Shown here piece by piece: positions 1-64,000 of a stretch of DNA of 64,000 nucleotides. Source of the stretch: a virus. The first letter of the stretch is position 1, and each line of letters begins with the position of its first letter. A model generated the notes under the pieces. That model worked only from the letters and a program-made list of their open reading frames with translations, did not search any database and had not been told where the DNA came from. Where the stretch lies: positions 36,855 through 100,854 of IMG/VR virus record IMGVR_UViG_3300046713_000096; one strand, given 5' to 3'. Both the position numbers and the translations under genes were made by a program.

Positions 1-184
1 TGCGCCACTTGCCGAGCAAGTAGTCGCGCATTCGCATCTCAGTGCGTGCGATCTGCGCGACGTCGCTGATCATCAGCGCCTTTGCGATTGAAACATCGCT
101 CAGCCTGATGACGTCGTGCAAGACGTCGAGCCGCTGCGCGCAGCACTCGCACGCGAGCTCGTGTTGCAGCGCCGCGAGTCTCAT
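1..184 (-). CDS. Partial hypothetical gene downstream of portal, runs off the left edge
   Basis: The ATG overlaps the TGA stop of the portal gene (CATGA arrangement), which implies translational coupling. The visible 61 residues are helical-looking, with a Cys-Cys pair near residue 14 and no signal peptide. By position it should be a head gene, such as a minor head or head-completion protein, but no family motif is visible. The 3' end is outside the window. Confidence 0.6.
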   Translation of the reverse strand, partial: MRLAALQHELACECCAQRLDVLHDVIRLSDVSIAKALMISDVAQIARTEMRMRDYLLGKWR

Positions 185-2052
185 GCTGCCTCGACGCTCT
201 TGCGCCACATCATTTCGGCAGCCTTGTTCAGCGCGAAAAGCTTCTTCGCCACGTCGATCACGCTGTCCGGATCGTCTTCGTCGAGATCTTCGAGGTCGAG
301 CACGCTTAGATCGAGCTCGTTCTCGTCACTGAGTAGGCCGAGAGCCTTCAACGTCTTGATCGCGGTCACTTGCTGACCGGGCTCGGTCGGCTCGGCCTGA
401 TTCTTGACCGCTTCCGCCATCGTCAGACTGAACGGAATGTCGGCCGGGAAGCCGCCTGCGAAGTCGGGCAGGTCGATCCCGAGAATGTCTTCGAGCATGT
501 AGCGCGCGATCCGGGGCGTCATGCCGCCCGTTTTCTCGCTGCCACCGAGGATCTTCACGAGCTGCGTGTTATCGGTCGTGTTGGGCGTGTTGCTCTTGAA
601 CTTGTGGAAGATCACCCCCATCTCGGGGAAGATGAAGCGGTTCATGATCTCGTCGAACTCGGTTCGCTCGGGGGAAAAGAGTTGCTCGTCGGCCAGCCGG
701 CGCGATGACTCTGCTGTCGAGCGTGAATAGTCGCTCGACTGCCCGACGAAGATGGGCGGCAAGCGGAACGAGCGCCGGATCTTGTCGTGGTTCTTCTCGC
801 TGTAGTTTTGAAAGAGCGCATCGGCGTGCTGCTCTTTCGTCAGCGGCTTGATGTCGATCTTCACTTGGCCGCCGTCTTCGCCCGTGTCTTCGCCCATGGG
901 CTCGGCTTCGACGATCAGAAACTTGCTGTAGTTGTCCGAGCCCTGAATCTGCGACTCGACGAAGGACTCGATACGCTCGATCGTGCCCTGCGTCAGCTGA
1001 CCGTTCGACACCGCGACGACCATTGACGGGATGTTGTTGTTCTTGAACGTGATCCAATTGATTTCTTCAGCTGCGCGGTCACCGAAGATCGAAAGCAAGT
1101 TCCCGATGAAGCGCGGCATGCCGTACGGACTGCGCGGGCTATACAGCTTCATGTGGATGATCTCGCTCGCGCGATCGCTCACCTTGAGCTTGTCCTTCAG
1201 CTCGCCGTCGCGCTTCGACCAGAAGCGCGGATCGCCGAACTCTTTGAACCACACGACCTTATGCCCGCTGATCGACGACGTCGTGCGGCCCTGATGGATC
1301 GAGCGAGACTGCACGAAGGTCCGGAAGCGACGCATCACTCGCTGCGTTTTGATCTGCACGCTGCCGTCAGGCTGCAGCTCAGCGATTTTGCGAGGCACCT
1401 CGATCGCGTCGTCTTCGACCTTGCCAAGACGCATTTGATAGCTCGGAATGTGCGTGAACCCCTGAATCTCGTTCGCGCTGTTCCGGATCACTTCGAAATA
1501 CGCATTGCCGGTCGTCTCAAGATCGCGTCGCAGGCGACGACGAAACGAGATGAACGACTCGTCGGTGCAGTACGTGAAGAAGTTCGTCAGCGCGACCTTC
1601 TCAGCGTGCGAACGATCGAGCAACTTGCGCTGTTCCGGGGTGAGGTCCTTCGTGTCTTGCCCCGCGTCGTCTTCGGTGCGCGTGACTTCGTCGAGGCGCA
1701 AGCGCGAAACGAAGCGATAGCCGGTCGCCTCGATGTTCGTTTCCATGGCTTCGATGCACTGATTCAGCTCGCTCGAATTTTCGGGCAGCATCGCGAGCGT
1801 GAGCAGGTCGAACGGCGGCAAGATCACGCGGCCCTTGTGGCCGAGTGCGCTGAATGGTTCCTCGGGCAGCGCCTCTGTCTGCCCCGGCTTGATGTTGGGA
1901 TCGTCCGACCGACCGTTCGCGCCCGTGCCCTTGCGAACGTCGATCACGAGGGCCCGCACCTTGTTCAGCGCGCGCTTGTTGACCGTGTTCGAGTGAGCTG
2001 CAGCGGCGCGTTGACTGTCGATCGAGAGAACGTTTGCGTTTGCTGTTGACAT
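181..2052 (-). CDS. Phage portal protein (PBSX-like family)
   Basis: Portal proteins form the dodecameric ring through which DNA is packaged and ejected. The 623-residue length fits. An N-terminal segment at about residues 80-115 (PFDLLTLAMLPENSSELNQC, then a helix ending EATGYRF) resembles the start of PBSX-type portal domains. The C-terminal third is acidic and may be a tail that handles clip or adaptor contacts. It lies 2 nt after the terminase large subunit and is coupled to a downstream gene, the standard terminase-portal-head order. The family call rests on remembered motif similarity and gene order. Confidence 0.85.
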   Translation of the reverse strand: MSTANANVLSIDSQRAAAAHSNTVNKRALNKVRALVIDVRKGTGANGRSDDPNIKPGQTEALPEEPFSALGHKGRVILPPFDLLTLAMLPENSSELNQCIEAMETNIEATGYRFVSRLRLDEVTRTEDDAGQDTKDLTPEQRKLLDRSHAEKVALTNFFTYCTDESFISFRRRLRRDLETTGNAYFEVIRNSANEIQGFTHIPSYQMRLGKVEDDAIEVPRKIAELQPDGSVQIKTQRVMRRFRTFVQSRSIHQGRTTSSISGHKVVWFKEFGDPRFWSKRDGELKDKLKVSDRASEIIHMKLYSPRSPYGMPRFIGNLLSIFGDRAAEEINWITFKNNNIPSMVVAVSNGQLTQGTIERIESFVESQIQGSDNYSKFLIVEAEPMGEDTGEDGGQVKIDIKPLTKEQHADALFQNYSEKNHDKIRRSFRLPPIFVGQSSDYSRSTAESSRRLADEQLFSPERTEFDEIMNRFIFPEMGVIFHKFKSNTPNTTDNTQLVKILGGSEKTGGMTPRIARYMLEDILGIDLPDFAGGFPADIPFSLTMAEAVKNQAEPTEPGQQVTAIKTLKALGLLSDENELDLSVLDLEDLDEDDPDSVIDVAKKLFALNKAAEMMWRKSVEAA

Positions 2053-2054
2053 GG

Positions 2055-3578
2055 TCAGATGACTCCCGGTTCTTTGCGGTTGCTGCGCCCACGGCGTCGC
2101 ATCTTGCTCGTCGTAACGGCGAGATCTAGCGCGTCGAAAAGGTCTTTGTATTTGTGGTTGGGGAAGAGCACTAAGTGCTCGATCAAAAGTGCTTGGGTAC
2201 CCTTGCGAAAGAACATGCGCTTGTCTTCAAATAGCGCGCTGAGCTTCCATGCGCGGGTGATCTTGTCCTTATCGGTCTGCTGACGACGAAGCCGAATGTC
2301 TTTGTCGACCTCTCGCAGCGTCTGGTATTGCGCCGCTTGATACTGATTCGTCTCGATGCCACAGCGGATCGGCTTCCAGCGCTTGTAATATTCGAGAATC
2401 TTTTTCGTCTGCGCGCTGAAGCGCAACTGATCCTCGAAGTAGTCGAGCACGTAGTATGCGCTGCGATCCTTGTTGATCCCGATGACGACGATCGCGAACT
2501 TGTCGGCCTTCTCTTCTTCGCTGATCGCGAGGTCGACGCCCATGAAGATGCGAAGCGACTTCGGGTCGGGCCAATCTTCTTCGACGAGCTGTTGACAGTA
2601 GTCGTACTGAAAGATCTCGCCCTTCATCGCCTCCGTGTCGCACTGATATTGGGCGTTGAAGATGATCAGGCCGGCGCGTTTCCTGCGCTCTGCGAACCAC
2701 TTCGCGGGGTACTTCTTCGGCCACGGGCTTCGCCCCTTGCGATCGAGCGCAGGAATCACTTGATGGTGCTTGCGCAGCTCGCTCTTCAGCAAGTGCCCAT
2801 ACAGATCGTCGTAGTGGTAGCGCGTGCCCAGCATGTGATGCTCGCCCCGGTGCGGCACATTGACGTCGGGCGGTTCGAGCGTCGGCATGAGCGTATTGTA
2901 AAACCACGTCTTCGTCTTCTCGCGCTGCAGCTTCGTCGAGCTGTTGTCTTCGTCGACCAAGTCGTCGCTGATGATCACGTCGTAGTGCTTCGAAACAACC
3001 GTGCCCTCACGCCCGACGCACGTGACAGAAGCTTCTTTCGCGACCACGGTGCGCGGCAGCACCTCGATCTCGCGCTCGTCCCATTTGCCGACGCGCTTGC
3101 TGTCGTAGTACTGACCGAAGATCTCTTGCAGGCGCGTGTTCGTTTCGAAGTGCGACTTGATGTTCTTCAAAAAGCCGCACGCGTTCTGCAGCGTCTTCGA
3201 CGCGATCAGAATCCGTAGATTCGGATTCTTGAGCAGAAGGTGAATGACCTTCAGCTCTGTGCACGTCGTCGACTTACCGGCGCCACGAAAGCAGAGCTGC
3301 AAGCTTTCCGGGTGCTCGAACTGCCACTGCAGCATGGCAAGGTGAAAGGGTTCTATCTTGAGCCCGAGCACCTCTGTCGCGAGAATGTCGATGCGATCGT
3401 TGTTGAGAACCTGATCGCGAATCCAGTCGTTGCGCAGCTTGTAACTGTTCTCGTAGTACCCGATCAGCTCTGCACGGTCTGCCCGCCGAAGTTGCTTCGA
3501 CGTGGGAATGACTAGTGCCAAGTGCGATCGCTTTTTGCTGCGCGCCCGTTCCTTGTCTTTGGTTGCAAGCGCTGTCAC
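2055..3578 (-). CDS. terL: Terminase large subunit (ATPase and nuclease)
   Basis: This is the packaging motor that cuts and translocates phage DNA. Visible motifs are a Walker A-type loop FRGAGKST, a Walker B strand DVIISDDLVDED, and an RNase H-like nuclease domain with acidic residues in IFMGVDLAIS, GIETNQYQ and DLFDALDLAV. The GTG at 3578 is chosen because AGAAGG lies 5 nt upstream of it. The frame is open further upstream to a TTG at 3623, but that start has no ribosome site. The gene ends 2 nt before the portal ATG. Length (about 507 residues) is normal for the family. Confidence 0.93.
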   Translation of the reverse strand: MTALATKDKERARSKKRSHLALVIPTSKQLRRADRAELIGYYENSYKLRNDWIRDQVLNNDRIDILATEVLGLKIEPFHLAMLQWQFEHPESLQLCFRGAGKSTTCTELKVIHLLLKNPNLRILIASKTLQNACGFLKNIKSHFETNTRLQEIFGQYYDSKRVGKWDEREIEVLPRTVVAKEASVTCVGREGTVVSKHYDVIISDDLVDEDNSSTKLQREKTKTWFYNTLMPTLEPPDVNVPHRGEHHMLGTRYHYDDLYGHLLKSELRKHHQVIPALDRKGRSPWPKKYPAKWFAERRKRAGLIIFNAQYQCDTEAMKGEIFQYDYCQQLVEEDWPDPKSLRIFMGVDLAISEEEKADKFAIVVIGINKDRSAYYVLDYFEDQLRFSAQTKKILEYYKRWKPIRCGIETNQYQAAQYQTLREVDKDIRLRRQQTDKDKITRAWKLSALFEDKRMFFRKGTQALLIEHLVLFPNHKYKDLFDALDLAVTTSKMRRRGRSNRKEPGVI

Positions 3579-3642
3579 GCAAACCTTCTTTCGCGCAGCA
3601 ACCCGGGCCCTGCGTGGCCACAAGACCCGGGCCAGCTAGCGC

Positions 3643-4101
3643 TTACAGTGCTTCGGCGTTGTATCCCTGTGCCGAAATGGCGACCACGCCAGCGGGTGTG
3701 CTCGTCACGAAGCAAGCGACGATCGATCCGTTCGCGTTCGGCACGTCGATCACGTGCGGCACGCCAACGCCTGCAGCTGTATGCGTGATCGGCGTCGACA
3801 TCGGCACGAACGTGCGCGACTCGTCTGACCACACACGGATCTCGGTCGCAGGATTTGCGAGGCCTCCCACGACTGCAGCGGGGCTCGTTCTCGGGTCGGC
3901 CGTCATCGGCACCACCGAGAAGCGCACCCCTGTGAAGCCGCCCGCGTTGACGCCTTCAGTGCGCTTCGTGTAGGCGGCATCGGCTGCGGACACCACGCGC
4001 GAGAGCTGCCAATCTGGCGCCTTCGCGGGTGACACATCCAACGTCGTCCGCGGGTCGGACCTTCGCCGCCCGTCTAGATTCGAAAAAAAGGGCTCGGTCA
4101 T
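3643..4101 (-). CDS. Hypothetical small protein, possibly virion-associated
   Basis: 152 residues rich in Gly, Ala, Thr and Val, with alternating beta-like stretches and no Cys, signal peptide or membrane segment. Its position directly before the terminase and its beta-rich composition resemble small decoration or head-fibre proteins, but no motif proves this. An AAGGA sequence lies upstream of the ATG. A GCCCGGG inverted pair between this stop and the terminase start could attenuate transcription. Confidence 0.65.
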   Translation of the reverse strand: MTEPFFSNLDGRRRSDPRTTLDVSPAKAPDWQLSRVVSAADAAYTKRTEGVNAGGFTGVRFSVVPMTADPRTSPAAVVGGLANPATEIRVWSDESRTFVPMSTPITHTAAGVGVPHVIDVPNANGSIVACFVTSTPAGVVAISAQGYNAEAL

Positions 4102-4136
4102 GTTCGTTCGATCCTTTCCCGGTTGTTAGATGCGAC

Positions 4137-4177
4137 AAGGGCGAGCCCGCTTCTTGTTGACAGCAGTGCTCGCCCTT
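4137..4177 (-). terminator. Hairpin between two small virion-type genes
   Basis: Perfect 10-bp inverted repeat AAGGGCGAGC / GCTCGCCCTT with a 21-nt loop, in the 95-nt gap between two minus-strand genes. It lacks a clear U tract, so it may be a Rho-independent-like attenuator or an RNA processing site. Confidence 0.5.
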
Positions 4178-4196
4178 GCCACGCGTGTTGTCCGAC

Positions 4197-4499
4197 CTAC
4201 TCGTGCGCGACCCAATGCACCTTTTCGCCGTCGACGTTCACATCGGTGTCGGCACCGATGCGAAACCCGTTCGACAACGGGGTGACCCCGAGGCCCGCTG
4301 CGATCTGTGTCATGTCGCCAGCTGTCACGCGCTTGAAGCCGCGCCCCTCGGTCATGCTGTCGGTCCAGATGGCAGTAACGAGCCCGCCTTCGTTCACGAG
4401 CTCGACGCGACGGGGGCGATAGCCGACCGTGCGCACGTCGAGATTGGCGCCCGTGCCGATGACGGCGCCATTCTTAGATAGCTGTGTTCCGGATGACAT
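4197..4499 (-). CDS. Hypothetical small beta-rich protein, possibly virion-associated
   Basis: 100 residues, beta-rich, Gly and Val rich, similar in style to the following gene (about 150 residues). GGGAG lies 9 nt before the ATG. Lying in the packaging block and made of short beta repeats, it could be a decoration or stabilisation protein. This is inference only. Confidence 0.6.
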   Translation of the reverse strand: MSSGTQLSKNGAVIGTGANLDVRTVGYRPRRVELVNEGGLVTAIWTDSMTEGRGFKRVTAGDMTQIAAGLGVTPLSNGFRIGADTDVNVDGEKVHWVAHE

Positions 4500-4600
4500 G
4501 TGCGTTTTCTCCCTGACCCTTGACAGATCGCGGCATTGCTCGCGGCCCTGCTTTCGCTCGGGTCAAAATTACGTAACGCACGAAGAGTAGCCGGGCGCGT

Positions 4601-5105
4601 TCAGGGCTTGCTATTTCCAGCCGCGAGCGCGTAGGCCGCTTCTTCATTCGCCGATCCGCTGTACGCGTCGTCACCGCGCAGCCACGCGACGACGTTGCCA
4701 CCGAGCATGTACAGCCACGGGGTGACGATCCAAGTCGCAAGACTCACGTGCAGCGGCGCGCCGAACGCGAGGCCGCACAGCGCGAGCACGAAGCCCGTCA
4801 GGCTTGCGCCTTCGTATTGCTTGCAGTGCACGTGTTCGTGCTCTTGCAGCATCGACCACCCTTGCGGGAAGTGGCACCCCCTTCTTGTAGACGATGACGT
4901 GCGGCGCAATCGTGATCGCGACGAACGACCCGAAGAGCTTGTCGACGTCGACGGTCAGCGACCATGGCCCGGTCGCGTTGGGCTTGTGCTCGAATCGCAA
5001 CCCGAGGCCCGACTGAAACGGGGCGAGCAAAATTGCGACAACTGTGGCGAGCACGTCTGCCGGTAGCCCGAACAGATACAGTAGCCAGCTGCGCGCCTTG
5101 ATCAT
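4601..5105 (-). CDS. Membrane protein with HEHVH zinc-protease-like motif, split by a frame change
   Basis: Two open frames join into one sensible protein. The first starts at the ATG at 5105 (GGGGGAAAT upstream) with a hydrophobic N-terminus and reads to VIVYKKG. The second continues with CHFPQGWSMLQEHEHVH, then two hydrophobic segments. The frames meet at a run of five G (plus-strand C 4877-4881); with four G the reading would be continuous. HEHVH fits the zinc-binding HExxH motif. The change could be a sequencing error, an inactivating indel or a programmed +1 shift. Substrate unknown. Confidence 0.6.
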
Positions 5106-5169
5106 ATTTCCCCCGATCTCTGTTCGCGTGAAGCGACTTTTGCCGGTTCGTGAACCCTGCAAGCAAGAA

Positions 5170-5201
5170 GCCCCGGCCCGCGTGGAAGCGCGAACCGGGG
5201 C
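5170..5201 (-). terminator. GC-rich hairpin terminator
   Basis: Inverted repeat GCCCCGG / CCGGGGC extended by CGCG pairing, with a short loop, right after the stop of the upstream minus-strand gene and followed by TTCTTGCTTG. It fits a Rho-independent terminator for the peptidase-like gene. Confidence 0.65.
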
Positions 5202-5226
5202 CCTTGGGTGGTCAGCCGATGAAGCT

Positions 5227-6018
5227 CTAAACGAGGCCGTCAGGTGCGAGCACGCCATGCAACTCGGCTATCGTCATGAACGGGGCTGCAAATCGCAAGT
5301 GTTTGCGTTCCATGGGGCCTGGCACGCCTCGCTTGCCCGCGAACCATGCGGCCGGCTGCAGCATCGTGCCCCTGTCGAAGGGCGCCTTTCCGGCACAGCC
5401 AGCGACCCACAATGACCAAAGCGGGTTCTTCGGTGGCGGCTGGCGCACAAGCACTTCGCCGCCCATCCCGCCGACCGTCGAGCCCTTGCCCTCGAACACC
5501 CTGACCTGTGGATTCATCGTCGTATGGCCCGCCGTGGTGTGCGCGTAGACACGCACCCATGGCGTGCCTTGCTGACAGAACGCGTCGCGCATTGTGTCGG
5601 CGAAGCCGCCGTCGCCGCCCGTCTCTGAAGCGGCTTCGGGCACGCTGCCCTTGGCTGCAGTCGAGCAGCAATACAGCGGCACGTGCAACACGCTGCGCGC
5701 GTCAGTGCCGATCTTTGTCGCGGCGTTCACGAGGTTGACGAAATCGGGGATCTGCGCGTTCCCGATCCCTGCTTGAATGCCGTTGTGCCAACCATGGCAG
5801 AAGAATGCGACGCCGCCATAGTCGAGGCCCTTCAGCTTGCCGAGCTCGTCGAACACATAGGCCCGACGCGCAAGCGGGCCCTTCGACGCGTCGAACTTGA
5901 TCAGCGTGTGCTTGCCGGGCACGAGCGACATGAAGGTCAGCGACTCGGGCTCGAACGCGCCCTTGAAGTCGGTCGAATGGATGTTTCGGTCGGGTGTGAT
6001 CACGATCATGTTTGGCAT
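5227..6018 (-). CDS. Possible clan-CD (caspase/CHAT-like) cysteine peptidase
   Basis: About 263 residues. A hydrophobic strand ends in FFCHGWHNG (His-Gly after a beta strand). About 45 residues later another hydrophobic strand ends in VPLYCCSTA (Cys after a beta strand). That His-Gly and Cys order is typical of clan-CD peptidases such as caspases, gingipains and CHAT. No signal peptide. The ATG at 6018 is preferred because AAGGAT lies 8 nt upstream; a TTG overlapping the previous stop at 6039 is the alternative. Other readings are an alpha/beta hydrolase or an unrelated virion protein. Function is inferred from motif spacing only. Confidence 0.45.
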   Translation of the reverse strand: MPNMIVITPDRNIHSTDFKGAFEPESLTFMSLVPGKHTLIKFDASKGPLARRAYVFDELGKLKGLDYGGVAFFCHGWHNGIQAGIGNAQIPDFVNLVNAATKIGTDARSVLHVPLYCCSTAAKGSVPEAASETGGDGGFADTMRDAFCQQGTPWVRVYAHTTAGHTTMNPQVRVFEGKGSTVGGMGGEVLVRQPPPKNPLWSLWVAGCAGKAPFDRGTMLQPAAWFAGKRGVPGPMERKHLRFAAPFMTIAELHGVLAPDGLV

Positions 6019-6035
6019 TGGGTGTCGATCCTTTT

Positions 6036-6725
6036 TCAATCGCGCACGCGCCGTCTGCCCGCGGCGCGCTTACCCGACTTCGCCCGGTTCTTCTTGTCGC
6101 TCGAAGCCTTCGTCATTGAAGGCTCACCGAGCGACGGGGCAGTCGCTACTTCGCCGATACCTTCGCCGTGATGAAGCGGGCCGGGCGACAGCTGGCGCAC
6201 GTTCGCGCCCGTGCCGTACCGTTCGATCATCTGGCTAAGTCCGCCGATCGCGGCCAGAACACCCTTACGCAAGTCGGTTTCGCTCATCTCGGTGATCGAG
6301 ATACCGCCTAAGAGCAGGCGCCGCTCAGGCTCTTTCGCGATTACCCCGAGCGTTTGACCTGTCTTGATGACCGCGTCAGCGATTTCTGTGCGAATGCGAA
6401 TCGCGCCGACCACGGCGCTGTATTGTTTCTTGTGGTCGAGGTTCGCGACGAGGTCGTTCAGATCGGCGATGTTCCGTTCCTGATCGATCAGATACCGGGC
6501 GAAGCGTTGTTCGGGCGTGAGCTCGCGCTCTTCGTTGCCCTTCGACGTGAGCAAAAACTTCTTGGCGATCTGGTAGTGCTGCGCCGTGAGCCCGAGATCG
6601 TCGATGATCTCTTCTTCGGTGCTGCCGTCGACAAGCTGTTGATAGATCGTGGTCGCGAGCTCGATCTTCTGCTTGCGCGTCAGAGGCAGATCATCGTCGC
6701 GATCGCGTGTCTTCTTTTTCTTCAC
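6036..6725 (-). CDS. Putative DNA-binding protein, terminase small subunit-like
   Basis: About 229 residues. A Lys/Arg-rich N-terminus precedes a helical region around residues 20-50 (EEEIIDDLGLTAQHYQIAKK) that reads as a helix-turn-helix, then a long helical segment and a basic tail. This fits small terminase or phage regulatory proteins, and the gene lies in the packaging block. The GTG at 6725 has GGGGA 7 nt upstream and overlaps the end of the previous gene. No decisive family motif is seen. Confidence 0.5.
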   Translation of the reverse strand: MKKKKTRDRDDDLPLTRKQKIELATTIYQQLVDGSTEEEIIDDLGLTAQHYQIAKKFLLTSKGNEERELTPEQRFARYLIDQERNIADLNDLVANLDHKKQYSAVVGAIRIRTEIADAVIKTGQTLGVIAKEPERRLLLGGISITEMSETDLRKGVLAAIGGLSQMIERYGTGANVRQLSPGPLHHGEGIGEVATAPSLGEPSMTKASSDKKNRAKSGKRAAGRRRVRD

Positions 6726-7011
6726 GTGCAATCCCCAATCGAGCACACACTTCGCGTGCGGCTTCAGGTTCGAGCGCCTTCAAGATCGCGTCGCGCAAGT
6801 CGGGCCGGCACCGTGCATAGAACGCGATCGACCCGAGACAGTTCTCGCGCGCTTCTTCGATGGTGTTGCCGCTCTGCACGAACCACTTGAACACGAGGTC
6901 GCCCATTTCCGCGTCACCGTCGACGATGTGGATCAGCTTCACGTTCAGCTTGAGCTCGTCGGTTGACTCGACCCCGACGATCACAGACGCGTGCGGGCGG
7001 GGCGGCTTCAT
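6691..7011 (-). CDS. Hypothetical protein
   Basis: About 106 residues, mixed alpha/beta, starting MKPPRPHASVIVGVE. GGGAG lies 8 nt before the ATG, and the ATG overlaps the stop of a 42-residue gene upstream. Cys residues occur at NCLGS, ARCR and VCAR, but not as zinc pairs. Function unknown. Confidence 0.65.
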   Translation of the reverse strand: MKPPRPHASVIVGVESTDELKLNVKLIHIVDGDAEMGDLVFKWFVQSGNTIEEARENCLGSIAFYARCRPDLRDAILKALEPEAAREVCARLGIAREEKEDTRSRR

Positions 7012-7136
7012 CGTCGATGCTCCCATGTGATTTGCGTTCGCCATAGGCGCAGCACGCGCGTGCGCGAGTGCGATTGATACGAGAAGGCTGGCCTGACGAA
7101 TGCCCCGAGCTGCGAAATGCAGATCGTGATCGTCAT
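7008..7136 (-). CDS. Small coupled gene, 42 residues
   Basis: The ATG overlaps the TGA of the gene upstream (ATGA), and its own TGA overlaps the ATG of the gene downstream, so it exactly fills the gap between two genes. The product is MTITICISQLGAFV followed by a basic, aromatic tail. Nothing in it points to a function. The double overlap is the main evidence that it is translated. Confidence 0.5.
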   Translation of the reverse strand: MTITICISQLGAFVRPAFSYQSHSRTRVLRLWRTQITWEHRR

Positions 7137-7405
7137 TCGTCCGACCTCGCATATGGCCGATAGAACATTCGAAAGAGCATCGCGGTTTCCGCGAACCACG
7201 TGAACGCCCCGTGCGCCGAATGAAACAGGGGCGTGTAGATCTGCGAGCCGTCCGCGCACGTCACGCGCGTGCGCCACATGCCGCCACGATCCGGGAAGGT
7301 GTGCGAGGTGATGCCGGCTGGATCGGTGAACACCGCACACCACCTTTCTTTGTCTTCGTCGCTGATCTGCGTGATGAACCGGGCGCGGTCGTCTTGATCA
7401 AGCAT
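7133..7405 (-). CDS. Hypothetical protein, 90 residues
   Basis: Acidic and aromatic-rich small protein (WCAVFTDPAG, TWFAETAMLFRMFYRPY). It starts within the last codons of the helix-turn-helix gene upstream and ends overlapping the next start, so it belongs to a coupled run. Function unknown. Confidence 0.65.
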   Translation of the reverse strand: MLDQDDRARFITQISDEDKERWCAVFTDPAGITSHTFPDRGGMWRTRVTCADGSQIYTPLFHSAHGAFTWFAETAMLFRMFYRPYARSDE

Positions 7406-7892
7406 CGCCGTCGACCTCCTTGCGGATCCATTCTGGCACGTTCTTCTTCGCGCCCCGAATCAGATCCTCGACCTCGTCGTCGGTGAGTTCCATGCGCAGC
7501 TGCGCCGCCTTCAACGTGCCGCGCACCATGTGCCCGTGCAGTCGCAAGCCCAAGACGGCCCGCCCTTGTTCGATGGCACGACGCACGGTCGATTCGGACA
7601 CGCCGAGCTTCAGCGCGATGCGCCGGTTCGAAAGTCGCTTTCGAACCTTCACGAGCGCGATCGCCTGACACTTCGCGAGGGGCAGCGCGCGCGTCGAGCT
7701 GTAGTCGCGCGTCCCGATCAGGCGACCCCGGGGCTTGACCGTCTTCCACGTGGCGCCCGTGGCGATCTTGTAAATCGTCATGTAGCCGACGCGATATTCT
7801 TTCGCGATCGGCTTCAAGGGTTCTTTCTTGACGATGCGCTTCTTGATCGAACGCACATCGTCGCGGGACAGCTTAGGCTCGCCTACTGGCAC
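7398..7892 (-). CDS. Helix-turn-helix DNA-binding protein
   Basis: About 164 residues with two helix-turn-helix candidates: KPIAKEYRVGYMTIYKIATG near the N-terminus, and NRRIALKLGVSESTVRRAIE in the middle, the latter very similar to resolvase- or MarR-style recognition helices. Probably a transcription regulator or a small-terminase-type protein. The start is set at the GTG at 7892, 6 nt after a -10-like ATACAT, which predicts a leaderless mRNA. The same arrangement precedes the excisionase-like gene near 11.8 kb. Confidence 0.7.
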   Translation of the reverse strand: MPVGEPKLSRDDVRSIKKRIVKKEPLKPIAKEYRVGYMTIYKIATGATWKTVKPRGRLIGTRDYSSTRALPLAKCQAIALVKVRKRLSNRRIALKLGVSESTVRRAIEQGRAVLGLRLHGHMVRGTLKAAQLRMELTDDEVEDLIRGAKKNVPEWIRKEVDGDA

Positions 7893-7898
7893 GCCCCT

Positions 7899-7933
7899 AT
7901 GTATCGCGTCAGCGGGCCCGCCGCTGAAGTTTT
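7899..7933 (-). promoter_or_regulatory. Leaderless-type promoter, class B
   Basis: AAAACTTCAGCGG, then 16 nt, then ATACAT, then 6 nt, then GTG. The same spacing and block occur at 11781-11815, also in front of a DNA-binding gene. Confidence 0.5.
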
Positions 7934-7964
7934 CGGTCAAACAGTTTCCCGAGAAAGCTAGCGC

Positions 7965-8264
7965 TTAGTGGGCAGGTTCGAGCGATGACGCGATGTTATC
8001 GTAACCGTTCGCACGCATGCGCATGTCGGCTGCGAGCTCTCGCAGCTCTCGCGCAAACGCCTTTCGCAAGCTGTCATCGCTCGGCAGCAACGCCGACAAG
8101 TCGGGAATGTCTTGACGATTGGCGATGTACCCGAGCAACTTGATAACGTCCAGGCGCGTAGCGGCCACGAGCTGCGCCTTCAACAACTCGCCCTGCGTAG
8201 CCATCATGGCCCGCTTGACCTCGATCAGGTCGGCTCGTAACTGCTCGTCGCCTTCGTTGCTCAT
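7965..8264 (-). CDS. Hypothetical helical protein, 99 residues
   Basis: Mostly helical, acidic at the N-terminus (MSNEGDEQLRADLIEVKRAM), with no Cys or membrane segment. It ends just downstream of the class B promoter of the next gene. Function unknown. Confidence 0.65.
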   Translation of the reverse strand: MSNEGDEQLRADLIEVKRAMMATQGELLKAQLVAATRLDVIKLLGYIANRQDIPDLSALLPSDDSLRKAFARELRELAADMRMRANGYDNIASSLEPAH

Positions 8265-8271
8265 GCTGTAA

Positions 8272-8670
8272 TTACCGCTTTCGGGCCGGCTTCGATGAAT
8301 CTTCTTTCGGCAACGTGTCTTCGAAGTGCAAGTGTTGCTCGCCGTCGATCACGTAGTCGCCGCCACCGAGCCGGCCCAATCGAACGAGGTAGCGCACGAG
8401 CACATTGTCGCCGTCGGTCAGCTGATTGTGAAGCCAGCCAATGCACGGCCTCTCGCGACCGACTGGCGACTCGTGACAGGCCATGATGTGCAGCGCGTCA
8501 ATGTCGAGATTCGCCTCGCCGACTCGCGCGATCGTGTTCGTGAGTCGACGATGCGCAGCGCGGTCATAGCCGAGCGGGATCTTCGTTGGATCGGCGCCGA
8601 CCTTCCACGGGCATTTGCGACACTGGCGTCGGCGCGTGCGTGACGGCGGCTCTTTGTCGTCGTCGGTCAC
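8272..8670 (-). CDS. DUF6283-like zinc-binding protein
   Basis: 132 residues. CRKCPWKVGADPTKIP near the N-terminus, then HIMACHES and CIGWLHNQL, match the order of conserved Cys/His/Trp segments that I associate with the DUF6283 family of phage and actinobacterial proteins. The Cys residues probably bind zinc. The GTG start lies 2 nt after the upstream stop. Role unknown. Confidence 0.65.
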   Translation of the reverse strand: MTDDDKEPPSRTRRRQCRKCPWKVGADPTKIPLGYDRAAHRRLTNTIARVGEANLDIDALHIMACHESPVGRERPCIGWLHNQLTDGDNVLVRYLVRLGRLGGGDYVIDGEQHLHFEDTLPKEDSSKPARKR

Positions 8671-8672
8671 GT

Positions 8673-9326
8673 TCAGGCCTTCGGGATGTTCGTCAGGTCG
8701 CGCTTCAAGTTGTCGATGAAGATGCGCATCAGCTCGATCGTGTTGTCGAGCGTGTCGCCCACGAGCTCGGCTTGCATCCGAACGATCAGGCCGGCGACTG
8801 CGAGCGCTGTCACTCGTCGCTGACTGTTCCGCTCCATGATCGACATAACAGCTCGCACCGCTTCGACGACGGTCAGCGGATTGTAAGCGACTGCTTTGAT
8901 CCCGTGCTTCTTGAAGCTGTCACCGAGTGCCGGCTCGTGGGGCGTGCCGCCCTCGCTCACGAGCTCGGCTTCGTAGATGCCGGCGAACTCTCGAAGCGCG
9001 AACGTCAGCGCGGTCAGCACGTTGACCTTCGACGTCGTCTTGTTGTTGAAGACACCGTGCGCCTGCACGTCGATGCACTGCTCACTCGTCGGTCGGATCT
9101 CGACGATGAAGATCGTCGACTCGCCACGCAGGTCAGAGATCGCCTTGCTCAGCTTGTCGATCGGCATCGTCTTCAGTCGATCGATGAACTCGCCGTCGCT
9201 CTTCGCTTCGTCGTCCATGGCTTTCCTTTTCGCGCGCACGCGTTCGAGCGCACGCGTCACATCGGCGACCGTGAAGCCCCCGTTTCGGATCGCATGTGCG
9301 CCCTTGATGAAGTCGTCGGTCGTCAT
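8673..9326 (-). CDS. Hypothetical protein, 217 residues
   Basis: The ATG at 9326 overlaps the previous stop (ATGA). The protein is helical at the N-terminus (DDFIKGAHAIRNGGFTVADV), has a beta region in the middle (ESTIFIVEIRPTSEQCIDVQ) and is helical and hydrophobic near the C-terminus, but has no clear membrane segment. Family not recognised. Confidence 0.7.
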   Translation of the reverse strand: MTTDDFIKGAHAIRNGGFTVADVTRALERVRAKRKAMDDEAKSDGEFIDRLKTMPIDKLSKAISDLRGESTIFIVEIRPTSEQCIDVQAHGVFNNKTTSKVNVLTALTFALREFAGIYEAELVSEGGTPHEPALGDSFKKHGIKAVAYNPLTVVEAVRAVMSIMERNSQRRVTALAVAGLIVRMQAELVGDTLDNTIELMRIFIDNLKRDLTNIPKA

Positions 9327-9649
9327 CGCTTCACGTCCAGGTAGGCGCGCTTGAGCCGAGCGCGTGTGAGCTCGTCGAGCGACCCGACGGCCTTCAGCAG
9401 CGCGACGAACGACTCGCACCACAGGCAGCCACTCAAGGTGTCGTCGGTCGGCTTCGTGACGGCCCTCACGCCCCGGGCACGCAAGAGAGGGCCTTCGGGG
9501 TCGAGCTTGAACCCGGCGAGTGCAGGGCACGCGCAGCGGTCGTGCACGAGGCACCCCGCGGTCAGGATGAAGTCGAGCCCGAGGGGCTTCGACTCGCACG
9601 TGCACAGCATCTCGATCAGGGTCGTCGCGGTCGTCGCATCGTCGGCCAT
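9323..9649 (-). CDS. Cysteine-rich hypothetical protein
   Basis: 108 residues with Cys in LCTCES, GCLVHDRCACPAL and GCLWCES. CxC and CxxC pairs suggest zinc binding. It is the first gene of the minus-strand block, next to attP, and overlaps the following start by ATGA. Function unknown. Confidence 0.65.
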   Translation of the reverse strand: MADDATTATTLIEMLCTCESKPLGLDFILTAGCLVHDRCACPALAGFKLDPEGPLLRARGVRAVTKPTDDTLSGCLWCESFVALLKAVGSLDELTRARLKRAYLDVKR

Positions 9650-9728
9650 CCCGTCACCTGCCTTCCGCGCGGAAAGCTACCGTGCCCTGCTCGCCGTCGC
9701 GCGCCCCAAAGCACTGAACATCGCGGGC

Positions 9729-10009
9729 ACTGTCTGGGTGACTGTCTGGGCTTCAGTCGCCCGCGATGCTCTTCGGCCCCGTCATTCGCGTCGAAAACAG
9801 CTTGTTTTTCAGTCTTAGTAGCCGAGGTGAGACTCGAACTCACACGACCCGAAGGTCACCGGATTTTGAGTCCCGTCGAATACCATGCTAGGGTGCTCTT
9901 CGGCGAGTTTAGAAGGGTCTGACCTTCCAAAACTTCACTGAACAGACCCACCCAGACAGTAACCCAGACAGTTGCCCGAAGGACCCAGACAGTCGGGCAC
10001 TGTCTGGGT
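9729..10009 (+). other. attP: attP region with arm-type integrase sites
   Basis: A tRNA-Leu-like core (9821-9904) is flanked by copies of ACTGTCTGGGT. Two direct copies lie on the left (9729-9739, 9741-9750) and four on the right (inverted at 9950-9960, 9962-9972, 9983-9993; direct at 9999-10009). Repeats on both sides of a tRNA-derived core beside an integrase gene are the classical attP plan. Because both arms are present, the sequence is the circular or uninserted phage form, not an integrated prophage end. Confidence 0.8.
9821..9904 (-). tRNA. tRNA-Leu (CAA)-like sequence, probably the attachment core
   Basis: On the minus strand the 3' half is a good class II tRNA-Leu: loop CTCAAAA (anticodon CAA), a long variable arm GACC-TTC-GGGTC, a perfect T arm GTGAG/CTCAC with loop TTCGAGT, and acceptor strand CCTCGGC. 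The 5' half is degenerate, with no GG in the D loop and a mismatch in the anticodon stem, and no CCA is encoded. It is best read as the part of a host tRNA gene that the phage restores on integration, not a working tRNA. Confidence 0.55.
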
Positions 10010-10041
10010 GCAGCGATAGCCTACAAAACAAGAGGTATTTG

Positions 10042-11379
10042 ATGTCGAAAGCACAGGGAAAAGCACCGATCGTCGAGGCCCGCGCACGCGGCACCGTCGA
10101 ATGGCGTCCCGAAAAAGGGGGGCGCTACATTGCCAAGATCAGCGCCCCCGGTGGTCGGCGCGTGTATGAAGAAATGGTCGACGACGATGGGGCCTTTCTG
10201 TTCACCGACAGAGAGAAGGACGAAGACGCGGCCCGTCGATGCGCTGCCGAGTATTCGGCAGCGGTGCGCAACACCGACGCGCCCATGCCCGACCGGCTTC
10301 GGTTCGAAACGACCGTGCGCATGTTCGGCGAAGAGTGGACGTCGGGAAAACTTCTGCTGAAGCACGGCAAGGTCAAACGGCTGAAGGCCAAGAAGTCGGT
10401 CGACGACGACGTGCGCCGACTCGAACAACACGTCTACCCGTACATCGGAACGCTGGCCGTCTCGGCCGTGACTGAGCAGCACATCGAACAAGCTTTCGCG
10501 AAGGCATGGGTCGCCTTCGAAAAGCGATACGGCTACGAGCCTTCATCTGGTACGCGACGTCAGGTGTACATGGTGACGCACCGGCTCTTCGACCTGTCGG
10601 TCAGGCCCGGGCGCTTGCGCAAAGACAACCCGGTCGACATCGGGCTCTTGCCCGAGCCCGATCCCGAGAAGCTCTACAGCTATTTGTACCCGAGCGAGCT
10701 TTTGATGTTGCTGAAGTGCGTCGAGATCCCGATCGAGCGTCGCGTTTACTACGCGCTCGCGACGTACACCGGCCTGCGCAAGGGCTCGATCCTTGTCGCG
10801 TCGAAAAGGAAACGGGGCAACGCGAACGAAGACGATAACCTGATCAAGCGCTACCTGTGGTCGTCGATCGACCTCGAACACTCGACCGTGCTCAGCTTGA
10901 TCAACAAGAACGGCAGACCACAACTTTTCGATCAGCTCGACGACACACTGCCCGGGCTCGGCTCGCTGATCGAGTTGCTTCGTCGCTGGCGTGAATACAG
11001 CGGATGGCCACCTGACTCGGCACCGATCATCGAGACGCTTCACTGTCGACGACGCAACGAAGCCGCGACGCTTCGACAAGATCTGCTCGTCGCTGGCGTC
11101 ACGCGCGGCATACTCTTCTCGAACACCGACGAGATCCAAGCGCTGCGCTTTCACGACTTGCGCGCGACGTTCGTCACGTGGGCAAAGCGCGCAGGCAAAC
11201 ACGACGGCTGGATCAAGCATCGGACCGGCCACATCACCGACACGATCATGGAACGATACAACCGCGCAGCGAGCAACGTCAGCGAGCTGCGCATGAAGCC
11301 CGGCCCGTTCCCTGACATCTCGCTTGCGATTCCCGAGCTCGTCGACGTCAACGTGACTCGGCTGAAGCGTCGACGCTAG
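10042..11379 (+). CDS. int: Tyrosine recombinase integrase
   Basis: This enzyme integrates and excises the phage at attB/attP. About 445 residues, with an N-terminal arm-binding region, a core-binding domain (about 85-190) and a C-terminal catalytic domain. Catalytic residues visible are Arg in YTGLRKG, His and Arg in RFHDLRATF, His in RTGHITD and Tyr in MERYNR. ATG 10042 with AGAGG upstream is preferred over the TTG before it. It ends in a CTAG shared with the convergent excisionase-like gene. The attP core and arm repeats lie just upstream. Confidence 0.95.
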   Translation: MSKAQGKAPIVEARARGTVEWRPEKGGRYIAKISAPGGRRVYEEMVDDDGAFLFTDREKDEDAARRCAAEYSAAVRNTDAPMPDRLRFETTVRMFGEEWTSGKLLLKHGKVKRLKAKKSVDDDVRRLEQHVYPYIGTLAVSAVTEQHIEQAFAKAWVAFEKRYGYEPSSGTRRQVYMVTHRLFDLSVRPGRLRKDNPVDIGLLPEPDPEKLYSYLYPSELLMLLKCVEIPIERRVYYALATYTGLRKGSILVASKRKRGNANEDDNLIKRYLWSSIDLEHSTVLSLINKNGRPQLFDQLDDTLPGLGSLIELLRRWREYSGWPPDSAPIIETLHCRRRNEAATLRQDLLVAGVTRGILFSNTDEIQALRFHDLRATFVTWAKRAGKHDGWIKHRTGHITDTIMERYNRAASNVSELRMKPGPFPDISLAIPELVDVNVTRLKRRR

Positions 11380-11774
11380 GCCAGGCCGTTGCGCTTGAGC
11401 ATGCGCTGAACGGTATCGCCGAACTCGCCCTTTGGTTTCGGCTTCGCATCGGCCTCGGGTTTCACCTTCTTGGGGCCGATGCGTCGCGCGGCCAAAAACT
11501 TCGCGAGCTCTGACCGCTGCATCATGAGTCGACGACCGACCCGGCTGACTTCGCATTCGCCTCGCTCGGCAGCTGCGACGATGCGCTTCCACGGGTAGTC
11601 ATCGCTGCGGATGTTGATCCAGTCGCCGTCATTCGCGGGCAACGCTCGCTCGGTGAGCGCGCCCAAGAGCTCGCGCACGGTCATGTCGAGCGGGTCGCCG
11701 CCCGAGAAAAGCGACGGCGCAGGCCGTGGTGCTTCTTGAACCGCTTCGACTCGGGGCGGGTGCTTCTTCGACAT
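11376..11774 (-). CDS. Excisionase-like winged-helix DNA-binding protein
   Basis: About 132 residues. The central segment DDYPWKRIVAAAERGECE, continuing into SRVGRRLMMQRSELAKFLAA, matches the layout of MerR/excisionase-type HTH_17 domains, where a wing is followed by RRSDLEAFL-like residues. The convergent position with the integrase supports a recombination directionality factor. A plain repressor is also possible. The ATG at 11774 lies 6 nt after a TATCTG -10, predicting a leaderless mRNA. The C-terminal third is Lys/Pro rich. Confidence 0.65.
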   Translation of the reverse strand: MSKKHPPRVEAVQEAPRPAPSLFSGGDPLDMTVRELLGALTERALPANDGDWINIRSDDYPWKRIVAAAERGECEVSRVGRRLMMQRSELAKFLAARRIGPKKVKPEADAKPKPKGEFGDTVQRMLKRNGLA

Positions 11775-11780
11775 GCCGAT

Positions 11781-11815
11781 CAGATACCGGCTCGTCGGGC
11801 TTCCGCTGAAGTTTT
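11781..11815 (-). promoter_or_regulatory. Leaderless-type promoter, class B
   Basis: AAAACTTCAGCGG, 16 nt, TATCTG, 6 nt, ATG: the same layout as at 7899-7933. Confidence 0.5.
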
Positions 11816-12072
11816 TAGAGTGAGGCGCGCGCCCGTTTGGGGGCTTCAATGGGGCCGACCCCGAGGGCGGGTCGGAAGGGCGCGCGCCGATCCCGGGTTA
11901 CCGCCTCTCGCGCGCGCACGCAAGGGGGTCGGCATGGATCGGGCACGACGTCGCCAGCCTGTGACTCGCTTCGGCGTCCCGTCGCACGCGCGCTGCCTGT
12001 AGCCCTGCATGATCCACGGGCAGCGCAGTGCTTGGGTCGTACACCATTGTGCGCGCGTATTTGTTTTCTTCC
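11816..12072. other. Non-coding gap
   Basis: No ORF with convincing composition. It holds a GACCCC-GAGGGC-GGGTC hairpin and runs of alternating GC. It probably carries the end of the zinc-ribbon gene transcript and upstream DNA of the excisionase promoter. Confidence 0.4.
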
Positions 12073-12273
12073 CTACGAACGCGATCCGCGCGCACGCACG
12101 CGAGGGCGACTTGTCTTTCGTCGTGGTTCATCCGGCCAGCATGGTTCACAGAGGGTCACGACGCCAGCTTGCCAACACGGCAAGCACCACATGCCCATGC
12201 GCCCGTCGACGAGCTCTGCATAGAATGGCATCGGCTGCGCGTGCCCCGCGGGGCACCTGAAGTGCTGGGTCAC
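12073..12273 (-). CDS. Small zinc-ribbon protein
   Basis: 66 residues from a GTG 2 nt after the upstream TGA. CPAGH at the N-terminus, then CLPC and CEPC, give a probable zinc ribbon, followed by a basic tail. It is the last gene of the operon with the 2-TM protein and PadR-like regulator. Function unknown. Confidence 0.55.
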   Translation of the reverse strand: MTQHFRCPAGHAQPMPFYAELVDGRMGMWCLPCWQAGVVTLCEPCWPDEPRRKTSRPRVRARGSRS

Positions 12274-12274
12274 T

Positions 12275-12523
12275 TCACTTCCGCCGTTTCTCGATGAACT
12301 GATCGACGACAGCGTATGCGAGCACCGGCCAAACCAGCGCCACGAGAAACCACGTGTAAAGCCCCATGCCCGAGTAGTAGCCGCCGCCGTCACCGTAGCC
12401 CTGTCGGCGGCGCTTCATCGCTGCGAGGTGTCGCCGTTCCGAGCCCGTCATGTAGATGACGTGCGCGAAGCCAATCGCAAGCCAGACGCACGCACCGGTC
12501 AGGACCCATCGCATCGCCGTCAT
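12275..12523 (-). CDS. Two-helix membrane protein
   Basis: 82 residues with hydrophobic segments WVLTGACVWLAIGFAHVIY and TWFLVALVWPVLAYAVV, separated by a basic, Gly/Tyr-rich loop. The ATG overlaps the PadR-like gene's TGA. Size and topology fit a holin, but no lysis gene lies nearby, so this is only a possibility. Confidence 0.65.
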   Translation of the reverse strand: MTAMRWVLTGACVWLAIGFAHVIYMTGSERRHLAAMKRRRQGYGDGGGYYSGMGLYTWFLVALVWPVLAYAVVDQFIEKRRK

Positions 12524-12819
12524 CTCCAAACCTCGCAAGCCGCTTCCCATGCCTTCAGCGCGAGAACACCTTCGCGCGTCGCATAGTACATCCGACGAGA
12601 GGGACCGATCTCGCCGACGGGCGGAAGCTCTCGACGCGACCACAGGAAGCCGCTCTTGACCAGTCGCCCAAGTAGCACGTACATCGTGCCTCGCTTCACG
12701 TCGGCAGCTCGACAGAGCTGCAACCCATACGAGCCACCGAGATCCACGATCATCGAAAGGATCTTCTGCTCGGTCGAACTGAGTCGCGTCGCGTTGCAGT
12801 TGTTCGCTTGTGGCGGCAT
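12520..12819 (-). CDS. PadR-like winged-helix transcription regulator
   Basis: 99 residues. SSTEQKILSMIVDLGG, then GTMYVLLGRLVKSGF and YYATREGVLALKAWE follow the PadR/MarR winged-helix plan (recognition helix then wing). The TGATG overlap with the upstream metalloprotease gene couples them. It could repress its own operon or lysogeny genes; no operator is evident. Confidence 0.7.
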   Translation of the reverse strand: MPPQANNCNATRLSSTEQKILSMIVDLGGSYGLQLCRAADVKRGTMYVLLGRLVKSGFLWSRRELPPVGEIGPSRRMYYATREGVLALKAWEAACEVWR

Positions 12820-13442
12820 CAAACCTTCTTCGGCGCCACGCGCTGCAGCTGCGTCGTCGGCGAATAGAGATCGCGAAAGGTCACGACCGCTGCGTTCTGC
12901 ACGAAATCCCAAGCCTGCCCGGTGTGATCCTTGTTGCCGGACGCGTCGGGCGTGAAGTGATTTAGCAGCGCATGCAGAAGCTCGTGCATGAGCGGCTGCC
13001 CCGTGCCGATCATCTCTTTCGCGAGCGACTTGCGGATGATCGCCAGCGGCACGCGCTCGAAGGCGCTCGACACGTCGGTCAGGTAGGCCGCGATGCGCTT
13101 GCCGAACATCGCTGCGCCGATTTGATCGACGAGCTCGTCGTCAGCGAAGTGCACCCCGATCCTCGGGAACACGGTTTCGGCGCCAGCGTCCCCCGGGCGC
13201 CACGAGCGCCACGCTGTGAAGATTGCAGTCGTCGCGGTCTGACACGCGTCGAGAAGCAAAAGCCTCTCGCCGTCCGAGCCAGGCGGGTCGATCACGATGA
13301 CGTCGACCCCGAGCACGCTTGTGCGGATCAGCTGTGCGCCCTTCGGCCACGAGAGCCGGCGCATGTTGATCCATCCGACCACGCCGACCACGCTGAAGCC
13401 GATCATCGTTGCCACGACCACAAACCAAGCTTGTGTGCTCAT
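12819..13442 (-). CDS. Membrane-anchored zinc metalloprotease-like protein
   Basis: 207 residues. An N-terminal transmembrane helix (WFVVVATMIGFSVVGVVGW) precedes a soluble domain holding GQPLMHELLHALLNHF, a zinc-protease HExxH motif; a further His/Asp region (NKDHTGQAW) could supply the third ligand. It is coupled to the PadR-like gene. Substrate unknown: it might process host envelope proteins or be an inactive relative. It is one of three HExxH proteins in the window. Confidence 0.6.
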   Translation of the reverse strand: MSTQAWFVVVATMIGFSVVGVVGWINMRRLSWPKGAQLIRTSVLGVDVIVIDPPGSDGERLLLLDACQTATTAIFTAWRSWRPGDAGAETVFPRIGVHFADDELVDQIGAAMFGKRIAAYLTDVSSAFERVPLAIIRKSLAKEMIGTGQPLMHELLHALLNHFTPDASGNKDHTGQAWDFVQNAAVVTFRDLYSPTTQLQRVAPKKV

Positions 13443-13447
13443 ACACA

Positions 13448-13975
13448 CTAGGCTAACCGAAGAAATGACCACTCGGGCCCGTCGTACCCTCGCCACATTT
13501 CGAGCTGCGCGCTGTAGGGCAACATGAGCGGGCGCCTCGGGTGCCCGTCTTTGGACATGCCCAAGCACCACGGCTCGACGTCGAGCTCGTCCGATGCCTC
13601 TGCAAGCCAGCGCAGCGACCGCGCACGGGGGTCAGGTGGCACCTGCAGTATCGACGCACCCCATGCGAAGACGACGGCGTCTGTGTCCTGCAGGCGCGCG
13701 CGCACGGCTGCGATGTTCGACAGCACGCGCCCTGTTCTGTGGCGCAGTTCTTTGGGGTCGGTCGCGCGCAAAGAAAACAGGTTCACGACATACATGCGCC
13801 CATATCCGAGGCGCTGTGCGAATCCGATGCATTTGCGAATCGTAGGGTCGTCGACCTCGCCGTCTGCGACCGACGGATTCAGCATTACAAACGTAATCGT
13901 TCGCAAGCCATGCCAGTCGCGTAGCAGCCAAAAGCGGTTTTCGCCCGCGCGATCGATATATGCTTTTCGGATCAT
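13448..13975 (-). CDS. DUF1643 family protein
   Basis: 175 residues. TFVMLNPSVADGEVDDPTIR, then YVVNLFSLRATDP, AVVFAWGA and the C-terminal region match the conserved blocks of DUF1643, found in many phages and bacteria. Biochemical role not established. Full length, cytoplasmic, 6 nt from the next gene. Confidence 0.85.
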   Translation of the reverse strand: MIRKAYIDRAGENRFWLLRDWHGLRTITFVMLNPSVADGEVDDPTIRKCIGFAQRLGYGRMYVVNLFSLRATDPKELRHRTGRVLSNIAAVRARLQDTDAVVFAWGASILQVPPDPRARSLRWLAEASDELDVEPWCLGMSKDGHPRRPLMLPYSAQLEMWRGYDGPEWSFLRLA

Positions 13976-13994
13976 CGCTTCCGCACCCGGATCG

Positions 13995-14714
13995 TCATGA
14001 GCACAACCTCTTGATCACGTGACCCACGACCTCGCCGCATTTCGGCACAACCGCATTGCCTAGCGCTTTACGGCGCGACGAAGGCTTGTCCAATCTTCCG
14101 GAAAGCCCATGAACCACTCGCACCATCTTGGGTTCAGCGGCCCGCCAGCAATCGCCTGAAGCGACAAGCGAATCTTTCCAACGCGACCCGCCGCCCCCCC
14201 CCTGTTCGAACCGTACGATTGAGCTGTTAGCGTGGGCAGCAATGATGAAGACGCGAGCGCGCCTATGTTTCGCGCCAACATATCGCGCCGCAATCGGGAT
14301 CGGTAGACACGCATAGCCGTCCCGTGCCAGGGCCCTGCATACAGCGTCGACCCACTTACGCGCGCCGCTGGCGACATTTTCCACCACGACCCACGACGGG
14401 CGAAGCTCTTGAACGATTCGTCGGAACTCAACCCATAAGCCGCTTTTAGAACCAGCAAGGCCAGCGCGCTTGCCGACGCTGCTGATGTCTTGACACGGGA
14501 ATCCGCCACAGATGAGATCGACTCGCGCGAGGTTCTTTTTGCCGACTGTTTTGACATTTCTGTATCTCTCAACGTCTGGCCAACGTCGAGCAAGAACCGC
14601 TCGGCAGTAGGCGTCTCGCTCGACCTGCCACACTGTTTCGCCGATGCCGGCGCGTTCTAGCCCCAATTCGAGCCCGCCGACGCCCGAAAACAACGACCCG
14701 ATCTTCATCGTCAT
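13995..14714 (-). CDS. C5 cytosine DNA methyltransferase
   Basis: Transfers methyl from SAM to cytosine C5. Motif I SLFSGVGGLELGL, motif IV GGFPCQDIS with catalytic Cys, motif VI VVENVAS, motif VIII KHRRARVFIIA and motif X RKALGNAVVP are all visible in 239 residues, so the enzyme looks complete with a short target-recognition region. No restriction partner is nearby: an orphan, probably protecting phage DNA. A second long frame (14060-14593) over the same DNA also reads plausibly; see findings. The start overlaps the previous stop (ATGA). Confidence 0.92.
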   Translation of the reverse strand: MTMKIGSLFSGVGGLELGLERAGIGETVWQVERDAYCRAVLARRWPDVERYRNVKTVGKKNLARVDLICGGFPCQDISSVGKRAGLAGSKSGLWVEFRRIVQELRPSWVVVENVASGARKWVDAVCRALARDGYACLPIPIAARYVGAKHRRARVFIIAAHANSSIVRFEQGGGGGSRWKDSLVASGDCWRAAEPKMVRVVHGLSGRLDKPSSRRKALGNAVVPKCGEVVGHVIKRLCS

Positions 14715-15031
14715 GACTTGAGTCGCTGCCTACCGAGGTGGCCGCGCAAAACACGCAGGTAGTAGAACACGCGAAGCTTGGCCTTCTTCCACCATGGAAG
14801 CGCCGAGTACAGCGCACGGGCGTGATCCGTCACGACCTGCTTCGTCAGCAACACGACCACGCCCGTGCGCATGAGCTGCGTCTGCAGCCGGGCGAAGCGC
14901 TTGGCTTCGTTCGGTTTCAGCTTCCGCGCCGACGATGTCGTCACGAGCTGCGTGAACTCTTGAACCGACCGGGCATTCAGACGATTGACCCGGGCGTCGA
15001 CTACAGCGAATCGCATTGGTTGACCGCTCAT
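14711..15031 (-). CDS. Hypothetical basic protein
   Basis: About 106 residues starting MSGQPMRFAVVDARVNRLN. Helical, Arg/Lys rich, no Cys, with a hydrophobic-aromatic stretch near the end (RVFYYLRVLRG). A TACCTA box lies 5 nt before the ATG. It overlaps the methyltransferase start and may be cotranscribed with it. Function unknown. Confidence 0.55.
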   Translation of the reverse strand: MSGQPMRFAVVDARVNRLNARSVQEFTQLVTTSSARKLKPNEAKRFARLQTQLMRTGVVVLLTKQVVTDHARALYSALPWWKKAKLRVFYYLRVLRGHLGRQRLKS

Positions 15032-15176
15032 GCCCATAGGTACGCGACGACCCGGGCCGGCGCTGACTCGACCACAGCACCCGCCACCTTGCCCGGGCGT
15101 TTCCAAGCGTCGCCGCCACAGGATACGATCGAGCCACATCCGATCGCCGTCACAGTAAAGGGAAGACGTCGAGCGC

Positions 15177-15290
15177 ATGACGACTACAGCCGGGGCAGTG
15201 TGCGGCTTCTGCCATCGCCCGCGATGCCGCGCAGCTTCGTCTTACTTTCTTCGGATCGCGACCTCACACCGAAAGGCCCGCAACGAATGA
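15177..15290 (+). CDS. Small Cys-containing gene
   Basis: 37 residues starting MTTTAGAVCGFCHRPRC, with a possible zinc pair CxxC. Its TGA overlaps the ATG of the next gene (ATGA). The MTTT start resembles the leaderless genes further right, but no matching promoter precedes it. Confidence 0.4.
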   Translation: MTTTAGAVCGFCHRPRCRAASSYFLRIATSHRKARNE

Positions 15291-15556
15291 CGAACGAGCG
15301 GCACGCACAGATCAGGGTTCGACTGCGAGAGATGACCTGCAAACGAGTAAGCGTGCCGATCGACTTGTATTTCGTGGGATGGGGCCCGAACGAAGACGGC
15401 ACAAAGACGTTTTGGTGTGTTGGACCGGGGCTGCAGCTCGTCGAAGGTACGACGCTGCGCGCTGACACCGATGTCGCCGACTTCGAAACGCTTCACGAAT
15501 TTCTTGGCATGGTTACATCCGACCACGAATCGATGCTAAACGACTTGATGCGTTGA
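15287..15556 (+). CDS. Hypothetical protein, 89 residues
   Basis: Basic N-terminal half (RVRLREMTCKRVSVPIDLYF), Trp/Gly-rich middle (VGWGPNEDGTKTFWCVGPG) and acidic C-terminal half. Mixed alpha/beta. GAAAGG lies 10 nt before the ATG. Function unknown. Confidence 0.6.
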   Translation: MTNERHAQIRVRLREMTCKRVSVPIDLYFVGWGPNEDGTKTFWCVGPGLQLVEGTTLRADTDVADFETLHEFLGMVTSDHESMLNDLMR

Positions 15557-15608
15557 AGCGTTCATCCGATACTTATGGTGTCACGTTTCAACAAGAGGAC
15601 AAAACGCC

Positions 15609-16061
15609 GTGAAGTTTGTATCGACACTGTTCGCCGCTGCCCTGCTACTGACCGCAAACGTCGCCGAAGCCAAGAAGCCAGAAGCCAAAGCGACTTTCAC
15701 CTGTGCGATCGTCGACCTGAAGGTCGTTACCGAGCTCGATGGCCGTGGTTGGGAACGCTTCAATGCCCTCGTGCGCATGAGCTGCACGAACACGGGCCCC
15801 AACGTCGCGAGCATCGACGTCGCACATGTATTCTTAGAGGATCAAGAGTACGAATGGGACCCATCGAGTGATATCGACGTCTTCAATTCCTACTACGGCA
15901 ACGACCCCTCGGTCGACTTCGCGCGGCGCACCATCAAGACGGCACCTGGCAAATCGTCCGACTTCGTCTTTTTCTTCGAAGACGTAAACAGCAAGTACGG
16001 CGTCGACCTCGTACTTGACGCCGACGGCACGAAGTATCCCTTGCCAGTGTTGCCACACTGA
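15609..16061 (+). CDS. Secreted protein with signal peptide
   Basis: 150 residues from a GTG with AGAGGA upstream. MKFVSTLFAAALLLTANVAE, then A and KK, is a typical Sec signal peptide with an AxA-type cleavage site. The mature part is acidic and beta-rich (two Cys, possibly a disulphide). Exported phage proteins can alter the host envelope or block superinfection; nothing here fixes the role. Confidence 0.75.
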   Translation: MKFVSTLFAAALLLTANVAEAKKPEAKATFTCAIVDLKVVTELDGRGWERFNALVRMSCTNTGPNVASIDVAHVFLEDQEYEWDPSSDIDVFNSYYGNDPSVDFARRTIKTAPGKSSDFVFFFEDVNSKYGVDLVLDADGTKYPLPVLPH

Positions 16062-16101
16062 TATGACGATGTGGTGACATAACCCACCCACACAAAAAAG
16101 T

Positions 16102-16130
16102 TTGCGCGTTGAAGCAAACGGGACTAGGTT
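16102..16130 (+). promoter_or_regulatory. Phage leaderless promoter, class A
   Basis: TTGCGC, 17 nt containing GTTGAAGCAAAC, then TAGGTT, 6 nt before ATG 16137. Confidence 0.6.
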
Positions 16131-16136
16131 ATAGCC

Positions 16137-16532
16137 ATGGACGCGACGAGCAACGGTTACCGCTTCGCAGAGCTCGCTCTCGGTGAGAGTTTGCAGTCGC
16201 CGACAGTGTGTGATCATTGTGGACGAGAGGATCTCAAGCGCACGATAAAGCTGATCAATCCAGAAGGTCGCGCCATGTGGATAGGTGGCGGCTGCGCCGC
16301 TCGGTTGATGGGCGTCGAAGTGAAAGTCGTACGTGCCGCCAAGAAGGTCGCAGAGGATCGCGCCTACGAAGCCGAGCAAGCTGCCAAGCGCGCGGCGCAC
16401 AGGCTCGAAGACGCTGCCTGGCAAGCCTTTCTCGACCGCAACGCGCCTGGCCTCGACCGCTACGATCAGATCCGTGCGTTGGGCGGCATGGCCAAAGCGC
16501 GCGAGCTCTTGCGCCAACAGTCGGCCAGCTGA
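16137..16532 (+). CDS. Treble-clef-like zinc protein
   Basis: 131 residues. CDHCGRED near residue 28 and MWIGGGCAARLMGVE about 25 residues later give a four-Cys zinc site. The long Ala/Glu/Arg helix after it (residues 65-110) could be a coiled coil. The CxxCGR...GxxCA layout recurs in the genes at 17484 and 36628. Its mRNA is predicted to be leaderless. Confidence 0.7.
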   Translation: MDATSNGYRFAELALGESLQSPTVCDHCGREDLKRTIKLINPEGRAMWIGGGCAARLMGVEVKVVRAAKKVAEDRAYEAEQAAKRAAHRLEDAAWQAFLDRNAPGLDRYDQIRALGGMAKARELLRQQSAS

Positions 16533-16634
16533 TGTAAGTGGAAGCTGACGAAGGACATGCGCTCACAGTACGCCTGACAGCTTCGACTTTCCCACATGCG
16601 GCGCCGATCACCTGGAAGAAGTAAAACAGGGTGA

Positions 16635-17102
16635 GTGAAGAAGTTGTTTCTGTTGCTCGTTTTCGCCGCGGCATGCGCACCGCTTGGCGAGAATCAAGCC
16701 GCGAAATATCGGGCCGAGATGAAGCTGATCGTGCAGTCGATGGCCATCGACGGCCACCACGTCGACGCGAACGAGCTCGGGGGCATCGACGTCATCGAGT
16801 TGCCGCTCGACGAGCTGCACGAGCACTGCAAGCGCAATGCCTACGGCTGCACGACGGGCTACGTGTCAGGTGTTACGATCCTCTTGCCTGATCGACGCGC
16901 ATGGGTGTGCACGGGTGAACCGGGCACGCGCAAGGGTCAAGGATGCTGGTACACACAGGGCGAGATCGCGCTTCACGAATACACACACGCCGCCTATCGC
17001 CAGCTCGGGATCGAAACGGGCGACCATCCTGATTTTTTCAAAAAGACCTTCAAGCGCGCCTATGACGAATGGGCCTTGTGGAATCACCCCGACGAAGAAT
17101 AG
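16635..17102 (+). CDS. Lipoprotein with HEYTH zinc-protease motif
   Basis: 155 residues from a GTG with an AGGG upstream. The N-terminus MKKLFLLLVFAAAC is a lipoprotein signal with the lipidated Cys at 14. EIALHEYTHAAYRQLG holds HExxH, and several Cys (HCKRNAYGC, WVCTG, GCWYT) could form disulphides in the periplasm. Likely a membrane-anchored extracytoplasmic metallopeptidase expressed from the phage; target unknown. Confidence 0.7.
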   Translation: MKKLFLLLVFAAACAPLGENQAAKYRAEMKLIVQSMAIDGHHVDANELGGIDVIELPLDELHEHCKRNAYGCTTGYVSGVTILLPDRRAWVCTGEPGTRKGQGCWYTQGEIALHEYTHAAYRQLGIETGDHPDFFKKTFKRAYDEWALWNHPDEE

Positions 17103-17114
17103 AAGGCGAACCCA

Positions 17115-17432
17115 ATGGATCCGAACGCAGCCCTTGACGGCATTCTCTCGAACTTCATGATCTCCGATCACGCAGAGGCGCTCGCGGGATGGCTCGCAAA
17201 AGAGGGCTTCGCGCCTGACGAACGCACATTGCCCGAGCACGACAGGTGCCCGGCGTTTATCCGCCAGCACGTCGCGCGCCATTACCCGGGCGCTGACTTC
17301 GAGTCGATTCGTGTGCGCGCGGATCGCGCGGGCTTGTGGACTGCCCCGCCCGCGGGGCAGTGGTTGTCACTCGCGATCTGGCCTGACCTCATGAGCGCCG
17401 ACGACGACGAGTGCGACGAGCAGTCAGAATAG
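17115..17432 (+). CDS. Hypothetical protein, 105 residues
   Basis: Starts 12 nt after the lipoprotein stop, so probably in the same operon. Helical N-terminal half, aromatic middle, very acidic tail (SADDDECDEQSE). Function unknown. Confidence 0.6.
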   Translation: MDPNAALDGILSNFMISDHAEALAGWLAKEGFAPDERTLPEHDRCPAFIRQHVARHYPGADFESIRVRADRAGLWTAPPAGQWLSLAIWPDLMSADDDECDEQSE

Positions 17433-17448
17433 CTTACCTAAAAAGTTG

Positions 17449-17476
17449 TTGCGTTGAAGCGAACGCCTGCTAGTCT
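17449..17476 (+). promoter_or_regulatory. Phage leaderless promoter, class A
   Basis: AAAAAGTTG then TTGCGTTGAAGCGAA, TAGTCT -10, 7 nt before ATG 17484. Confidence 0.75.
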
Positions 17477-17483
17477 AGTTCTC

Positions 17484-17885
17484 ATGGACGCACGCCGCTT
17501 CATTCTCGCTGGAAACGCAACGTTCACGATCACGAGTGCCAAGTCGGGCACGCGGTTCACGTACAAGATCAAGGCGAAAGAGCTCGACGGCGGCCGCACG
17601 TTGCACTTCGTCTCGGTGCTGACCGGCGACGACAACGAATCCGACTACACGTTTTTGGGAACGATCTTCGAGGGCCGCGAGTTTCGCCACAGCTCGAAGT
17701 CGCGGATCGGTCGCGAGGCCCCTTCGGCGCGCGCCTTCGCTTGGTCGTTCACGCGGATCATGGGCGAGTCGCTGAACGGTCAGGCGACCGTGCACCACGA
17801 AGGCCGGTGCGGACGCTGTGGCCGCAAGCTGACCGTGCCGAGCTCGATTGAACTCGGCCTCGGGCCCGAGTGCGCTGGCGCGTGA
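17484..17885 (+). CDS. DUF6011-like zinc protein
   Basis: 133 residues. A beta-rich N-terminal domain (FILAGNATFTITSAKSGTRF) leads to ARAFAWSFTRIMGE, then EGRCGRCGRKLTVPSSIELG and LGPECAGA, a layout I associate with the DUF6011 C-terminal zinc module. Served by its own class A promoter with a predicted leaderless mRNA. Role unknown. Confidence 0.8.
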   Translation: MDARRFILAGNATFTITSAKSGTRFTYKIKAKELDGGRTLHFVSVLTGDDNESDYTFLGTIFEGREFRHSSKSRIGREAPSARAFAWSFTRIMGESLNGQATVHHEGRCGRCGRKLTVPSSIELGLGPECAGA

Positions 17886-17899
17886 CCGCTTTTGGCAAA

Positions 17900-17931
17900 G
17901 CGCCCCGAGGCGAGACTCGCTTTCGGGGCGC
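17900..17931 (+). terminator. Strong hairpin after the plus-strand operon
   Basis: GCGCCCCGA / TCGGGGCGC with a loop of about 14 nt, 15 nt after the stop codon. No long U run follows. Confidence 0.65.
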
Positions 17932-18122
17932 CTGTCGCTCATCTTGCGAGACGGATCTCGCAGACACGTGCCAGCACGAAAGTCTCAAGCCCCGGGGCGG
18001 CTTACGATTTAGTCACAGGCCCTTGCAGGCCAGCAAGCTTTGGCTAACTGTGGCCCCGCTTTCGTGTTTCCGAGGGCTTGCGATCTCGGGGGGACACACG
18101 AGGGTCGCGCGGCAGCGGGCCG

Positions 18123-18362
18123 CTAACCCGCTGTGCCGCGCTTGCGAACTTCGCGGTCGACTTCGGCCCGGGCACGTCGACGAGCTCGACGATTGCCGCC
18201 GTACTCGGCTGCGAGCTTCTTGTATTTCGCCTCGGTCGCGTCGAGCTCTTGCCGCTTGGCCAGCAAGGCCGCTGACCGCTCGCGTGTCGGGCTCGACGCT
18301 GGCGCCTGGCCTGCGACGGCCTGCTCGTCGAATGGCGGCTTGCCCGGGCGCTCAGTGTCCAT
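18123..18362 (-). CDS. Hypothetical basic helical protein
   Basis: 79 residues: a disordered N-terminus (Pro/Ala rich), then a helix ELDATEAKYKKLAAEYGG and a highly basic tail rich in Arg. Possibly nucleic-acid binding. It overlaps the previous gene end by 11 nt. Confidence 0.55.
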   Translation of the reverse strand: MDTERPGKPPFDEQAVAGQAPASSPTRERSAALLAKRQELDATEAKYKKLAAEYGGNRRARRRARAEVDREVRKRGTAG

Positions 18363-18666
18363 TGCGCGGGTCGTTCTCGACCGCGTCGTCGGTCAGCTTG
18401 ACGACGGGCCCGGGGTGGCCCTGCACGACCGGTGCGATGGGTAGGCTTCCGACCGAGCTCGTAAGTGCGAGCTCGACCCGGTTCATAGATGCCTTCATGT
18501 CGTCGAGATCACGAAGTAGCGCGTCGCGGTTCGACTCGCACGTCGACACGTCGACAGCACCGAGGCCCCATCGCATGACGCGACCGACCGCTGTTTGCAC
18601 TCTGCCGCTCGCCTCGACCAATAGACCGAGCTGCACACCGAATCGTTCTTCTTCGATCGTCATCAT
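18352..18666 (-). CDS. Hypothetical helical protein
   Basis: About 104 residues from a pair of ATG codons with GAGGG upstream. Helical and coiled-coil-like (ALLRDLDDMKASMNRVELAL). Function unknown. Confidence 0.6.
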   Translation of the reverse strand: MMTIEEERFGVQLGLLVEASGRVQTAVGRVMRWGLGAVDVSTCESNRDALLRDLDDMKASMNRVELALTSSVGSLPIAPVVQGHPGPVVKLTDDAVENDPRNGH

Positions 18667-18677
18667 CTTGGAATCCC

Positions 18678-18899
18678 TCACTCGCGCCGACGATGGCGCT
18701 TGCAGAAGATCTGTGTCGCTGACTTTTCGCTCACCCATCCCCACGACCACCCCTCGGGCAAAACGACTTTGACCGGGGCAAGTGCGATCGGATGCTGCAT
18801 CCCGTGAAGCGCGGGCTTCATGCGAAACAGCACAAGCGCGCGCGTGCGCGCTCGACAACCGGGCACGTCACACAGCGCTATGAACCGCTGCGCGAGCAT
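18678..18899 (-). CDS. Small Cys/His protein
   Basis: 73 residues, with CDVPGC near the N-terminus and IFCKRH near the C-terminus, a possible zinc site separated by a beta-like core. It overlaps the preceding zinc gene by about 30 nt in another frame. Confidence 0.55.
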   Translation of the reverse strand: MLAQRFIALCDVPGCRARTRALVLFRMKPALHGMQHPIALAPVKVVLPEGWSWGWVSEKSATQIFCKRHRRRE

Positions 18900-19077
18900 C
18901 GCCTTCGACCTTACGTCGCTCGCTGAAGTTTCGTAACGCATCGCCGCACGTCGCTGCATCGTGCGGAATGCGGCAGAACGTATCGGCACAAACGTACTTT
19001 CGGCAGTGCTCGCACTTGGACACGACGAAGTGATCTTTGCGAACACGGCTGCAACACTCACAACTAGGTTTTTTCAC
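18868..19077 (-). CDS. AN1-like zinc-finger protein
   Basis: 69 residues from a GTG overlapping the upstream TGA. CECC, CEHC, VCADTFC and PHDAATC give up to eight Cys/His ligands in an AN1- or B-box-like order. Function unknown. Confidence 0.6.
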   Translation of the reverse strand: MKKPSCECCSRVRKDHFVVSKCEHCRKYVCADTFCRIPHDAATCGDALRNFSERRKVEGDARAAVHSAV

Positions 19078-19303
19078 GTTTCCTTTTCCTTGCGAGCTTC
19101 GCGAGCGCGCTATCGCGCGAGCTCTGCAGCACGCGCAAATCGACTTCGAGCTTCGAGAGCTTCTTCTCGACCTGTTCGAGCCGGGCAGCTGCACAGATCG
19201 GGCACATGCCGTGAAACTCGAATTCGCAGGCCCAAAAACGCGCGCACTCGGGGCAGCGTCGCTCGCGTAGTCGGACGATGATCGGTTGAATCTCGATCGC
19301 CAC
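19064..19303 (-). CDS. Zinc ribbon plus coiled coil
   Basis: 79 residues. CPEC and CPIC frame a zinc ribbon, followed by a coiled-coil helix (LEQVEKKLSKLEVDLRVLQS) and a basic end. The TGA overlaps the next GTG. Could be a small DNA- or RNA-binding adaptor. Confidence 0.65.
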   Translation of the reverse strand: MAIEIQPIIVRLRERRCPECARFWACEFEFHGMCPICAAARLEQVEKKLSKLEVDLRVLQSSRDSALAKLARKRKREKT

Positions 19304-19338
19304 GACGAGAGTTACCGCAAACGATCAGACGCCGCTGA

Positions 19339-19698
19339 CTACTTCTTTCGTTTCCCGCCGCCGCCTTCGTCGCCTTGTCCCCGATCTTTGGGCGGCGGGA
19401 CGATCGGTGTCGGCAGCTTGCTCGATCGCATCTTCCGACCGTGTGGCCCTACAATCGGTGTAGCGTCAGTCGACGACGCTACGTTTTCATTTCTCAGCGC
19501 CGCCGACACGTTGCCGAAGCGAACCATCGTGTCGCGAACGCCCGCGTGATAGTGGGCATTGCTCAGCGCGCGCAGCGTCGCGATGACTCGATCACGAATC
19601 GAGTCGGGTAGCACTGCGAGCTCGACGCGAAACTCTGCCGCGATCGAAGCGAGCGCGAGGTGTATGTCGCCGTTGCGGTTCGTCGTCTGAGACACCAC
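19339..19698 (-). CDS. Hypothetical protein, 119 residues
   Basis: Helical first 65 residues (HLALASIAAEFRVELAVLPD) and a disordered Gly/Lys/Pro-rich tail. No Cys. GTG start, with a second GTG one codon later. Function unknown. Confidence 0.6.
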   Translation of the reverse strand: MVSQTTNRNGDIHLALASIAAEFRVELAVLPDSIRDRVIATLRALSNAHYHAGVRDTMVRFGNVSAALRNENVASSTDATPIVGPHGRKMRSSKLPTPIVPPPKDRGQGDEGGGGKRKK

Positions 19699-19849
19699 GG
19701 CTACAGCTTACCCGATCGACTCACCTGCACACTCGACACCGATGGGGCTGCGCCACGCAAGCGACTTCACGGCCTGCGCTCAAGCCCCGACTTCTGCGAC
19801 ATTTCCCCCTGTTTCGTGCCGAAACTTGCCGCGTTCCTGTTCTCAGGCG

Positions 19850-20305
19850 TCACTTGTTTGCCCCGCCCTTCACACGCGCCACCATGGCGGCGAACGCGGC
19901 CCGGTTGCCGTAGCAGTCGAACACCGTCATAGGGCCCTCGTCGAAGCGCACGAGGCGCTTGTTGTACGTGATCGCAGTCCGACGCACTTCGGCCCGGCCC
20001 CGAAGCCACTCGGCACCGAGAGGCGTCAGGCGCCAGCGCCCATACTCGACCTGCTCGACGAGCCCCCAATGACGCAACTTGGCATAGTCGCCGTTGCCGT
20101 CGCGCAGGCCCTTCGTCGACGTCGTGTGCTGCAGATACATCTTGACAAGCGTCACGCACATCTTTCGCGTGATGTGCCTGCGACTCTTGTGCGCTGGCTT
20201 CCTGCAGCACGGGCACTTCACTGCGATCTTGCGTTCGAGCCGAGCTTCGAGCCAGCGCCTACAGAACGCGAGCGTGACTTTCTCGGGGTCATGCTTCGAA
20301 GTCAT
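19850..20305 (-). CDS. Winged-helix-like protein with zinc pair
   Basis: 151 residues. An N-terminal helix, then CPCCRKPAH (zinc), then a region LRHWGLVEQVEYGRWRLTPL that reads as a winged-helix wing with YNKRL and aromatic residues after it. Could be a DNA-binding regulator. Overlaps the upstream stop. Confidence 0.6.
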   Translation of the reverse strand: MTSKHDPEKVTLAFCRRWLEARLERKIAVKCPCCRKPAHKSRRHITRKMCVTLVKMYLQHTTSTKGLRDGNGDYAKLRHWGLVEQVEYGRWRLTPLGAEWLRGRAEVRRTAITYNKRLVRFDEGPMTVFDCYGNRAAFAAMVARVKGGANK

Positions 20306-20510
20306 CGATCGGAACTACCGAATCGCGCGCGTCGTCGCTGACCTCGTCGTCATCGTCGTCGCCCTTCGCTTTCTTGAGCCAATCGGCAAACGCTTCGATG
20401 TCGATCACGCGCAGCAAGCTCAGCGACGTGTACACGTCACGCGGCATCGTCGCGCCGACGGCGCGCTCGATGCGCCGAAGCGCCTTTTGCTTTTTCGTGT
20501 TCGGTGACAT
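20289..20510 (-). CDS. Small acidic-tail protein
   Basis: 73 residues with a basic N-terminal helix (KKQKALRRIERAV), then a hydrophobic helix and an acidic tail with five Asp in a row. Overlaps the gene upstream by 74 nt in another frame. Function unknown. Confidence 0.55.
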   Translation of the reverse strand: MSPNTKKQKALRRIERAVGATMPRDVYTSLSLLRVIDIEAFADWLKKAKGDDDDDEVSDDARDSVVPIDDFEA

Positions 20511-21072
20511 CTAGCTTGCGACGAAGCGCCTTTCGACCTTGGCGCCAACCGTCGCGCCACAGCTCGTACATGTACAAGTATAGTCCGGCGCTCATCACCG
20601 GGCGACCTTTTACGAGGTACGCGCGAGCCCGCAACGTGCGAACGAACCTCTTGCAGTCTTGCCAGCGCTTGGGGTGGCAATCTGCTTTCGAGGCGTCTGC
20701 GCTGATCTTCGTGCTCTTCTTCATCGCGTCTCGCATTCCCTTGGCTAGGTCGCCCATGTCTTTCGTCTGCTGATCGGGGGTGCCTTCGTCGAGATGGTGC
20801 TCGCCAGCCGAGACGACGCGCACCGCTGCGCGCGCGACGTGGCGCCCGTTCGGGCGCTCAAGACAGACGTGGCGCCCGAGCTGACAGAGATCGCAGGCGC
20901 ACGCCGAAATGACGAAACGTGCTTGACCGGCCAATCCGACTGACTGCCCCATCGCTCGCAACGCCTTGCCCGTGTACATCACCACGGCACCCGGTCGCAG
21001 CTCGCCCGCGAACCGACGAGAGCTCTCGTCGCGCGTGCGCTTCAAGTTCCCTGCATAGGTGTCGGGCTGCAT
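20437..21072 (-). CDS. Hypothetical protein with Cys cluster
   Basis: About 211 residues from an ATG inside the upstream gene end. SACACDLCQLGRHVCLE gives four Cys after a beta region (RPGAVVMYTGK). The C-terminal half is basic and helical. The last 25 codons overlap the next gene, and the Arg-rich tail may be less reliable. Function unknown. Confidence 0.6.
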   Translation of the reverse strand: MQPDTYAGNLKRTRDESSRRFAGELRPGAVVMYTGKALRAMGQSVGLAGQARFVISACACDLCQLGRHVCLERPNGRHVARAAVRVVSAGEHHLDEGTPDQQTKDMGDLAKGMRDAMKKSTKISADASKADCHPKRWQDCKRFVRTLRARAYLVKGRPVMSAGLYLYMYELWRDGWRQGRKALRRKLDVTEHEKAKGASAHRARRRRDDAA

Positions 21073-21503
21073 GCCGCCTTCTTTCGCGCGCGCACCGCGC
21101 GCCGATTGCATTTGACCGAGCAGTAGATCGCGTCGACGCGACGACCCTTCACGCAACGACCACAGACCGAGCATGTGCGAGCCGTCTGCTTTCGAGCCTT
21201 CTTGCGCCGATAGTAAGCCTGCAGCGAAAGGTGTCGAATCCGGCACGCGTCCGAACAATAACGCGTGTTGCCACGGTACGGGCAGAACTGCACCTCGCAC
21301 CCTTTTCGCTTGCAGGTGATCAGGCCCCGACGAAACATGCGCGTGCGAAGAGCGCGCAGCGAATGGCGCCTTTTCGCATCGCGTTTGCGCTCGACGTAGT
21401 CGCTGTGCCGATGCCAGCCGATGGCCCGCAATCGTTCGGCATGATGCGACTGTGCATCGCAGAACACCTCGATCACGTCGGCAGTTAGATCAAGCCATGT
21501 CAT
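21042..21503 (-). CDS. Zinc-finger protein with two Cys modules
   Basis: 153 residues. CKRKGCEVQFCP then YCSDACRIRH forms one module; CSVCGRCVKG then YCSVKCNRR forms a second, like the FCS/YCS fingers of bacterial HTH-associated proteins. Basic throughout, so nucleic-acid binding is likely. The N-terminal half is helical. Confidence 0.65.
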   Translation of the reverse strand: MTWLDLTADVIEVFCDAQSHHAERLRAIGWHRHSDYVERKRDAKRRHSLRALRTRMFRRGLITCKRKGCEVQFCPYRGNTRYCSDACRIRHLSLQAYYRRKKARKQTARTCSVCGRCVKGRRVDAIYCSVKCNRRAVRARKKAACSPTPMQGT

Positions 21504-21675
21504 TTTGTGGATCTCGGCACGCGATGCACTCGCCTGTCACAAGACTGATCGGGCCCGCTTCATGATCGGTCGCGCCGCAGTTGCAACAACAAGGCAGACA
21601 GGTCGCGCACCAAAAGATCTCTTCTGGATCGAGCGGACCGGCACATGCTGCGCATTCGAGCACGGCCACTCTCAC
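21490..21675 (-). CDS. Small Cys-rich protein
   Basis: 61 residues with ten Cys: CAAC, CATC, CCCNC and CIAC, enough for two zinc sites. Overlaps both neighbours. Function unknown. Confidence 0.6.
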   Translation of the reverse strand: MRVAVLECAACAGPLDPEEIFWCATCLPCCCNCGATDHEAGPISLVTGECIACRDPQNDMA

Positions 21676-21953
21676 CGCTTCCGCTTCCGCTCGGTCGAGC
21701 TCGCGAGCACATGCCGGCGAACGTTCTTCCGGACGTCGACGACCTCTCGCTTCACTTCGCCCGGATACGGCGGCGGCGGCAAGCGAACCTCGCTCAGCGC
21801 GCGCTCAAGCGCCTTGTGCAGCGTCGAGCCTTCGAGCTCGGTCGCGACAAACGAGTACAGAGCACACAGCCCTTGCTTGCCGGCTTCGTTCGGATCGCAT
21901 TCGCTGTTCAGTAGCGCTGCCTGCACTTCTTGAAAAACGGTGTTGTCGCTCAT
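21672..21953 (-). CDS. Hypothetical protein, 93 residues
   Basis: Acidic helical N-terminus (SDNTVFQEVQAALLNSECDP), then a Pro-rich loop and a basic tail. The ATG overlaps the SspB-like gene's stop. Function unknown. Confidence 0.6.
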   Translation of the reverse strand: MSDNTVFQEVQAALLNSECDPNEAGKQGLCALYSFVATELEGSTLHKALERALSEVRLPPPPYPGEVKREVVDVRKNVRRHVLASSTERKRKR

Positions 21954-22399
21954 GCTGCACCCTTGTTGTTTTTCACGATGCGAAGATGACCCTTCATCTG
22001 TCGCGCCTGATTGCGATCGGCTTTCGCTTTCGCGTTGGCTCGGTGGCCAGCGTTCGCCAAGATCTCGCGCTGCACTTCGATCGGCGCATCGGGCAACCAC
22101 ACCCGGCCAATGTCTAGCACTGGCGAAGACAGCGCATAGACGAACGGCCACGGGATGCTGCACCACATGCGCAGGCTCGCGCCCTCGCCAAACGACAGAG
22201 TGCCGCTCAGCGCTTCGCTGTCGCACTTCAAGTCATGGATCGGCCGTGGCAGGTCGAAGCCCCATTCGAGCACGAGGCTAGGCGTCGCGCGCAGGTAGCC
22301 CGGCACGACGACTTGTTTCGGGCGCGGATCAAGATGAACTCTCAAGAGGCCGTGACCCATCCAATTGATCGCGATCTCTGACTTGCTCGGCTGATCCAT
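21950..22399 (-). CDS. SspB-like ClpXP adaptor
   Basis: 149 residues. LLRVHLDPRPKQVVVPGYLR, then PSLVLEWGFDLPRPIHDLKC, SGTLSFGEGASLRMWCSIPW and PFVYALSS follow the strand order of SspB-type proteins (LDPR, VP, LVL, DL, LSF, PW). SspB delivers ssrA-tagged and other substrates to ClpXP. The C-terminal tail is basic and could end in a ClpX-binding peptide. A phage copy could redirect host proteolysis. Family assignment is from memory of motif order. Confidence 0.65.
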   Translation of the reverse strand: MDQPSKSEIAINWMGHGLLRVHLDPRPKQVVVPGYLRATPSLVLEWGFDLPRPIHDLKCDSEALSGTLSFGEGASLRMWCSIPWPFVYALSSPVLDIGRVWLPDAPIEVQREILANAGHRANAKAKADRNQARQMKGHLRIVKNNKGAA

Positions 22400-22757
22400 T
22401 GCCGGAAGTACCGGGCGGGCTCGATGGTCGCTGACCGCCCTTCGCGTTCTCGATCAGCTTCGCGTATTCGCTGCCCGAAAAGACCTCGGGCGCCATTGCG
22501 AGCGCGACGACAATCAGGGTGCGGAAGCGCGCAGCCTTCGGCAGCGCCCCGAGGATCGCGGACACGTGCGTCATGGCCTGCAGCTCAAGCACAAGCATTC
22601 CGGGCTCGGCAGCTGGCGGCACGTGCGAGAACAAAGGTGCTTCGAGCACTTTGCGCAGGCGCTCGACGGCCTGACAAAAGGCCATCATGCACAGCTCATC
22701 ACGGAACCTGTGATCGTAGGCCGCGACGACGGCGAGTGCGAGCTCGCGCAAAGTCAC
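22329..22757 (-). CDS. Hypothetical protein, 142 residues
   Basis: Helical; first 95 residues orderly (LRELALAVVAAYDHRF; VLELQAMTHVSAILGALPKA), then a Ser/Gly/Pro tail that overlaps the SspB-like gene by 71 nt. The start overlaps the Acb2-like stop. Function unknown. Confidence 0.6.
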   Translation of the reverse strand: MTLRELALAVVAAYDHRFRDELCMMAFCQAVERLRKVLEAPLFSHVPPAAEPGMLVLELQAMTHVSAILGALPKAARFRTLIVVALAMAPEVFSGSEYAKLIENAKGGQRPSSPPGTSGNGSAEQVRDRDQLDGSRPLESSS

Positions 22758-23086
22758 TTCGCACCTTCTTCTGTCGGTCGAGCGCGCTCGAACTTCCGCT
22801 TGTAGTATTCGCTTTGCACTTCGTGCTCGCAGGCGATCGCTGCGTTCGCGGTCATGAGCGCCTCGCGCACCTTGCGGATCGCTGCCATCTGATCGGCACC
22901 GGGCGGTGTGAACTCTGCAATGTACGTCGCGAGTTGCTTGCTCAGCCGACGAGTCTCTTCGTAGCGCGCTGTTTGGCCCGGTCGTGGCGGATGGTGCATG
23001 AACCAGTTGTCGAGATCGATCGCGTCGACGATCGGAACGAACGGGCGGTCAAGATCACCTTCTTCGGTCGTGTTGCGTGCCTTCAT
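22754..23086 (-). CDS. acb2: Acb2-like anti-CBASS protein (cyclic nucleotide sponge)
   Basis: 110 residues. WFMHHPPRPGQTARYEETRR, then LSKQLATYIAEFTPPGADQM and AIRKVREALMTANAAIACEH align with the conserved core of Acb2: F-x-Y/H-H-P-P, Q-x-x-x-Y, P-x-S/A, and the E-A-V-M-x-A-N-A-A-I-A motif. Known Acb2 proteins are about 95-residue hexamers that bind cyclic di- and trinucleotides made by CBASS and Thoeris systems, protecting the phage. First gene of the minus-strand accessory run, divergent from the operon at 23214. Confidence 0.85.
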   Translation of the reverse strand: MKARNTTEEGDLDRPFVPIVDAIDLDNWFMHHPPRPGQTARYEETRRLSKQLATYIAEFTPPGADQMAAIRKVREALMTANAAIACEHEVQSEYYKRKFERARPTEEGAK

Positions 23087-23213
23087 TGTCAGGGCTCTCG
23101 GTGTTGGGGGTTGCCACATCACTTCCACTAGCTACCCGGTCCGGGCCGCTGTGGCTGAAACTCTCTTGCGGCGCGGTCGGGCCCCGTGCGATACCGAGCC
23201 AGCCAAGAGCTCT

Positions 23214-23477
23214 ATGACGATGACATTCGAACAGGCCAAAGCTCGCGCCTATGGCGTAGCGTTCGGCGCATTTTTTCGTGTGATGCGACGACTCGTCGGC
23301 GAGACAGGTATCGCCCGCCTCGCAGGCGACAGCGACGATCACTTCACGCTGATCAGCGTCGGCGACGGCAAGGCGTTCGCGGTGCACGTGATGGTCAAGT
23401 GCGGCCCGATCTTCAACGCGTCCGAGCTCGACGCAATCATCGACCCGCCGTCGACGCTCGACCCCACGAAGAACTAA
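23214..23477 (+). CDS. Hypothetical protein, 87 residues
   Basis: Basic helix (EQAKARAYGVAFGAFFRVMR) followed by a beta-like region ending in an acidic, Pro-rich tail. First gene of a plus-strand operon. The start could also be the ATG two codons later. Function unknown. Confidence 0.6.
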   Translation: MTMTFEQAKARAYGVAFGAFFRVMRRLVGETGIARLAGDSDDHFTLISVGDGKAFAVHVMVKCGPIFNASELDAIIDPPSTLDPTKN

Positions 23478-23488
23478 GAGGTGACACT

Positions 23489-23914
23489 GTGGCCATCACG
23501 ACGCGGCCCTATATTCGCTGCAACACGTGCCAGCGGAAGAGCTACAGCGAAAACGACATTCGGCATCGTTTTTGTGGGGCATGTGACAAATTCCACGATG
23601 ACCCGAGCAGCTACACGCTTGGATCGACCGACCGCGTAGCGTCACCTGACGAGCTGCATCAGATGGCCAATGCATGCGCGCTGTACCTGACGCAGGCCGA
23701 GCTCTCGACCGTGGTGAAAGCGTTTCTCGAATGCAATGACGAGCTCATGCGAGAGCTCTCCCTGCAGCACGGCAACGACGCACCGATCACGCCGCTCGAT
23801 TGGGCGCGGATAATGTTCACGAGCGCACACGCGGCGCTCGCGTCGCGAGAAGTCGATAACGCGATCAGGCTGTGCTTCGGGGCGCGCAAAGACAAAAAGG
23901 AACCGACACCATGA
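23489..23914 (+). CDS. Zinc-ribbon N-terminal protein
   Basis: 141 residues from a GTG with AGAGGTG upstream. IRCNTCQRKSYSENDIRHRF, then CGACDKFH, is a four-Cys ribbon; the pattern CxxC-xxSY-(H)xR(F/Y)C-xxCxxFH recurs in phage proteins of unknown function. The rest is helical, with ELHQMANACALYL and RIMFTSAHAAL. Overlaps the next ATG. Confidence 0.65.
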   Translation: MAITTRPYIRCNTCQRKSYSENDIRHRFCGACDKFHDDPSSYTLGSTDRVASPDELHQMANACALYLTQAELSTVVKAFLECNDELMRELSLQHGNDAPITPLDWARIMFTSAHAALASREVDNAIRLCFGARKDKKEPTP

Positions 23915-24351
23915 CAGAGACGGCCACGCTGAAGTCATATCGCCACTACAAAGGGGGCACGTACACGCTTCTGCACGTCGCGCGTAGCAGCGAAGAGCGC
24001 GAAACGCTGCTCGCTGTCTACGTCTCGCATCAGACGCAAGCCGTATGGGTGCGCCCATGGGTGATGTTCAATGAACCGGTGCGCTGGCCTGACGGCGAGA
24101 TCCGCGCGCGCTTCTCCGAAATGGCGCCCAAGCGCTGGCGCCTGATCGGTCACGACACGCTCGAAGGCGCCGACTATCCATTGACCGAACACGACAGCGA
24201 AGAAGCGGCGCAGCGAGCTGCAAGTGAACGAATGCGCATGCTCGAAAGCACACAGCCCTCGCGCTCGTCGGGCGGGCAAGACGGCATACAAGATCGCGTG
24301 TACATCGAGCGCCCTGACGGTTCGCGCTTCCGCTTCGGTGGCACCCCATGA
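23911..24351 (+). CDS. DUF1653-like protein
   Basis: 146 residues. YRHYKGGTYTLLHVARSSEE, LLAVYVSHQ and WVRPWVMFNEPV follow the DUF1653 pattern (YRHYKGxxY, then VY and RPxxMF). The fold is a small beta barrel; role unknown, though it is common in phages. The C-terminal extension is acidic. Coupled by ATGA on both sides. Confidence 0.75.
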   Translation: MTETATLKSYRHYKGGTYTLLHVARSSEERETLLAVYVSHQTQAVWVRPWVMFNEPVRWPDGEIRARFSEMAPKRWRLIGHDTLEGADYPLTEHDSEEAAQRAASERMRMLESTQPSRSSGGQDGIQDRVYIERPDGSRFRFGGTP

Positions 24352-24785
24352 CGCACACCTATGCCTTCCTCGAAGTGCTTCCCTCGACGTGGCATGACGT
24401 CCGCAAGCGTCTCGAACAGGCCGACTACGTTCACGCCTTCCACGACAACGCGATCGACATGCACGGGCTCGCGCTGATCGAAATGCGTCGACCGCCATAC
24501 GAGGGCGAGAGCATCTTCGCGCGAATCGAGCGTGGCGACTATGACTACCCAATCGACGACGTCACGGGCGAGGTCGACACGAACGCGATCGAACGCTTCA
24601 ACCGCGAGGCGCTGCACTTCGTCGGCCTCACCGATCACCCGAAGGCGACCGAGATCTTCAACTTCTGCACGGGGCTCGTCGCGCACCACGTCGATCTCGA
24701 CATCAAAGACACCGTCGGGTTTATGCGCAAATACAAGACAGAGATCGTGCGGAAGCTCGAAACGATCGCCTCGTTCATGCAGTGA
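24348..24785 (+). CDS. Hypothetical protein, 145 residues
   Basis: Acidic mixed alpha/beta protein with LEVLPSTWHDVRKRLEQADY and YEGESIFARIERGDYDYPID; one Cys (NFCTG). Last gene before a hairpin terminator. No family recognised. Confidence 0.65.
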   Translation: MTHTYAFLEVLPSTWHDVRKRLEQADYVHAFHDNAIDMHGLALIEMRRPPYEGESIFARIERGDYDYPIDDVTGEVDTNAIERFNREALHFVGLTDHPKATEIFNFCTGLVAHHVDLDIKDTVGFMRKYKTEIVRKLETIASFMQ

Positions 24786-24793
24786 CGCGAACA

Positions 24794-24820
24794 GGGCGCC
24801 TTGCGATGAACGAGGCGCCC
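24794..24820. terminator. Bidirectional hairpin between convergent genes
   Basis: GGGCGCC(T) / (A)GGCGCCC with a 12-nt loop in the 38-nt gap between the plus-strand operon and the convergent gene at 24824. Confidence 0.65.
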
Positions 24821-24823
24821 GCC

Positions 24824-25264
24824 TCACTGCACGTCGAGTGCGCCACCCAAGAGCGCGCGAACTTCAGCGCGCACCGACTGCCGCACCATAAGGCGCAAGC
24901 TAAGCGCCAATCGATCCGCGACCTCTTTCTCGTCATTCGGATCAAGAGCTTCGTGTGTCTTCTGCATGCCGGGATACTTCGCGAGCACAGCGGACGGCAC
25001 CTTGACGTTGCTCTTCGCGTGCCCATTCGTCGCCGTCTTCGCAACAACCTTCGCAGTTGCCGCCTTCTTCGCGGCCTTGCGCTTCTTGCCCTTGGCTTTC
25101 AGCTGCGCCTCGAACCTCGCTTGGTGACGAACCTGATGAACGGCCTGTCGCGAGATGTCGATGCCTTCAGCCTTGCCAGCCGCGATGACCTCGTCGACCG
25201 AAGCCGTGGGCCGTGCTCTCACGAAAGCAGCTTTCGACACTTTGCTTTTTTGCTTCTGCGTCAT
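24824..25264 (-). CDS. Basic HTH DNA-binding protein
   Basis: 146 residues starting MTQKQKSKVSKAAFVRARP. An HTH-like segment (SVDEVIAAGKAEGIDISRQA, then VHQVR) is followed by a Lys/Ala-rich linker like histone or MucR-type tails, then helices. AAGAG lies just before the ATG. A nucleoid-like or regulator protein is likely. Confidence 0.55.
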   Translation of the reverse strand: MTQKQKSKVSKAAFVRARPTASVDEVIAAGKAEGIDISRQAVHQVRHQARFEAQLKAKGKKRKAAKKAATAKVVAKTATNGHAKSNVKVPSAVLAKYPGMQKTHEALDPNDEKEVADRLALSLRLMVRQSVRAEVRALLGGALDVQ

Positions 25265-25348
25265 AACTCTTGGCCTATCCTTTCTAGGGTTTCGGTGTCT
25301 ATCATTTTGCGCCACGGCTGACAACTTTGCCCCGGGGAACCGACGCAC

Positions 25349-25687
25349 ATGGCTGAAGACGCTCGCACGATGAAGCTCTACATCCTGCACACCGCAGCAA
25401 CGCATGAAGAAGTCACCGAGTGCGGCGCATGGCTCGCGACGAAAACCGGGCAGCTTGCTGTGTTCGACGAAGCGCCAAGCGGCTACGTCGTCGCAGCGCC
25501 CGCCGATACGGTGTGGACGCAGACGCGTTGGCTCGCCGCGATCGCGGTGCTGAGCGCTTCGCCCTTCGTCTTTCGCTTCGCGCAGCACTTCGCGCCCGGC
25601 TTGACGCCGCTGCAAGGCTTCGGCGTCGGATGGATCGCCGCCGTGCTCGTGTTGCTTCTCGGGCGTAACGCTATGAGAGCGCCATGA
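25349..25687 (+). CDS. Membrane protein with two helices
   Basis: 112 residues. An N-terminal soluble segment (KLYILHTAATHEEVTECGAW) and two C-terminal membrane segments (LAAIAVLSASPFVF; FGVGWIAAVLVLLLG). Could be a holin or envelope protein. The next gene overlaps its stop by ATGA. Confidence 0.65.
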   Translation: MAEDARTMKLYILHTAATHEEVTECGAWLATKTGQLAVFDEAPSGYVVAAPADTVWTQTRWLAAIAVLSASPFVFRFAQHFAPGLTPLQGFGVGWIAAVLVLLLGRNAMRAP

Positions 25688-25836
25688 CCGAACGCTTCTA
25701 TCGCGACGCCCCCGAGTATCGCGCGGCCGTGCGAGCTCGAAAGCTGAAGCTCGCAGGTGCCATCGCCTTCGCGTTCATTCTCGGGGGCGCGCTGTGCGCG
25801 CTCGGCTTCGCCGCGCTGCGCTTTGGATGGCCATGA
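25684..25836 (+). CDS. Small single-pass membrane protein
   Basis: 50 residues: basic N-terminus, then LAGAIAFAFILGGALCALGF, and a short end. ATGA overlaps on both sides place it in a three-gene operon of small membrane proteins. Confidence 0.6.
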   Translation: MTERFYRDAPEYRAAVRARKLKLAGAIAFAFILGGALCALGFAALRFGWP

Positions 25837-25934
25837 CGGGCCCCGATTGGATCAAGGTCGCTTTTTTGCTTTGGCTCGTCGCGCGGGACTTTTTCGACGG
25901 GCCCGCGGACTGGCCTGACGAGCCGGAAGAGTGA
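25833..25934 (+). CDS. Very small membrane-anchored acidic peptide
   Basis: 33 residues: DWIKVAFLLWLVARDFF, then an acidic tail (DWPDEPEE). The start overlaps the previous stop (ATGA). It lies antisense to the 3' end of the gene at 25852, so one of the two ends may be wrong. Confidence 0.4.
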   Translation: MTGPDWIKVAFLLWLVARDFFDGPADWPDEPEE

Positions 25935-26148
25935 CGGCGGGGTTATACTGTGACAGCTCGAACGTGTCGCCCGAGAACGCTGCCATCGCCGACACCGCGC
26001 CGATCTCGAAGAGCCGTGCGAGCGAATGCGGGTGCGCCGTGATGAACTTCAGCAAGCGATCGTAAAAGTCTTCGCTGAAGAGCGCTTGCTCTCGCAGCTC
26101 GCCGATCTCAATCACGACTCTCGTTTTCATGACCTTCGTGCGCTTCAT
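25852..26148 (-). CDS. Hypothetical protein with basic tail
   Basis: 98 residues: KTRVVIEIGELREQALFSED and a helical middle, then a Lys/Arg/Pro tail in the antisense overlap. Function unknown. Confidence 0.5.
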   Translation of the reverse strand: MKRTKVMKTRVVIEIGELREQALFSEDFYDRLLKFITAHPHSLARLFEIGAVSAMAAFSGDTFELSQYNPAVTLPARQASPRARRKSPARRAKAKKRP

Positions 26149-26173
26149 GGTGTTCCGCCTTTCGGACGACCGA

Positions 26174-26467
26174 TCAGTCATCGTCATCGTCGTCTTGGTG
26201 GCGCCCGAACAGATTGTAAACGTTGAGCGCGAAATTCGTGAAGCGCTCGACCTTTTCGCGTGCCGTGTGCTCGTTCGATGCGTTGCCGGTCATTGCGATG
26301 ACGGGTTCGCTCTCGACGTCATTGTCGTCGACGTGAATCGTCAACGACCAACGATATCGGCTCGTGTTCGGATTCGGCGACTGAGTCTTCGACGCTCGCT
26401 CGCCCGATGTCGGTGCCAGCGTCGCGAGCTCAATAGTCTGATTGATTCGGTATTTCTTCGACGCCAT
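26174..26467 (-). CDS. Hypothetical beta-rich protein
   Basis: 97 residues (KYRINQTIELATLAPTSGER; YRWSLTIHVDDNDVESEPVI) ending in six Asp. Upstream DNA starts the 18-bp repeat array, so these repeats could regulate it. Function unknown. Confidence 0.6.
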   Translation of the reverse strand: MASKKYRINQTIELATLAPTSGERASKTQSPNPNTSRYRWSLTIHVDDNDVESEPVIAMTGNASNEHTAREKVERFTNFALNVYNLFGRHQDDDDDD

Positions 26468-26516
26468 GTGCGAGCCTTTCACGAACCCGGGGCGGCCCGA
26501 GCAGTCTGCAGTTTTC

Positions 26517-26610
26517 GGGTAACTACCTGAACGAGGGTAACTGTATGAACGACCGGGCCGACCTCGTCGCGCCAAAGGGGTCGACGGTTCTTCGGGTAAC
26601 TGCCTGACGG
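26517..26610 (+). repeat. Three copies of the 18-bp GGGTAACTG repeat
   Basis: GGGTAACTACCTGAACGA (26517-26534) and GGGTAACTGTATGAACGA (26535-26552) are head to tail with no gap. A degenerate third copy is at 26594-26610. They lie between two minus-strand genes. Confidence 0.85.
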
Positions 26611-26611
26611 G

Positions 26612-26905
26612 TCATGCGCCAGCCGTCGACCACTCGCTCAGTAGGGCAAGCAGGTCGGGGCTCGTGCCGCACGCGGCCCGCCATTCGTGCCACCGGTCGA
26701 CCAGTGCCGAGACATCGTCGCGCGACGTGACCGGGCACGGTGTCTCGTTCCACCAAAACCACGTGACGACGAGCACGCTCGACATCTTCGCGCGCGTGTC
26801 GAGACAGATGGCCGCTGCATCGTTGACAGTGCCGCCCTTCTTCGCTTTCCCGCGCCAGTGCCAAACGCCCGCCCGGTCCTGCATCCATTTGTTTACGCCG
26901 CCCAT
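26612..26905 (-). CDS. Trp-rich hypothetical protein inside the repeat array
   Basis: About 97 residues (NKWMQDRAGVWHWRGKAKKG; SVLVVTWFWWNETPC; WHEWRAACG). Its ends are flanked on both sides by the 18-bp repeats. It could be the protein that acts on or is controlled by them. The start could also be the ATG at 26947. Confidence 0.5.
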   Translation of the reverse strand: MGGVNKWMQDRAGVWHWRGKAKKGGTVNDAAAICLDTRAKMSSVLVVTWFWWNETPCPVTSRDDVSALVDRWHEWRAACGTSPDLLALLSEWSTAGA

Positions 26906-26995
26906 TCGGCGAACAGTGCCACGGGCCCGGGGACAGTGCCAAGTCATCTGCGTCGCGCGGCCCGACCGACGGCGGACCGAGGTGTCAGCGGTAAC

Positions 26996-27067
26996 GGGTA
27001 ACTGTTTGAACGAAGGCGCCTTTCGGGTAACTGTTTGAATGACACCCCGTGGGTAACTGATTGGCGG
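26996..27067 (+). repeat. Three copies of the 18-bp repeat, same orientation
   Basis: GGGTAACTGTTTGAACGA (26996-27013), GGGTAACTGTTTGAATGA (27025-27042) and a partial GGGTAACTGATTGGCGG (27051-27067). Confidence 0.85.
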
Positions 27068-27187
27068 AAAACAGGCCCCGGGGCGGCTTCGGGTTTCATA
27101 CCCGGGGCCATGCCTGGCACTGTCGCTCGGATTCCCGAACGCGCGTCAGCGCGAACGAAGGGCCCTTCGAGCTGTCTCGCCTTTCAT

Positions 27188-27582
27188 GGGTCATTCAGTT
27201 ACCCATCAGCTCGGCAGAATGGTCGAAGCGACAGCTCGACCCCTCTGCTCGCTCTGCCGAATCGACACCGCTGCCCCGTGGGCGATAAACCGCCCGCATA
27301 GACCGACCGATTAGTAGCGTCGCCCTTGTGGGTCCGCCATCACTGCCGACCGTGTAGGATAGGTCGGAAGGGAGCCCTCACTAGTGGGGAGGGGGTACCC
27401 CATTCATACAGTTACCCTACCTCGTTCACATAGTTACCCGAGGCCCGGCTGTACTACTGGGTAACTGTTAGAACGATGCCGGCCCCTCACGCCAATCATT
27501 CACACAGTTACCCTACACCGTTCTACTAGTTACCCGGCACACGGGTAACTGTCAGAACGAATCCAGGTAACCATGTGACCGA
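27188..27582. repeat. Mixed-orientation cluster of the 18-bp repeat
   Basis: Minus copies at 27188-27204, 27401-27417, 27422-27439, 27496-27513 and 27518-27535. Plus copies at 27459-27476 and 27543-27560. A weak plus copy lies at 27565-27582. Two inverted pairs face each other across 19 and 7 nt. Confidence 0.85.
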
Positions 27583-28185
27583 TGCATACACCTGCACGAC
27601 CTGGATGCCCTGTCAGTCCTGTCGAGCTGCAGTAAGACAGGGCTAACAGGGGGTGGCGCAGGGGGCGGGGCGAGTCAGTTGGGACCGGGATGTTCACGCT
27701 GTGCTCTATTCGGGATTCCACAGATACAGCATGGATGAGCTGCACAGGGGGATGCTCTTTTCCCTGGCTCTCATACATACGCTGCAGGTGCACGCACAAC
27801 CGGGGTGCATGCGCGCTACTGATGGGTGAGAGCATAGCGTTACGCATGGATTGAGCTGACGTGGTGACAGGGGACAGAAGGTCACGTTTCCCCTACTGGC
27901 TCGTGTGGTGTATTCGGGGAATGCGCTTGATAGGTTGGGCGGTTGTTTTGTGGCTGGCACTGGGTTGCTGCACTCCTATCCCCGAGCTCTCGCGTACTGT
28001 GTAGAGGTGCATTCGTGCTGCCTAGCAAGGGGTTGCACGTACTAGCCTGCAGGCGCTTAGCGTCACGTAGCGGGCTTGCCCTATGCGCTCCTACTCCCAT
28101 GCTCTAGATGCGCACTTCGGCGAGCTCCGCTTTCAGGTCGTGTTTTCGGGCGCAGGTGAGTGCGTGAAGAGCTATGCTCGCATAG

Positions 28186-28203
28186 GGGTAACTGCGTGAA
28201 CGA
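28186..28203 (+). repeat. Isolated copy of the 18-bp repeat
   Basis: GGGTAACTGCGTGAACGA, about 35 nt before the stop codon of the MKLxxLR gene at 28237. Confidence 0.85.
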
Positions 28204-28236
28204 AACGCGCAGCGTGATCCGAGGTCATGCGGGCGG

Positions 28237-28605
28237 TTATTTGCCTGACATTCGGCTCTCGATGTGTCCGCACACGCAGAGATACACGTGATGGATGTCG
28301 GTGCGCTCGTCTATCTCGAAGGCGCGCGCAGCTCCACAGGCAGAACACTTGCATGCCATCATGAACGCTGTGCGCGCCGCTTGCTCCACTTCGAACGCGT
28401 CCAGGCGCGCGCCGTACCCATGTTCAAAACGACCCGCAAGCACGTCGTAGCAGTCACTACGGCATTCGGCGCACACTGCGCTTTGTTCGTGCGTGTCTTG
28501 CAGGTCGTGGGCTACGCGCTTGCAGCATGAGCAAACCGGGCCCGCTGGATTCGGATCGGCGCCTTCGCGGTCACGTAGCGCTGTACGTAGCTCGTGCAGC
28601 TTCAT
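28237..28605 (-). CDS. MKLxxLR-tagged zinc protein, member 1
   Basis: 122 residues starting MKLHELRTALRDREG. Cys pairs CSCC and CAEC, then CKCSACG and LCVCGH, give a two-zinc fold. The N-terminal MKLxxLR helix is shared with the next three genes and the gene at 44295. Overlaps the following gene's end by ATGA. Confidence 0.65.
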   Translation of the reverse strand: MKLHELRTALRDREGADPNPAGPVCSCCKRVAHDLQDTHEQSAVCAECRSDCYDVLAGRFEHGYGARLDAFEVEQAARTAFMMACKCSACGAARAFEIDERTDIHHVYLCVCGHIESRMSGK

Positions 28606-29024
28606 CGGCGCGACTCCACGGCCACTAAACCGAGCAGTCGTGCCTTTTCGGACATGCACCGTTCGCAGATCATGCGATACGTCACGAGCTCGCCGTCGAC
28701 CCCACTGAACGACAGCGCTGTCGTCAGCGGCACGAGATCGCCCTTGTCGTCATACAGCGCTTCGCACATCGTACAGCCGTCGCACTTCGGGCATCGCGCA
28801 ATCGCGAGCGGCGACGTTTCGACCTCTTTCACGACGACGTAGGTCTTACAGCGCGGACACCGGAACGCATGCGCGCTTTCATCGGACTCGGATGCGAGAT
28901 CGACACCTGTGACGAAGGTGCGCCCGGGCGCAGGATCGGTGTTTTCGACCTCGTTTTCGTCGTCGAGGTCGTCATTGTCGTCTTTCGGCGCTTCGTACAG
29001 CTCGCGCAAGTCGCGCAGCTTCAT
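28602..29024 (-). CDS. MKLxxLR-tagged zinc protein, member 2
   Basis: 140 residues. MKLRDLRELYEAPKDDN, then an acidic linker (DDLDDENEVENTDP) and zinc pairs FRCPRC, RCPKCDGCTMC and ICERC. GAGGT lies upstream of the ATG. Role unknown; probably part of a family that differs mainly in the zinc module. Confidence 0.7.
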   Translation of the reverse strand: MKLRDLRELYEAPKDDNDDLDDENEVENTDPAPGRTFVTGVDLASESDESAHAFRCPRCKTYVVVKEVETSPLAIARCPKCDGCTMCEALYDDKGDLVPLTTALSFSGVDGELVTYRMICERCMSEKARLLGLVAVESRR

Positions 29025-29034
29025 TTTGTCGACC

Positions 29035-29301
29035 TCACACGTATGAATCGCAATTTGCGCACACGCTCGGCACAGAGGGCAGGCTCGGATCAGGCACAAA
29101 GTACTTCAGACACTTCTTGCACCGATACATGCGCCCTTTGACCGGGCCGTCTTTCGTCTTCAGCGTGAACGAGATACCGAATTCGTCCTTTGGCGCGCGC
29201 TTGCGCCTCTTGCCGTGCCGATTCTTCCCTGCACGGGGCTTCGGTGCGCCCTGCACGTAGTCGGGCTCTCGCAGGCGCTGGCGCAGCTCTTCGAGCTTCA
29301 T
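29035..29301 (-). CDS. MKLxxLR-tagged zinc protein, member 3
   Basis: 88 residues: MKLEELRQRLREPDY, a basic linker rich in Lys/Arg, then YRCKKCLKYFVP and VCANCDSYV, a single zinc ribbon. Confidence 0.7.
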   Translation of the reverse strand: MKLEELRQRLREPDYVQGAPKPRAGKNRHGKRRKRAPKDEFGISFTLKTKDGPVKGRMYRCKKCLKYFVPDPSLPSVPSVCANCDSYV

Positions 29302-29303
29302 GG

Positions 29304-29561
29304 CTAGAGCGGCCCCACGAGCCAGATGATCCCGCACGGGTTGCACCGGTATGCCGCCGTCGGCGCAGTGCCACGCGCTGACGGGTGCTCGCGGATGATC
29401 TCGGCTACGTCAGGATCGGTCAGCTGCGCCGGCACGCGCGGCCCTCGACACTTCGAGCATCGCAAGCGCACCTTGCGCGTCTTGCGCGTCGCGGCCTCGA
29501 TCGGCGCCTTCGTGGGCGGCCTATCCTTGCGTAAACGCTTGCGCAATTGGTCGAGCTTCAT
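29304..29561 (-). CDS. MKLxxLR-tagged zinc protein, member 4
   Basis: 85 residues: MKLDQLRKRLRKDRP, a basic linker, then LRCSKCRGP and YRCNPCGIIW. The tandem order of four such genes points to duplication followed by divergence. Confidence 0.7.
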   Translation of the reverse strand: MKLDQLRKRLRKDRPPTKAPIEAATRKTRKVRLRCSKCRGPRVPAQLTDPDVAEIIREHPSARGTAPTAAYRCNPCGIIWLVGPL

Positions 29562-29792
29562 CGGCGAAAGCGTCTTTTCGCCCATGCCTGCACGCTGCGT
29601 CAACGAAGAAGCACCGAGCTCGCCGCGCGCAGGCGCTCGCGCAAGGCCGCTGCCCGCCACGTGGCGCCCCGTCCCGATCTAGGGCGCTACCTTCGCACCT
29701 GCCCGGGCCCGCTCGTCGCCTGCAGGCGCGTAAGCGCCAGCGGGTCAGTGTGCGACACGGTATGTGTGGAAGTTGCTTTTTCAGGCCGCAAA

Positions 29793-30251
29793 ATGACGTC
29801 AGACTCGATCCATGTGCCAAGCGCGCAAGCGAAACGCTTGAAAGCGCTCGCGAAGTTCGTGCTGCCGATCATCGGTATCGCAGCCGGCACCGCCTGGACA
29901 ACGACCGCGACATGGATCCGCACGCGCCCGAGCTCTGACGAGGTCGCGAAAACGACCGCGGAATGCACGACGCTCGCGAAAGACGCGCAGGATCAAGGCA
30001 AAACGCACCACGCACAGATCTATGCCCTGCAAGACGCCGCCTTGCAGCTGGCGCGCATCACGATCGGCCTGCACGCGCAGGCCGAAGTCGAGCGAGCCTA
30101 CAGCGGCAGCAAGCGCCTGCCCGAATACATCGATCGGGCGCGCAAGTTCTATACCGCCGAATTCGAGCGCGAACTTGACGAGCACCCGGGCGAGCTCGTG
30201 CGCGCTGTCAGGCAGGCGCAGCGGGTCGTGTGGCGACCCGACCGCGACTAG
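29793..30251 (+). CDS. Membrane-anchored helical protein
   Basis: 152 residues. FVLPIIGIAAGTAWTTTATW is a membrane helix after a short basic N-terminus; the remaining 100 residues form amphipathic helices like a coiled coil. No lipobox. Stop codon TAG in CTAG is shared with the convergent gene. Possibly spanin-like or a membrane-bound structural protein, but unproven. Confidence 0.65.
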   Translation: MTSDSIHVPSAQAKRLKALAKFVLPIIGIAAGTAWTTTATWIRTRPSSDEVAKTTAECTTLAKDAQDQGKTHHAQIYALQDAALQLARITIGLHAQAEVERAYSGSKRLPEYIDRARKFYTAEFERELDEHPGELVRAVRQAQRVVWRPDRD

Positions 30252-30517
30252 GCTGCGCGTTCGCCCTTCTTCGCGCGCACGATCGCGAGACACGCCTCGC
30301 ACACGTGCGGATCCATCGTTGCCACCCAGCTCGGGGCTTGCGGTCGCCCGAGCATCGGGCGCCATACCGCAAGCCACTGCTCGCCCTCGTCGCGCCCCAT
30401 ATCGTCGTAGGTTGGCTCGCCGCCACACAACACCGGCTTCGTCGCATTCAGGCCGCGAAAGCCGCGCGTGCGACGGTCCTTCGCGCTCTGCTTTGCCTTG
30501 CGGATGTGGTGAATCAC
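30248..30517 (-). CDS. Small Cys protein, HNH-like spacing
   Basis: 89 residues from a GTG overlapping the previous TGA. Basic N-terminus (IHHIRKAKQSAKDRRTRG), then VLCGGEP and HVCEACLAI. The spacing could suit a zinc-stabilised fold; no HNH catalytic core is seen. Ends in the shared CTAG. Confidence 0.55.
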   Translation of the reverse strand: MIHHIRKAKQSAKDRRTRGFRGLNATKPVLCGGEPTYDDMGRDEGEQWLAVWRPMLGRPQAPSWVATMDPHVCEACLAIVRAKKGERAA

Positions 30518-30675
30518 TTCGCCACCTGCGCACCGGGCATGCGGCCTTCGAGCCGATACAGCTCAGCAAGCCACTTCGTGCGCTGTGCGAGAAGGTACGG
30601 GCACCACGAGATGCGCAGCATGCCCGTGTAGGTGTCGATGATCCCGAGCACTTGTTCTCGCGTGACGTTTTGCAT
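30514..30675 (-). CDS. Small leaderless gene, 53 residues
   Basis: MQNVTREQVLGIIDTYTG then a helical region rich in Leu and Arg. The ATG lies 6 nt after the TAGAGT -10 of a class A promoter, so the mRNA should start at the AUG. Its TGA overlaps the next GTG. Function unknown. Confidence 0.6.
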   Translation of the reverse strand: MQNVTREQVLGIIDTYTGMLRISWCPYLLAQRTKWLAELYRLEGRMPGAQVAK

Positions 30676-30681
30676 ACTCAT

Positions 30682-30709
30682 ACTCTAGCGCGGTTTCGCT
30701 TCAACGCAA
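30682..30709 (-). promoter_or_regulatory. Phage leaderless promoter, class A
   Basis: TTGCGTTGAAGCGAA, 16-nt spacer, TAGAGT; ATG 6 nt downstream. Confidence 0.8.
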
Positions 30710-30730
30710 GCACTTTTCAAAACTGCCGCG

Positions 30731-30886
30731 TTACGCCCTACCTCCCATCGCTACCGCCCAAAATCGAACCCACCCCGCGATCCGTTTCGCGTCCCGCAAT
30801 GCCGCCTCTGCAACCACTTGCGCCGCAAACCCCGCCCACCACATGAATCCGCCACTCATTTTGTACGCTCCGGTTGTTTGTGTCAT
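30731..30886 (-). CDS. Small membrane-associated protein, 51 residues
   Basis: MTQTTGAYKMSGGFMWWAGF then Ala/Val-rich helices and a basic end. The ATG overlaps the upstream gene's TGA. Could insert in the membrane through its Trp-rich start. Function unknown. Confidence 0.55.
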   Translation of the reverse strand: MTQTTGAYKMSGGFMWWAGFAAQVVAEAALRDAKRIAGWVRFWAVAMGGRA

Positions 30887-31266
30887 GCCTGCACGGCGTC
30901 GACGTCGCAAGCGGCTGCAAGCGCGCGACAGTGCACAGAGAACTCGCCGTGCGCCTTGATCAAGTCGCCCTGCAGGCTCAAGAGCGCGCGACCGATCGCA
31001 GGCTTCTCGCTGTACCCGCTCAAGAGCGCAGCGGCTTCTGATACGCGTGTGGCCATCGGCAGATACTTGCGCGCAGCGGCCTTGTCGTTCGTCGCGATGA
31101 AGTCAGCGAGGTACAGCGCGCACAGCTTGATCGCACTCGACAGGTCAGCGAAGGCGATGGCGCGCGCGTCGCACATCTTGAACGTGTTGGGCAAGCTCGC
31201 GATGTGCAAGGCCTGGCCATTGAGCGTGCGCACGATGCTGTCGGCCGTTTTCGAGTTCGATTTCAT
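30883..31266 (-). CDS. Helical hypothetical protein, 127 residues
   Basis: Entirely helical (SKTADSIVRTLNGQALHIAS; ALLSGYSEKPAIGRALLSLQ), a four-helix-bundle-like pattern. The ATG lies 6 nt after the TAGATT -10. Operon with the 51-residue gene downstream. Function unknown. Confidence 0.65.
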   Translation of the reverse strand: MKSNSKTADSIVRTLNGQALHIASLPNTFKMCDARAIAFADLSSAIKLCALYLADFIATNDKAAARKYLPMATRVSEAAALLSGYSEKPAIGRALLSLQGDLIKAHGEFSVHCRALAAACDVDAVQA

Positions 31267-31272
31267 ACGTTC

Positions 31273-31300
31273 AATCTAGCGCGGTTTCGCTTCAACGCAA
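31273..31300 (-). promoter_or_regulatory. Phage leaderless promoter, class A
   Basis: TTGCGT, 16 nt, TAGATT; ATG 6 nt downstream. Confidence 0.8.
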
Positions 31301-31308
31301 CGACTTTT

Positions 31309-31485
31309 TCAGCGGGCTTCGCGCGCACGCTGAGCGGCGACGATTTCCGCTTCGAGATCATCGGCTTGCTTCTTGTACTGCGCGACGAGGTCGTCGAAGC
31401 CGGATGCTTGCGCAGCATCCATCAGCGACAGTTTGGCGGCCTTCTTCATGCGTAGGGCTTCGATCCGGGGCGTTGCGAACATCAT
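31309..31485 (-). CDS. Small helical protein, 58 residues
   Basis: MMFATPRIEALRMKKAAKLS, then acidic and Lys-rich helices ending in ARREAR-like residues. AGGTAG lies 6 nt before the ATG pair, so this gene has a normal ribosome site, unlike its neighbours. Second gene of the operon driven by the promoter at 31907. Confidence 0.55.
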   Translation of the reverse strand: MMFATPRIEALRMKKAAKLSLMDAAQASGFDDLVAQYKKQADDLEAEIVAAQRAREAR

Positions 31486-31513
31486 GGCGATCTACCTGCT
31501 TTCAATGCGGAAA

Positions 31514-31529
31514 GGGCCCCGAAGGGCCC
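31514..31529 (-). terminator. GGGCCC-CGAA-GGGCCC hairpin
   Basis: GGGCCC / GGGCCC stem with a CGAA or UUCG loop depending on strand, between two minus-strand genes. It lacks a U tract. Repeated near 34.1, 34.5, 36.6 and 38.2 kb. Confidence 0.6.
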
Positions 31530-31537
31530 GATCTCGT

Positions 31538-31900
31538 TCAGATTGCGACACCGAGGCCGCTGGCGGCCTCTGCCCATTCGGGGCGCTCGACTACGAGGCG
31601 CGAATCGTACGCGTTGCGCGGTTCCATGCTGCGACCGCCGTGCGCGTTCTGCAGGTACATGCACGCCTGCGCGCGCTCGCTCGGCACGTAGCCGACGAAG
31701 CGGCCCTTGTGGTTGTAGTGCGCGGTCACGAAGCCGCGGTCGACGAGTGTGCACAAGGCACTGTTGTCGATGTGGTTGATCGACGTGGCGCCCATGTCGG
31801 CCGCCGCATTTTGGAAGATGGTTTGCAAGGCCATGAAGGCCTTGCCCGAGAGCGTGCCCATCACGAAGGTTTCGACCACGATTGCTGCGAGATTCAACAT
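31538..31900 (-). CDS. Hypothetical protein, about 120 residues
   Basis: MLNLAAIVVETFVMGTLSGK, helical with a hydrophobic N-terminus, then beta-like (FVTAHYNHKGRFVGYVPSER). The leaderless start is the second ATG, 6 nt after TAGGAT; a further ATG lies two codons earlier. Function unknown. Confidence 0.65.
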   Translation of the reverse strand: MLNLAAIVVETFVMGTLSGKAFMALQTIFQNAAADMGATSINHIDNSALCTLVDRGFVTAHYNHKGRFVGYVPSERAQACMYLQNAHGGRSMEPRNAYDSRLVVERPEWAEAASGLGVAI

Positions 31901-31906
31901 ACTCAT

Positions 31907-31934
31907 ATCCTAGCGCGGTTTCGCTTCAACGCAA
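31907..31934 (-). promoter_or_regulatory. Phage leaderless promoter, class A
   Basis: AAAAAGTTG, TTGCGTTGAAGCGAA, TAGGAT; ATG 6 nt downstream. Confidence 0.8.
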
Positions 31935-31974
31935 CAACTTTTTAGCTAGCGGTTGCTAGGGCCAGCAAGGTCGG

Positions 31975-32373
31975 CTACTTAGCCGTCGGCGTGTACATCG
32001 CAGCGACTTCGAGACAGCCTGCGAAGTCGAGGTCGGCACCCGTCAGCGGGTGCTTGTCGGTGCAGAGCACAAGCATGCCGCTGCACGCGCGCTCGATCTT
32101 GATCTGGTAGCCGAAACCGGGGTTTAGGCGGTCGCAGGGGCCGAAGCTGACGTAAAGCGGGCCGCGCTGTGCGCTGGCAACGGCTTCGGCCTTGATGGCA
32201 CCGAGAAGCCCGGGCGCGTTCGAAGCGACTGGCACATATCCGCGTTGCTCGTTCAATACCCACCATTCGCCGTGCGGTGCCGCACTCGTGGGCTCGGTGT
32301 AGTAGTACTCGCCAGCGACGCCAGCGCGACGCACGAGCTCGCGCTTGCCATAGGGTGTGTTGATCATCGCCAT
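31975..32373 (-). CDS. Hypothetical beta-rich protein, 132 residues
   Basis: INTPYGKRELVRRAGVAGEY and VSFGPCDRLNPGFGYQIKIE; a small beta fold. AAGGAAAGAG lies before the ATG, so it is the second gene of the operon starting at 32655. Three Cys. Function unknown. Confidence 0.65.
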   Translation of the reverse strand: MAMINTPYGKRELVRRAGVAGEYYYTEPTSAAPHGEWWVLNEQRGYVPVASNAPGLLGAIKAEAVASAQRGPLYVSFGPCDRLNPGFGYQIKIERACSGMLVLCTDKHPLTGADLDFAGCLEVAAMYTPTAK

Positions 32374-32394
32374 GTGTGTCTCTTTCCTTCGGAA

Positions 32395-32655
32395 TCAGCA
32401 GAAGTCGCACGTGCCGGGCACGTTGTGCGCGCACGGGCCCACGTTGAAGATCGCGAGCGGGTCAGCGGCCTTCGGCGCGGTCGCGCCGCCGTAGTCGCTC
32501 GCGCTGTGCGCCGCAAACCACTTCGAGGCCGCCTTCGGATCCTTGCGCTGGCACTTGCCGCACGGGGTAGGGATCCGCTCGCTGCACAGGCCGTTGCACA
32601 GCGGGCAGTGACCGATCGAGCCGTACCACTTCGTCGCTTTGTTCGTCGTCGTCAT
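32395..32655 (-). CDS. Small zinc-binding protein
   Basis: 86 residues starting MTTTNKATKWYGSIGHCPLC. CPLC, CSER, CGKC, CAHN and TCDFC provide ligands for one or two zincs. Leaderless start 6 nt after TAGTGT. Confidence 0.65.
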   Translation of the reverse strand: MTTTNKATKWYGSIGHCPLCNGLCSERIPTPCGKCQRKDPKAASKWFAAHSASDYGGATAPKAADPLAIFNVGPCAHNVPGTCDFC

Positions 32656-32661
32656 ACCCAT

Positions 32662-32689
32662 ACACTAGCAGGGGTTCGCTTCAACGCAA
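32662..32689 (-). promoter_or_regulatory. Phage leaderless promoter, class A
   Basis: TTGCGT, 16 nt, TAGTGT; ATG 6 nt downstream. Confidence 0.8.
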
Positions 32690-32696
32690 GATCTTT

Positions 32697-32885
32697 TTAG
32701 CCTAGAGACTCATGGGCCCATATGTGCCTACAAAGCTTCTTCGCTTCGAAGCATGTCTTGACGTCGTGCCCTGACAGGGCGCGCCTGCAGAAGTCGTGCA
32801 TCTTGTGGTCGCCCGCAATCTGCGCAGCGGCCATCTGCCCGCGGATCTCGTCGGCTTCGGCAGTGCTGAGCGCGCGCGTGCTCAC
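32697..32885 (-). CDS. Small helical protein with Cys
   Basis: 62 residues from a GTG overlapping the previous TGA (GTGA). STRALSTAEADEIRGQMAAA, then HDFCRRALSGHD and CFEAKKLCRH. Function unknown. Confidence 0.55.
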   Translation of the reverse strand: MSTRALSTAEADEIRGQMAAAQIAGDHKMHDFCRRALSGHDVKTCFEAKKLCRHIWAHESLG

Positions 32886-33136
32886 ACGCACACCCAAAGG
32901 CAATCTTTGTCGCTGATCAGCTTGATCAGGCCGGCCCTTGCAGCGGCGCGCAGGTTACGGCTGTAGATGCGCATGTCGGTGCGCGGAAAGCCGCGCTCTT
33001 TCAAGCCCGTCGCCTCGACGAGCTTCTGACCGTCGACCACGAGCCCGATGCTGCGCGCGTGCACGACCTTGATCGCGCTCGCGAAATTCGCGGTGTGAAT
33101 CTGCGCGTCGGTCAGTCCGTTTGTCTTCATCGCCAT
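32882..33136 (-). CDS. Hypothetical winged-helix-like protein
   Basis: 84 residues. AIKVVHARSIGLVVDGQKLV, then a basic region RIYSRNLRAAARAGLIKLIS that reads as a recognition helix and wing. Leaderless start 6 nt after TATTCT. Possibly a small regulator. Confidence 0.55.
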   Translation of the reverse strand: MAMKTNGLTDAQIHTANFASAIKVVHARSIGLVVDGQKLVEATGLKERGFPRTDMRIYSRNLRAAARAGLIKLISDKDCLWVCV

Positions 33137-33142
33137 AACCTA

Positions 33143-33170
33143 AGAATAGCGCGGTTTCGCTTCAACGCAA
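33143..33170 (-). promoter_or_regulatory. Phage leaderless promoter, class A
   Basis: TTGCGT, 16 nt, TATTCT; ATG 6 nt downstream. Confidence 0.8.
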
Positions 33171-33179
33171 CGCCTTTTT

Positions 33180-33451
33180 AGCTAGGGTTGTTTGGCACGA
33201 TTCTGCGCCTGTCAGCGGCACGGGTCGGCGGGCGCGCGTAGCTAAGCTATCTGCGCATCTCGGTGACCGCGCCTGCGACCGCGAGCGCAATCGGCGCTCA
33301 CAAGCGATCCTGACGCAGCGTCACGTGCGACATGCAGGCGCACAGCCTACACGGCGGGCGCGGCGCGGGGCGCGCGTAGGGCCCTGCAGGGCGCGCCAGC
33401 GTCGGACCCAAGCGAGCGCACCGGCCCGGGCGCCAGCGTGGCGCCAGCGGG
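33180..33451. other. GC-rich non-coding spacer
   Basis: No supported ORF. It contains inverted GC repeats (such as CTGGCGCC repeated) and pieces TTGGCACGATTCTG and AGCTATCTGCGCATC that echo the 99-bp spacer repeated at 35294 and 40404. Confidence 0.5.
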
Positions 33452-33727
33452 CTACAGCTCGCCCCGCGGGCCTGTCTCGTCTTCGAAGCTGCCCACGACC
33501 TCGCCAGCGCTGTCGAGCACATAGCGGCGCGTGTACCAATAGCCGTCACCGTTGACCGGGCACGCGACCGTTTTCTTGTAGCGATCGCCGACCGTTGCGA
33601 GCTCAAGGCCGGCTGTCGCGAGGCAGGCGAGCTCTGCCTCGGTAGGCTCGCGATCGAGGCGCACGGCGCTCGCAGGCGCGCCCTTGCGGCACAGGTAAAA
33701 CACATTGGGTTTCGTGGCGTTCGTCAT
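33452..33727 (-). CDS. Hypothetical protein, about 91 residues
   Basis: TNATKPNVFYLCRKGAPASA, then helical and beta-like segments. A GTG at 33778 that overlaps the previous TGA would add 17 residues. Between the two possible starts is a GGGCCCG-type inverted repeat. Function unknown. Confidence 0.6.
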   Translation of the reverse strand: MTNATKPNVFYLCRKGAPASAVRLDREPTEAELACLATAGLELATVGDRYKKTVACPVNGDGYWYTRRYVLDSAGEVVGSFEDETGPRGEL

Positions 33728-33774
33728 CTTCGTTTGCCCTTGCCCGGGCCCGTCGGCGCGGGCCCTGTTCAGCT

Positions 33775-34014
33775 TCACGCACCCGTAACGTTGCGAAAGT
33801 TCACGTTATATTCGTTGTAGGCGACTTCCTGCGCGGCGCGCAGGTAGAAACTCGGTGTCATTTCATAGGCTTCGCCGTCTGCGAGCTCGTGCATCAAGCC
33901 CGTCACCTTGCGGTTGAAGGTTTCGGCGCTGTCGGCGCTGTTCTTCAGGCAAGCGGCCATCAGGGCCTTGTAGCTGTTGCGAAGCTCGGTGACCGTTTTC
34001 GTCGTCGTCGTCAT
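33775..34014 (-). CDS. Hypothetical helical protein, about 79 residues
   Basis: MTTTTKTVTELRNSYKALMA, helical, ending with aromatic residues. Leaderless start 6 nt after TATTGT. First eight residues match those of the gene at 34098. Function unknown. Confidence 0.65.
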   Translation of the reverse strand: MTTTTKTVTELRNSYKALMAACLKNSADSAETFNRKVTGLMHELADGEAYEMTPSFYLRAAQEVAYNEYNVNFRNVTGA

Positions 34015-34020
34015 ACCCAT

Positions 34021-34048
34021 ACAATAGCAGGGGTTCGCTTCAACGCAA
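34021..34048 (-). promoter_or_regulatory. Phage leaderless promoter, class A
   Basis: TTGCGT, 16 nt, TATTGT; ATG 6 nt downstream. Confidence 0.8.
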
Positions 34049-34073
34049 CAACTTTTTGGCTAGGCGCGCACGC

Positions 34074-34089
34074 GGGCCCCGAAGGGCCC
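34074..34089 (-). terminator. GGGCCC-CGAA-GGGCCC hairpin
   Basis: Six base pairs around a four-base loop, 9 nt past the stop of the minus-strand gene at 34098 and before the next promoter. Confidence 0.6.
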
Positions 34090-34097
34090 GGAATCAT

Positions 34098-34469
34098 TCA
34101 CGCGGCCTTCAGCGCGCGACCCGCTGCGATCACTTCGGCGCGCAGGCCGACGGGCAGGTGCGCAAGCTCGCGGCGCGCCCAAGCGGTGTCAGCGACGATC
34201 AACATGTCTGCCGCGGCGCGCTTCGCCATGTGCAGGGCCCACGAGCGATTTGCCGTGAGGATCCGGTCGCCTGACTCGGCCAGCGCACTGAGCGCGCACG
34301 ATGCGTTCAGGCGCGCGGCTTGCACCGCGGTGACCGAGCGCGCTGACAGCGTGCCCGCGCCCATGCACGCGAAACACTTGCCGTTGTCGATGTGCCCGAG
34401 CCAAAAGAGCTTGCCCTTGCCGTCGCACTTGCCGCACTTCACTCGAACCGTTTTCGTTGTCGTCGTCAT
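34098..34469 (-). CDS. DnaJ-type zinc-finger protein
   Basis: 123 residues. MTTTTKTVRVKCGKCDGKGK, then GKCFACMGAGTL: two CxxCxGxG repeats, as in DnaJ zinc fingers and related RNA/protein-binding proteins. Helical C-terminal half. Leaderless start 6 nt after TATTCT. Confidence 0.7.
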   Translation of the reverse strand: MTTTTKTVRVKCGKCDGKGKLFWLGHIDNGKCFACMGAGTLSARSVTAVQAARLNASCALSALAESGDRILTANRSWALHMAKRAAADMLIVADTAWARRELAHLPVGLRAEVIAAGRALKAA

Positions 34470-34475
34470 ACACAT

Positions 34476-34503
34476 AGAATAGCGCGGTTTTGCTTCAACG
34501 CAA
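34476..34503 (-). promoter_or_regulatory. Phage leaderless promoter, class A
   Basis: TTGCGT, 16 nt, TATTCT; ATG 6 nt downstream. Confidence 0.8.
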
Positions 34504-34527
34504 CGACTTTTTAGGCGGGCGAGCATC

Positions 34528-34543
34528 GGGCCCCGAAGGGCCC
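34528..34543 (-). terminator. GGGCCC-CGAA-GGGCCC hairpin
   Basis: Same six-pair stem as at 34074, just past the coiled-coil gene's stop. Confidence 0.6.
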
Positions 34544-34551
34544 GGAATCGT

Positions 34552-34845
34552 TCAGGATGCTTTCTGTTCGAGCGCAGCCAAGCGCGTCGCCTGCGCCTTC
34601 AGCTCGGATTCAAGTTCAGCGATCCGATCATCCTGTCGGATGCCGCGCACGAGGTCGCGCGTCTCGATCACGGCTGACCGCAGCTCTAGCAGCGCCGTCG
34701 AGAGTCTGACCTCGCTCTCGATCCGCAGCCGATTCAGGTCGGCGCCTTGCGCCTTCAGTGCTTGGATCTCTGCTTTCGCCTCGCGAAGCTCATCTCGGAT
34801 CTCACGCAACACCATCAGGGTCTGATCTGGTTTCTTCGTCGCCAT
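34552..34845 (-). CDS. Coiled-coil protein, 97 residues
   Basis: Long heptad helix (LREIRDELREAKAEIQALKA; RIAELESELKAQATRLAALE), without Cys. AGGTAAG lies upstream of the ATG, so it is the second gene of the operon with the promoter at 35257. Could be a small scaffold or spacer protein. Confidence 0.7.
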   Translation of the reverse strand: MATKKPDQTLMVLREIRDELREAKAEIQALKAQGADLNRLRIESEVRLSTALLELRSAVIETRDLVRGIRQDDRIAELESELKAQATRLAALEQKAS

Positions 34846-34863
34846 TGTCTTACCTTACCTCGT

Positions 34864-35142
34864 TCAGTGGTCGCCTGCAGGGCCCGCGCGGTAGCCGGGG
34901 GCGGTGATGCGTATCTCGCCGTTTACCTCGGTCACAGTCGCCTGCGTCGCTGTGAAGAATTCGACCGCTTCGCATGTCAGCTCGGTCGTGATGCCGAGTT
35001 GTGCGCAGAGTCGGTTCCACAAACCGATCTCGGCATGGATGCTGATAGGGCCCTTCCAATCGCGCGCGTCGCACACAACGTCGAAGGCTGTCTTCAGAAG
35101 GTCGCGCTTCGCGTTCATCGTGGCAAGCTCGGTCGAGGTCAT
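34864..35142 (-). CDS. Hypothetical protein, 92 residues
   Basis: STELATMNAKRDLLKTAFDV, helical, then beta-like TQATVTEVNGEIRITAPGY. The ATG overlaps the TGA of the frame in the conserved leader upstream. Function unknown. Confidence 0.65.
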   Translation of the reverse strand: MTSTELATMNAKRDLLKTAFDVVCDARDWKGPISIHAEIGLWNRLCAQLGITTELTCEAVEFFTATQATVTEVNGEIRITAPGYRAGPAGDH

Positions 35143-35201
35143 GACAGTGTGCTCCGTTGCGAGGTGTTGAAAGTTGCTTTCGGGGTCCGACAGAGAGCCG
35201 C

Positions 35202-35250
35202 GTGCATCGAGCCCTGTGCGGGCCGCCGCTGCCTTTGCTCTCTGTCGACA
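35202..35250 (-). promoter_or_regulatory. Conserved 49-nt leader element, copy 1
   Basis: Lies between a class A promoter and the coding start. GAGCAAAGGCAGCGGCGGCC continues into CGCACAGGGCTCGATGCA, identical in copy 2 (39608-39656). A GCCC-GCACA-GGGC hairpin fits. See findings. Confidence 0.7.
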
Positions 35251-35256
35251 ACGTTC

Positions 35257-35284
35257 ATACTAGCGCGGTTTCGCTTCAACGCAA
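35257..35284 (-). promoter_or_regulatory. Phage class A promoter with leader
   Basis: TTGCGT, 16 nt, TAGTAT. No leaderless ATG; transcription should begin just before the conserved leader element. Confidence 0.75.
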
Positions 35285-35293
35285 CAACTATTT

Positions 35294-35392
35294 GCAGATG
35301 GTTTTCTAGGTGTATGCGTCCAGCGCACGCGCCCAATGCTAGCTATCTTCCCCCCGATCGAGAGGCGCTGAAGCCCGTAGAATCGTGCCAAC
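35294..35392 (-). repeat. 99-bp duplicated spacer, copy 1
   Basis: Upstream of a class A promoter; aligned without gaps to 40404-40502. Shares GTGTATGCGTCCAGCGCACG and TAGAATCGTGCCAAC. Confidence 0.75.
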
Positions 35393-35450
35393 GCACAGCG
35401 GGCCCGAAGCGCGCGCTGCGCCCGGGCCCGAGTGACTGTGCGAGCTTCGT

Positions 35451-35816
35451 TCACGCGATCTCGACTTGGTACAGCGGCGCGATCATCTCGACTGCGAGCT
35501 TCGCCGTCGAGGCGCGCCCGATGCCACGGCCTTCGGCGCTGATCTCGTAACCGCTGTCGCCGTAGGCGAGCTCGACCGTGCCGCGGCGCGTCTGGCAAAT
35601 CAGGATCGAGCCTTCCTTGCGAGCCTTGCGCATGTCCGACTGCGCGGCCTTGCACATCACATCCCACACGCTGCCCGGCTGCACGTCGCTCGCGTCGACG
35701 CACACGCTACCGCTCGCGAGGCGCACGTCGACGCCGTGTGCGTGCACGCGCTCGACGCTGCCCTTGTAGCCGTTCACCACCACGCTGTCGCCCGTCTTGA
35801 TTGCTGCGCTGTCCAT
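35451..35816 (-). CDS. Hypothetical protein, 121 residues
   Basis: Starts MDSAAIKTGDSVVVNGYKGS, an SH3-like or KOW-like beta barrel start, then repeated beta strands (VDVRLASGSVCVDASDVQPG) and a helical C-terminus. Leaderless start 6 nt after TAGTCT. Function unknown. Confidence 0.65.
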   Translation of the reverse strand: MDSAAIKTGDSVVVNGYKGSVERVHAHGVDVRLASGSVCVDASDVQPGSVWDVMCKAAQSDMRKARKEGSILICQTRRGTVELAYGDSGYEISAEGRGIGRASTAKLAVEMIAPLYQVEIA

Positions 35817-35822
35817 GACCTA

Positions 35823-35850
35823 AGACTAGCAGGGGTTCGCTTCAACGCAA
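35823..35850 (-). promoter_or_regulatory. Phage leaderless promoter, class A
   Basis: TTGCGT, 16 nt, TAGTCT; ATG 6 nt downstream. Confidence 0.8.
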
Positions 35851-35877
35851 CGCCTTTTTGGGTGTTCCCGAAAAGCA

Positions 35878-35907
35878 AAGGGCCCGCGGCTACTTGCCCG
35901 GGCCCTT
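35878..35907 (-). terminator. Hairpin with T-rich tail
   Basis: AAGGGCCC / GGGCCCTT with a 14-nt loop, followed on the minus strand by TGCTTTT. The best terminator candidate among the small-gene units. Confidence 0.7.
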
Positions 35908-35929
35908 GTCCGACGCGATCCGCTCAGGA

Positions 35930-36253
35930 TCACACACCGACGAGCGCAGCGTGCACGCGAGCAGGCACGGTCGTCGCGCGCTTCCACTGCGCGAACCACG
36001 ACGGATCCATGTACGTGCGCGCCTTGACCTTGTAGGCGTAGCGCTGACCGCGATCCATGATGTCGATGAAGCGCACGACGTGCTTGCCGTTCTTCAGGCG
36101 CTCGCCCGTCGGCACCATGTACTGCGTCACGTTGCCGTCGCGGTTCGCCCACGTGTAGATCACGCCGGCTTGCGGCGCGCTGCCGATGTACAGCGCTTCA
36201 GGGGCCTGCAGGAAGTCGGGCGTCGTGTTCGTCGTGTTCGTCGTCGTCGTCAT
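35930..36253 (-). CDS. Hypothetical protein, 107 residues
   Basis: MTTTTNTTNTTPDFLQAPEA, then beta-rich (YTWANRDGNVTQYMVPTGER; YAYKVKARTYMDPSWFAQWK). Leaderless start 6 nt after TAAGAT. Function unknown. Confidence 0.65.
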   Translation of the reverse strand: MTTTTNTTNTTPDFLQAPEALYIGSAPQAGVIYTWANRDGNVTQYMVPTGERLKNGKHVVRFIDIMDRGQRYAYKVKARTYMDPSWFAQWKRATTVPARVHAALVGV

Positions 36254-36259
36254 ACACAT

Positions 36260-36287
36260 ATCTTAGCGCGGCCTCGCTTCAACGCAA
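36260..36287 (-). promoter_or_regulatory. Phage leaderless promoter, class A
   Basis: TTGCGT, 16 nt, TAAGAT; ATG 6 nt downstream. Confidence 0.8.
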
Positions 36288-36294
36288 CAACTTT

Positions 36295-36543
36295 TCACGC
36301 GACAATCAGGTAGGCGCCGATCCCGCCATTGTTCAGGGTGTGGATGTAGCCGCCGCGATCTTGCGCAGTGCCGACGTAGCCGCCGAAGTGCTTGAGCTCG
36401 TCGGGCGCTTCTTCGAGCTGCACCTGAAAGTCGACCCCGAAGCGGGTTTCGCGCTTGGCGATAACCGTGCCAAAGCGGTCGGCCTCGCAGATCGGATTGT
36501 GGAAAGCTACGCGGTCGCCGATGCTGGGTTGTTTCGTCGTCAT
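36295..36543 (-). CDS. Hypothetical protein, 82 residues
   Basis: MTTKQPSIGDRVAFHNPICE then GTVIAKRETRFGVDFQVQLE: a small beta-barrel sequence like SH3 or KOW folds. Leaderless start 6 nt after TATTGT. Function unknown. Confidence 0.65.
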   Translation of the reverse strand: MTTKQPSIGDRVAFHNPICEADRFGTVIAKRETRFGVDFQVQLEEAPDELKHFGGYVGTAQDRGGYIHTLNNGGIGAYLIVA

Positions 36544-36549
36544 ACCCAT

Positions 36550-36577
36550 ACAATAGCAGGGGTTCGCTTCAACGCAA
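36550..36577 (-). promoter_or_regulatory. Phage leaderless promoter, class A
   Basis: TTGCGT, 16 nt, TATTGT; ATG 6 nt downstream. Confidence 0.8.
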
Positions 36578-36600
36578 CGCCTTTTCACTTAGACGCGCAG

Positions 36601-36620
36601 GCGGGCCCCGAAGGGCCCGC
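36601..36620 (-). terminator. GCGGGCCC-CGAA-GGGCCCGC hairpin
   Basis: Eight-pair stem with a four-base loop, just past the stop of the 267-residue gene. Confidence 0.65.
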
Positions 36621-36627
36621 AATCACT

Positions 36628-37425
36628 TCACTCTGCCTCGCGCTCGACGCCCACGTCTTCGACGCCCAAGATCGTCGAGGCGCAGTCGCGACCGACCCAC
36701 ATGCTAATCAGGCGCTCGCGACCGCTGCGCCGGTCGGTCATTTCCATCGCGACGAACATGCGCGACGGGATGAACTTGCCGCACACCTGACAGTGGCACG
36801 GCCCTTGAAACCGACTTTGATTGTGCACGATCCCTGCGCTCCACTTCACGCGGTAGCTTTTTTCCATCACAGGCGCGCCGTCACGGTCGAAGGTCAGCTC
36901 GCCCTGTTTGTTGCGCGCCTGCACCATGAACGCCTCGATCTCGGCTGGCTTGATCGTGCTCAAGTCTACGTCGAGGTTACAGTCTTTCAGCGTCGCAGTG
37001 ACCCGCGGGCTCGCGCCGATCGCGGTGATGACCGGGCGGGGTCGCGCGCTCGACAGTGCCGCGAATTCCGTGCTCTTGAGCGTGCACAGGTAGCCCCATG
37101 CTTGCAGCACTTCGAGCGACAGGCCCTTGACCGCGGTCACACCTTGCACGTTGCTGAAGTCGCCTGCGAAGCTTTGGCCGTACATGACGCATCTTTCTTG
37201 CTCGCTCGGATAGGGTAGCCAGCCGCTCAGCTTGCGAAGCTGCGCGCGCGACAGTAGGCCGCTGTAGAATGCCGAGTCGGCGCTCGCGTGCCCGCGCTTG
37301 ATCCAGCTGCCTTGCGCGATGCTCGCGTCCCACACGCGCATGCTCTCTTCGAACTTCGCGAGCTTCGCGCCCTTCAGAAAGCCCTTGATGGTCGCCGTCG
37401 CGGTTTCTTTTGTCATCGTCGTCAT
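36628..37425 (-). CDS. Zinc-binding protein, about 265 residues
   Basis: MTTMTKETATATIKGFLKGA; helical N-terminal half. Near the C-terminus GPCHCQVCGKFIPSR, then MWVGRDCASTILGVED: the CxxCG...MWxGxxCA...GVE layout also seen in the gene at 16137, suggesting homology. Largest product of the leaderless block. Start 6 nt after TAGAAT. Confidence 0.7.
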   Translation of the reverse strand: MTTMTKETATATIKGFLKGAKLAKFEESMRVWDASIAQGSWIKRGHASADSAFYSGLLSRAQLRKLSGWLPYPSEQERCVMYGQSFAGDFSNVQGVTAVKGLSLEVLQAWGYLCTLKSTEFAALSSARPRPVITAIGASPRVTATLKDCNLDVDLSTIKPAEIEAFMVQARNKQGELTFDRDGAPVMEKSYRVKWSAGIVHNQSRFQGPCHCQVCGKFIPSRMFVAMEMTDRRSGRERLISMWVGRDCASTILGVEDVGVEREAE

Positions 37426-37431
37426 ACACAT

Positions 37432-37459
37432 ATTCTAGCGGGGTTTCGCTTCAACGCTA
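37432..37459 (-). promoter_or_regulatory. Phage leaderless promoter, class A (variant)
   Basis: TAGCGT replaces TTGCGT; TAGAAT -10; ATG 6 nt downstream. The upstream gene ends inside this promoter. Confidence 0.75.
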
Positions 37460-37692
37460 CAACTTTTTGGTGCACAAAGCATGCACTCTTCGCAGAACTC
37501 AGGAAACCGCGCCAAGCGCAGCGCGCGGCGCTTGCTTGTCTCGCCGACGAGCGTGGCATGTAGGCGGCACACGACCGCGTAGCGCCCGTCGACGTCGAGC
37601 CCTTGCTCGCGCGCAACGTACACCACGACCCGGGCGCCTGTGGGCTCGTAGGTCGCCTGGCCTACGTAGCCCGCATGATTGGCTTCATCCAT
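37435..37692 (-). CDS. Cys-rich tail protein ending in the next promoter
   Basis: 85 residues: MDEANHAGYVGQATYEPTGA, beta-like, then CEECMLCAPKS. The last ten codons (ending SVEAKPR) and the TAG stop are the promoter of the next gene. The ATG overlaps the stop of the frame-shifted gene (TGATG). Confidence 0.6.
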   Translation of the reverse strand: MDEANHAGYVGQATYEPTGARVVVYVAREQGLDVDGRYAVVCRLHATLVGETSKRRALRLARFPEFCEECMLCAPKSCSVEAKPR

Positions 37693-37855
37693 CAGCGCCA
37701 GCCGTCAGCGGCCTTCATGGCGTCTTCAGCGACGAACACTGCGCGCCAGCGCTTGTTGACCGTCGAGTTCTCGACAGGCTGCGCGCTTCAGCGTCGCGCG
37801 CTTTCGCGACAGCGGCTTCGTACTTCTCGCGGGGCGTTGTTTGCGTCGTCGTCAT
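37692..37855 (-). CDS. Small leaderless gene with an apparent 1-nt deletion
   Basis: From the leaderless ATG (6 nt after TATTCT) the frame reads MTTTQTTPREKYEAAVAKAR and then goes out of frame. One nucleotide missing near GCGCGCAGCC (about 37773-37785) would restore VENSTVNKRWRAVFVAEDAM and a TGA that overlaps the next ATG. The total length is two nt short of a codon multiple. Could be a disabled gene, sequencing error or programmed shift. Confidence 0.5.
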
Positions 37856-37861
37856 ACACAT

Positions 37862-37889
37862 AGAATAGCGCCCTTTCGCTTCAACGCAA
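37862..37889 (-). promoter_or_regulatory. Phage leaderless promoter, class A
   Basis: TTGCGT, 16 nt, TATTCT; ATG 6 nt downstream. Confidence 0.8.
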
Positions 37890-37900
37890 CAACTATTTTC

Positions 37901-38005
37901 CTAGCGGCCTCTAAGGGCCCGAGATGCGCCTCGCCACGCTGCGCCGACCGTCAACTGAAACGCGAAATATGACCACCAAATCAACGCCTTCGCTTCTTCC
38001 TTCAC
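37901..38005 (-). CDS. Very small membrane protein
   Basis: 34 residues from a GTG overlapping the previous TGA (GTGA): KEEAKALIWWSYFAFQLTVG, then a basic end. Alternatively, one frame starting at a GTG at 38125 joins both peptides into a 74-residue protein. Confidence 0.4.
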   Translation of the reverse strand: MKEEAKALIWWSYFAFQLTVGAAWRGASRALRGR

Positions 38006-38121
38006 TTGTTGCCCCATTGCCGTTGCGATCTGCGCCACGCATCGCACGACTTGCATTCGCCGCTGCGACACCGCGCGTTGCACAGAATCAAGTACTGCAC
38101 TGCTGTCGTCGTCGTCGTCAT
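38002..38121 (-). CDS. Small leaderless Cys protein
   Basis: 39 residues: MTTTTTAVQYLILCNARC, then GECKSCDAW. Leaderless ATG 6 nt after TATTCT, with the ATG-ACG-ACG start shared by neighbours. Overlaps the next GTG. Confidence 0.45.
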   Translation of the reverse strand: MTTTTTAVQYLILCNARCRSGECKSCDAWRRSQRQWGNK

Positions 38122-38127
38122 ACACAT

Positions 38128-38155
38128 AGAATAGCGGCGTTTCGCTTCAACGCAA
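38128..38155 (-). promoter_or_regulatory. Phage leaderless promoter, class A
   Basis: TTGCGT, 16 nt, TATTCT; ATG 6 nt downstream. Confidence 0.8.
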
Positions 38156-38178
38156 CAACTATTTTCCTAGATTCGCAT

Positions 38179-38197
38179 CGGGCCCCGAATGGGCCCG
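38179..38197 (-). terminator. CGGGCCCC-GAAT-GGGCCCG hairpin
   Basis: Variant of the repeated hairpin, about 14 nt past the stop of the gene at 38211. Confidence 0.6.
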
Positions 38198-38210
38198 GAT
38201 TCGCTCGGGA

Positions 38211-38453
38211 TCACGCGCTGCGCACGAGGCCGCGCGTCGCGATCCGCTGCAGGCACACCGGGCACGTTACCGGGCCCTCTTCGACGAGGTCGCACAGCTT
38301 GCCCTGCTTGACCGTCTTGCACACCGCGGTGTCACTCTCGTCTTGCGAGGCGTGGCGCAGAAGCGCGCGCTCGCTGATGTCTTTGCCGCGGTACGCGCCC
38401 GCAAGCACGCCGTGAACCGTGTACGCCGTGGTGTCGATGTTCCGCTTGCCCAT
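38211..38453 (-). CDS. Small Cys-containing protein, 80 residues
   Basis: MGKRNIDTTAYTVHGVLAGA, helical middle, then GKLCDLVEEGPVTCPVCLQR with a zinc-like CPVC. Leaderless start 6 nt after TAATCT. Confidence 0.65.
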   Translation of the reverse strand: MGKRNIDTTAYTVHGVLAGAYRGKDISERALLRHASQDESDTAVCKTVKQGKLCDLVEEGPVTCPVCLQRIATRGLVRSA

Positions 38454-38459
38454 GACCTC

Positions 38460-38487
38460 AGATTAGCGCGGTTTCGCTTCAACGCAA
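38460..38487 (-). promoter_or_regulatory. Phage leaderless promoter, class A
   Basis: TTGCGT, 16 nt, TAATCT; ATG 6 nt downstream. Confidence 0.8.
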
Positions 38488-38494
38488 GCACTTT

Positions 38495-38680
38495 TTAGGC
38501 GGTCATCTCCCAACGCTCGAACGGGCACGCCTCGCCGCTGATTACATCGTAGGCACTCTGCCACGACCGGGCCGTGTGCTTGCTCGTGCGGCCACTCGAC
38601 CACCATACGCGCAGCGTTACCGAGCCCGTCAGCGCGCAGCGATGGCCTGCGCGCTCTTGCTCGCTCGTGAACTTCTTCAT
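38495..38680 (-). CDS. Hypothetical protein, about 61 residues
   Basis: MKKFTSEQERAGHRCALTGS, then Trp-rich and acidic. The ATG overlaps the upstream TGA (ATGA). Function unknown. Confidence 0.55.
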   Translation of the reverse strand: MKKFTSEQERAGHRCALTGSVTLRVWWSSGRTSKHTARSWQSAYDVISGEACPFERWEMTA

Positions 38681-38967
38681 GACGCCACACCGAAAAACTT
38701 CTTGAACTCGGGCAGATTGCCGTGCCATGCCGCGATGTCGTTGATCGCTTCGGCAGCTTCGCTCGCGTCAGCCTTGCGCCACTGCTCGGCTACTGCGCAC
38801 GGCCCGAGCACCTTGCACGTCATCGGCACCCACACCGTCGTCGTGCCGCGCTTCGTCTGCGTCAGCACGTACTGTCGGCCGCTCGCGTTGTGGCGAAACC
38901 GTTGCCACATGTGCGCGCGAAACGTCTTCGTGTGAATCAGCAAGGTGTCTTTCGTCGTGTTGCCCAT
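38677..38967 (-). CDS. Hypothetical protein, 96 residues
   Basis: MGNTTKDTLLIHTKTFRAHM, then beta-like (YVLTQTKRGTTTVWVPMTCK) and helical segments. Leaderless start 6 nt after TAATCT. Function unknown. Confidence 0.65.
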   Translation of the reverse strand: MGNTTKDTLLIHTKTFRAHMWQRFRHNASGRQYVLTQTKRGTTTVWVPMTCKVLGPCAVAEQWRKADASEAAEAINDIAAWHGNLPEFKKFFGVAS

Positions 38968-38973
38968 ACGCTC

Positions 38974-39001
38974 AGATTAGCGTGCTTTCGCTTCAACGCA
39001 A
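38974..39001 (-). promoter_or_regulatory. Phage leaderless promoter, class A (second of a pair)
   Basis: TTGCGT, 16 nt, TAATCT; ATG 6 nt downstream. A further class A promoter lies about 107 nt upstream. Confidence 0.8.
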
Positions 39002-39008
39002 CAACTAT

Positions 39009-39074
39009 TTATCGCATACACCATAGCCATTGTGGGTTCCAGTGTCACTGTAACCACAACTGTCGAGGCCCCTA
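39009..39074 (-). ncRNA. Candidate small RNA, copy 1
   Basis: Between two class A promoters. From the first promoter the RNA would begin GGACUUAGGGGCCUCGAC, followed by a GUGGUUAC...GGAACCCAC hairpin. It aligns without gaps to copy 2 (44188-44253), with a changed but still paired stem. No convincing ORF. Confidence 0.45.
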
Positions 39075-39079
39075 AGTCC

Positions 39080-39108
39080 AGTATGGCGCGCGTTTCGCTT
39101 CAACGCAA
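39080..39108 (-). promoter_or_regulatory. Phage class A promoter, upstream of RNA copy 1
   Basis: TTGCGT, 17 nt, CATACT. No ATG follows at the leaderless distance. Confidence 0.7.
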
Positions 39109-39267
39109 GTCTTTTTTAGGCGGCTTCTTGTACCACTCGCGATCGCGTTTCGCGCGTGCACGTCGACGCAGCTCGCGCTCGACGAACCACCCCGCCGCCA
39201 AGACGAAGCCACACAGCACAAAGACGCCCGCGGCTTGCGCTGGCGTCTCGATCGAGTCTAGGCACAT
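39100..39267 (-). CDS. Small single-pass membrane protein
   Basis: 55 residues: MCLDSIETPAQAAGVFVLCG, a membrane segment ending in AAGWFVE, then a very basic tail. Its stop TGA lies inside the next promoter (in TTGAAG). Confidence 0.55.
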   Translation of the reverse strand: MCLDSIETPAQAAGVFVLCGFVLAAGWFVERELRRRARAKRDREWYKKPPKKDLR

Positions 39268-39274
39268 GCCTACA

Positions 39275-39571
39275 TCATACCGGGCCGCCCACGAACGCGA
39301 TGACGGCTTCGTCGCTGGCATGGCCCAAGATACGGCCCGCGGCTTTCCAGCTGTCAGAGCGGCGCACAATGCCGTCAGCGGCCACGAACGCAAGAGCCGA
39401 ACGCGACCCGCCCTCGGTCGACCAGAAGATCCGCGCGTACTTGCGCCCGAGCTCGAAGCCGAAGTCGTGATAGGTGGGCCGCCGACCGAGCTTCGCGGTC
39501 ATCAGGTCGGCGCGCGCGTTCAGCGCCGCTACGAAGGCCGTCGCGTGCGCGCTGATGCTCTCGGTCGTCAT
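39275..39571 (-). CDS. Hypothetical protein, about 98 residues
   Basis: MTTESISAHATAFVAALNAR, helical, with a beta region (YARIFWSTEGGSRSALAFVA). Ribosome site GGAAGAG before ATG 39571; an earlier ATG at 39577 overlaps that site. Downstream of the conserved leader. Function unknown. Confidence 0.65.
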   Translation of the reverse strand: MTTESISAHATAFVAALNARADLMTAKLGRRPTYHDFGFELGRKYARIFWSTEGGSRSALAFVAADGIVRRSDSWKAAGRILGHASDEAVIAFVGGPV

Positions 39572-39607
39572 GGTCATCTCTTCCCGGCTGTCGACAGCGA
39601 GCCGCAT

Positions 39608-39656
39608 TGCATCGAGCCCTGTGCGGGCCGCCGCTGCCTTTGCTCGCCGTCGACAA
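39608..39656 (-). promoter_or_regulatory. Conserved 49-nt leader element, copy 2
   Basis: Identical to copy 1 (35202-35250) except for a few positions near the 5' end. Downstream of a class A promoter. Confidence 0.7.
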
Positions 39657-39661
39657 TGCTC

Positions 39662-39689
39662 ATACTAGCGCGGTTTCGCTTCAACGCAA
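39662..39689 (-). promoter_or_regulatory. Phage class A promoter with leader
   Basis: TTGCGT, 16 nt, TAGTAT; followed by the conserved leader, not by a leaderless ATG. Confidence 0.75.
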
Positions 39690-39840
39690 CGACTTTTTAG
39701 CGCCGGTTAAATACCCGTCCGATATCCCAATGAAACCGGGCCCATCCATACACGAATGCCACGTCTTCGACGAAGGTCTTGATCCACTTTCGCACTGTAC
39801 TTCCCCTGATCCCCGAGCTTGCCCTATCGTGTCGCCCACC

Positions 39841-40125
39841 ATGGACGAACGCGAGAGATCTCTGACGTTGTACTACCGCGAGCTACCGGACGGCTTCGAG
39901 GTCGCCGTCTTGCCGCTCACCTATGGCCACGCGCACCTGTGCTACGGCAGACAGGGCGACGACGGCTACATGGACAGCTATTTCTACGCCGATCCCGCCG
40001 TTGCGAGGGCGGCTGCCGAAGTGTGGGACGGTCAGCACGACCCGCTTGATGGCTGGTACCGTCACCCGAGCACGGGTCGCCGTCGCAAGGATGGTGACCC
40101 GAAGCACGAATATTTCTTGCCCTGA
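39841..40125 (+). CDS. Hypothetical protein, 94 residues, plus strand
   Basis: DERERSLTLYYRELPDGFEV, then YGHAHLCYGRQGDDGYMDSY and WYRHPSTGRRRKDGDPKHEY. Aromatic, charged, beta-like. No class A promoter; a TATCGT box lies 10 nt before the ATG. It converges with the gene at 40133. Function unknown. Confidence 0.65.
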   Translation: MDERERSLTLYYRELPDGFEVAVLPLTYGHAHLCYGRQGDDGYMDSYFYADPAVARAAAEVWDGQHDPLDGWYRHPSTGRRRKDGDPKHEYFLP

Positions 40126-40132
40126 AGCGGCT

Positions 40133-40360
40133 TCAGCCGGCCAGCGGCCCGAGCCCGAGCATCGCGAGCTCACGGAAAAGTGCGTTCGTGCGCTCGACTG
40201 CATCCCATCCGCGCGCGATGCCCTTCTCGTCGTGCTTGCCCTTGACCGCTTCGACGACGGCATGTTCTGCCTTGCGTGCGGCGTCCAGGTCGGCGCGAAT
40301 CTGCGCCTCGGTGCGTGTCGTCTTCGTCGTCTTCGTCGTCTTGTTGCTGCGCTTGCCCAT
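40133..40360 (-). CDS. Small helical protein, 75 residues
   Basis: MGKRSNKTTKTTKTTRTEAQ, then helical (IRADLDAARKAEHAVVEAVK). Leaderless start 6 nt after TAGTCT. Function unknown. Confidence 0.6.
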   Translation of the reverse strand: MGKRSNKTTKTTKTTRTEAQIRADLDAARKAEHAVVEAVKGKHDEKGIARGWDAVERTNALFRELAMLGLGPLAG

Positions 40361-40366
40361 GACCTA

Positions 40367-40394
40367 AGACTAGCGTGGTTTCTCTTCAACGCAA
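40367..40394 (-). promoter_or_regulatory. Phage leaderless promoter, class A
   Basis: TTGCGTTGAAGAGAA (one change), 16-nt spacer, TAGTCT; ATG 6 nt downstream. Confidence 0.8.
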
Positions 40395-40403
40395 CAACTA
40401 TTT

Positions 40404-40502
40404 GCAGATGACCGTTTAGGTGTATGCGTCCAGCGCACGCCCCGAGTGCTAGCTATCTGGGCATCCTTCTCGGCCGCTACGCGCCCGTAGAATCGTGCCA
40501 AC
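40404..40502 (-). repeat. 99-bp duplicated spacer, copy 2
   Basis: Gap-free partner of 35294-35392, also just upstream of a minus-strand class A promoter, and adjacent to the plus-strand class A promoter at 40522. Confidence 0.75.
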
Positions 40503-40521
40503 ACGTGAGCCTAAAAAGTTG

Positions 40522-40549
40522 TTGCGTTGAAGCGATGTGCTGCTACGAT
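40522..40549 (+). promoter_or_regulatory. Phage leaderless-like promoter, class A, plus strand
   Basis: AAAAAGTTG, TTGCGTTGAAGCGA, then TACGAT; ATG 40558 is 8 nt downstream. Confidence 0.75.
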
Positions 40550-40557
40550 GTCTCTTC

Positions 40558-41631
40558 ATGGACAGCAACACACGACGCACGATCGGCCTTTGCGGGATCG
40601 TCGCCGCTTACCTCGCCTCGCGCGCGTTTCTTCTCGGCCAATGGACGGGCCCAAACGCTTGGATGTACGGCCTGTTCGCCGACGCCGCGAGCTGCGGAAG
40701 AAATCCCTACCTTCTGCCTGAAGGTGGGTCGATCGGCCCGGAATTGGCTGACTATCCGCCACTGTGGATGGTCGCGTTCGGCGCGTTGGCGCAGTGGATG
40801 CGCAGCGACTACGCCGTGCGAATCGTCTGCTATGCCGGCGATGCTGTGCTGATGCTCGCCGCCCTGCGCTTCGCACGAAAGCGCCTGACCGCCGACGCCG
40901 CTGCGACCGCTGCGCTCGTCGCGCTCAACCCCGCTTGGTTTTGGGCCGACATGTGGATGCTGCAATACAAGGCATGGGCAACGGCTGGCCTCGTCTTCCT
41001 TGCGACGACCGAGTCGGCGCTCGTGACCGGGGCGCTCGCTGGCGCCTTTCTGTTGCCCGGTGTCTTGCTGCCGATGCGCTGGCTCAAGGATCGGGACTGG
41101 CGCGCACTGATGGGCGGCACCGCGGTCGCAGTGGCCTTGTGGCTGCCATGGTTCCCAAGCTCGATCATGGGCGTGCTAGCTCGTCGCTCGGCCGCGCCGC
41201 ACAACACGGGCTATTGGGGTGAGTCACTCGGTGGCTACCTGCCCCGCGCCGTGCAGCCGTTCCTTCTCGCAGTCGCGGTCGGGCTCGCGCTCGTCATCAT
41301 GGCACGCGGTCGCGCGCCCCTCGCGGTGCGCTTTGCTGGCGCGACCTCGCTCGTCATCGCATGCATGCACGACGCGATGGTCAATCGCTGGCTACCGTTT
41401 GCGCTCGTGCCGCTGCTCACCTGTGAGCTTGGCGCGCGCTCACGGTGGGTCGCCTTCGGCCTGTGCTGCATCAGCTGCGCTGCGACCTGGAATGTGCTCG
41501 TGTTCCGCGCCGACGTCCCCGCCATCGTGGGCGTACTCATCAACGCCCCGCTGCCGCTGGCGGCATGGGCGGCCTACCGCAACGGCCAGCGCCGCCCATG
41601 CCCCGTGTTGCTGGCGCAGCCGTCAGCGTAA
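40558..41631 (+). CDS. Multi-pass membrane protein, GT-C glycosyltransferase-like
   Basis: 357 residues with about 8-10 hydrophobic segments. DYPPLWMVAFGALAQWM after the first loop resembles the YPP motif of GT-C family enzymes (GT87/DUF2029, ArnT-like), and the N-terminal acidic loop (LFADAA) could carry the catalytic Asp. Such phage enzymes often modify host surface sugars, changing phage or immune recognition. A transporter is the main alternative. It has its own class A promoter on the strand opposite to the block. Confidence 0.6.
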   Translation: MDSNTRRTIGLCGIVAAYLASRAFLLGQWTGPNAWMYGLFADAASCGRNPYLLPEGGSIGPELADYPPLWMVAFGALAQWMRSDYAVRIVCYAGDAVLMLAALRFARKRLTADAAATAALVALNPAWFWADMWMLQYKAWATAGLVFLATTESALVTGALAGAFLLPGVLLPMRWLKDRDWRALMGGTAVAVALWLPWFPSSIMGVLARRSAAPHNTGYWGESLGGYLPRAVQPFLLAVAVGLALVIMARGRAPLAVRFAGATSLVIACMHDAMVNRWLPFALVPLLTCELGARSRWVAFGLCCISCAATWNVLVFRADVPAIVGVLINAPLPLAAWAAYRNGQRRPCPVLLAQPSA

Positions 41632-41787
41632 CCAGCAAGCGAGCAGAGCAAGCGCGCACAAAACGTTCACGATCCATCCGATCGCGCTCAGCACGATCGG
41701 GTTGCCCATGATCCGGCCTTGCCAAGCGTGCGCGAAGATGGCCAGCGCGACGACACAAGACGCTACAGCGTTCGTTTCCATGTGCAT
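41623..41787 (-). CDS. Small two-helix membrane protein
   Basis: 54 residues starting MHMETNAVASC. Two hydrophobic stretches (VASCVVALAIFAHAW; VLSAIGWIVNVLCALALLA) and little else. CGGAGG lies 8 nt before the ATG. The stop overlaps the glycosyltransferase-like gene's end on the other strand. Possibly holin-like or an accessory subunit of that gene. Confidence 0.6.
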   Translation of the reverse strand: MHMETNAVASCVVALAIFAHAWQGRIMGNPIVLSAIGWIVNVLCALALLACWLR

Positions 41788-41805
41788 GTGTGATGCCTCC
41801 GACCG

Positions 41806-42729
41806 CTAGATAGCTGGCGCGTCGAGGTCACGCGGGTCGCGGAAGCCCTGAAAGCTGGCGATCCGCGGCTTGTCTTTGCGCCCGTGATCCTGGAAACGGT
41901 AGCGCACGATCCGCCCGACCATGATGTCGCGACACTGGAAAATGCGCCTGCGCAGCTCCCATGTGAGGCCGATCCCCGTCCCGATCTTGAACTCGACGCC
42001 CGTCTGCAGGTCGCGCACGACGAGCTTGCCCATCACGCCGCCGTCGACCTTGTTCGCCTTCAACGTGCGCCGCTTCGTCTGTCCGAGCTCGCCGACGAAG
42101 GCTTCGTTTTGGTTGTGCTGAAGTTCGAGCACAGCCACGATCACCGCCTCACTGTCGGTAAAGCGCTTCAGCTTCGACAGGTAGCCCTGACGCAGCGTTG
42201 CACGGCCGCACTTGTAGGGGCCTTCGAGCGCACGAAGCATCACGCCTTCATGCCCGGCTGCGAGCATCTCTTTCTCATATGCCGCGAGCGATTCGGGGGC
42301 GTCGATCCACACGTGCCGACACTCGATCACGTGCTTCCACGCCTCGCCGTGTTGCTTGAAGGTCTGACGCACGTCGCGCACGCGCGCAGCGAAGGCCTCG
42401 CCCGGAAGCACCGGCACGCGGTCGAACACCACGAAGAACCAGTCGTCGGGGGGTGGCTTCTCGCGCGACATGACCGCGCTCTCGACCGCTTGGAACGTCG
42501 CGGGGTATGGAAGCATCAGCTCGCCGTCGAAGCCCTCTGCGTGGCGGCCAAGCGCTTCGAGCACGGCCCGCATGTGCACATTGGGGATCGGCTTCAGCGA
42601 CCGAGCAACGGCCTTGCCGTCGCGAATCACGCACCGGATGCCGTCATACTTCGGGCTAGCCAGCACAGGGTAGCTGACCGCGCTCGCGTCCTTCAGCGTG
42701 GCGGCAAGCATCGGGCGAAACTGTGGCAT
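41806..42729 (-). CDS. ATP-dependent DNA ligase
   Basis: Seals nicks using ATP. Nucleotidyltransferase motif I is ASPKYDGIRC (Lys adenylated), motif III GFDGELML, motif IV HEGVMLRAL with KCGR, and motif V LSKLKRF. The C-terminal OB domain follows (EFKIGTGIGL; GRIVRYRFQDHG). About 307 residues, short like T7-type ligases. MPQFRPMLAATL is chosen as the start over an upstream ATG. Last gene of the operon with the ParB-like gene across a terminator. Confidence 0.92.
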   Translation of the reverse strand: MPQFRPMLAATLKDASAVSYPVLASPKYDGIRCVIRDGKAVARSLKPIPNVHMRAVLEALGRHAEGFDGELMLPYPATFQAVESAVMSREKPPPDDWFFVVFDRVPVLPGEAFAARVRDVRQTFKQHGEAWKHVIECRHVWIDAPESLAAYEKEMLAAGHEGVMLRALEGPYKCGRATLRQGYLSKLKRFTDSEAVIVAVLELQHNQNEAFVGELGQTKRRTLKANKVDGGVMGKLVVRDLQTGVEFKIGTGIGLTWELRRRIFQCRDIMVGRIVRYRFQDHGRKDKPRIASFQGFRDPRDLDAPAI

Positions 42730-42741
42730 GTCAGGCCTTCC

Positions 42742-42779
42742 CAAAAAGAAAAAGGGCGGACCGCTCGCACGGCCCGCCC
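42742..42779 (-). terminator. Rho-independent terminator
   Basis: GGGCGGGC / GTCCGCCC stem followed on the minus strand by TTTTTCTTTTT. The clearest intrinsic terminator in the window; ends the ParB-like transcript. Confidence 0.9.
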
Positions 42780-42810
42780 GCCCGTCGGGGGGGTGACAGG
42801 TCATCTGACC

Positions 42811-43677
42811 CTAGTACTTGTACCCGGCCTGCACAAGCAACTTGCCGAGCTTCGATGTCTCGCCCGGGATGTGTGAGCCAAGCGCAAGCCGTATGCCGAA
42901 GACGGTTTCGGGTTCGAGCTTCGCCGACAGATCTTCGTCGTCGACGAGCTTCACGAGCACGCGCTTCGGTACGCCTGTCACCTTGCCCGCCGCCTTCTTG
43001 GCGCTCGACGTAGTGACCTTCCGCTTGCCGTTCTTCTTCGGCGTGGCGCCCGCTAGAAGCTTGTCGAGCTGCGCAACTTGCTCTTCCTTTTCCAGGCCAT
43101 GCAGCTCGGCCGCTGCGCTGGCGCTGATGTCGCCGTTCGCGACCGCCTTCTTGACCTTCGAGGGCAGCGACGCCATTTTGACCCAATTTTTGACCGCCGC
43201 CGTTGTCACATTGAAGTGGTTTGCAGCGGCCTTGTAGTCGTTGCCGTTGCGTGCGAGCAGACGCATGCACTTCTCGGCCTTCAAGACGACGTTGTCGTCT
43301 TGTCGGTGCTCGTTCAGCGCAATCATGACGCCCTGCACGTGCACGTCGTCACCGTTCTCGAAGACGGCGCTGACGTATACGAGCTCTTCCCCGAGCTTCT
43401 TCAGTCGCTTGTTGGCTTCGCGCGCATGGCGCAGGCGCCCGCGACCGTCGACGACTTCGACACGGCCTTCGGCGCACTTACGAAGCACGATCGGCTCTTT
43501 GACGCCGATCGCCATGATATTGAGCACAGTCGCCTCGACGAGCGGCAAGTGAATGCGCTCATCGTACAGCTCGTGCTCGGGTCCATCTTTGGTGTCGAGC
43601 CCGATGATCACGGGCTCGTTCGGATCGTACTGATGCAGATTCCCGCGCTTAGCGGGCATGATAGCGGCAGCTCCCAT
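42811..43677 (-). CDS. ParB/Spo0J-like protein
   Basis: 288 residues. N-terminal ParB domain: LPLVEATVLNIMAIGVKEPI, VVDGRGRLRHAREANKRL and ALNEHRQDDN (GxxR and NxHR boxes). Next is an HTH (KAAANHFNVTTAAVKNWVKM) and a Lys-rich linker. ParB proteins bind parS and, with CTP, spread along DNA; phage relatives also act as nucleases or regulators. No ParA is seen. It could act on the repeat array near 27 kb, but this is untested. Confidence 0.85.
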   Translation of the reverse strand: MGAAAIMPAKRGNLHQYDPNEPVIIGLDTKDGPEHELYDERIHLPLVEATVLNIMAIGVKEPIVLRKCAEGRVEVVDGRGRLRHAREANKRLKKLGEELVYVSAVFENGDDVHVQGVMIALNEHRQDDNVVLKAEKCMRLLARNGNDYKAAANHFNVTTAAVKNWVKMASLPSKVKKAVANGDISASAAAELHGLEKEEQVAQLDKLLAGATPKKNGKRKVTTSSAKKAAGKVTGVPKRVLVKLVDDEDLSAKLEPETVFGIRLALGSHIPGETSKLGKLLVQAGYKY

Positions 43678-43731
43678 GATTCAAGACTCCCTGCGTTTTA
43701 TACTTCGACATGCCGACATACCCCGGCTTGT

Positions 43732-43760
43732 GCGATAGCGATGACCCGAAGCCCTGTCAA
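43732..43760 (-). promoter_or_regulatory. Sigma-70-type promoter of the ParB-like gene
   Basis: TTGACA, 17 nt, TATCGC, 55 nt before the ATG. Close to host consensus and unlike the class A promoters. Confidence 0.7.
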
Positions 43761-43780
43761 GCGCCACTTTTTTCGCGTAG

Positions 43781-43808
43781 CGGGCCCGGGGGAAGTGTTC
43801 CGGGCCCG
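43781..43808 (-). terminator. CGGGCCCGG hairpin
   Basis: CGGGCCCGG / CCGGGCCCG with a 10-nt loop, 14 nt past the stop of the gene at 43823. Confidence 0.6.
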
Positions 43809-43822
43809 AGCTTCGTTTCACG

Positions 43823-44146
43823 TCACAGCGACAGGTAAAGGCCTGTCCCTTCTGAAATTATGCGGCGCAGCTGGCCAACGTCGACGCGCTCGACTTCCTG
43901 AAGTTGCTTCACACCGCCCGTGACCGCGCCCGTCTTCGCGTTGAATCCGATTTTCGTCACGCGATCAAAACGCACCGTGTACAGGTCATCAGCGGTCAGG
44001 GTCACTGTAACGTGCGTCACCTTCTTGCCGTTTGTGCCGATTTTGAACTGCAGGTGCGAGGGGCCGCCAAGCAGGTTCTTCGCGCCCATCATGGCGAATG
44101 CACGATTGCCGATTTGTTCTGCGATGATGTTTGCGACGTTCGACAT
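43823..44146 (-). CDS. Hypothetical protein, about 107 residues
   Basis: MSNVANIIAEQIGNRAFAMM, helical N-terminus, then beta (HVTVTLTADDLYTVRFDRVT). Leaderless start 6 nt after TACCAT. Function unknown. Confidence 0.65.
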   Translation of the reverse strand: MSNVANIIAEQIGNRAFAMMGAKNLLGGPSHLQFKIGTNGKKVTHVTVTLTADDLYTVRFDRVTKIGFNAKTGAVTGGVKQLQEVERVDVGQLRRIISEGTGLYLSL

Positions 44147-44152
44147 ACCCAT

Positions 44153-44180
44153 ATGGTAGCGCGCGTTCGCTTCAACGCAA
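44153..44180 (-). promoter_or_regulatory. Phage leaderless promoter, class A (second of a pair)
   Basis: TTGCGT, 16 nt, TACCAT; ATG 6 nt downstream. Confidence 0.8.
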
Positions 44181-44187
44181 CCACTTT

Positions 44188-44253
44188 TTAACGGACATGT
44201 CATAGCCAATGTGGGTTCTTGTGTAGCTGTAACCCGTGCCGTCGAGGCCCCTA
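44188..44253 (-). ncRNA. Candidate small RNA, copy 2
   Basis: Same position relative to a promoter pair as copy 1. RNA would start GGACAUAGGGGCCUCGAC, followed by a GGGUU...AACCC hairpin. Same length as copy 1 without gaps. Confidence 0.45.
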
Positions 44254-44258
44254 TGTCC

Positions 44259-44287
44259 AGTGTAGCGCGGCCCTCGCTTCAACGCAA
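44259..44287 (-). promoter_or_regulatory. Phage class A promoter, upstream of RNA copy 2
   Basis: TTGCGT, 17 nt, TACACT. Confidence 0.7.
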
Positions 44288-44294
44288 CGCCTTG

Positions 44295-44639
44295 TTAGCT
44301 AGACCTGCATGGATAGTGCATCGGGGGCAGGATCCGCGCCATGCAATCACCGCACATTCGATCGTCGAAGCTGACGGGGCGCGCCTTGCACTCGCAGCAC
44401 GAGTGCGGGCTTACGCGCCAAAGGATGCCGCACCGCCAACAAGCTATCTCGACGAGGTAGCCATTGCGGGCGCGAAGCCGGCGCTTGCGGCCGCACTCGG
44501 GGCACGGCTGGCGCAGCAAGCTCAGCGGCCACTGTCGGATCGTCGTGCGCACCTGCAATGACGGCTGCGCCTTCTTGGCGCGCTTCTTGGGCTTCTTGGG
44601 CTCGCGCTTGAGCTCTTCTCGTAGCGCGTCGAGCTTCAT
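44295..44639 (-). CDS. MKLxxLR-tagged zinc protein, member 5
   Basis: 114 residues: MKLDALREELKREPKKPKKR, basic linker, then PCPECGRKRR, CWRCGI, CCECKAR and MCGDC, enough for two zincs. Same N-terminal tag as the four genes at 28.2-29.6 kb, but 15 kb away. Confidence 0.7.
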   Translation of the reverse strand: MKLDALREELKREPKKPKKRAKKAQPSLQVRTTIRQWPLSLLRQPCPECGRKRRLRARNGYLVEIACWRCGILWRVSPHSCCECKARPVSFDDRMCGDCMARILPPMHYPCRSS

Positions 44640-44950
44640 CAGTTAGCCCGCCGCACGTCTCTTCCGTACAGCGCGCGCATTTCGAGCACCTTCGTCACAG
44701 CGTGATCGAGGTCGTCGCACTGGTAGGCCTCGAACGTCATCCACAGGTCGAACGGGTCGAGTCGGTGCACGCGCGCCTTGTGCGCGATCTCGATCGCCTG
44801 CCACACCTGCAGGCCGTCGGTTTCGTGCGCGTCCAAAAGCCGGTAGACCGCCAAAGCGTCTTTGATCGAGCCGTCGTCGTGCAGCATCGCGATCGCGCCG
44901 TATAGCCCACACAGTGCACGACCTATCGCACTCGCCATGGTGGAAAACAT
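44639..44950 (-). CDS. Hypothetical helical protein
   Basis: 103 residues; alpha-helical (ALCGLYGAIAMLHDDGSIKD; LQVWQAIEIAHKARVHRLDP). No Shine-Dalgarno; a start at 44938 (MASAIG) is possible. The TGA overlaps the MKL gene start. Function unknown. Confidence 0.6.
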   Translation of the reverse strand: MFSTMASAIGRALCGLYGAIAMLHDDGSIKDALAVYRLLDAHETDGLQVWQAIEIAHKARVHRLDPFDLWMTFEAYQCDDLDHAVTKVLEMRALYGRDVRRAN

Positions 44951-44986
44951 GGCGAGAAGTACCGCGCCGCCTGCCCGGGCGCTGGA

Positions 44987-45469
44987 CTACTCCCAGCGAA
45001 TGCGGGTCGCGCCCGAGCTCTGCGCTGCGCTGGCTAGCTCTTCGAGGCGCCCAAGCGCCTGCGACAGGCTCTCGGACGTGTAGCCGGCCCTGTAGAACCT
45101 CGGGCCCGCTTCCGAGGCGCGCAAGACAGCCGGCTGGCTCACGTTGCGCGCACGAAGCAAGGCGCGCCGAAACACCGCGAGCTCGATCGAGCCGTAGCCG
45201 TCGCCCAAGTCGAGGCCCATGGCCGAAGCCACCGTGCGCGCGTTCTCGTTCGCAAAGTTCACAGCGGGGCGCGCGTCACGCGAGCAGGGTTCGACGCCCG
45301 TGCCCTCACACTGTGCGCAATCCGGGGCAGCGTGCTCGGCCAGCGACGCCCAATCGGTCGACTCACCACGAAACAGCGAACCCCACGAGGGCGCCATTTG
45401 TGCGCACAGGCAGGGCTCGACGGTTTCTTCGCGCGGCACGCTGACGTCTGCGATGAAGCTGATCGACAT
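44987..45469 (-). CDS. Zinc-site protein, 160 residues
   Basis: SISFIADVSVPREETVEPCL, then CAQM, CAQCEGTGVEPC: a CxxCxGxG-like DnaJ finger with one repeat. C-terminal half helical. Start 7 nt after TAGACT, so leaderless or nearly so. Confidence 0.65.
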   Translation of the reverse strand: MSISFIADVSVPREETVEPCLCAQMAPSWGSLFRGESTDWASLAEHAAPDCAQCEGTGVEPCSRDARPAVNFANENARTVASAMGLDLGDGYGSIELAVFRRALLRARNVSQPAVLRASEAGPRFYRAGYTSESLSQALGRLEELASAAQSSGATRIRWE

Positions 45470-45476
45470 ACCCTAC

Positions 45477-45504
45477 AGTCTAGCAGGGGTTCGCTTCAAC
45501 GCAA
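45477..45504 (-). promoter_or_regulatory. Phage leaderless promoter, class A
   Basis: TTGCGT, 16 nt, TAGACT; ATG 7 nt downstream. Confidence 0.75.
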
Positions 45505-45511
45505 CACCTTT

Positions 45512-53770: not shown

Positions 53771-54867
53771 GCTGCGAGCTCCCATCCCATGCGCTTGTAG
53801 AAGAGCTCGACGAGCTTGGCGCGAAGCTTCGGCCGTGCGCGTAGCGCCCGCGCTGCGCCCGCGTAGCCCGTCCCGAGCTCGACCTTCCCGATCGTCAGCG
53901 CGCCCTTCTTGCGTTTCTTCACGAGGCCCATGTCTTCGAGCTGCACCACGAGGCTGTGCTCGTAGTCAATGCCGCGATTCCAGTAGATCGCGAACTTCGC
54001 TTTTTTGAACGGCGGCCCGACCTGATTCTTCTTGCACTCTGTCTCGATCGAGCTGCCGATCTTGCTCTTCTCGCCGTCCTTCTCGGTGCCCGTGCGCGTC
54101 ACGTACACGATCAGACTGGCGTAGAACCGCGGCGCGTTGCCGCCCGCCATCTCTTCGTCTGACCCAAACATCACGTTCATCTTCTTGCGCACCTGCGAGA
54201 CGAACACGAGTGCGACGTGTTCGGTTTCCAGCGCCTCGACAATCGATGGCAGCTCTTCAGACCAGATCCGCGCTTCAGCCGGATAGCGCTTCTTGCCCGT
54301 CGGCGTTTCCAGCGTCTCGAACGCCTTGCACGCGTTCAGGCTGTCGACGATGATCACGAACGGCACTGCGACCTTCGTCTTCTTGCGGATCTCTCGCGCG
54401 CGCCGAATCGTCGCCTTGATGATCTCGATCACCGCTTCGAGCGTCTTGCACGTCGGCAACGCGAGCCGCCCGAGATCGACCCCGAGCTTCTGCGCATAGT
54501 CCGGATCGAGCTTGTGCTCTTTGTCGATGTACACAGCGATCCCGCCCCTGCGCTGCGCTTCGGCGCACAGGTGCAGCCCGATCGTCGTTTTGCCCGACCC
54601 TTCCTTGCCGTGCAGAATCGAAATGCGCGACAGCGGGAAACCTCCCCGGCTGATGGCTGCGTCGAGCGTCGCGCTGTGCGTCGACAACACGCCACGAACG
54701 CGCTTGCTGAACGCCTTGTCGCCCAACATGCGCACAGCCCCGGGCGCTGTGCTCGCGACTTCCTTGTCGCCAGCCATGCCGGCGAGGAAGTCCGCGACGA
54801 TGTCGCTCGGGGATTCGAGCCGAGCCTTGCGCTTCGTCGGCTTCTTCTTCGTGGTCGTTTTCGCCAT
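53767..54867 (-). CDS. RecA/UvsX-like recombinase
   Basis: 366 residues. Walker A LHGKEGSGKTTIG; Walker B VPFVIIVDSLNA; loop region VSQVRKKMNVMFG; helical N-terminal domain. Strand exchange in recombination-dependent replication. The start MAKTTTKKK is chosen over an earlier ATG because a terminator hairpin sits 5 nt upstream of it. Basic N- and C-terminal ends. Confidence 0.93.
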   Translation of the reverse strand: MAKTTTKKKPTKRKARLESPSDIVADFLAGMAGDKEVASTAPGAVRMLGDKAFSKRVRGVLSTHSATLDAAISRGGFPLSRISILHGKEGSGKTTIGLHLCAEAQRRGGIAVYIDKEHKLDPDYAQKLGVDLGRLALPTCKTLEAVIEIIKATIRRAREIRKKTKVAVPFVIIVDSLNACKAFETLETPTGKKRYPAEARIWSEELPSIVEALETEHVALVFVSQVRKKMNVMFGSDEEMAGGNAPRFYASLIVYVTRTGTEKDGEKSKIGSSIETECKKNQVGPPFKKAKFAIYWNRGIDYEHSLVVQLEDMGLVKKRKKGALTIGKVELGTGYAGAARALRARPKLRAKLVELFYKRMGWELAA

Positions 54868-54871
54868 AAGC

Positions 54872-54903
54872 AAAGGGGCCGCCCGCACTGGCTCGGCCCC
54901 TTT
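54872..54903. terminator. Hairpin between SSB and RecA genes
   Basis: AAAGGGGCCG / CGGCCCCTTT with a 12-nt loop; could end the SSB transcript. U residues flank on both sides. Confidence 0.7.
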
Positions 54904-54942
54904 CTCCCTTCGGTGGTTACGTCAGCGAGGCACTGCGACTAC

Positions 54943-56652
54943 CTACTTCTTCGAGCCCTTCTTCGCGGACTTCTTGTCAGCTTTCTTGCTGCCACTGCTC
55001 GCGGCCTTCTTGTCGACGGCCTTCTTGTCGGCTTTCTTCTTGTCCACTTTCTTCGCGCCCTTCTTGCCCTTCTTGGGCTCGTCGTCTTCGTCTTCGTCGT
55101 CGTCTTCGTCCAGGCCCGCGATCGCTTCGTCGAGATCGTCGAGGCCCAAGTCGTCATCTTCGTCGTCGGACTTTTTCTTGCCCTTCGACTTTGACTTGTC
55201 GTCGCCCTTGCTCGACTTGGCGGCCTTGCCCGGCTTGCTCGGCGCGCCCTTCGCACCCTTCTTGGGCTCGTCGTCTTCGTCGGCCTCGTCGTCGTCTTCG
55301 TCGTCTTCGTCGACATCTTCGTCGTCGTCTTCGTCGTCGTCTTCGTCGTCGGCCTTCTTGCTGCTCTTGCCCTTCGGCTTCGGCTTCGACTTGGCGCCCT
55401 TCTTGCCCTTCGGCTCGTCGTCGGCGTCTTCGTCGTCGTCTTCGTCGTCGGCGTCTTCGTCGTCGTCGCCGTCTTCGTCGTCGTCGTCGTCGGCCGCCTT
55501 CTTGCTCTTGCCCTTCGTCGGCTTGGCGGCGGCCTTCTTGCCCTTCTTGGGCTCGTCGTCGTCGTCTTCGTCGTCGGCGTCTTCGTCGTCTTCGTCGTCT
55601 TCGTCGGCCTCGTCGTCGCCGTCTTCGTCGTCATCTTCGTCGTCGTCTTCGTCGCGCGACGACTTCTTGCCTTTGGCGCCCTTCTTGCCCTTCGGCTCGT
55701 CGTCTTCGTCGTCATCGTCATCGTCTTCGTCGTCGTCTTCGTCGTCGAGCTCGTCTTCGTCGTCGCGCTCGTCTTCCTCGTCGTCGTCGACCTTCTTACC
55801 CTTGCTGCCCTTGGCGCCTTTTCCCATGCGAGACTTTCCCTTTCCGCTATCGTCGTCGTCCGCGTCGTCATCGACTTCGACGCCCTTGATGATCGCGGTC
55901 ACCTCGTCGGGTGACTTGATCATGTTGCCCACCACGCGAAACAGGTCGCAGTCGCCGCCCTCTGCCATCGCCTTCGCGATCGCTGCGCGCGTTGCCTTCG
56001 GCAGCTTGCGAGGCGACTTCGCCGTTTCCTGATCGACCTTCACGTCGTACTTGGTCTGACGGCCCTTGCCGCCCTTGATGACACGAATCAGCACCGCGGC
56101 CCGCGGGTCGCTGATGTCACCGTTGTCGAAAAAGCACTCCATGATCCCGTCGAAGATCTGCTTGCCGACCATGGCGACAAGCGGCTCGCCCTGCTTGTCG
56201 TGCTCTTGCCAGTCGCTCGATGACTTCTTCCGGAAGCCGAGCGGCGTCACGCCCCACAGGTATTTTGTTTGCGGGCGAGACTCGTCGGCCTCTTCGTCTG
56301 AAAACGTCTTTCCACCGTCGAGCGCGCGCTTCATCGGGCACTTGCCCGTCAGCTGCACCTTGCGCTTTTCGAGCACCTTGACGACGAACGGGTGTTCGAT
56401 GATGGGATTCGTCTCAGGATCGAGCCCGACCACCATGCGGTTATTCTTGCCGACGCCGTAGTGCACAGTGACCGGGGCGTAGTTCTTGCCCTTCGTCAGC
56501 TCGTGCTTGTCGTTGTCGCGACAGGGTGGGTGGACGTACAGCAGCGTCTCGCCGATCTCGAAATTCAGATACTCGCCGCCGCCGCGCTGTTGCTCTTCGT
56601 AGCCCTTGCGCATCGCGCCCATGTCAACGCCACTGCCATCACCACGTGCCAT
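54943..56652 (-). CDS. Single-strand DNA-binding protein with giant acidic tail
   Basis: 569 residues. The first 270 form the DNA-binding core (YLNFEIGETLLYVHPPCRDN; ALDGGKTFSDEEADESRPQT; KYLWGVTPLGFRKK), like T4 gp32-type phage SSBs. The last 290 are Asp/Glu runs separated by short KGKKGAK-type blocks, far longer than the usual short acidic tail. The acidic tail usually recruits replication and recombination partners. Start MARGDGSGVDMG. DNA in the tail is a GTC/TTC triplet-rich tract. Confidence 0.85.
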   Translation of the reverse strand: MARGDGSGVDMGAMRKGYEEQQRGGGEYLNFEIGETLLYVHPPCRDNDKHELTKGKNYAPVTVHYGVGKNNRMVVGLDPETNPIIEHPFVVKVLEKRKVQLTGKCPMKRALDGGKTFSDEEADESRPQTKYLWGVTPLGFRKKSSSDWQEHDKQGEPLVAMVGKQIFDGIMECFFDNGDISDPRAAVLIRVIKGGKGRQTKYDVKVDQETAKSPRKLPKATRAAIAKAMAEGGDCDLFRVVGNMIKSPDEVTAIIKGVEVDDDADDDDSGKGKSRMGKGAKGSKGKKVDDDEEDERDDEDELDDEDDDEDDDDDDEDDEPKGKKGAKGKKSSRDEDDDEDDDEDGDDEADEDDEDDEDADDEDDDDEPKKGKKAAAKPTKGKSKKAADDDDDEDGDDDEDADDEDDDEDADDEPKGKKGAKSKPKPKGKSSKKADDEDDDEDDDEDVDEDDEDDDEADEDDEPKKGAKGAPSKPGKAAKSSKGDDKSKSKGKKKSDDEDDDLGLDDLDEAIAGLDEDDDEDEDDEPKKGKKGAKKVDKKKADKKAVDKKAASSGSKKADKKSAKKGSKK

Positions 56653-56656
56653 AGGA

Positions 56657-57298
56657 TTACCTCTTGTCTTTGTTGTTGCGGCGCTTGCCGTTGTTGATCT
56701 CTTGCATGCGGCGCTCACGTTCATCGGACGACGAGCGCCGCACGTCACGCGATGGTGAAACTACTTCGTCGTCATCGCGGTCGCTGCCTTTGCCCGATAG
56801 ATTCCAGCCGCGGCGCCCTTCGCGCGGTGTCTCGGGTGTCGTCATGCCCTGCGCACCGAGCTCTGAACGCACTTTCGCGCCCCTGCTCTGCAGCTGGTTC
56901 GCCTTCTTGTCGAACGCGCGCACCATGGCCTCGCACAGGGCGAGGTTTTTCTCTGCCATGGCAATCGCGTCTTTGTGCTTGATGAAGCCGTCAGACACCT
57001 CGACAGCGTTCTTGACCTTCCACTCGGGCAGCTTCGGATCCTTGGCTAGGACGTCGCGCGTCGTCTCAGCGCGATAGCGCCGATACCACGCGTCGACCTT
57101 CGTCAGCTCGGCCTCTGCGTCGGCTGCGACCGCGCCCCAATACGCGAGCTGCGCAGCGACCCGATCCATGTCGCTCGACAGGTCGACGCTGATCGGAAGC
57201 TCGGCCCCTTCGCCCAAGATGTGCACTTCGACAGACGTGCCCATCACCTTGATCTTCTGGCGCGCGAAGCGCTCTGCGTATTCGGGTTCTGCGCTCAT
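56657..57298 (-). CDS. UvsY-like recombination mediator (tentative)
   Basis: 213 residues. WYRRYRAETTRDVLAKDPKL, EWKVKNAVEVSDGFIKHKDA and CEAMVRAFDKKANQLQSRGA follow a pattern that I recall from phage UvsY-like mediators (helical, KDP and RSRGA boxes). The tail is disordered and basic. Its location between SSB and HU, in the RecA operon, supports the role of loading RecA on SSB-coated DNA. Confidence 0.5.
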   Translation of the reverse strand: MSAEPEYAERFARQKIKVMGTSVEVHILGEGAELPISVDLSSDMDRVAAQLAYWGAVAADAEAELTKVDAWYRRYRAETTRDVLAKDPKLPEWKVKNAVEVSDGFIKHKDAIAMAEKNLALCEAMVRAFDKKANQLQSRGAKVRSELGAQGMTTPETPREGRRGWNLSGKGSDRDDDEVVSPSRDVRRSSSDERERRMQEINNGKRRNNKDKR

Positions 57299-57651
57299 TT
57301 GCGGCCCTTCTTCTTTTTCTTCTTGGGCGCTGGCGCTTCAGCTGCCGCGGCAGCTTCGGCTTCTTTGCGCTTGGCCTCGCGCTTCTTGAGAACGATATTC
57401 AGCCGGCGCTTGGCCTGATCGCTCGTTCGGAACGTGACCCGATACGTCTCGCCGTATCGGGTCGGCTTGCCGTCGTTGATCACCGGACTCTCGACCACGC
57501 GGCCCGGAAACGTCTTTCGATCGAAGCTGCCGAAGCCCGACACCCGCACCTGTTCACCTGCCTTGATGAACTGAAAGACGGCCTCGAACACGTCAGAAAC
57601 CACTTCGGCCTTTATGCCAGCCGCTTTCGCAATATCTCGGATGCCTGCCAT
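57295..57651 (-). CDS. HU/IHF-like DNA-bending protein
   Basis: 118 residues. IRDIAKAAGIKAEVVSDVFE, VRVSGFGSFDRKTFPGR and the beta arm (RYGETYRVTFRTSDQAKRRL) are HU-like. A Lys/Ala tail adds basic charge, like some high-GC histone-like proteins. Binds and bends DNA, for example at the origin or att site. Confidence 0.88.
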   Translation of the reverse strand: MAGIRDIAKAAGIKAEVVSDVFEAVFQFIKAGEQVRVSGFGSFDRKTFPGRVVESPVINDGKPTRYGETYRVTFRTSDQAKRRLNIVLKKREAKRKEAEAAAAAEAPAPKKKKKKGRK

Positions 57652-57669
57652 GTCTCTTCTCCCTTGTAT

Positions 57670-60600
57670 CTACGTGCTGACGGTCCATTCCGCTGACTGT
57701 CGCTTCAACACGCGCACTTTTCCCCCACTAAAGAAGTACGCGAGCCCCCGTTCTGAGTCTGTAGACCGTTCGAGCGGCATCGACAGAAGCCGCCCTCGTT
57801 TCACGATCTTGCGGATCGTGTGCCAGTAAGACGCGAACGCGATCACGTTGCAGAAACCGCGCTCACCGAGCAGGCCGAAAAATGCCATCAGCTCGCCCCT
57901 CGAATCGTATTTCAGACGCACATGCGTCACGACGCCCGTGAAGATCCCCGACCCGCTGCGCAGTAGCCGGGCGTTGAAGCGCCGCTTTCGTGCCTGCTCG
58001 GGGCTCGTCCAGCCGTAATCCGCTGCAGGGTGGCCACCTGCCACCAGCCTTTGCCAGAAGCCGAGCTCGACCCCGTCACGCACCGCGAGCCGGTAACGTT
58101 CGAGGTCGATCGCGAAATGCGCTTTCAGCCGGTTGTATTTCGCGTCGACCGTGGCGTGAACGATGATCGGCGTGCCCGATGGCGCCTCGATCAGTTCGTG
58201 ATGATCCTCGAAGATGTCGAAGTCGAAGCGCACGCGGAACGCCTCGCCGCTGTCGCACTCAAGATTCACGTTCGCGTACCTCGCGCCCCAAAACATCTGC
58301 TTGCGCTCGCGCTCTGTCGGCAAGTCGCCCGTGTGGAAGTCGCCGACTTGCTGCACGCGCGCGTCGATCATGAGCCCGGCCACGTACACCGATTCATTGT
58401 CGAGCTCGGCCATCGACGTCGCGTCAATGCGCGCTAGCTCGACGCCCACGTGTTCGGCCATGAACGAGCGGTATGCGTCGAGCGGATGATCGCCGAACGC
58501 CAGCGGGTTGACCTTCGCTGCGACGAGCATGCGCTCTTCGGCCGTGTAGTCTTTGGCCTTCTTCGCGCGATCCCAAAACTCGTAAATCGCTTCGCGCTTC
58601 TTGCGCTTCTTCGCAAGCGCCTTCCACAGCTCGTCAAGGTGCTCTTCGAAGAATTTCTGATTCGGGATCAGGCCCTCGAACGCGCCCGCCTTGATGAGTG
58701 TCACGACCACACCGCGATTGCACTTGCGTCGGTCGATGCGCTGCGCGAAGTCGAGGAAACTGCGGAACGGCTGATGTTCCATCACCGTCGCCGCTGCGCC
58801 CTTGCCGACCCCTTTGATGTCGCTCAGCGACCCGCGGATATGCCCGTCAGGATCGATGCTGAATACGTCTTTGCTGAGCGACACGTGAGGGGGAAGAATC
58901 GAGATGCCCGCGCGCTTGGCCTCTTTCGCGAGCGCCTTCAGGTGTGGCCGATCGTCTTCGTTGCGCATCAGCGCCCAAAAGAATTCTGTCAGGTAGTACA
59001 CCTTCAGGTACTGACACCAATAGGCGATCGTTGCGTACGCCGTGGCATGGCTCTTGTTGAAGCCGTACGCGCCGAACGCCTCAATCGCACCGAAGAGCTT
59101 CGTCGCAAGCTTCGGTGCAATGCCATGCAGCGATCCGCAGCCAGCCACGAAGTCAGGGCGCGCGACCTTGAGCTCTTCAGCCTTCTTCTTGCCGATGGCC
59201 TTGCGCAGCTCGTCGGCTCGGCCCGGCGTGAAGCCGGCGAGCTCTGTAAAGATCTTGATCACGTGTTCTTGGTACACGATGATCCCGAGCGTCTCTGCGC
59301 AGATCTTGTTGACGATCGGGTGGTAGTCGACCTCGTCGCGCTTGCTCGGATCCTTCTTGCGCACGAGGTAGCGCTCAGCGAGGCCCGAGCGTGTCGCGCC
59401 CGGGCGATTGAGCGCTGTCATCGCTGCGATGTCTTCGAAGTCTTCGAACACGACCCCGTCGCAGATCTTGTACGCGCTCGGGGTGTCGTACTGAAACACG
59501 CCCGAGAAGTCGTGCGCCGTGAAGCGTTCGAGCACCTTCGGATCGTTCATCTCGATCCGTTCCATGTCGAGCGAGACGCCGTGTCGCTCACGCACCGCGT
59601 TCACGCAGTCGCGGATCACGGTCAACGTCTTGAGCCCGAGCACATCGAGCTTCACGAGCCCGACCGATGCGATCTCGTTCATGTCGATCGCCGACACGAC
59701 GACCTTCTCGCCCTTGTGGTTGCGGATTTCGAGCGGGATCAGATCGGTCAGTGGCTTCGGGCTAACGACCACGCCCGCGGCATGGATGCCGAGCGTCTTG
59801 GCCATGCCTTCGAGAAGCTTCGCGTACTGCTTGACCTTCGGGTATCGCGCGTCGAAGCGTTTGCACGCCTCGAACTCGTCGAAGCTCTTTTCGAGCGTGC
59901 GGAACTCGTCGGGGTGCCCGTCGGGCAGCTCCATGATCGAAGGCGAAACCGCGTTCACTTCGGGCAGCGGCACGCCGATCACACGCGCGACGTCGCGCAA
60001 GACGCTTTTGCCCGACAGCCGGCCAACCGTTGCGATCTGACACACCTTGTCACGCCCGTACTTGCCGACCAAGTAGTCGATCACCTCGCGCCGACGCGAG
60101 TCTTCGAAGTCCATGTCGATGTCGGGCAAGTCGTGGCGGTCCGGATTGATGAAGCGCTCGAACAGTAGGCCATGCTCGATCGGGTCGATCCCTGTGATGC
60201 CGAGCAGGTACGCGACGAGCGATCCGCCCGCGCTGCCACGGCCCGGCCCGCAGAAGATGCCCTCGCCCCGCGCGAACTTATACAGGTCGCGCACGACCAG
60301 AAAGTAAGGGATCAGCTTCTGACGCTTGAGCGCTGCGAGCTCGACCTTCAGGCGCTCGATGTAGCGCCCGAGCGCGTCGCCCGTGCGCACGCCGTGCTTG
60401 TGCGCGTACGAACGAGCGCGCGCAGGGATGGCGCGCCACGTCCAGCCGTCGAGGCACAGATCCTTCAGAAACTTGAACTCGTCGCCCTCGTACTTCTTCG
60501 GCATGCCAGGATTCGGCAAGAGCGCGCGCAGGTAGTCGATCTCGATCTTGACGTCGCTTCGTTCAGCGAGCTCGACCGTGGAATTCAGCGCCTCGCGGAT

Positions 60601-61494
60601 GTGCGACTTGCGCAGGTAGCCATGATGGCGCTCGAACGCGTCGCGCATTTGCCGACGCGTGCGAAAGTAGAATTCGTCACCGTCGAACCGGAAGCGGTCA
60701 GCGTCGTCGACCTTCGCGCCCGTGCCAATGCAGAGCATGACGTCGTGCGCTTCGGCATCTTCCTTGCGCACGTAGTGGGCATCTTGCGTCGCGAGAAGCT
60801 TGCCGCCCGTGCGGTCGCGCAACGTCAGCTCGAACTCATTCACACGCGCTTGATCCGCGATCGCGTGCGGCTGTATCTCGTGGTACAGCCGATCGCCGTA
60901 GGCTTCGCGCAGCCGGTCGACATAGGCGAACGCGTCGCGCCTGCGCCCCTGCAAAAACCAGTCATGCGCAGGCCCATTCATGCAGCCGGTGCTGATGGCC
61001 AGGCCTTCGCTGTATTCGCACAGCGCGTCGAGGTCGACCCGCGGCTTGTAGTAGAACCCGTCGACAAACGCCTTCGAGCTCAGGCGCTGCAGGTTCAACA
61101 TGCCCTCTTGCGTGAGCGCCCAACACGTCGTGTGCCAGCGGTCGCGGATGCCCTCGCGCTCTTCGTACGCCTTGAGCGTCGAGCGTCGGTCGTTCTTCTT
61201 GACCCCGGTCAGGATCGTCGCCTTCTCGTCGTCGGTCACACCCTTGCGGTGCATGTCGCGCGACACGTAGAATTCGATCCCGTAGATGGGCTTGACCCCG
61301 CCTTGCTTCTCGCATTCCTTGCGAAGCTGCAAGTAGCCACGCATCGAGCCGTGTTCAGTGAAAGCCAGTGCGGGGTTACCGCGTTCCTTCGCTGTCTTGA
61401 CGTAGTCAGAGATCAAGCCGCAGCCGTCGAGCTGCGACATGTCACTGTGCGTGTGCAGATGCACGAAGTCTTCGGTAGGTTTGTCACTTGCCAC
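57670..61494 (-). CDS. dnaE: DNA polymerase III alpha subunit (DnaE-type)
   Basis: Replicative polymerase, 1274 residues. N-terminal PHP domain FVHLHTHSDMSQLDG, with His ligands kept. Palm motifs GPGRGSAGGSLVAYLLG and PDIDMDFEDSRRREVIDYLV hold the catalytic Asp residues; helix-hairpin-helix region GIGKKKAEEL-like near residues 790-830; OB-like C-terminus present but short. Phages with DnaE-type polymerases are less common than those with family A or B. No clamp or clamp loader seen in the window, so it may use the host's. Confidence 0.95.
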   Translation of the reverse strand: MASDKPTEDFVHLHTHSDMSQLDGCGLISDYVKTAKERGNPALAFTEHGSMRGYLQLRKECEKQGGVKPIYGIEFYVSRDMHRKGVTDDEKATILTGVKKNDRRSTLKAYEEREGIRDRWHTTCWALTQEGMLNLQRLSSKAFVDGFYYKPRVDLDALCEYSEGLAISTGCMNGPAHDWFLQGRRRDAFAYVDRLREAYGDRLYHEIQPHAIADQARVNEFELTLRDRTGGKLLATQDAHYVRKEDAEAHDVMLCIGTGAKVDDADRFRFDGDEFYFRTRRQMRDAFERHHGYLRKSHIREALNSTVELAERSDVKIEIDYLRALLPNPGMPKKYEGDEFKFLKDLCLDGWTWRAIPARARSYAHKHGVRTGDALGRYIERLKVELAALKRQKLIPYFLVVRDLYKFARGEGIFCGPGRGSAGGSLVAYLLGITGIDPIEHGLLFERFINPDRHDLPDIDMDFEDSRRREVIDYLVGKYGRDKVCQIATVGRLSGKSVLRDVARVIGVPLPEVNAVSPSIMELPDGHPDEFRTLEKSFDEFEACKRFDARYPKVKQYAKLLEGMAKTLGIHAAGVVVSPKPLTDLIPLEIRNHKGEKVVVSAIDMNEIASVGLVKLDVLGLKTLTVIRDCVNAVRERHGVSLDMERIEMNDPKVLERFTAHDFSGVFQYDTPSAYKICDGVVFEDFEDIAAMTALNRPGATRSGLAERYLVRKKDPSKRDEVDYHPIVNKICAETLGIIVYQEHVIKIFTELAGFTPGRADELRKAIGKKKAEELKVARPDFVAGCGSLHGIAPKLATKLFGAIEAFGAYGFNKSHATAYATIAYWCQYLKVYYLTEFFWALMRNEDDRPHLKALAKEAKRAGISILPPHVSLSKDVFSIDPDGHIRGSLSDIKGVGKGAAATVMEHQPFRSFLDFAQRIDRRKCNRGVVVTLIKAGAFEGLIPNQKFFEEHLDELWKALAKKRKKREAIYEFWDRAKKAKDYTAEERMLVAAKVNPLAFGDHPLDAYRSFMAEHVGVELARIDATSMAELDNESVYVAGLMIDARVQQVGDFHTGDLPTERERKQMFWGARYANVNLECDSGEAFRVRFDFDIFEDHHELIEAPSGTPIIVHATVDAKYNRLKAHFAIDLERYRLAVRDGVELGFWQRLVAGGHPAADYGWTSPEQARKRRFNARLLRSGSGIFTGVVTHVRLKYDSRGELMAFFGLLGERGFCNVIAFASYWHTIRKIVKRGRLLSMPLERSTDSERGLAYFFSGGKVRVLKRQSAEWTVST

Positions 61495-61840
61495 GTTTGT
61501 GCAGCTCCAAGTGATATCGACACACGGCCTTGAAGGCCTCGTCGAAATCGCGGTCGAGAATCCACAGGATGTATTTTCGCCCTCGCGGGATCGTCACGAT
61601 CTCCGACAGGCGCTTGCCGTGAAACTGCTTGCCGAAGAGCAAAAGCGCGTCTTTGCCATCAGCGCTGATCTTGAATTGCTTGCTCGGCTTCGCGCCCGTG
61701 ATCACCGGGGGTTCGATCGGTGGCACTTGCTTGCGACGCACGCGACTCGGCATCCCGTCGATCGGCTCGCCCTGCAACCACCGACGCACTTCTTCAAGCG
61801 TTGGCACGGTTGAGCCCCTCGACCACGTCGCGGATGACAC
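61484..61840 (-). CDS. DUF3820-like protein
   Basis: 118 residues. LLFGKQFHGKRLSEIVTIPR, then GRKYILWILDRDFDEAFKAV, matches the FGKYxGKxLxEVPxxYLxWL pattern of DUF3820. In other genomes such domains sit next to RNase T-like exonucleases or DNA-replication genes. Basic N-terminus. Function unknown. Confidence 0.6.
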   Translation of the reverse strand: MSSATWSRGSTVPTLEEVRRWLQGEPIDGMPSRVRRKQVPPIEPPVITGAKPSKQFKISADGKDALLLFGKQFHGKRLSEIVTIPRGRKYILWILDRDFDEAFKAVCRYHLELHKRGK

Positions 61841-62681
61841 GCGTCACCGTGACGCCTTCATCCCAACACGCCACGCGCCCGATCGGCCTGACCTTCGGAT
61901 TCCAGACGGGTCGATCTTGCAGCTCGACAAGCTTGCCGGCCCCCATCACGAGGGGCCCGTCGACGTGCCAGCCTTCGGGGAAAAGATAGTTCAAGTCACT
62001 CGTCACAGAGTCCTCTGCGATCGCCCCGCTAAACTCGCACACGTAACCGCTTTCCTCGCCATGGTACAGCCTGTGAATCGCGTTGCCGGGCGTGTGTGGG
62101 GTGTAGACGACATCCCAGCGCAGAAAGCGCAGCTTGCTCGCGCGCACGGGCAGCATGTTCAGCGTGACAGCCATGGCGCCTTCGTGCCTCACAAGACGCG
62201 ATTCCCATAGCGGCACGGTTTCGAGAATGAGATCGGCCGTGGCTGCGAGCGGCCCGACGTCGCGCGCGACTTCCAGGCCCGTCGAAAGACGCTTCACGAA
62301 GTCGCGCCAGTCGAACGACACCGCATAGCGCTTCGACGTCACCTCGGGATCCGAGAGCCCGAGCGTGCCTTCGGGCATCGCCGTCAGGCGCGTCTTGCGC
62401 CAATGCGCATGATGCACAGCGTCGCTGACCTTCCGAGGGCAGCTCACGACCTGTGAGCCCTGCAGAAGCCCCGCCTTGAGCGTGTACTCACCGTAAACCA
62501 CACCGAGCGCGTCAAGCAGCGTGAGCACTTCCTGCGAGCGTTCGAGGTACTTGTGCGCTGGCGACAGCGCTGACTGTCCGAGCGGGCCCCGCTCGACAAG
62601 CACGACCGAGTGCCCGCGCGCACGACACAGGTGCGCAGCGATCAGGCCCGTGACGTCGCCGCCGTTGACACAGACGCGCAT
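61794..62681 (-). CDS. FAD/NAD-binding oxidoreductase-like protein
   Basis: 295 residues. The N-terminus RVCVNGGDVTGLIAAHLCRA followed by RGHSVVLVERG is a Rossmann dinucleotide-binding fold (GxGxxG variant GGDVTG, then an acidic strand end). The rest resembles a flavoprotein substrate domain but no active-site motif is recognised. Located in the replication cluster, so a role in DNA or nucleotide modification is possible. Overlaps the DUF3820-like gene by 47 nt. Confidence 0.55.
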   Translation of the reverse strand: MRVCVNGGDVTGLIAAHLCRARGHSVVLVERGPLGQSALSPAHKYLERSQEVLTLLDALGVVYGEYTLKAGLLQGSQVVSCPRKVSDAVHHAHWRKTRLTAMPEGTLGLSDPEVTSKRYAVSFDWRDFVKRLSTGLEVARDVGPLAATADLILETVPLWESRLVRHEGAMAVTLNMLPVRASKLRFLRWDVVYTPHTPGNAIHRLYHGEESGYVCEFSGAIAEDSVTSDLNYLFPEGWHVDGPLVMGAGKLVELQDRPVWNPKVRPIGRVACWDEGVTVTRVIRDVVEGLNRANA

Positions 62682-62774
62682 TACGCGCCCCTCAACGAAA
62701 CAGGCCGTCGAGCCGGCGCACGCGAGAGATCGGCCAAGAGCTCGACGCACGCCACCGGACACGACGACCGACGC

Positions 62775-63701
62775 CTAGGCCAGGGCCTTCGGCACGCGGA
62801 TAATACCCTTGTTGAGTGCACGCGCAATCACCTCCGCTGCAAGCGAAGCCCCTTCTTTGCCGACCTGACATGTACGCGAGAGAAACCGCCCCTCGACGAA
62901 GTCAGCGGGCACGACCTTCTTGACCCCTTGCGCTGGCAAGAGTGATTCGAGCGTCGCCCGGTCAAACGGGAAACGAAACTGCAGGCTGTGCGAGCGCACA
63001 CCGAGCACGATGTTTGCGAGGGGCCTGCGCGAAAGCCGCTTGCGGTTGCCCTTCGGTCCGCGGCTCATCGTCTTGATGTACAACGTCACGCACCGCGATG
63101 TTTCGACGCGATCAATCACGAACAGATCGCCCACACTTGCACTGTCTTGATTGAGCGCGTAGGGGTGCGAGCGCGCGACACGTCGCAGGCGCAACACAAA
63201 CCAGTCGAGCAGCTTCAACGTCGCGCCCATGTCGTCGCGAGCCTTCTCGCGCAGCGCAGCGACCGCGAACTTCCGGGCCTTGACGAGTGCTGCTACGCTC
63301 TTCGCTTTGGATTCCTCGCTGCGATTTTTGATCTTGCGCGGCTTCTTCGGGATCTCTTCGTCGGGGTGGCGAATCGTGATTCGCCCGTTGCGGATCCCAT
63401 ACCGGTCGATCGCGCGCACAAGGCGCAGCTGAAAATCTTCGCTGTCCCCAACCGCGAACGCGTACACCCGGCGCTTGCCGTCGGGGTCGCGCACCTTGCG
63501 CAGCTTGAGCAGGTCGCGTGCCTTGTATCCCTTCACGCGCACGAGGCGCTGCAGCGCCACGCACCTGTCACGGTAGACACAGGGCATGCGCTCGTCGGCC
63601 GTGCGTGCGTGCGGGCGCCCGTCGCACTCGGGATTGCCCCGATCGTACTTGCGCAGGCAAACGGGCAGCTTCCGCCCATGGTCGACAGTTACTTCGGTCA
63701 C
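62775..63701 (-). CDS. Hypothetical basic Cys protein, 308 residues
   Basis: The N-terminus has RKYDRGNPECDGRPHARTAD and MPCVYRDRCVALQR, four Cys in a possible zinc site. The middle is helical and basic; the C-terminus is HTH-like (ASLAAEVIARALNKGIIRV). Could be a DNA-binding regulator. Not recognised. Confidence 0.6.
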   Translation of the reverse strand: MTEVTVDHGRKLPVCLRKYDRGNPECDGRPHARTADERMPCVYRDRCVALQRLVRVKGYKARDLLKLRKVRDPDGKRRVYAFAVGDSEDFQLRLVRAIDRYGIRNGRITIRHPDEEIPKKPRKIKNRSEESKAKSVAALVKARKFAVAALREKARDDMGATLKLLDWFVLRLRRVARSHPYALNQDSASVGDLFVIDRVETSRCVTLYIKTMSRGPKGNRKRLSRRPLANIVLGVRSHSLQFRFPFDRATLESLLPAQGVKKVVPADFVEGRFLSRTCQVGKEGASLAAEVIARALNKGIIRVPKALA

Positions 63702-63711
63702 CGGTTGTTGT

Positions 63712-64000
63712 TCAGCCTCCGTAGGGCCGAACTATCGACAAATCCCCGAGGTCGCTGAATTCTTCCGCTGCGAGCAGTTCTAAGGCCTTCTCGCGGATGC
63801 GACGAAGGGCCCAATCGACTTCGTTTTTCGACAGGCGCAAATGCTTGCCGATCATCGGGATCGTCGGCTCGGTCGCGAGCTCGTCAAGCATGAGCATGCG
63901 CAGGGGCCTCGGGGGATCGTACTTACAGCGCAGCACTTCGAGGTCACGGGGTGCGAGCGCCGCTTCGAGCGCAGCCATGAACGCGACCGAAGCGCGGCGC
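63712..64000 (-). CDS. Sigma-70 region 4-like protein, possibly partial at the 5' end
   Basis: At least 88 residues. LAPRDLEVLRCKYDPPRPLR, then DELATEPTIPMIGKHLRLSK and NEVDWALRRIREKALELLAA read like sigma factor region 4 (L-R-x-VL-x-x-R, HTH, R-x-x-x-LR). An ATG at 63978 is possible, but the frame stays open to the window end, so the gene may be longer. It could be the phage sigma factor that recognises the class A promoters. This is an inference. Confidence 0.6.
   Translation of the reverse strand, partial: RRASVAFMAALEAALAPRDLEVLRCKYDPPRPLRMLMLDELATEPTIPMIGKHLRLSKNEVDWALRRIREKALELLAAEEFSDLGDLSIVRPYGG

Follow-up and report, generated by a model that had tools for sequence, protein, structure and literature searches.

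Acb2 is reported to sequester the cyclic di- and trinucleotides of CBASS; for Tad1 and Tad2 the ligand is gcADPR, the signal of Thoeris (PMC12043709). Acb2 is built of one short N-terminal helix and two long antiparallel helices, and Tad1 of an N-terminal beta sheet and two helices (PMC12043709). The hairpin family to which both belong is already known and common, and it is very widespread in phages and prophages. In the actinobacteriophage Statler, gp57 has been named a cyclic-nucleotide sequestration protein by similarity, its function being putative. The copies of the actinobacteriophages Xandras and BigBubba are named putative cyclic-nucleotide sequestration proteins, also by similarity, and StellaBean gp101 carries the same feature name, again annotated by similarity.

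Here we describe a gene of this kind, acb2, in a stretch of 64,000 nucleotides (the window) from an uncultured phage, positions 36,855 to 100,854 of IMG/VR record IMGVR_UViG_3300046713_000096.

Results

Gene, strand and translational start

A first-pass annotation had placed an Acb2-like anti-CBASS protein at 22754-23086 without giving the strand. The three strings that it quoted, HHPPRPGQ (residues 31-38), RYEETRR (41-47) and ALMTANAAIACE (76-87), are all present in the minus-strand translation of this region, with ATG 23086 counted as residue 1; this numbering is used throughout. The ORF is real and its coordinates hold, but conservation indicates that ATG 23086 is internal and that the true start lies slightly upstream. 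The product shares 53-63% identity with those of sister phages, and the homology reaches upstream of 23086, with extended N-termini reading MWQPP... in the window, MTWKPP... in phage L002 (IMGVR 3300043353) and MKWT... in phage L011. The start is preceded by GGTAGCTA and a few bases in the window and in L002, and by GGTAACTA in L011. Because the sister-phage homology passes ATG 23086 and the GGTA(G/A)CTA box lies just upstream, translation most likely starts at ATG 23119 or GTG 23122, which would give a product of 121-122 amino acids (Table 1). A sigma-70 promoter scan of the gap upstream of acb2 gave no match.

Table 1. Features at the acb2 locus, in window coordinates
Feature	Position	Strand	Basis or remark
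Acb2/Tad1-hairpin protein gene (acb2)	22754..23119	-	start ATG 23119 or GTG 23122 (most likely); PF24729, PHROG 1454, sister-phage homology
Box GGTAGCTA	23129..23136	-	just upstream of acb2 start; GGTA(G/A)CTA in sister phages
PF24729 hairpin domain	22829..22996	-	residues 31-86, hmmscan envelope
His31 codon CAC	22994..22996	-	equivalent of T4 Acb2 Tyr8/PaP2 Tyr11; Tyr in most relatives
Arg46 codon	22949..22951	-	equivalent of PaP2 Lys26/T4 Lys23
Predicted short N-terminal helix	23003..23023	-	residues 22-28, AlphaFold2
Predicted long hairpin helix 1	22910..22972	-	residues 39-59, AlphaFold2
Predicted long hairpin helix 2	22832..22897	-	residues 64-85, AlphaFold2; subtype positions 64, 71 and 79, with 86 just past its end
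Predicted extra C-terminal helix	22781..22819	-	residues 90-102, AlphaFold2 and alignments; absent from most short relatives
Next leftward gene	22329..22757	-	start overlaps acb2 end by 4 bases; conserved in sister phages; no Pfam or PHROG match

Family membership and distribution

An HMM search, by which the first-pass annotation had proposed to check its reading, matched the product to PF24729 (Acb2/Tad1 hairpin) with 44.2 bits against a curated cut-off of 27 (E = 2.2e-11), covering profile positions 2-58 of 58. T4 Acb2 (Vs.4) matches PF24729 over the same profile positions. PHROG 1454 (E = 7e-16) and PHROG 31113 were also matched, both labelled 'unknown function'. PF24729 occurs once in the 100,854-base record and in none of 14 control genomes. 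In an alignment of the window protein with 74 IMG/VR relatives (75 sequences, hereafter A2) it is the sole family matched by the members (75/75). By sequence, the window protein is assigned to the Acb2/Tad1 hairpin family.

The A2 profile reached 'Acb2 homolog 43' (9ptq) in the PDB at E = 0.003 and Tad1 chains weakly, at E about 0.3; a single relative of the R-T-W-R subtype (see below) matched 9ptq at E = 5e-4. Comparison of the A2 profile with the single T4 or PaP2 sequences was weak, with the T4 columns consistent with the MAFFT mapping described below. A phmmer search of the PDB with the window protein gave only chance matches, the best being influenza haemagglutinin (E = 0.19), and an NCBIfam search with the same protein gave no match. 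The designation 'Acb2-like' is upheld at the level of the family, by Pfam and by an Acb2-like helical model. The quoted strings, put forward as conserved motifs of Acb2, are instead hallmarks of the wider hairpin family; at their place the characterised Acb2 proteins read GYKPHTEEKI (T4) and GYRDLSQEEI (PaP2).

Scans for relatives were seeded by motifs. A one-motif scan of IMG/VR yielded 361 confirmed relatives, and cultured-phage records numbered 322 for the R-T-W-R query and 112 for the A-R-T query. GTDB genomes contributed 54 hairpin-gene loci. Some hairpin copies bear the GenBank names 'phosphomannomutase' or 'tail assembly protein', as in Paenibacillus and Brevibacillus phages (for example KT151955 Jenst and NC_028837 Xenia) and cyanophage S-2L (MW334946); these are probably mis-annotations. 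In a 211 kb record (IMGVR 3300017991_000001, positions 4533-5195) the hairpin domain is C-terminal in a 220-aa ORF whose N-terminal part is unrelated, possibly a fusion.

Predicted structure

The AlphaFold2 model, computed from the 75 sequences, has a mean pLDDT of 85.6 and contains four helices (Table 1) and no strand. Since helices without strands fit the description of Acb2 cited above, the modelled architecture is of the Acb2 type. In a Foldseek search of viral structures the best matches were Acb2/Tad1-hairpin proteins with a probability of about 1.0, with E-values not down to 0.001. Among PDB structures, Foldseek found none with E < 0.001; no Acb2 chain is among the matches listed, an absence that carries no weight. 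Small helical bundles gave middling background, and the lack of specificity in these fold matches is what a short helical hairpin would lead one to expect. They include CbTad1 (8kbf), superimposed on model residues 40-96 (Z 4.6, rmsd 4.6, 55 residues).

Pocket residues

Pocket positions were mapped in two independent ways, by Pfam profile positions and by a MAFFT --add alignment, and the results agree. Position 2 of the PF24729 profile corresponds to T4 Tyr8 and to His31 of the window protein. The alignment likewise placed T4 Tyr8 and PaP2 Tyr11 on column 31, and T4 Lys23 and PaP2 Lys26 on column 46, at an equal spacing of 15 residues. PaP2 Lys26 is the basic residue of the cyclic-dinucleotide pocket. 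Column 46 holds arginine in 135 of 136 sequences, and Arg46 in place of lysine is a conservative change. PaP2 Arg67 is the arginine of the trinucleotide site; the window protein has Ala64 at its place, and in the alignment T4 Acb2 likewise has no arginine there.

At column 31, tyrosine is found in 125 and histidine in 10 of the 136 sequences, and at least eight Tyr/His changes are placed on the tree, so histidine appears to be tolerated repeatedly at this position. The three sister phages carry tyrosine, the window copy histidine. According to the literature, the exchange Y8A in T4 Acb2 abolishes or disrupts dinucleotide binding, and Phe82 of T4 Acb2 stacks on the ligand. His31 could confer weaker or altered binding on the window copy. 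A mutation in T2 Acb2 probably disrupts a similar kind of site under Panoptes pressure (PMC12657218), and a connection of His31 with that case is speculation.

Helix-2 subtypes

Columns 64, 71, 79 and 86 divide the 136 sequences into R-T-W-R (56), A/P/Q/S-R-T-C/L/I (63) and mixed combinations (17); the window protein reads A-R-T-C. The hairpin protein of Tunturiibacter phage Tunturi_1 is likewise of the A-R-T type. Pairwise correlations among the four positions range from 0.78 to 0.93, and because of their 7-8-7 spacing they would lie on one face of helix 2. Threonine at 71 is shared by Tad1 (SRENACALTHVEEALMW), 9ptq and T4, and tryptophan at 79 by Tad1 and T4. At its presumed binding face the window copy's subtype, a common one, is unlike all members so far studied; R-T-W-R stands there in most other relatives and, in part, in the solved sponges.

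Proteins of the A/P64-R71-T79-C/L/I86 subtype, with His31 in the window copy, might be sponges with altered or non-CBASS specificity, holding a ligand unlike those of characterised Acb2 and Tad1, such as another cyclic dinucleotide isomer, TIR-derived ADP-ribose or cOA. The joint difference of four helix-2 face positions between two large groups points this way, as does the alignment of T4 Thr68 with Arg71 of the window protein, T68M being reported to lower binding by T4 Acb2 (PMC12657230). The hosts differ as well: the 13 A/P-R-T genome loci are spread over seven phyla (Planctomycetota, Acidobacteriota, Myxococcota, Calditrichota, Chloroflexota, Pseudomonadota, and one Geobacteraceae MAG) with none in Bacillota, and the R-T-W-R loci are mostly from Bacillota. 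However, host phylum is confounded with clade, the scans were seeded by motifs, the assignment of phage contigs to MAGs is prone to error, and 17 of the 136 sequences are mixed. A tree built without the four columns, poorly supported with its 60 columns, requires only two changes between the clear types. Repeated covariation of the helix-2 positions was rejected on this count, and the contrast between R-T-W-R and A/P-R-T seems close to one old split. We therefore rate altered specificity as possible but unlikely. The same doubtful standing applies to the broader proposal that A/P64-R71-T79-C/L/I86 proteins in phages and prophages of Planctomycetota, Acidobacteriota, Myxococcota and others form a distinct class of sponge for a different immune nucleotide.

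A search of 45 host genomes for SMODS, the CBASS cyclase, gave five positives, too few for linking subtype to host defence. In the L102 genome, an uncultured Acidobacteria MAG, one contig carries three matches to the SMODS cyclase in a span of about 2.5 kb.

Gene neighbourhood

In the window, acb2 is the first gene of a leftward run of small genes, a place conserved in four related phages, and gene order across 17.1-25.7 kb is largely shared with L002/L009, L010 and L011. When 20 nearby or reference proteins were searched against Pfam, the notable matches were confined to a C5 DNA methyltransferase, DUF1643, DUF6011, a DnaE-like polymerase and, below cut-off, an integrase; PHROGs added nothing except families without known function and the methyltransferase. 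Among the tested neighbours of acb2, neither Pfam nor PHROGs gave a match to an anti-defence family. The DNA methyltransferase named in the first-pass annotation is thus present as a C5 enzyme. The suggestion drawn from it, that an accessory region at 12-23 kb is rich in counter-defence genes, is not supported: with gene order largely kept in the three sister phages, and no anti-defence match among the genes tested, the region appears as a conserved gene run rather than a demonstrated counter-defence island.

A scan with the product of 22332-22757 gave no relative, and one with the 20440-21300 product led only to the L010 phage, already known. The small DUF6011 phage protein encoded at 17454-17885 on the plus strand is strongly conserved; a scan with it gave 135 confirmed IMG/VR relatives in many unrelated contexts, mostly at loci without acb2. 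The C5 methyltransferase ORF (13995-14714, minus strand; PF00145, PHROG 363) encloses an ORF in another frame (14060-14593, minus strand) with matches of its own to PHROG 'DNA methyltransferase' profiles (phrog_1008, E = 1e-10); these may be nested overlapping genes, or the second match an annotation echo in PHROGs. The plus-strand gene at 10039-11379, a tyrosine-recombinase-type integrase with a weak match to PF22022 and one below cut-off to PF00589, suggests that the window phage is temperate.

In the wider family, genes for packaging and the head are often its neighbours. With gene names assigned by PHROGs, at least 41 of 130 relatives have the hairpin gene close to genes for terminase, portal, head protease, scaffold or capsid, nearly always on the same strand, with terminase - hairpin gene - portal - capsid as a repeated arrangement. 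At six loci (L019, L024, L027, L038, L045 and L050) the hairpin gene lies between terminase/portal and capsid within a packaging and head module, and next to it in mycobacteriophages of cluster E is a gene for a ClpP-like protease. Such positions would suit a small virion, packaging or regulatory protein with no more than the helical hairpin in common with the sponges. We consider this improbable for the window protein: here and in the sister phages acb2 heads a run of small genes without known function, Tyr/His31 and Arg46, which align with nucleotide-binding positions of Acb2, are among the most conserved residues of the family, and the characterised members of PF24729 (Acb2 and Tad1) are sponges.

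Discussion

Taken together, these analyses make it probable that the window protein, a member of the Acb2/Tad1-hairpin family with a predicted architecture of the Acb2 type, is a cyclic-nucleotide sponge that sequesters immune nucleotides. The PF24729 match, the predicted fold and the near-invariance of Arg46 speak for this function. Weighing against it are His31 in place of Tyr8/Tyr11, helix-2 positions unlike R-T-W-R, the Foldseek search of the PDB with nothing at E < 0.001, and the weak profile comparison with T4 and PaP2. The head/packaging location of at least 41 of 130 relatives is also unexpected for an early counter-defence gene.

In a sponge of this kind, the hairpin protomers would form a ring-like oligomer, which in Acb2 and Tad1 is a hexamer. 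This oligomer would bind an immune signal that the infected host produces, a cyclic di- or trinucleotide, and would hold it uncut, so that the defence effector would stay off. The first-pass annotation had ascribed to Acb2 the sequestration of the cyclic nucleotides of both CBASS and Thoeris. This is correct for the CBASS di- and trinucleotides and too broad for Thoeris, since gcADPR is the ligand of Tad1 and Tad2 (PMC12043709). That the window protein is itself a Tad1-type anti-Thoeris sponge is very improbable: one Pfam hairpin model does cover Acb2 and Tad1, and the stretch 'SRE...ALT..EEALMW' is common to Tad1 and R-T-W-R relatives, but the protein has about 20 residues and then a short helix where Tad1 has its N-terminal beta sheet, and no strand is predicted.

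The assignment of the window protein as a probable sponge extends the Acb2/Tad1 family to an uncultured soil-type phage with almost no annotated neighbours. It also draws attention to a large subtype that soil-type phages commonly carry and that, at the face of helix 2, appears unlike the solved sponges. The contrast between A/P-R-T and R-T-W-R bears on whether phages of poorly studied phyla face different nucleotide signals.

Comparison with known systems

The characterised Acb2 proteins (T4 Vs.4, PDB 7uq2; Pseudomonas phage PaP2 p26, PDB 8h2j) share with the window protein the Pfam hairpin family, the small size and, as far as the model goes, a short N-terminal helix and two long antiparallel helices. 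At the K23/K26 place both have a basic residue, Arg46 in the window protein. Identity between them is below direct detection by phmmer, and the window protein has an FxYHxP..Q..Y...R motif where the T4 and PaP2 strings given above stand in Acb2. It further differs from Acb2 in His31 for Tyr8/Tyr11, in Arg71 for T4 Thr68 and in the predicted extra C-terminal helix. Tad1 (CbTad1; PDB 7uav, 8smd and 8kbf) has the helical hairpin in common with the window protein, whose N-terminal part, in contrast to the antiparallel beta sheet of Tad1, is without a strand in the model and too short for four strands. By sequence profile, Acb2 homolog 43 (9ptq) is the closest solved structure; its helix 2 is of the R..T type (GREKSVFKTKLEEAMFFA), whereas that of the window protein is A/P-R-T. 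The putative Acb2 proteins of Statler, Xandras, BigBubba and StellaBean resemble the window protein in being identified as cyclic-nucleotide sequestration proteins by similarity.
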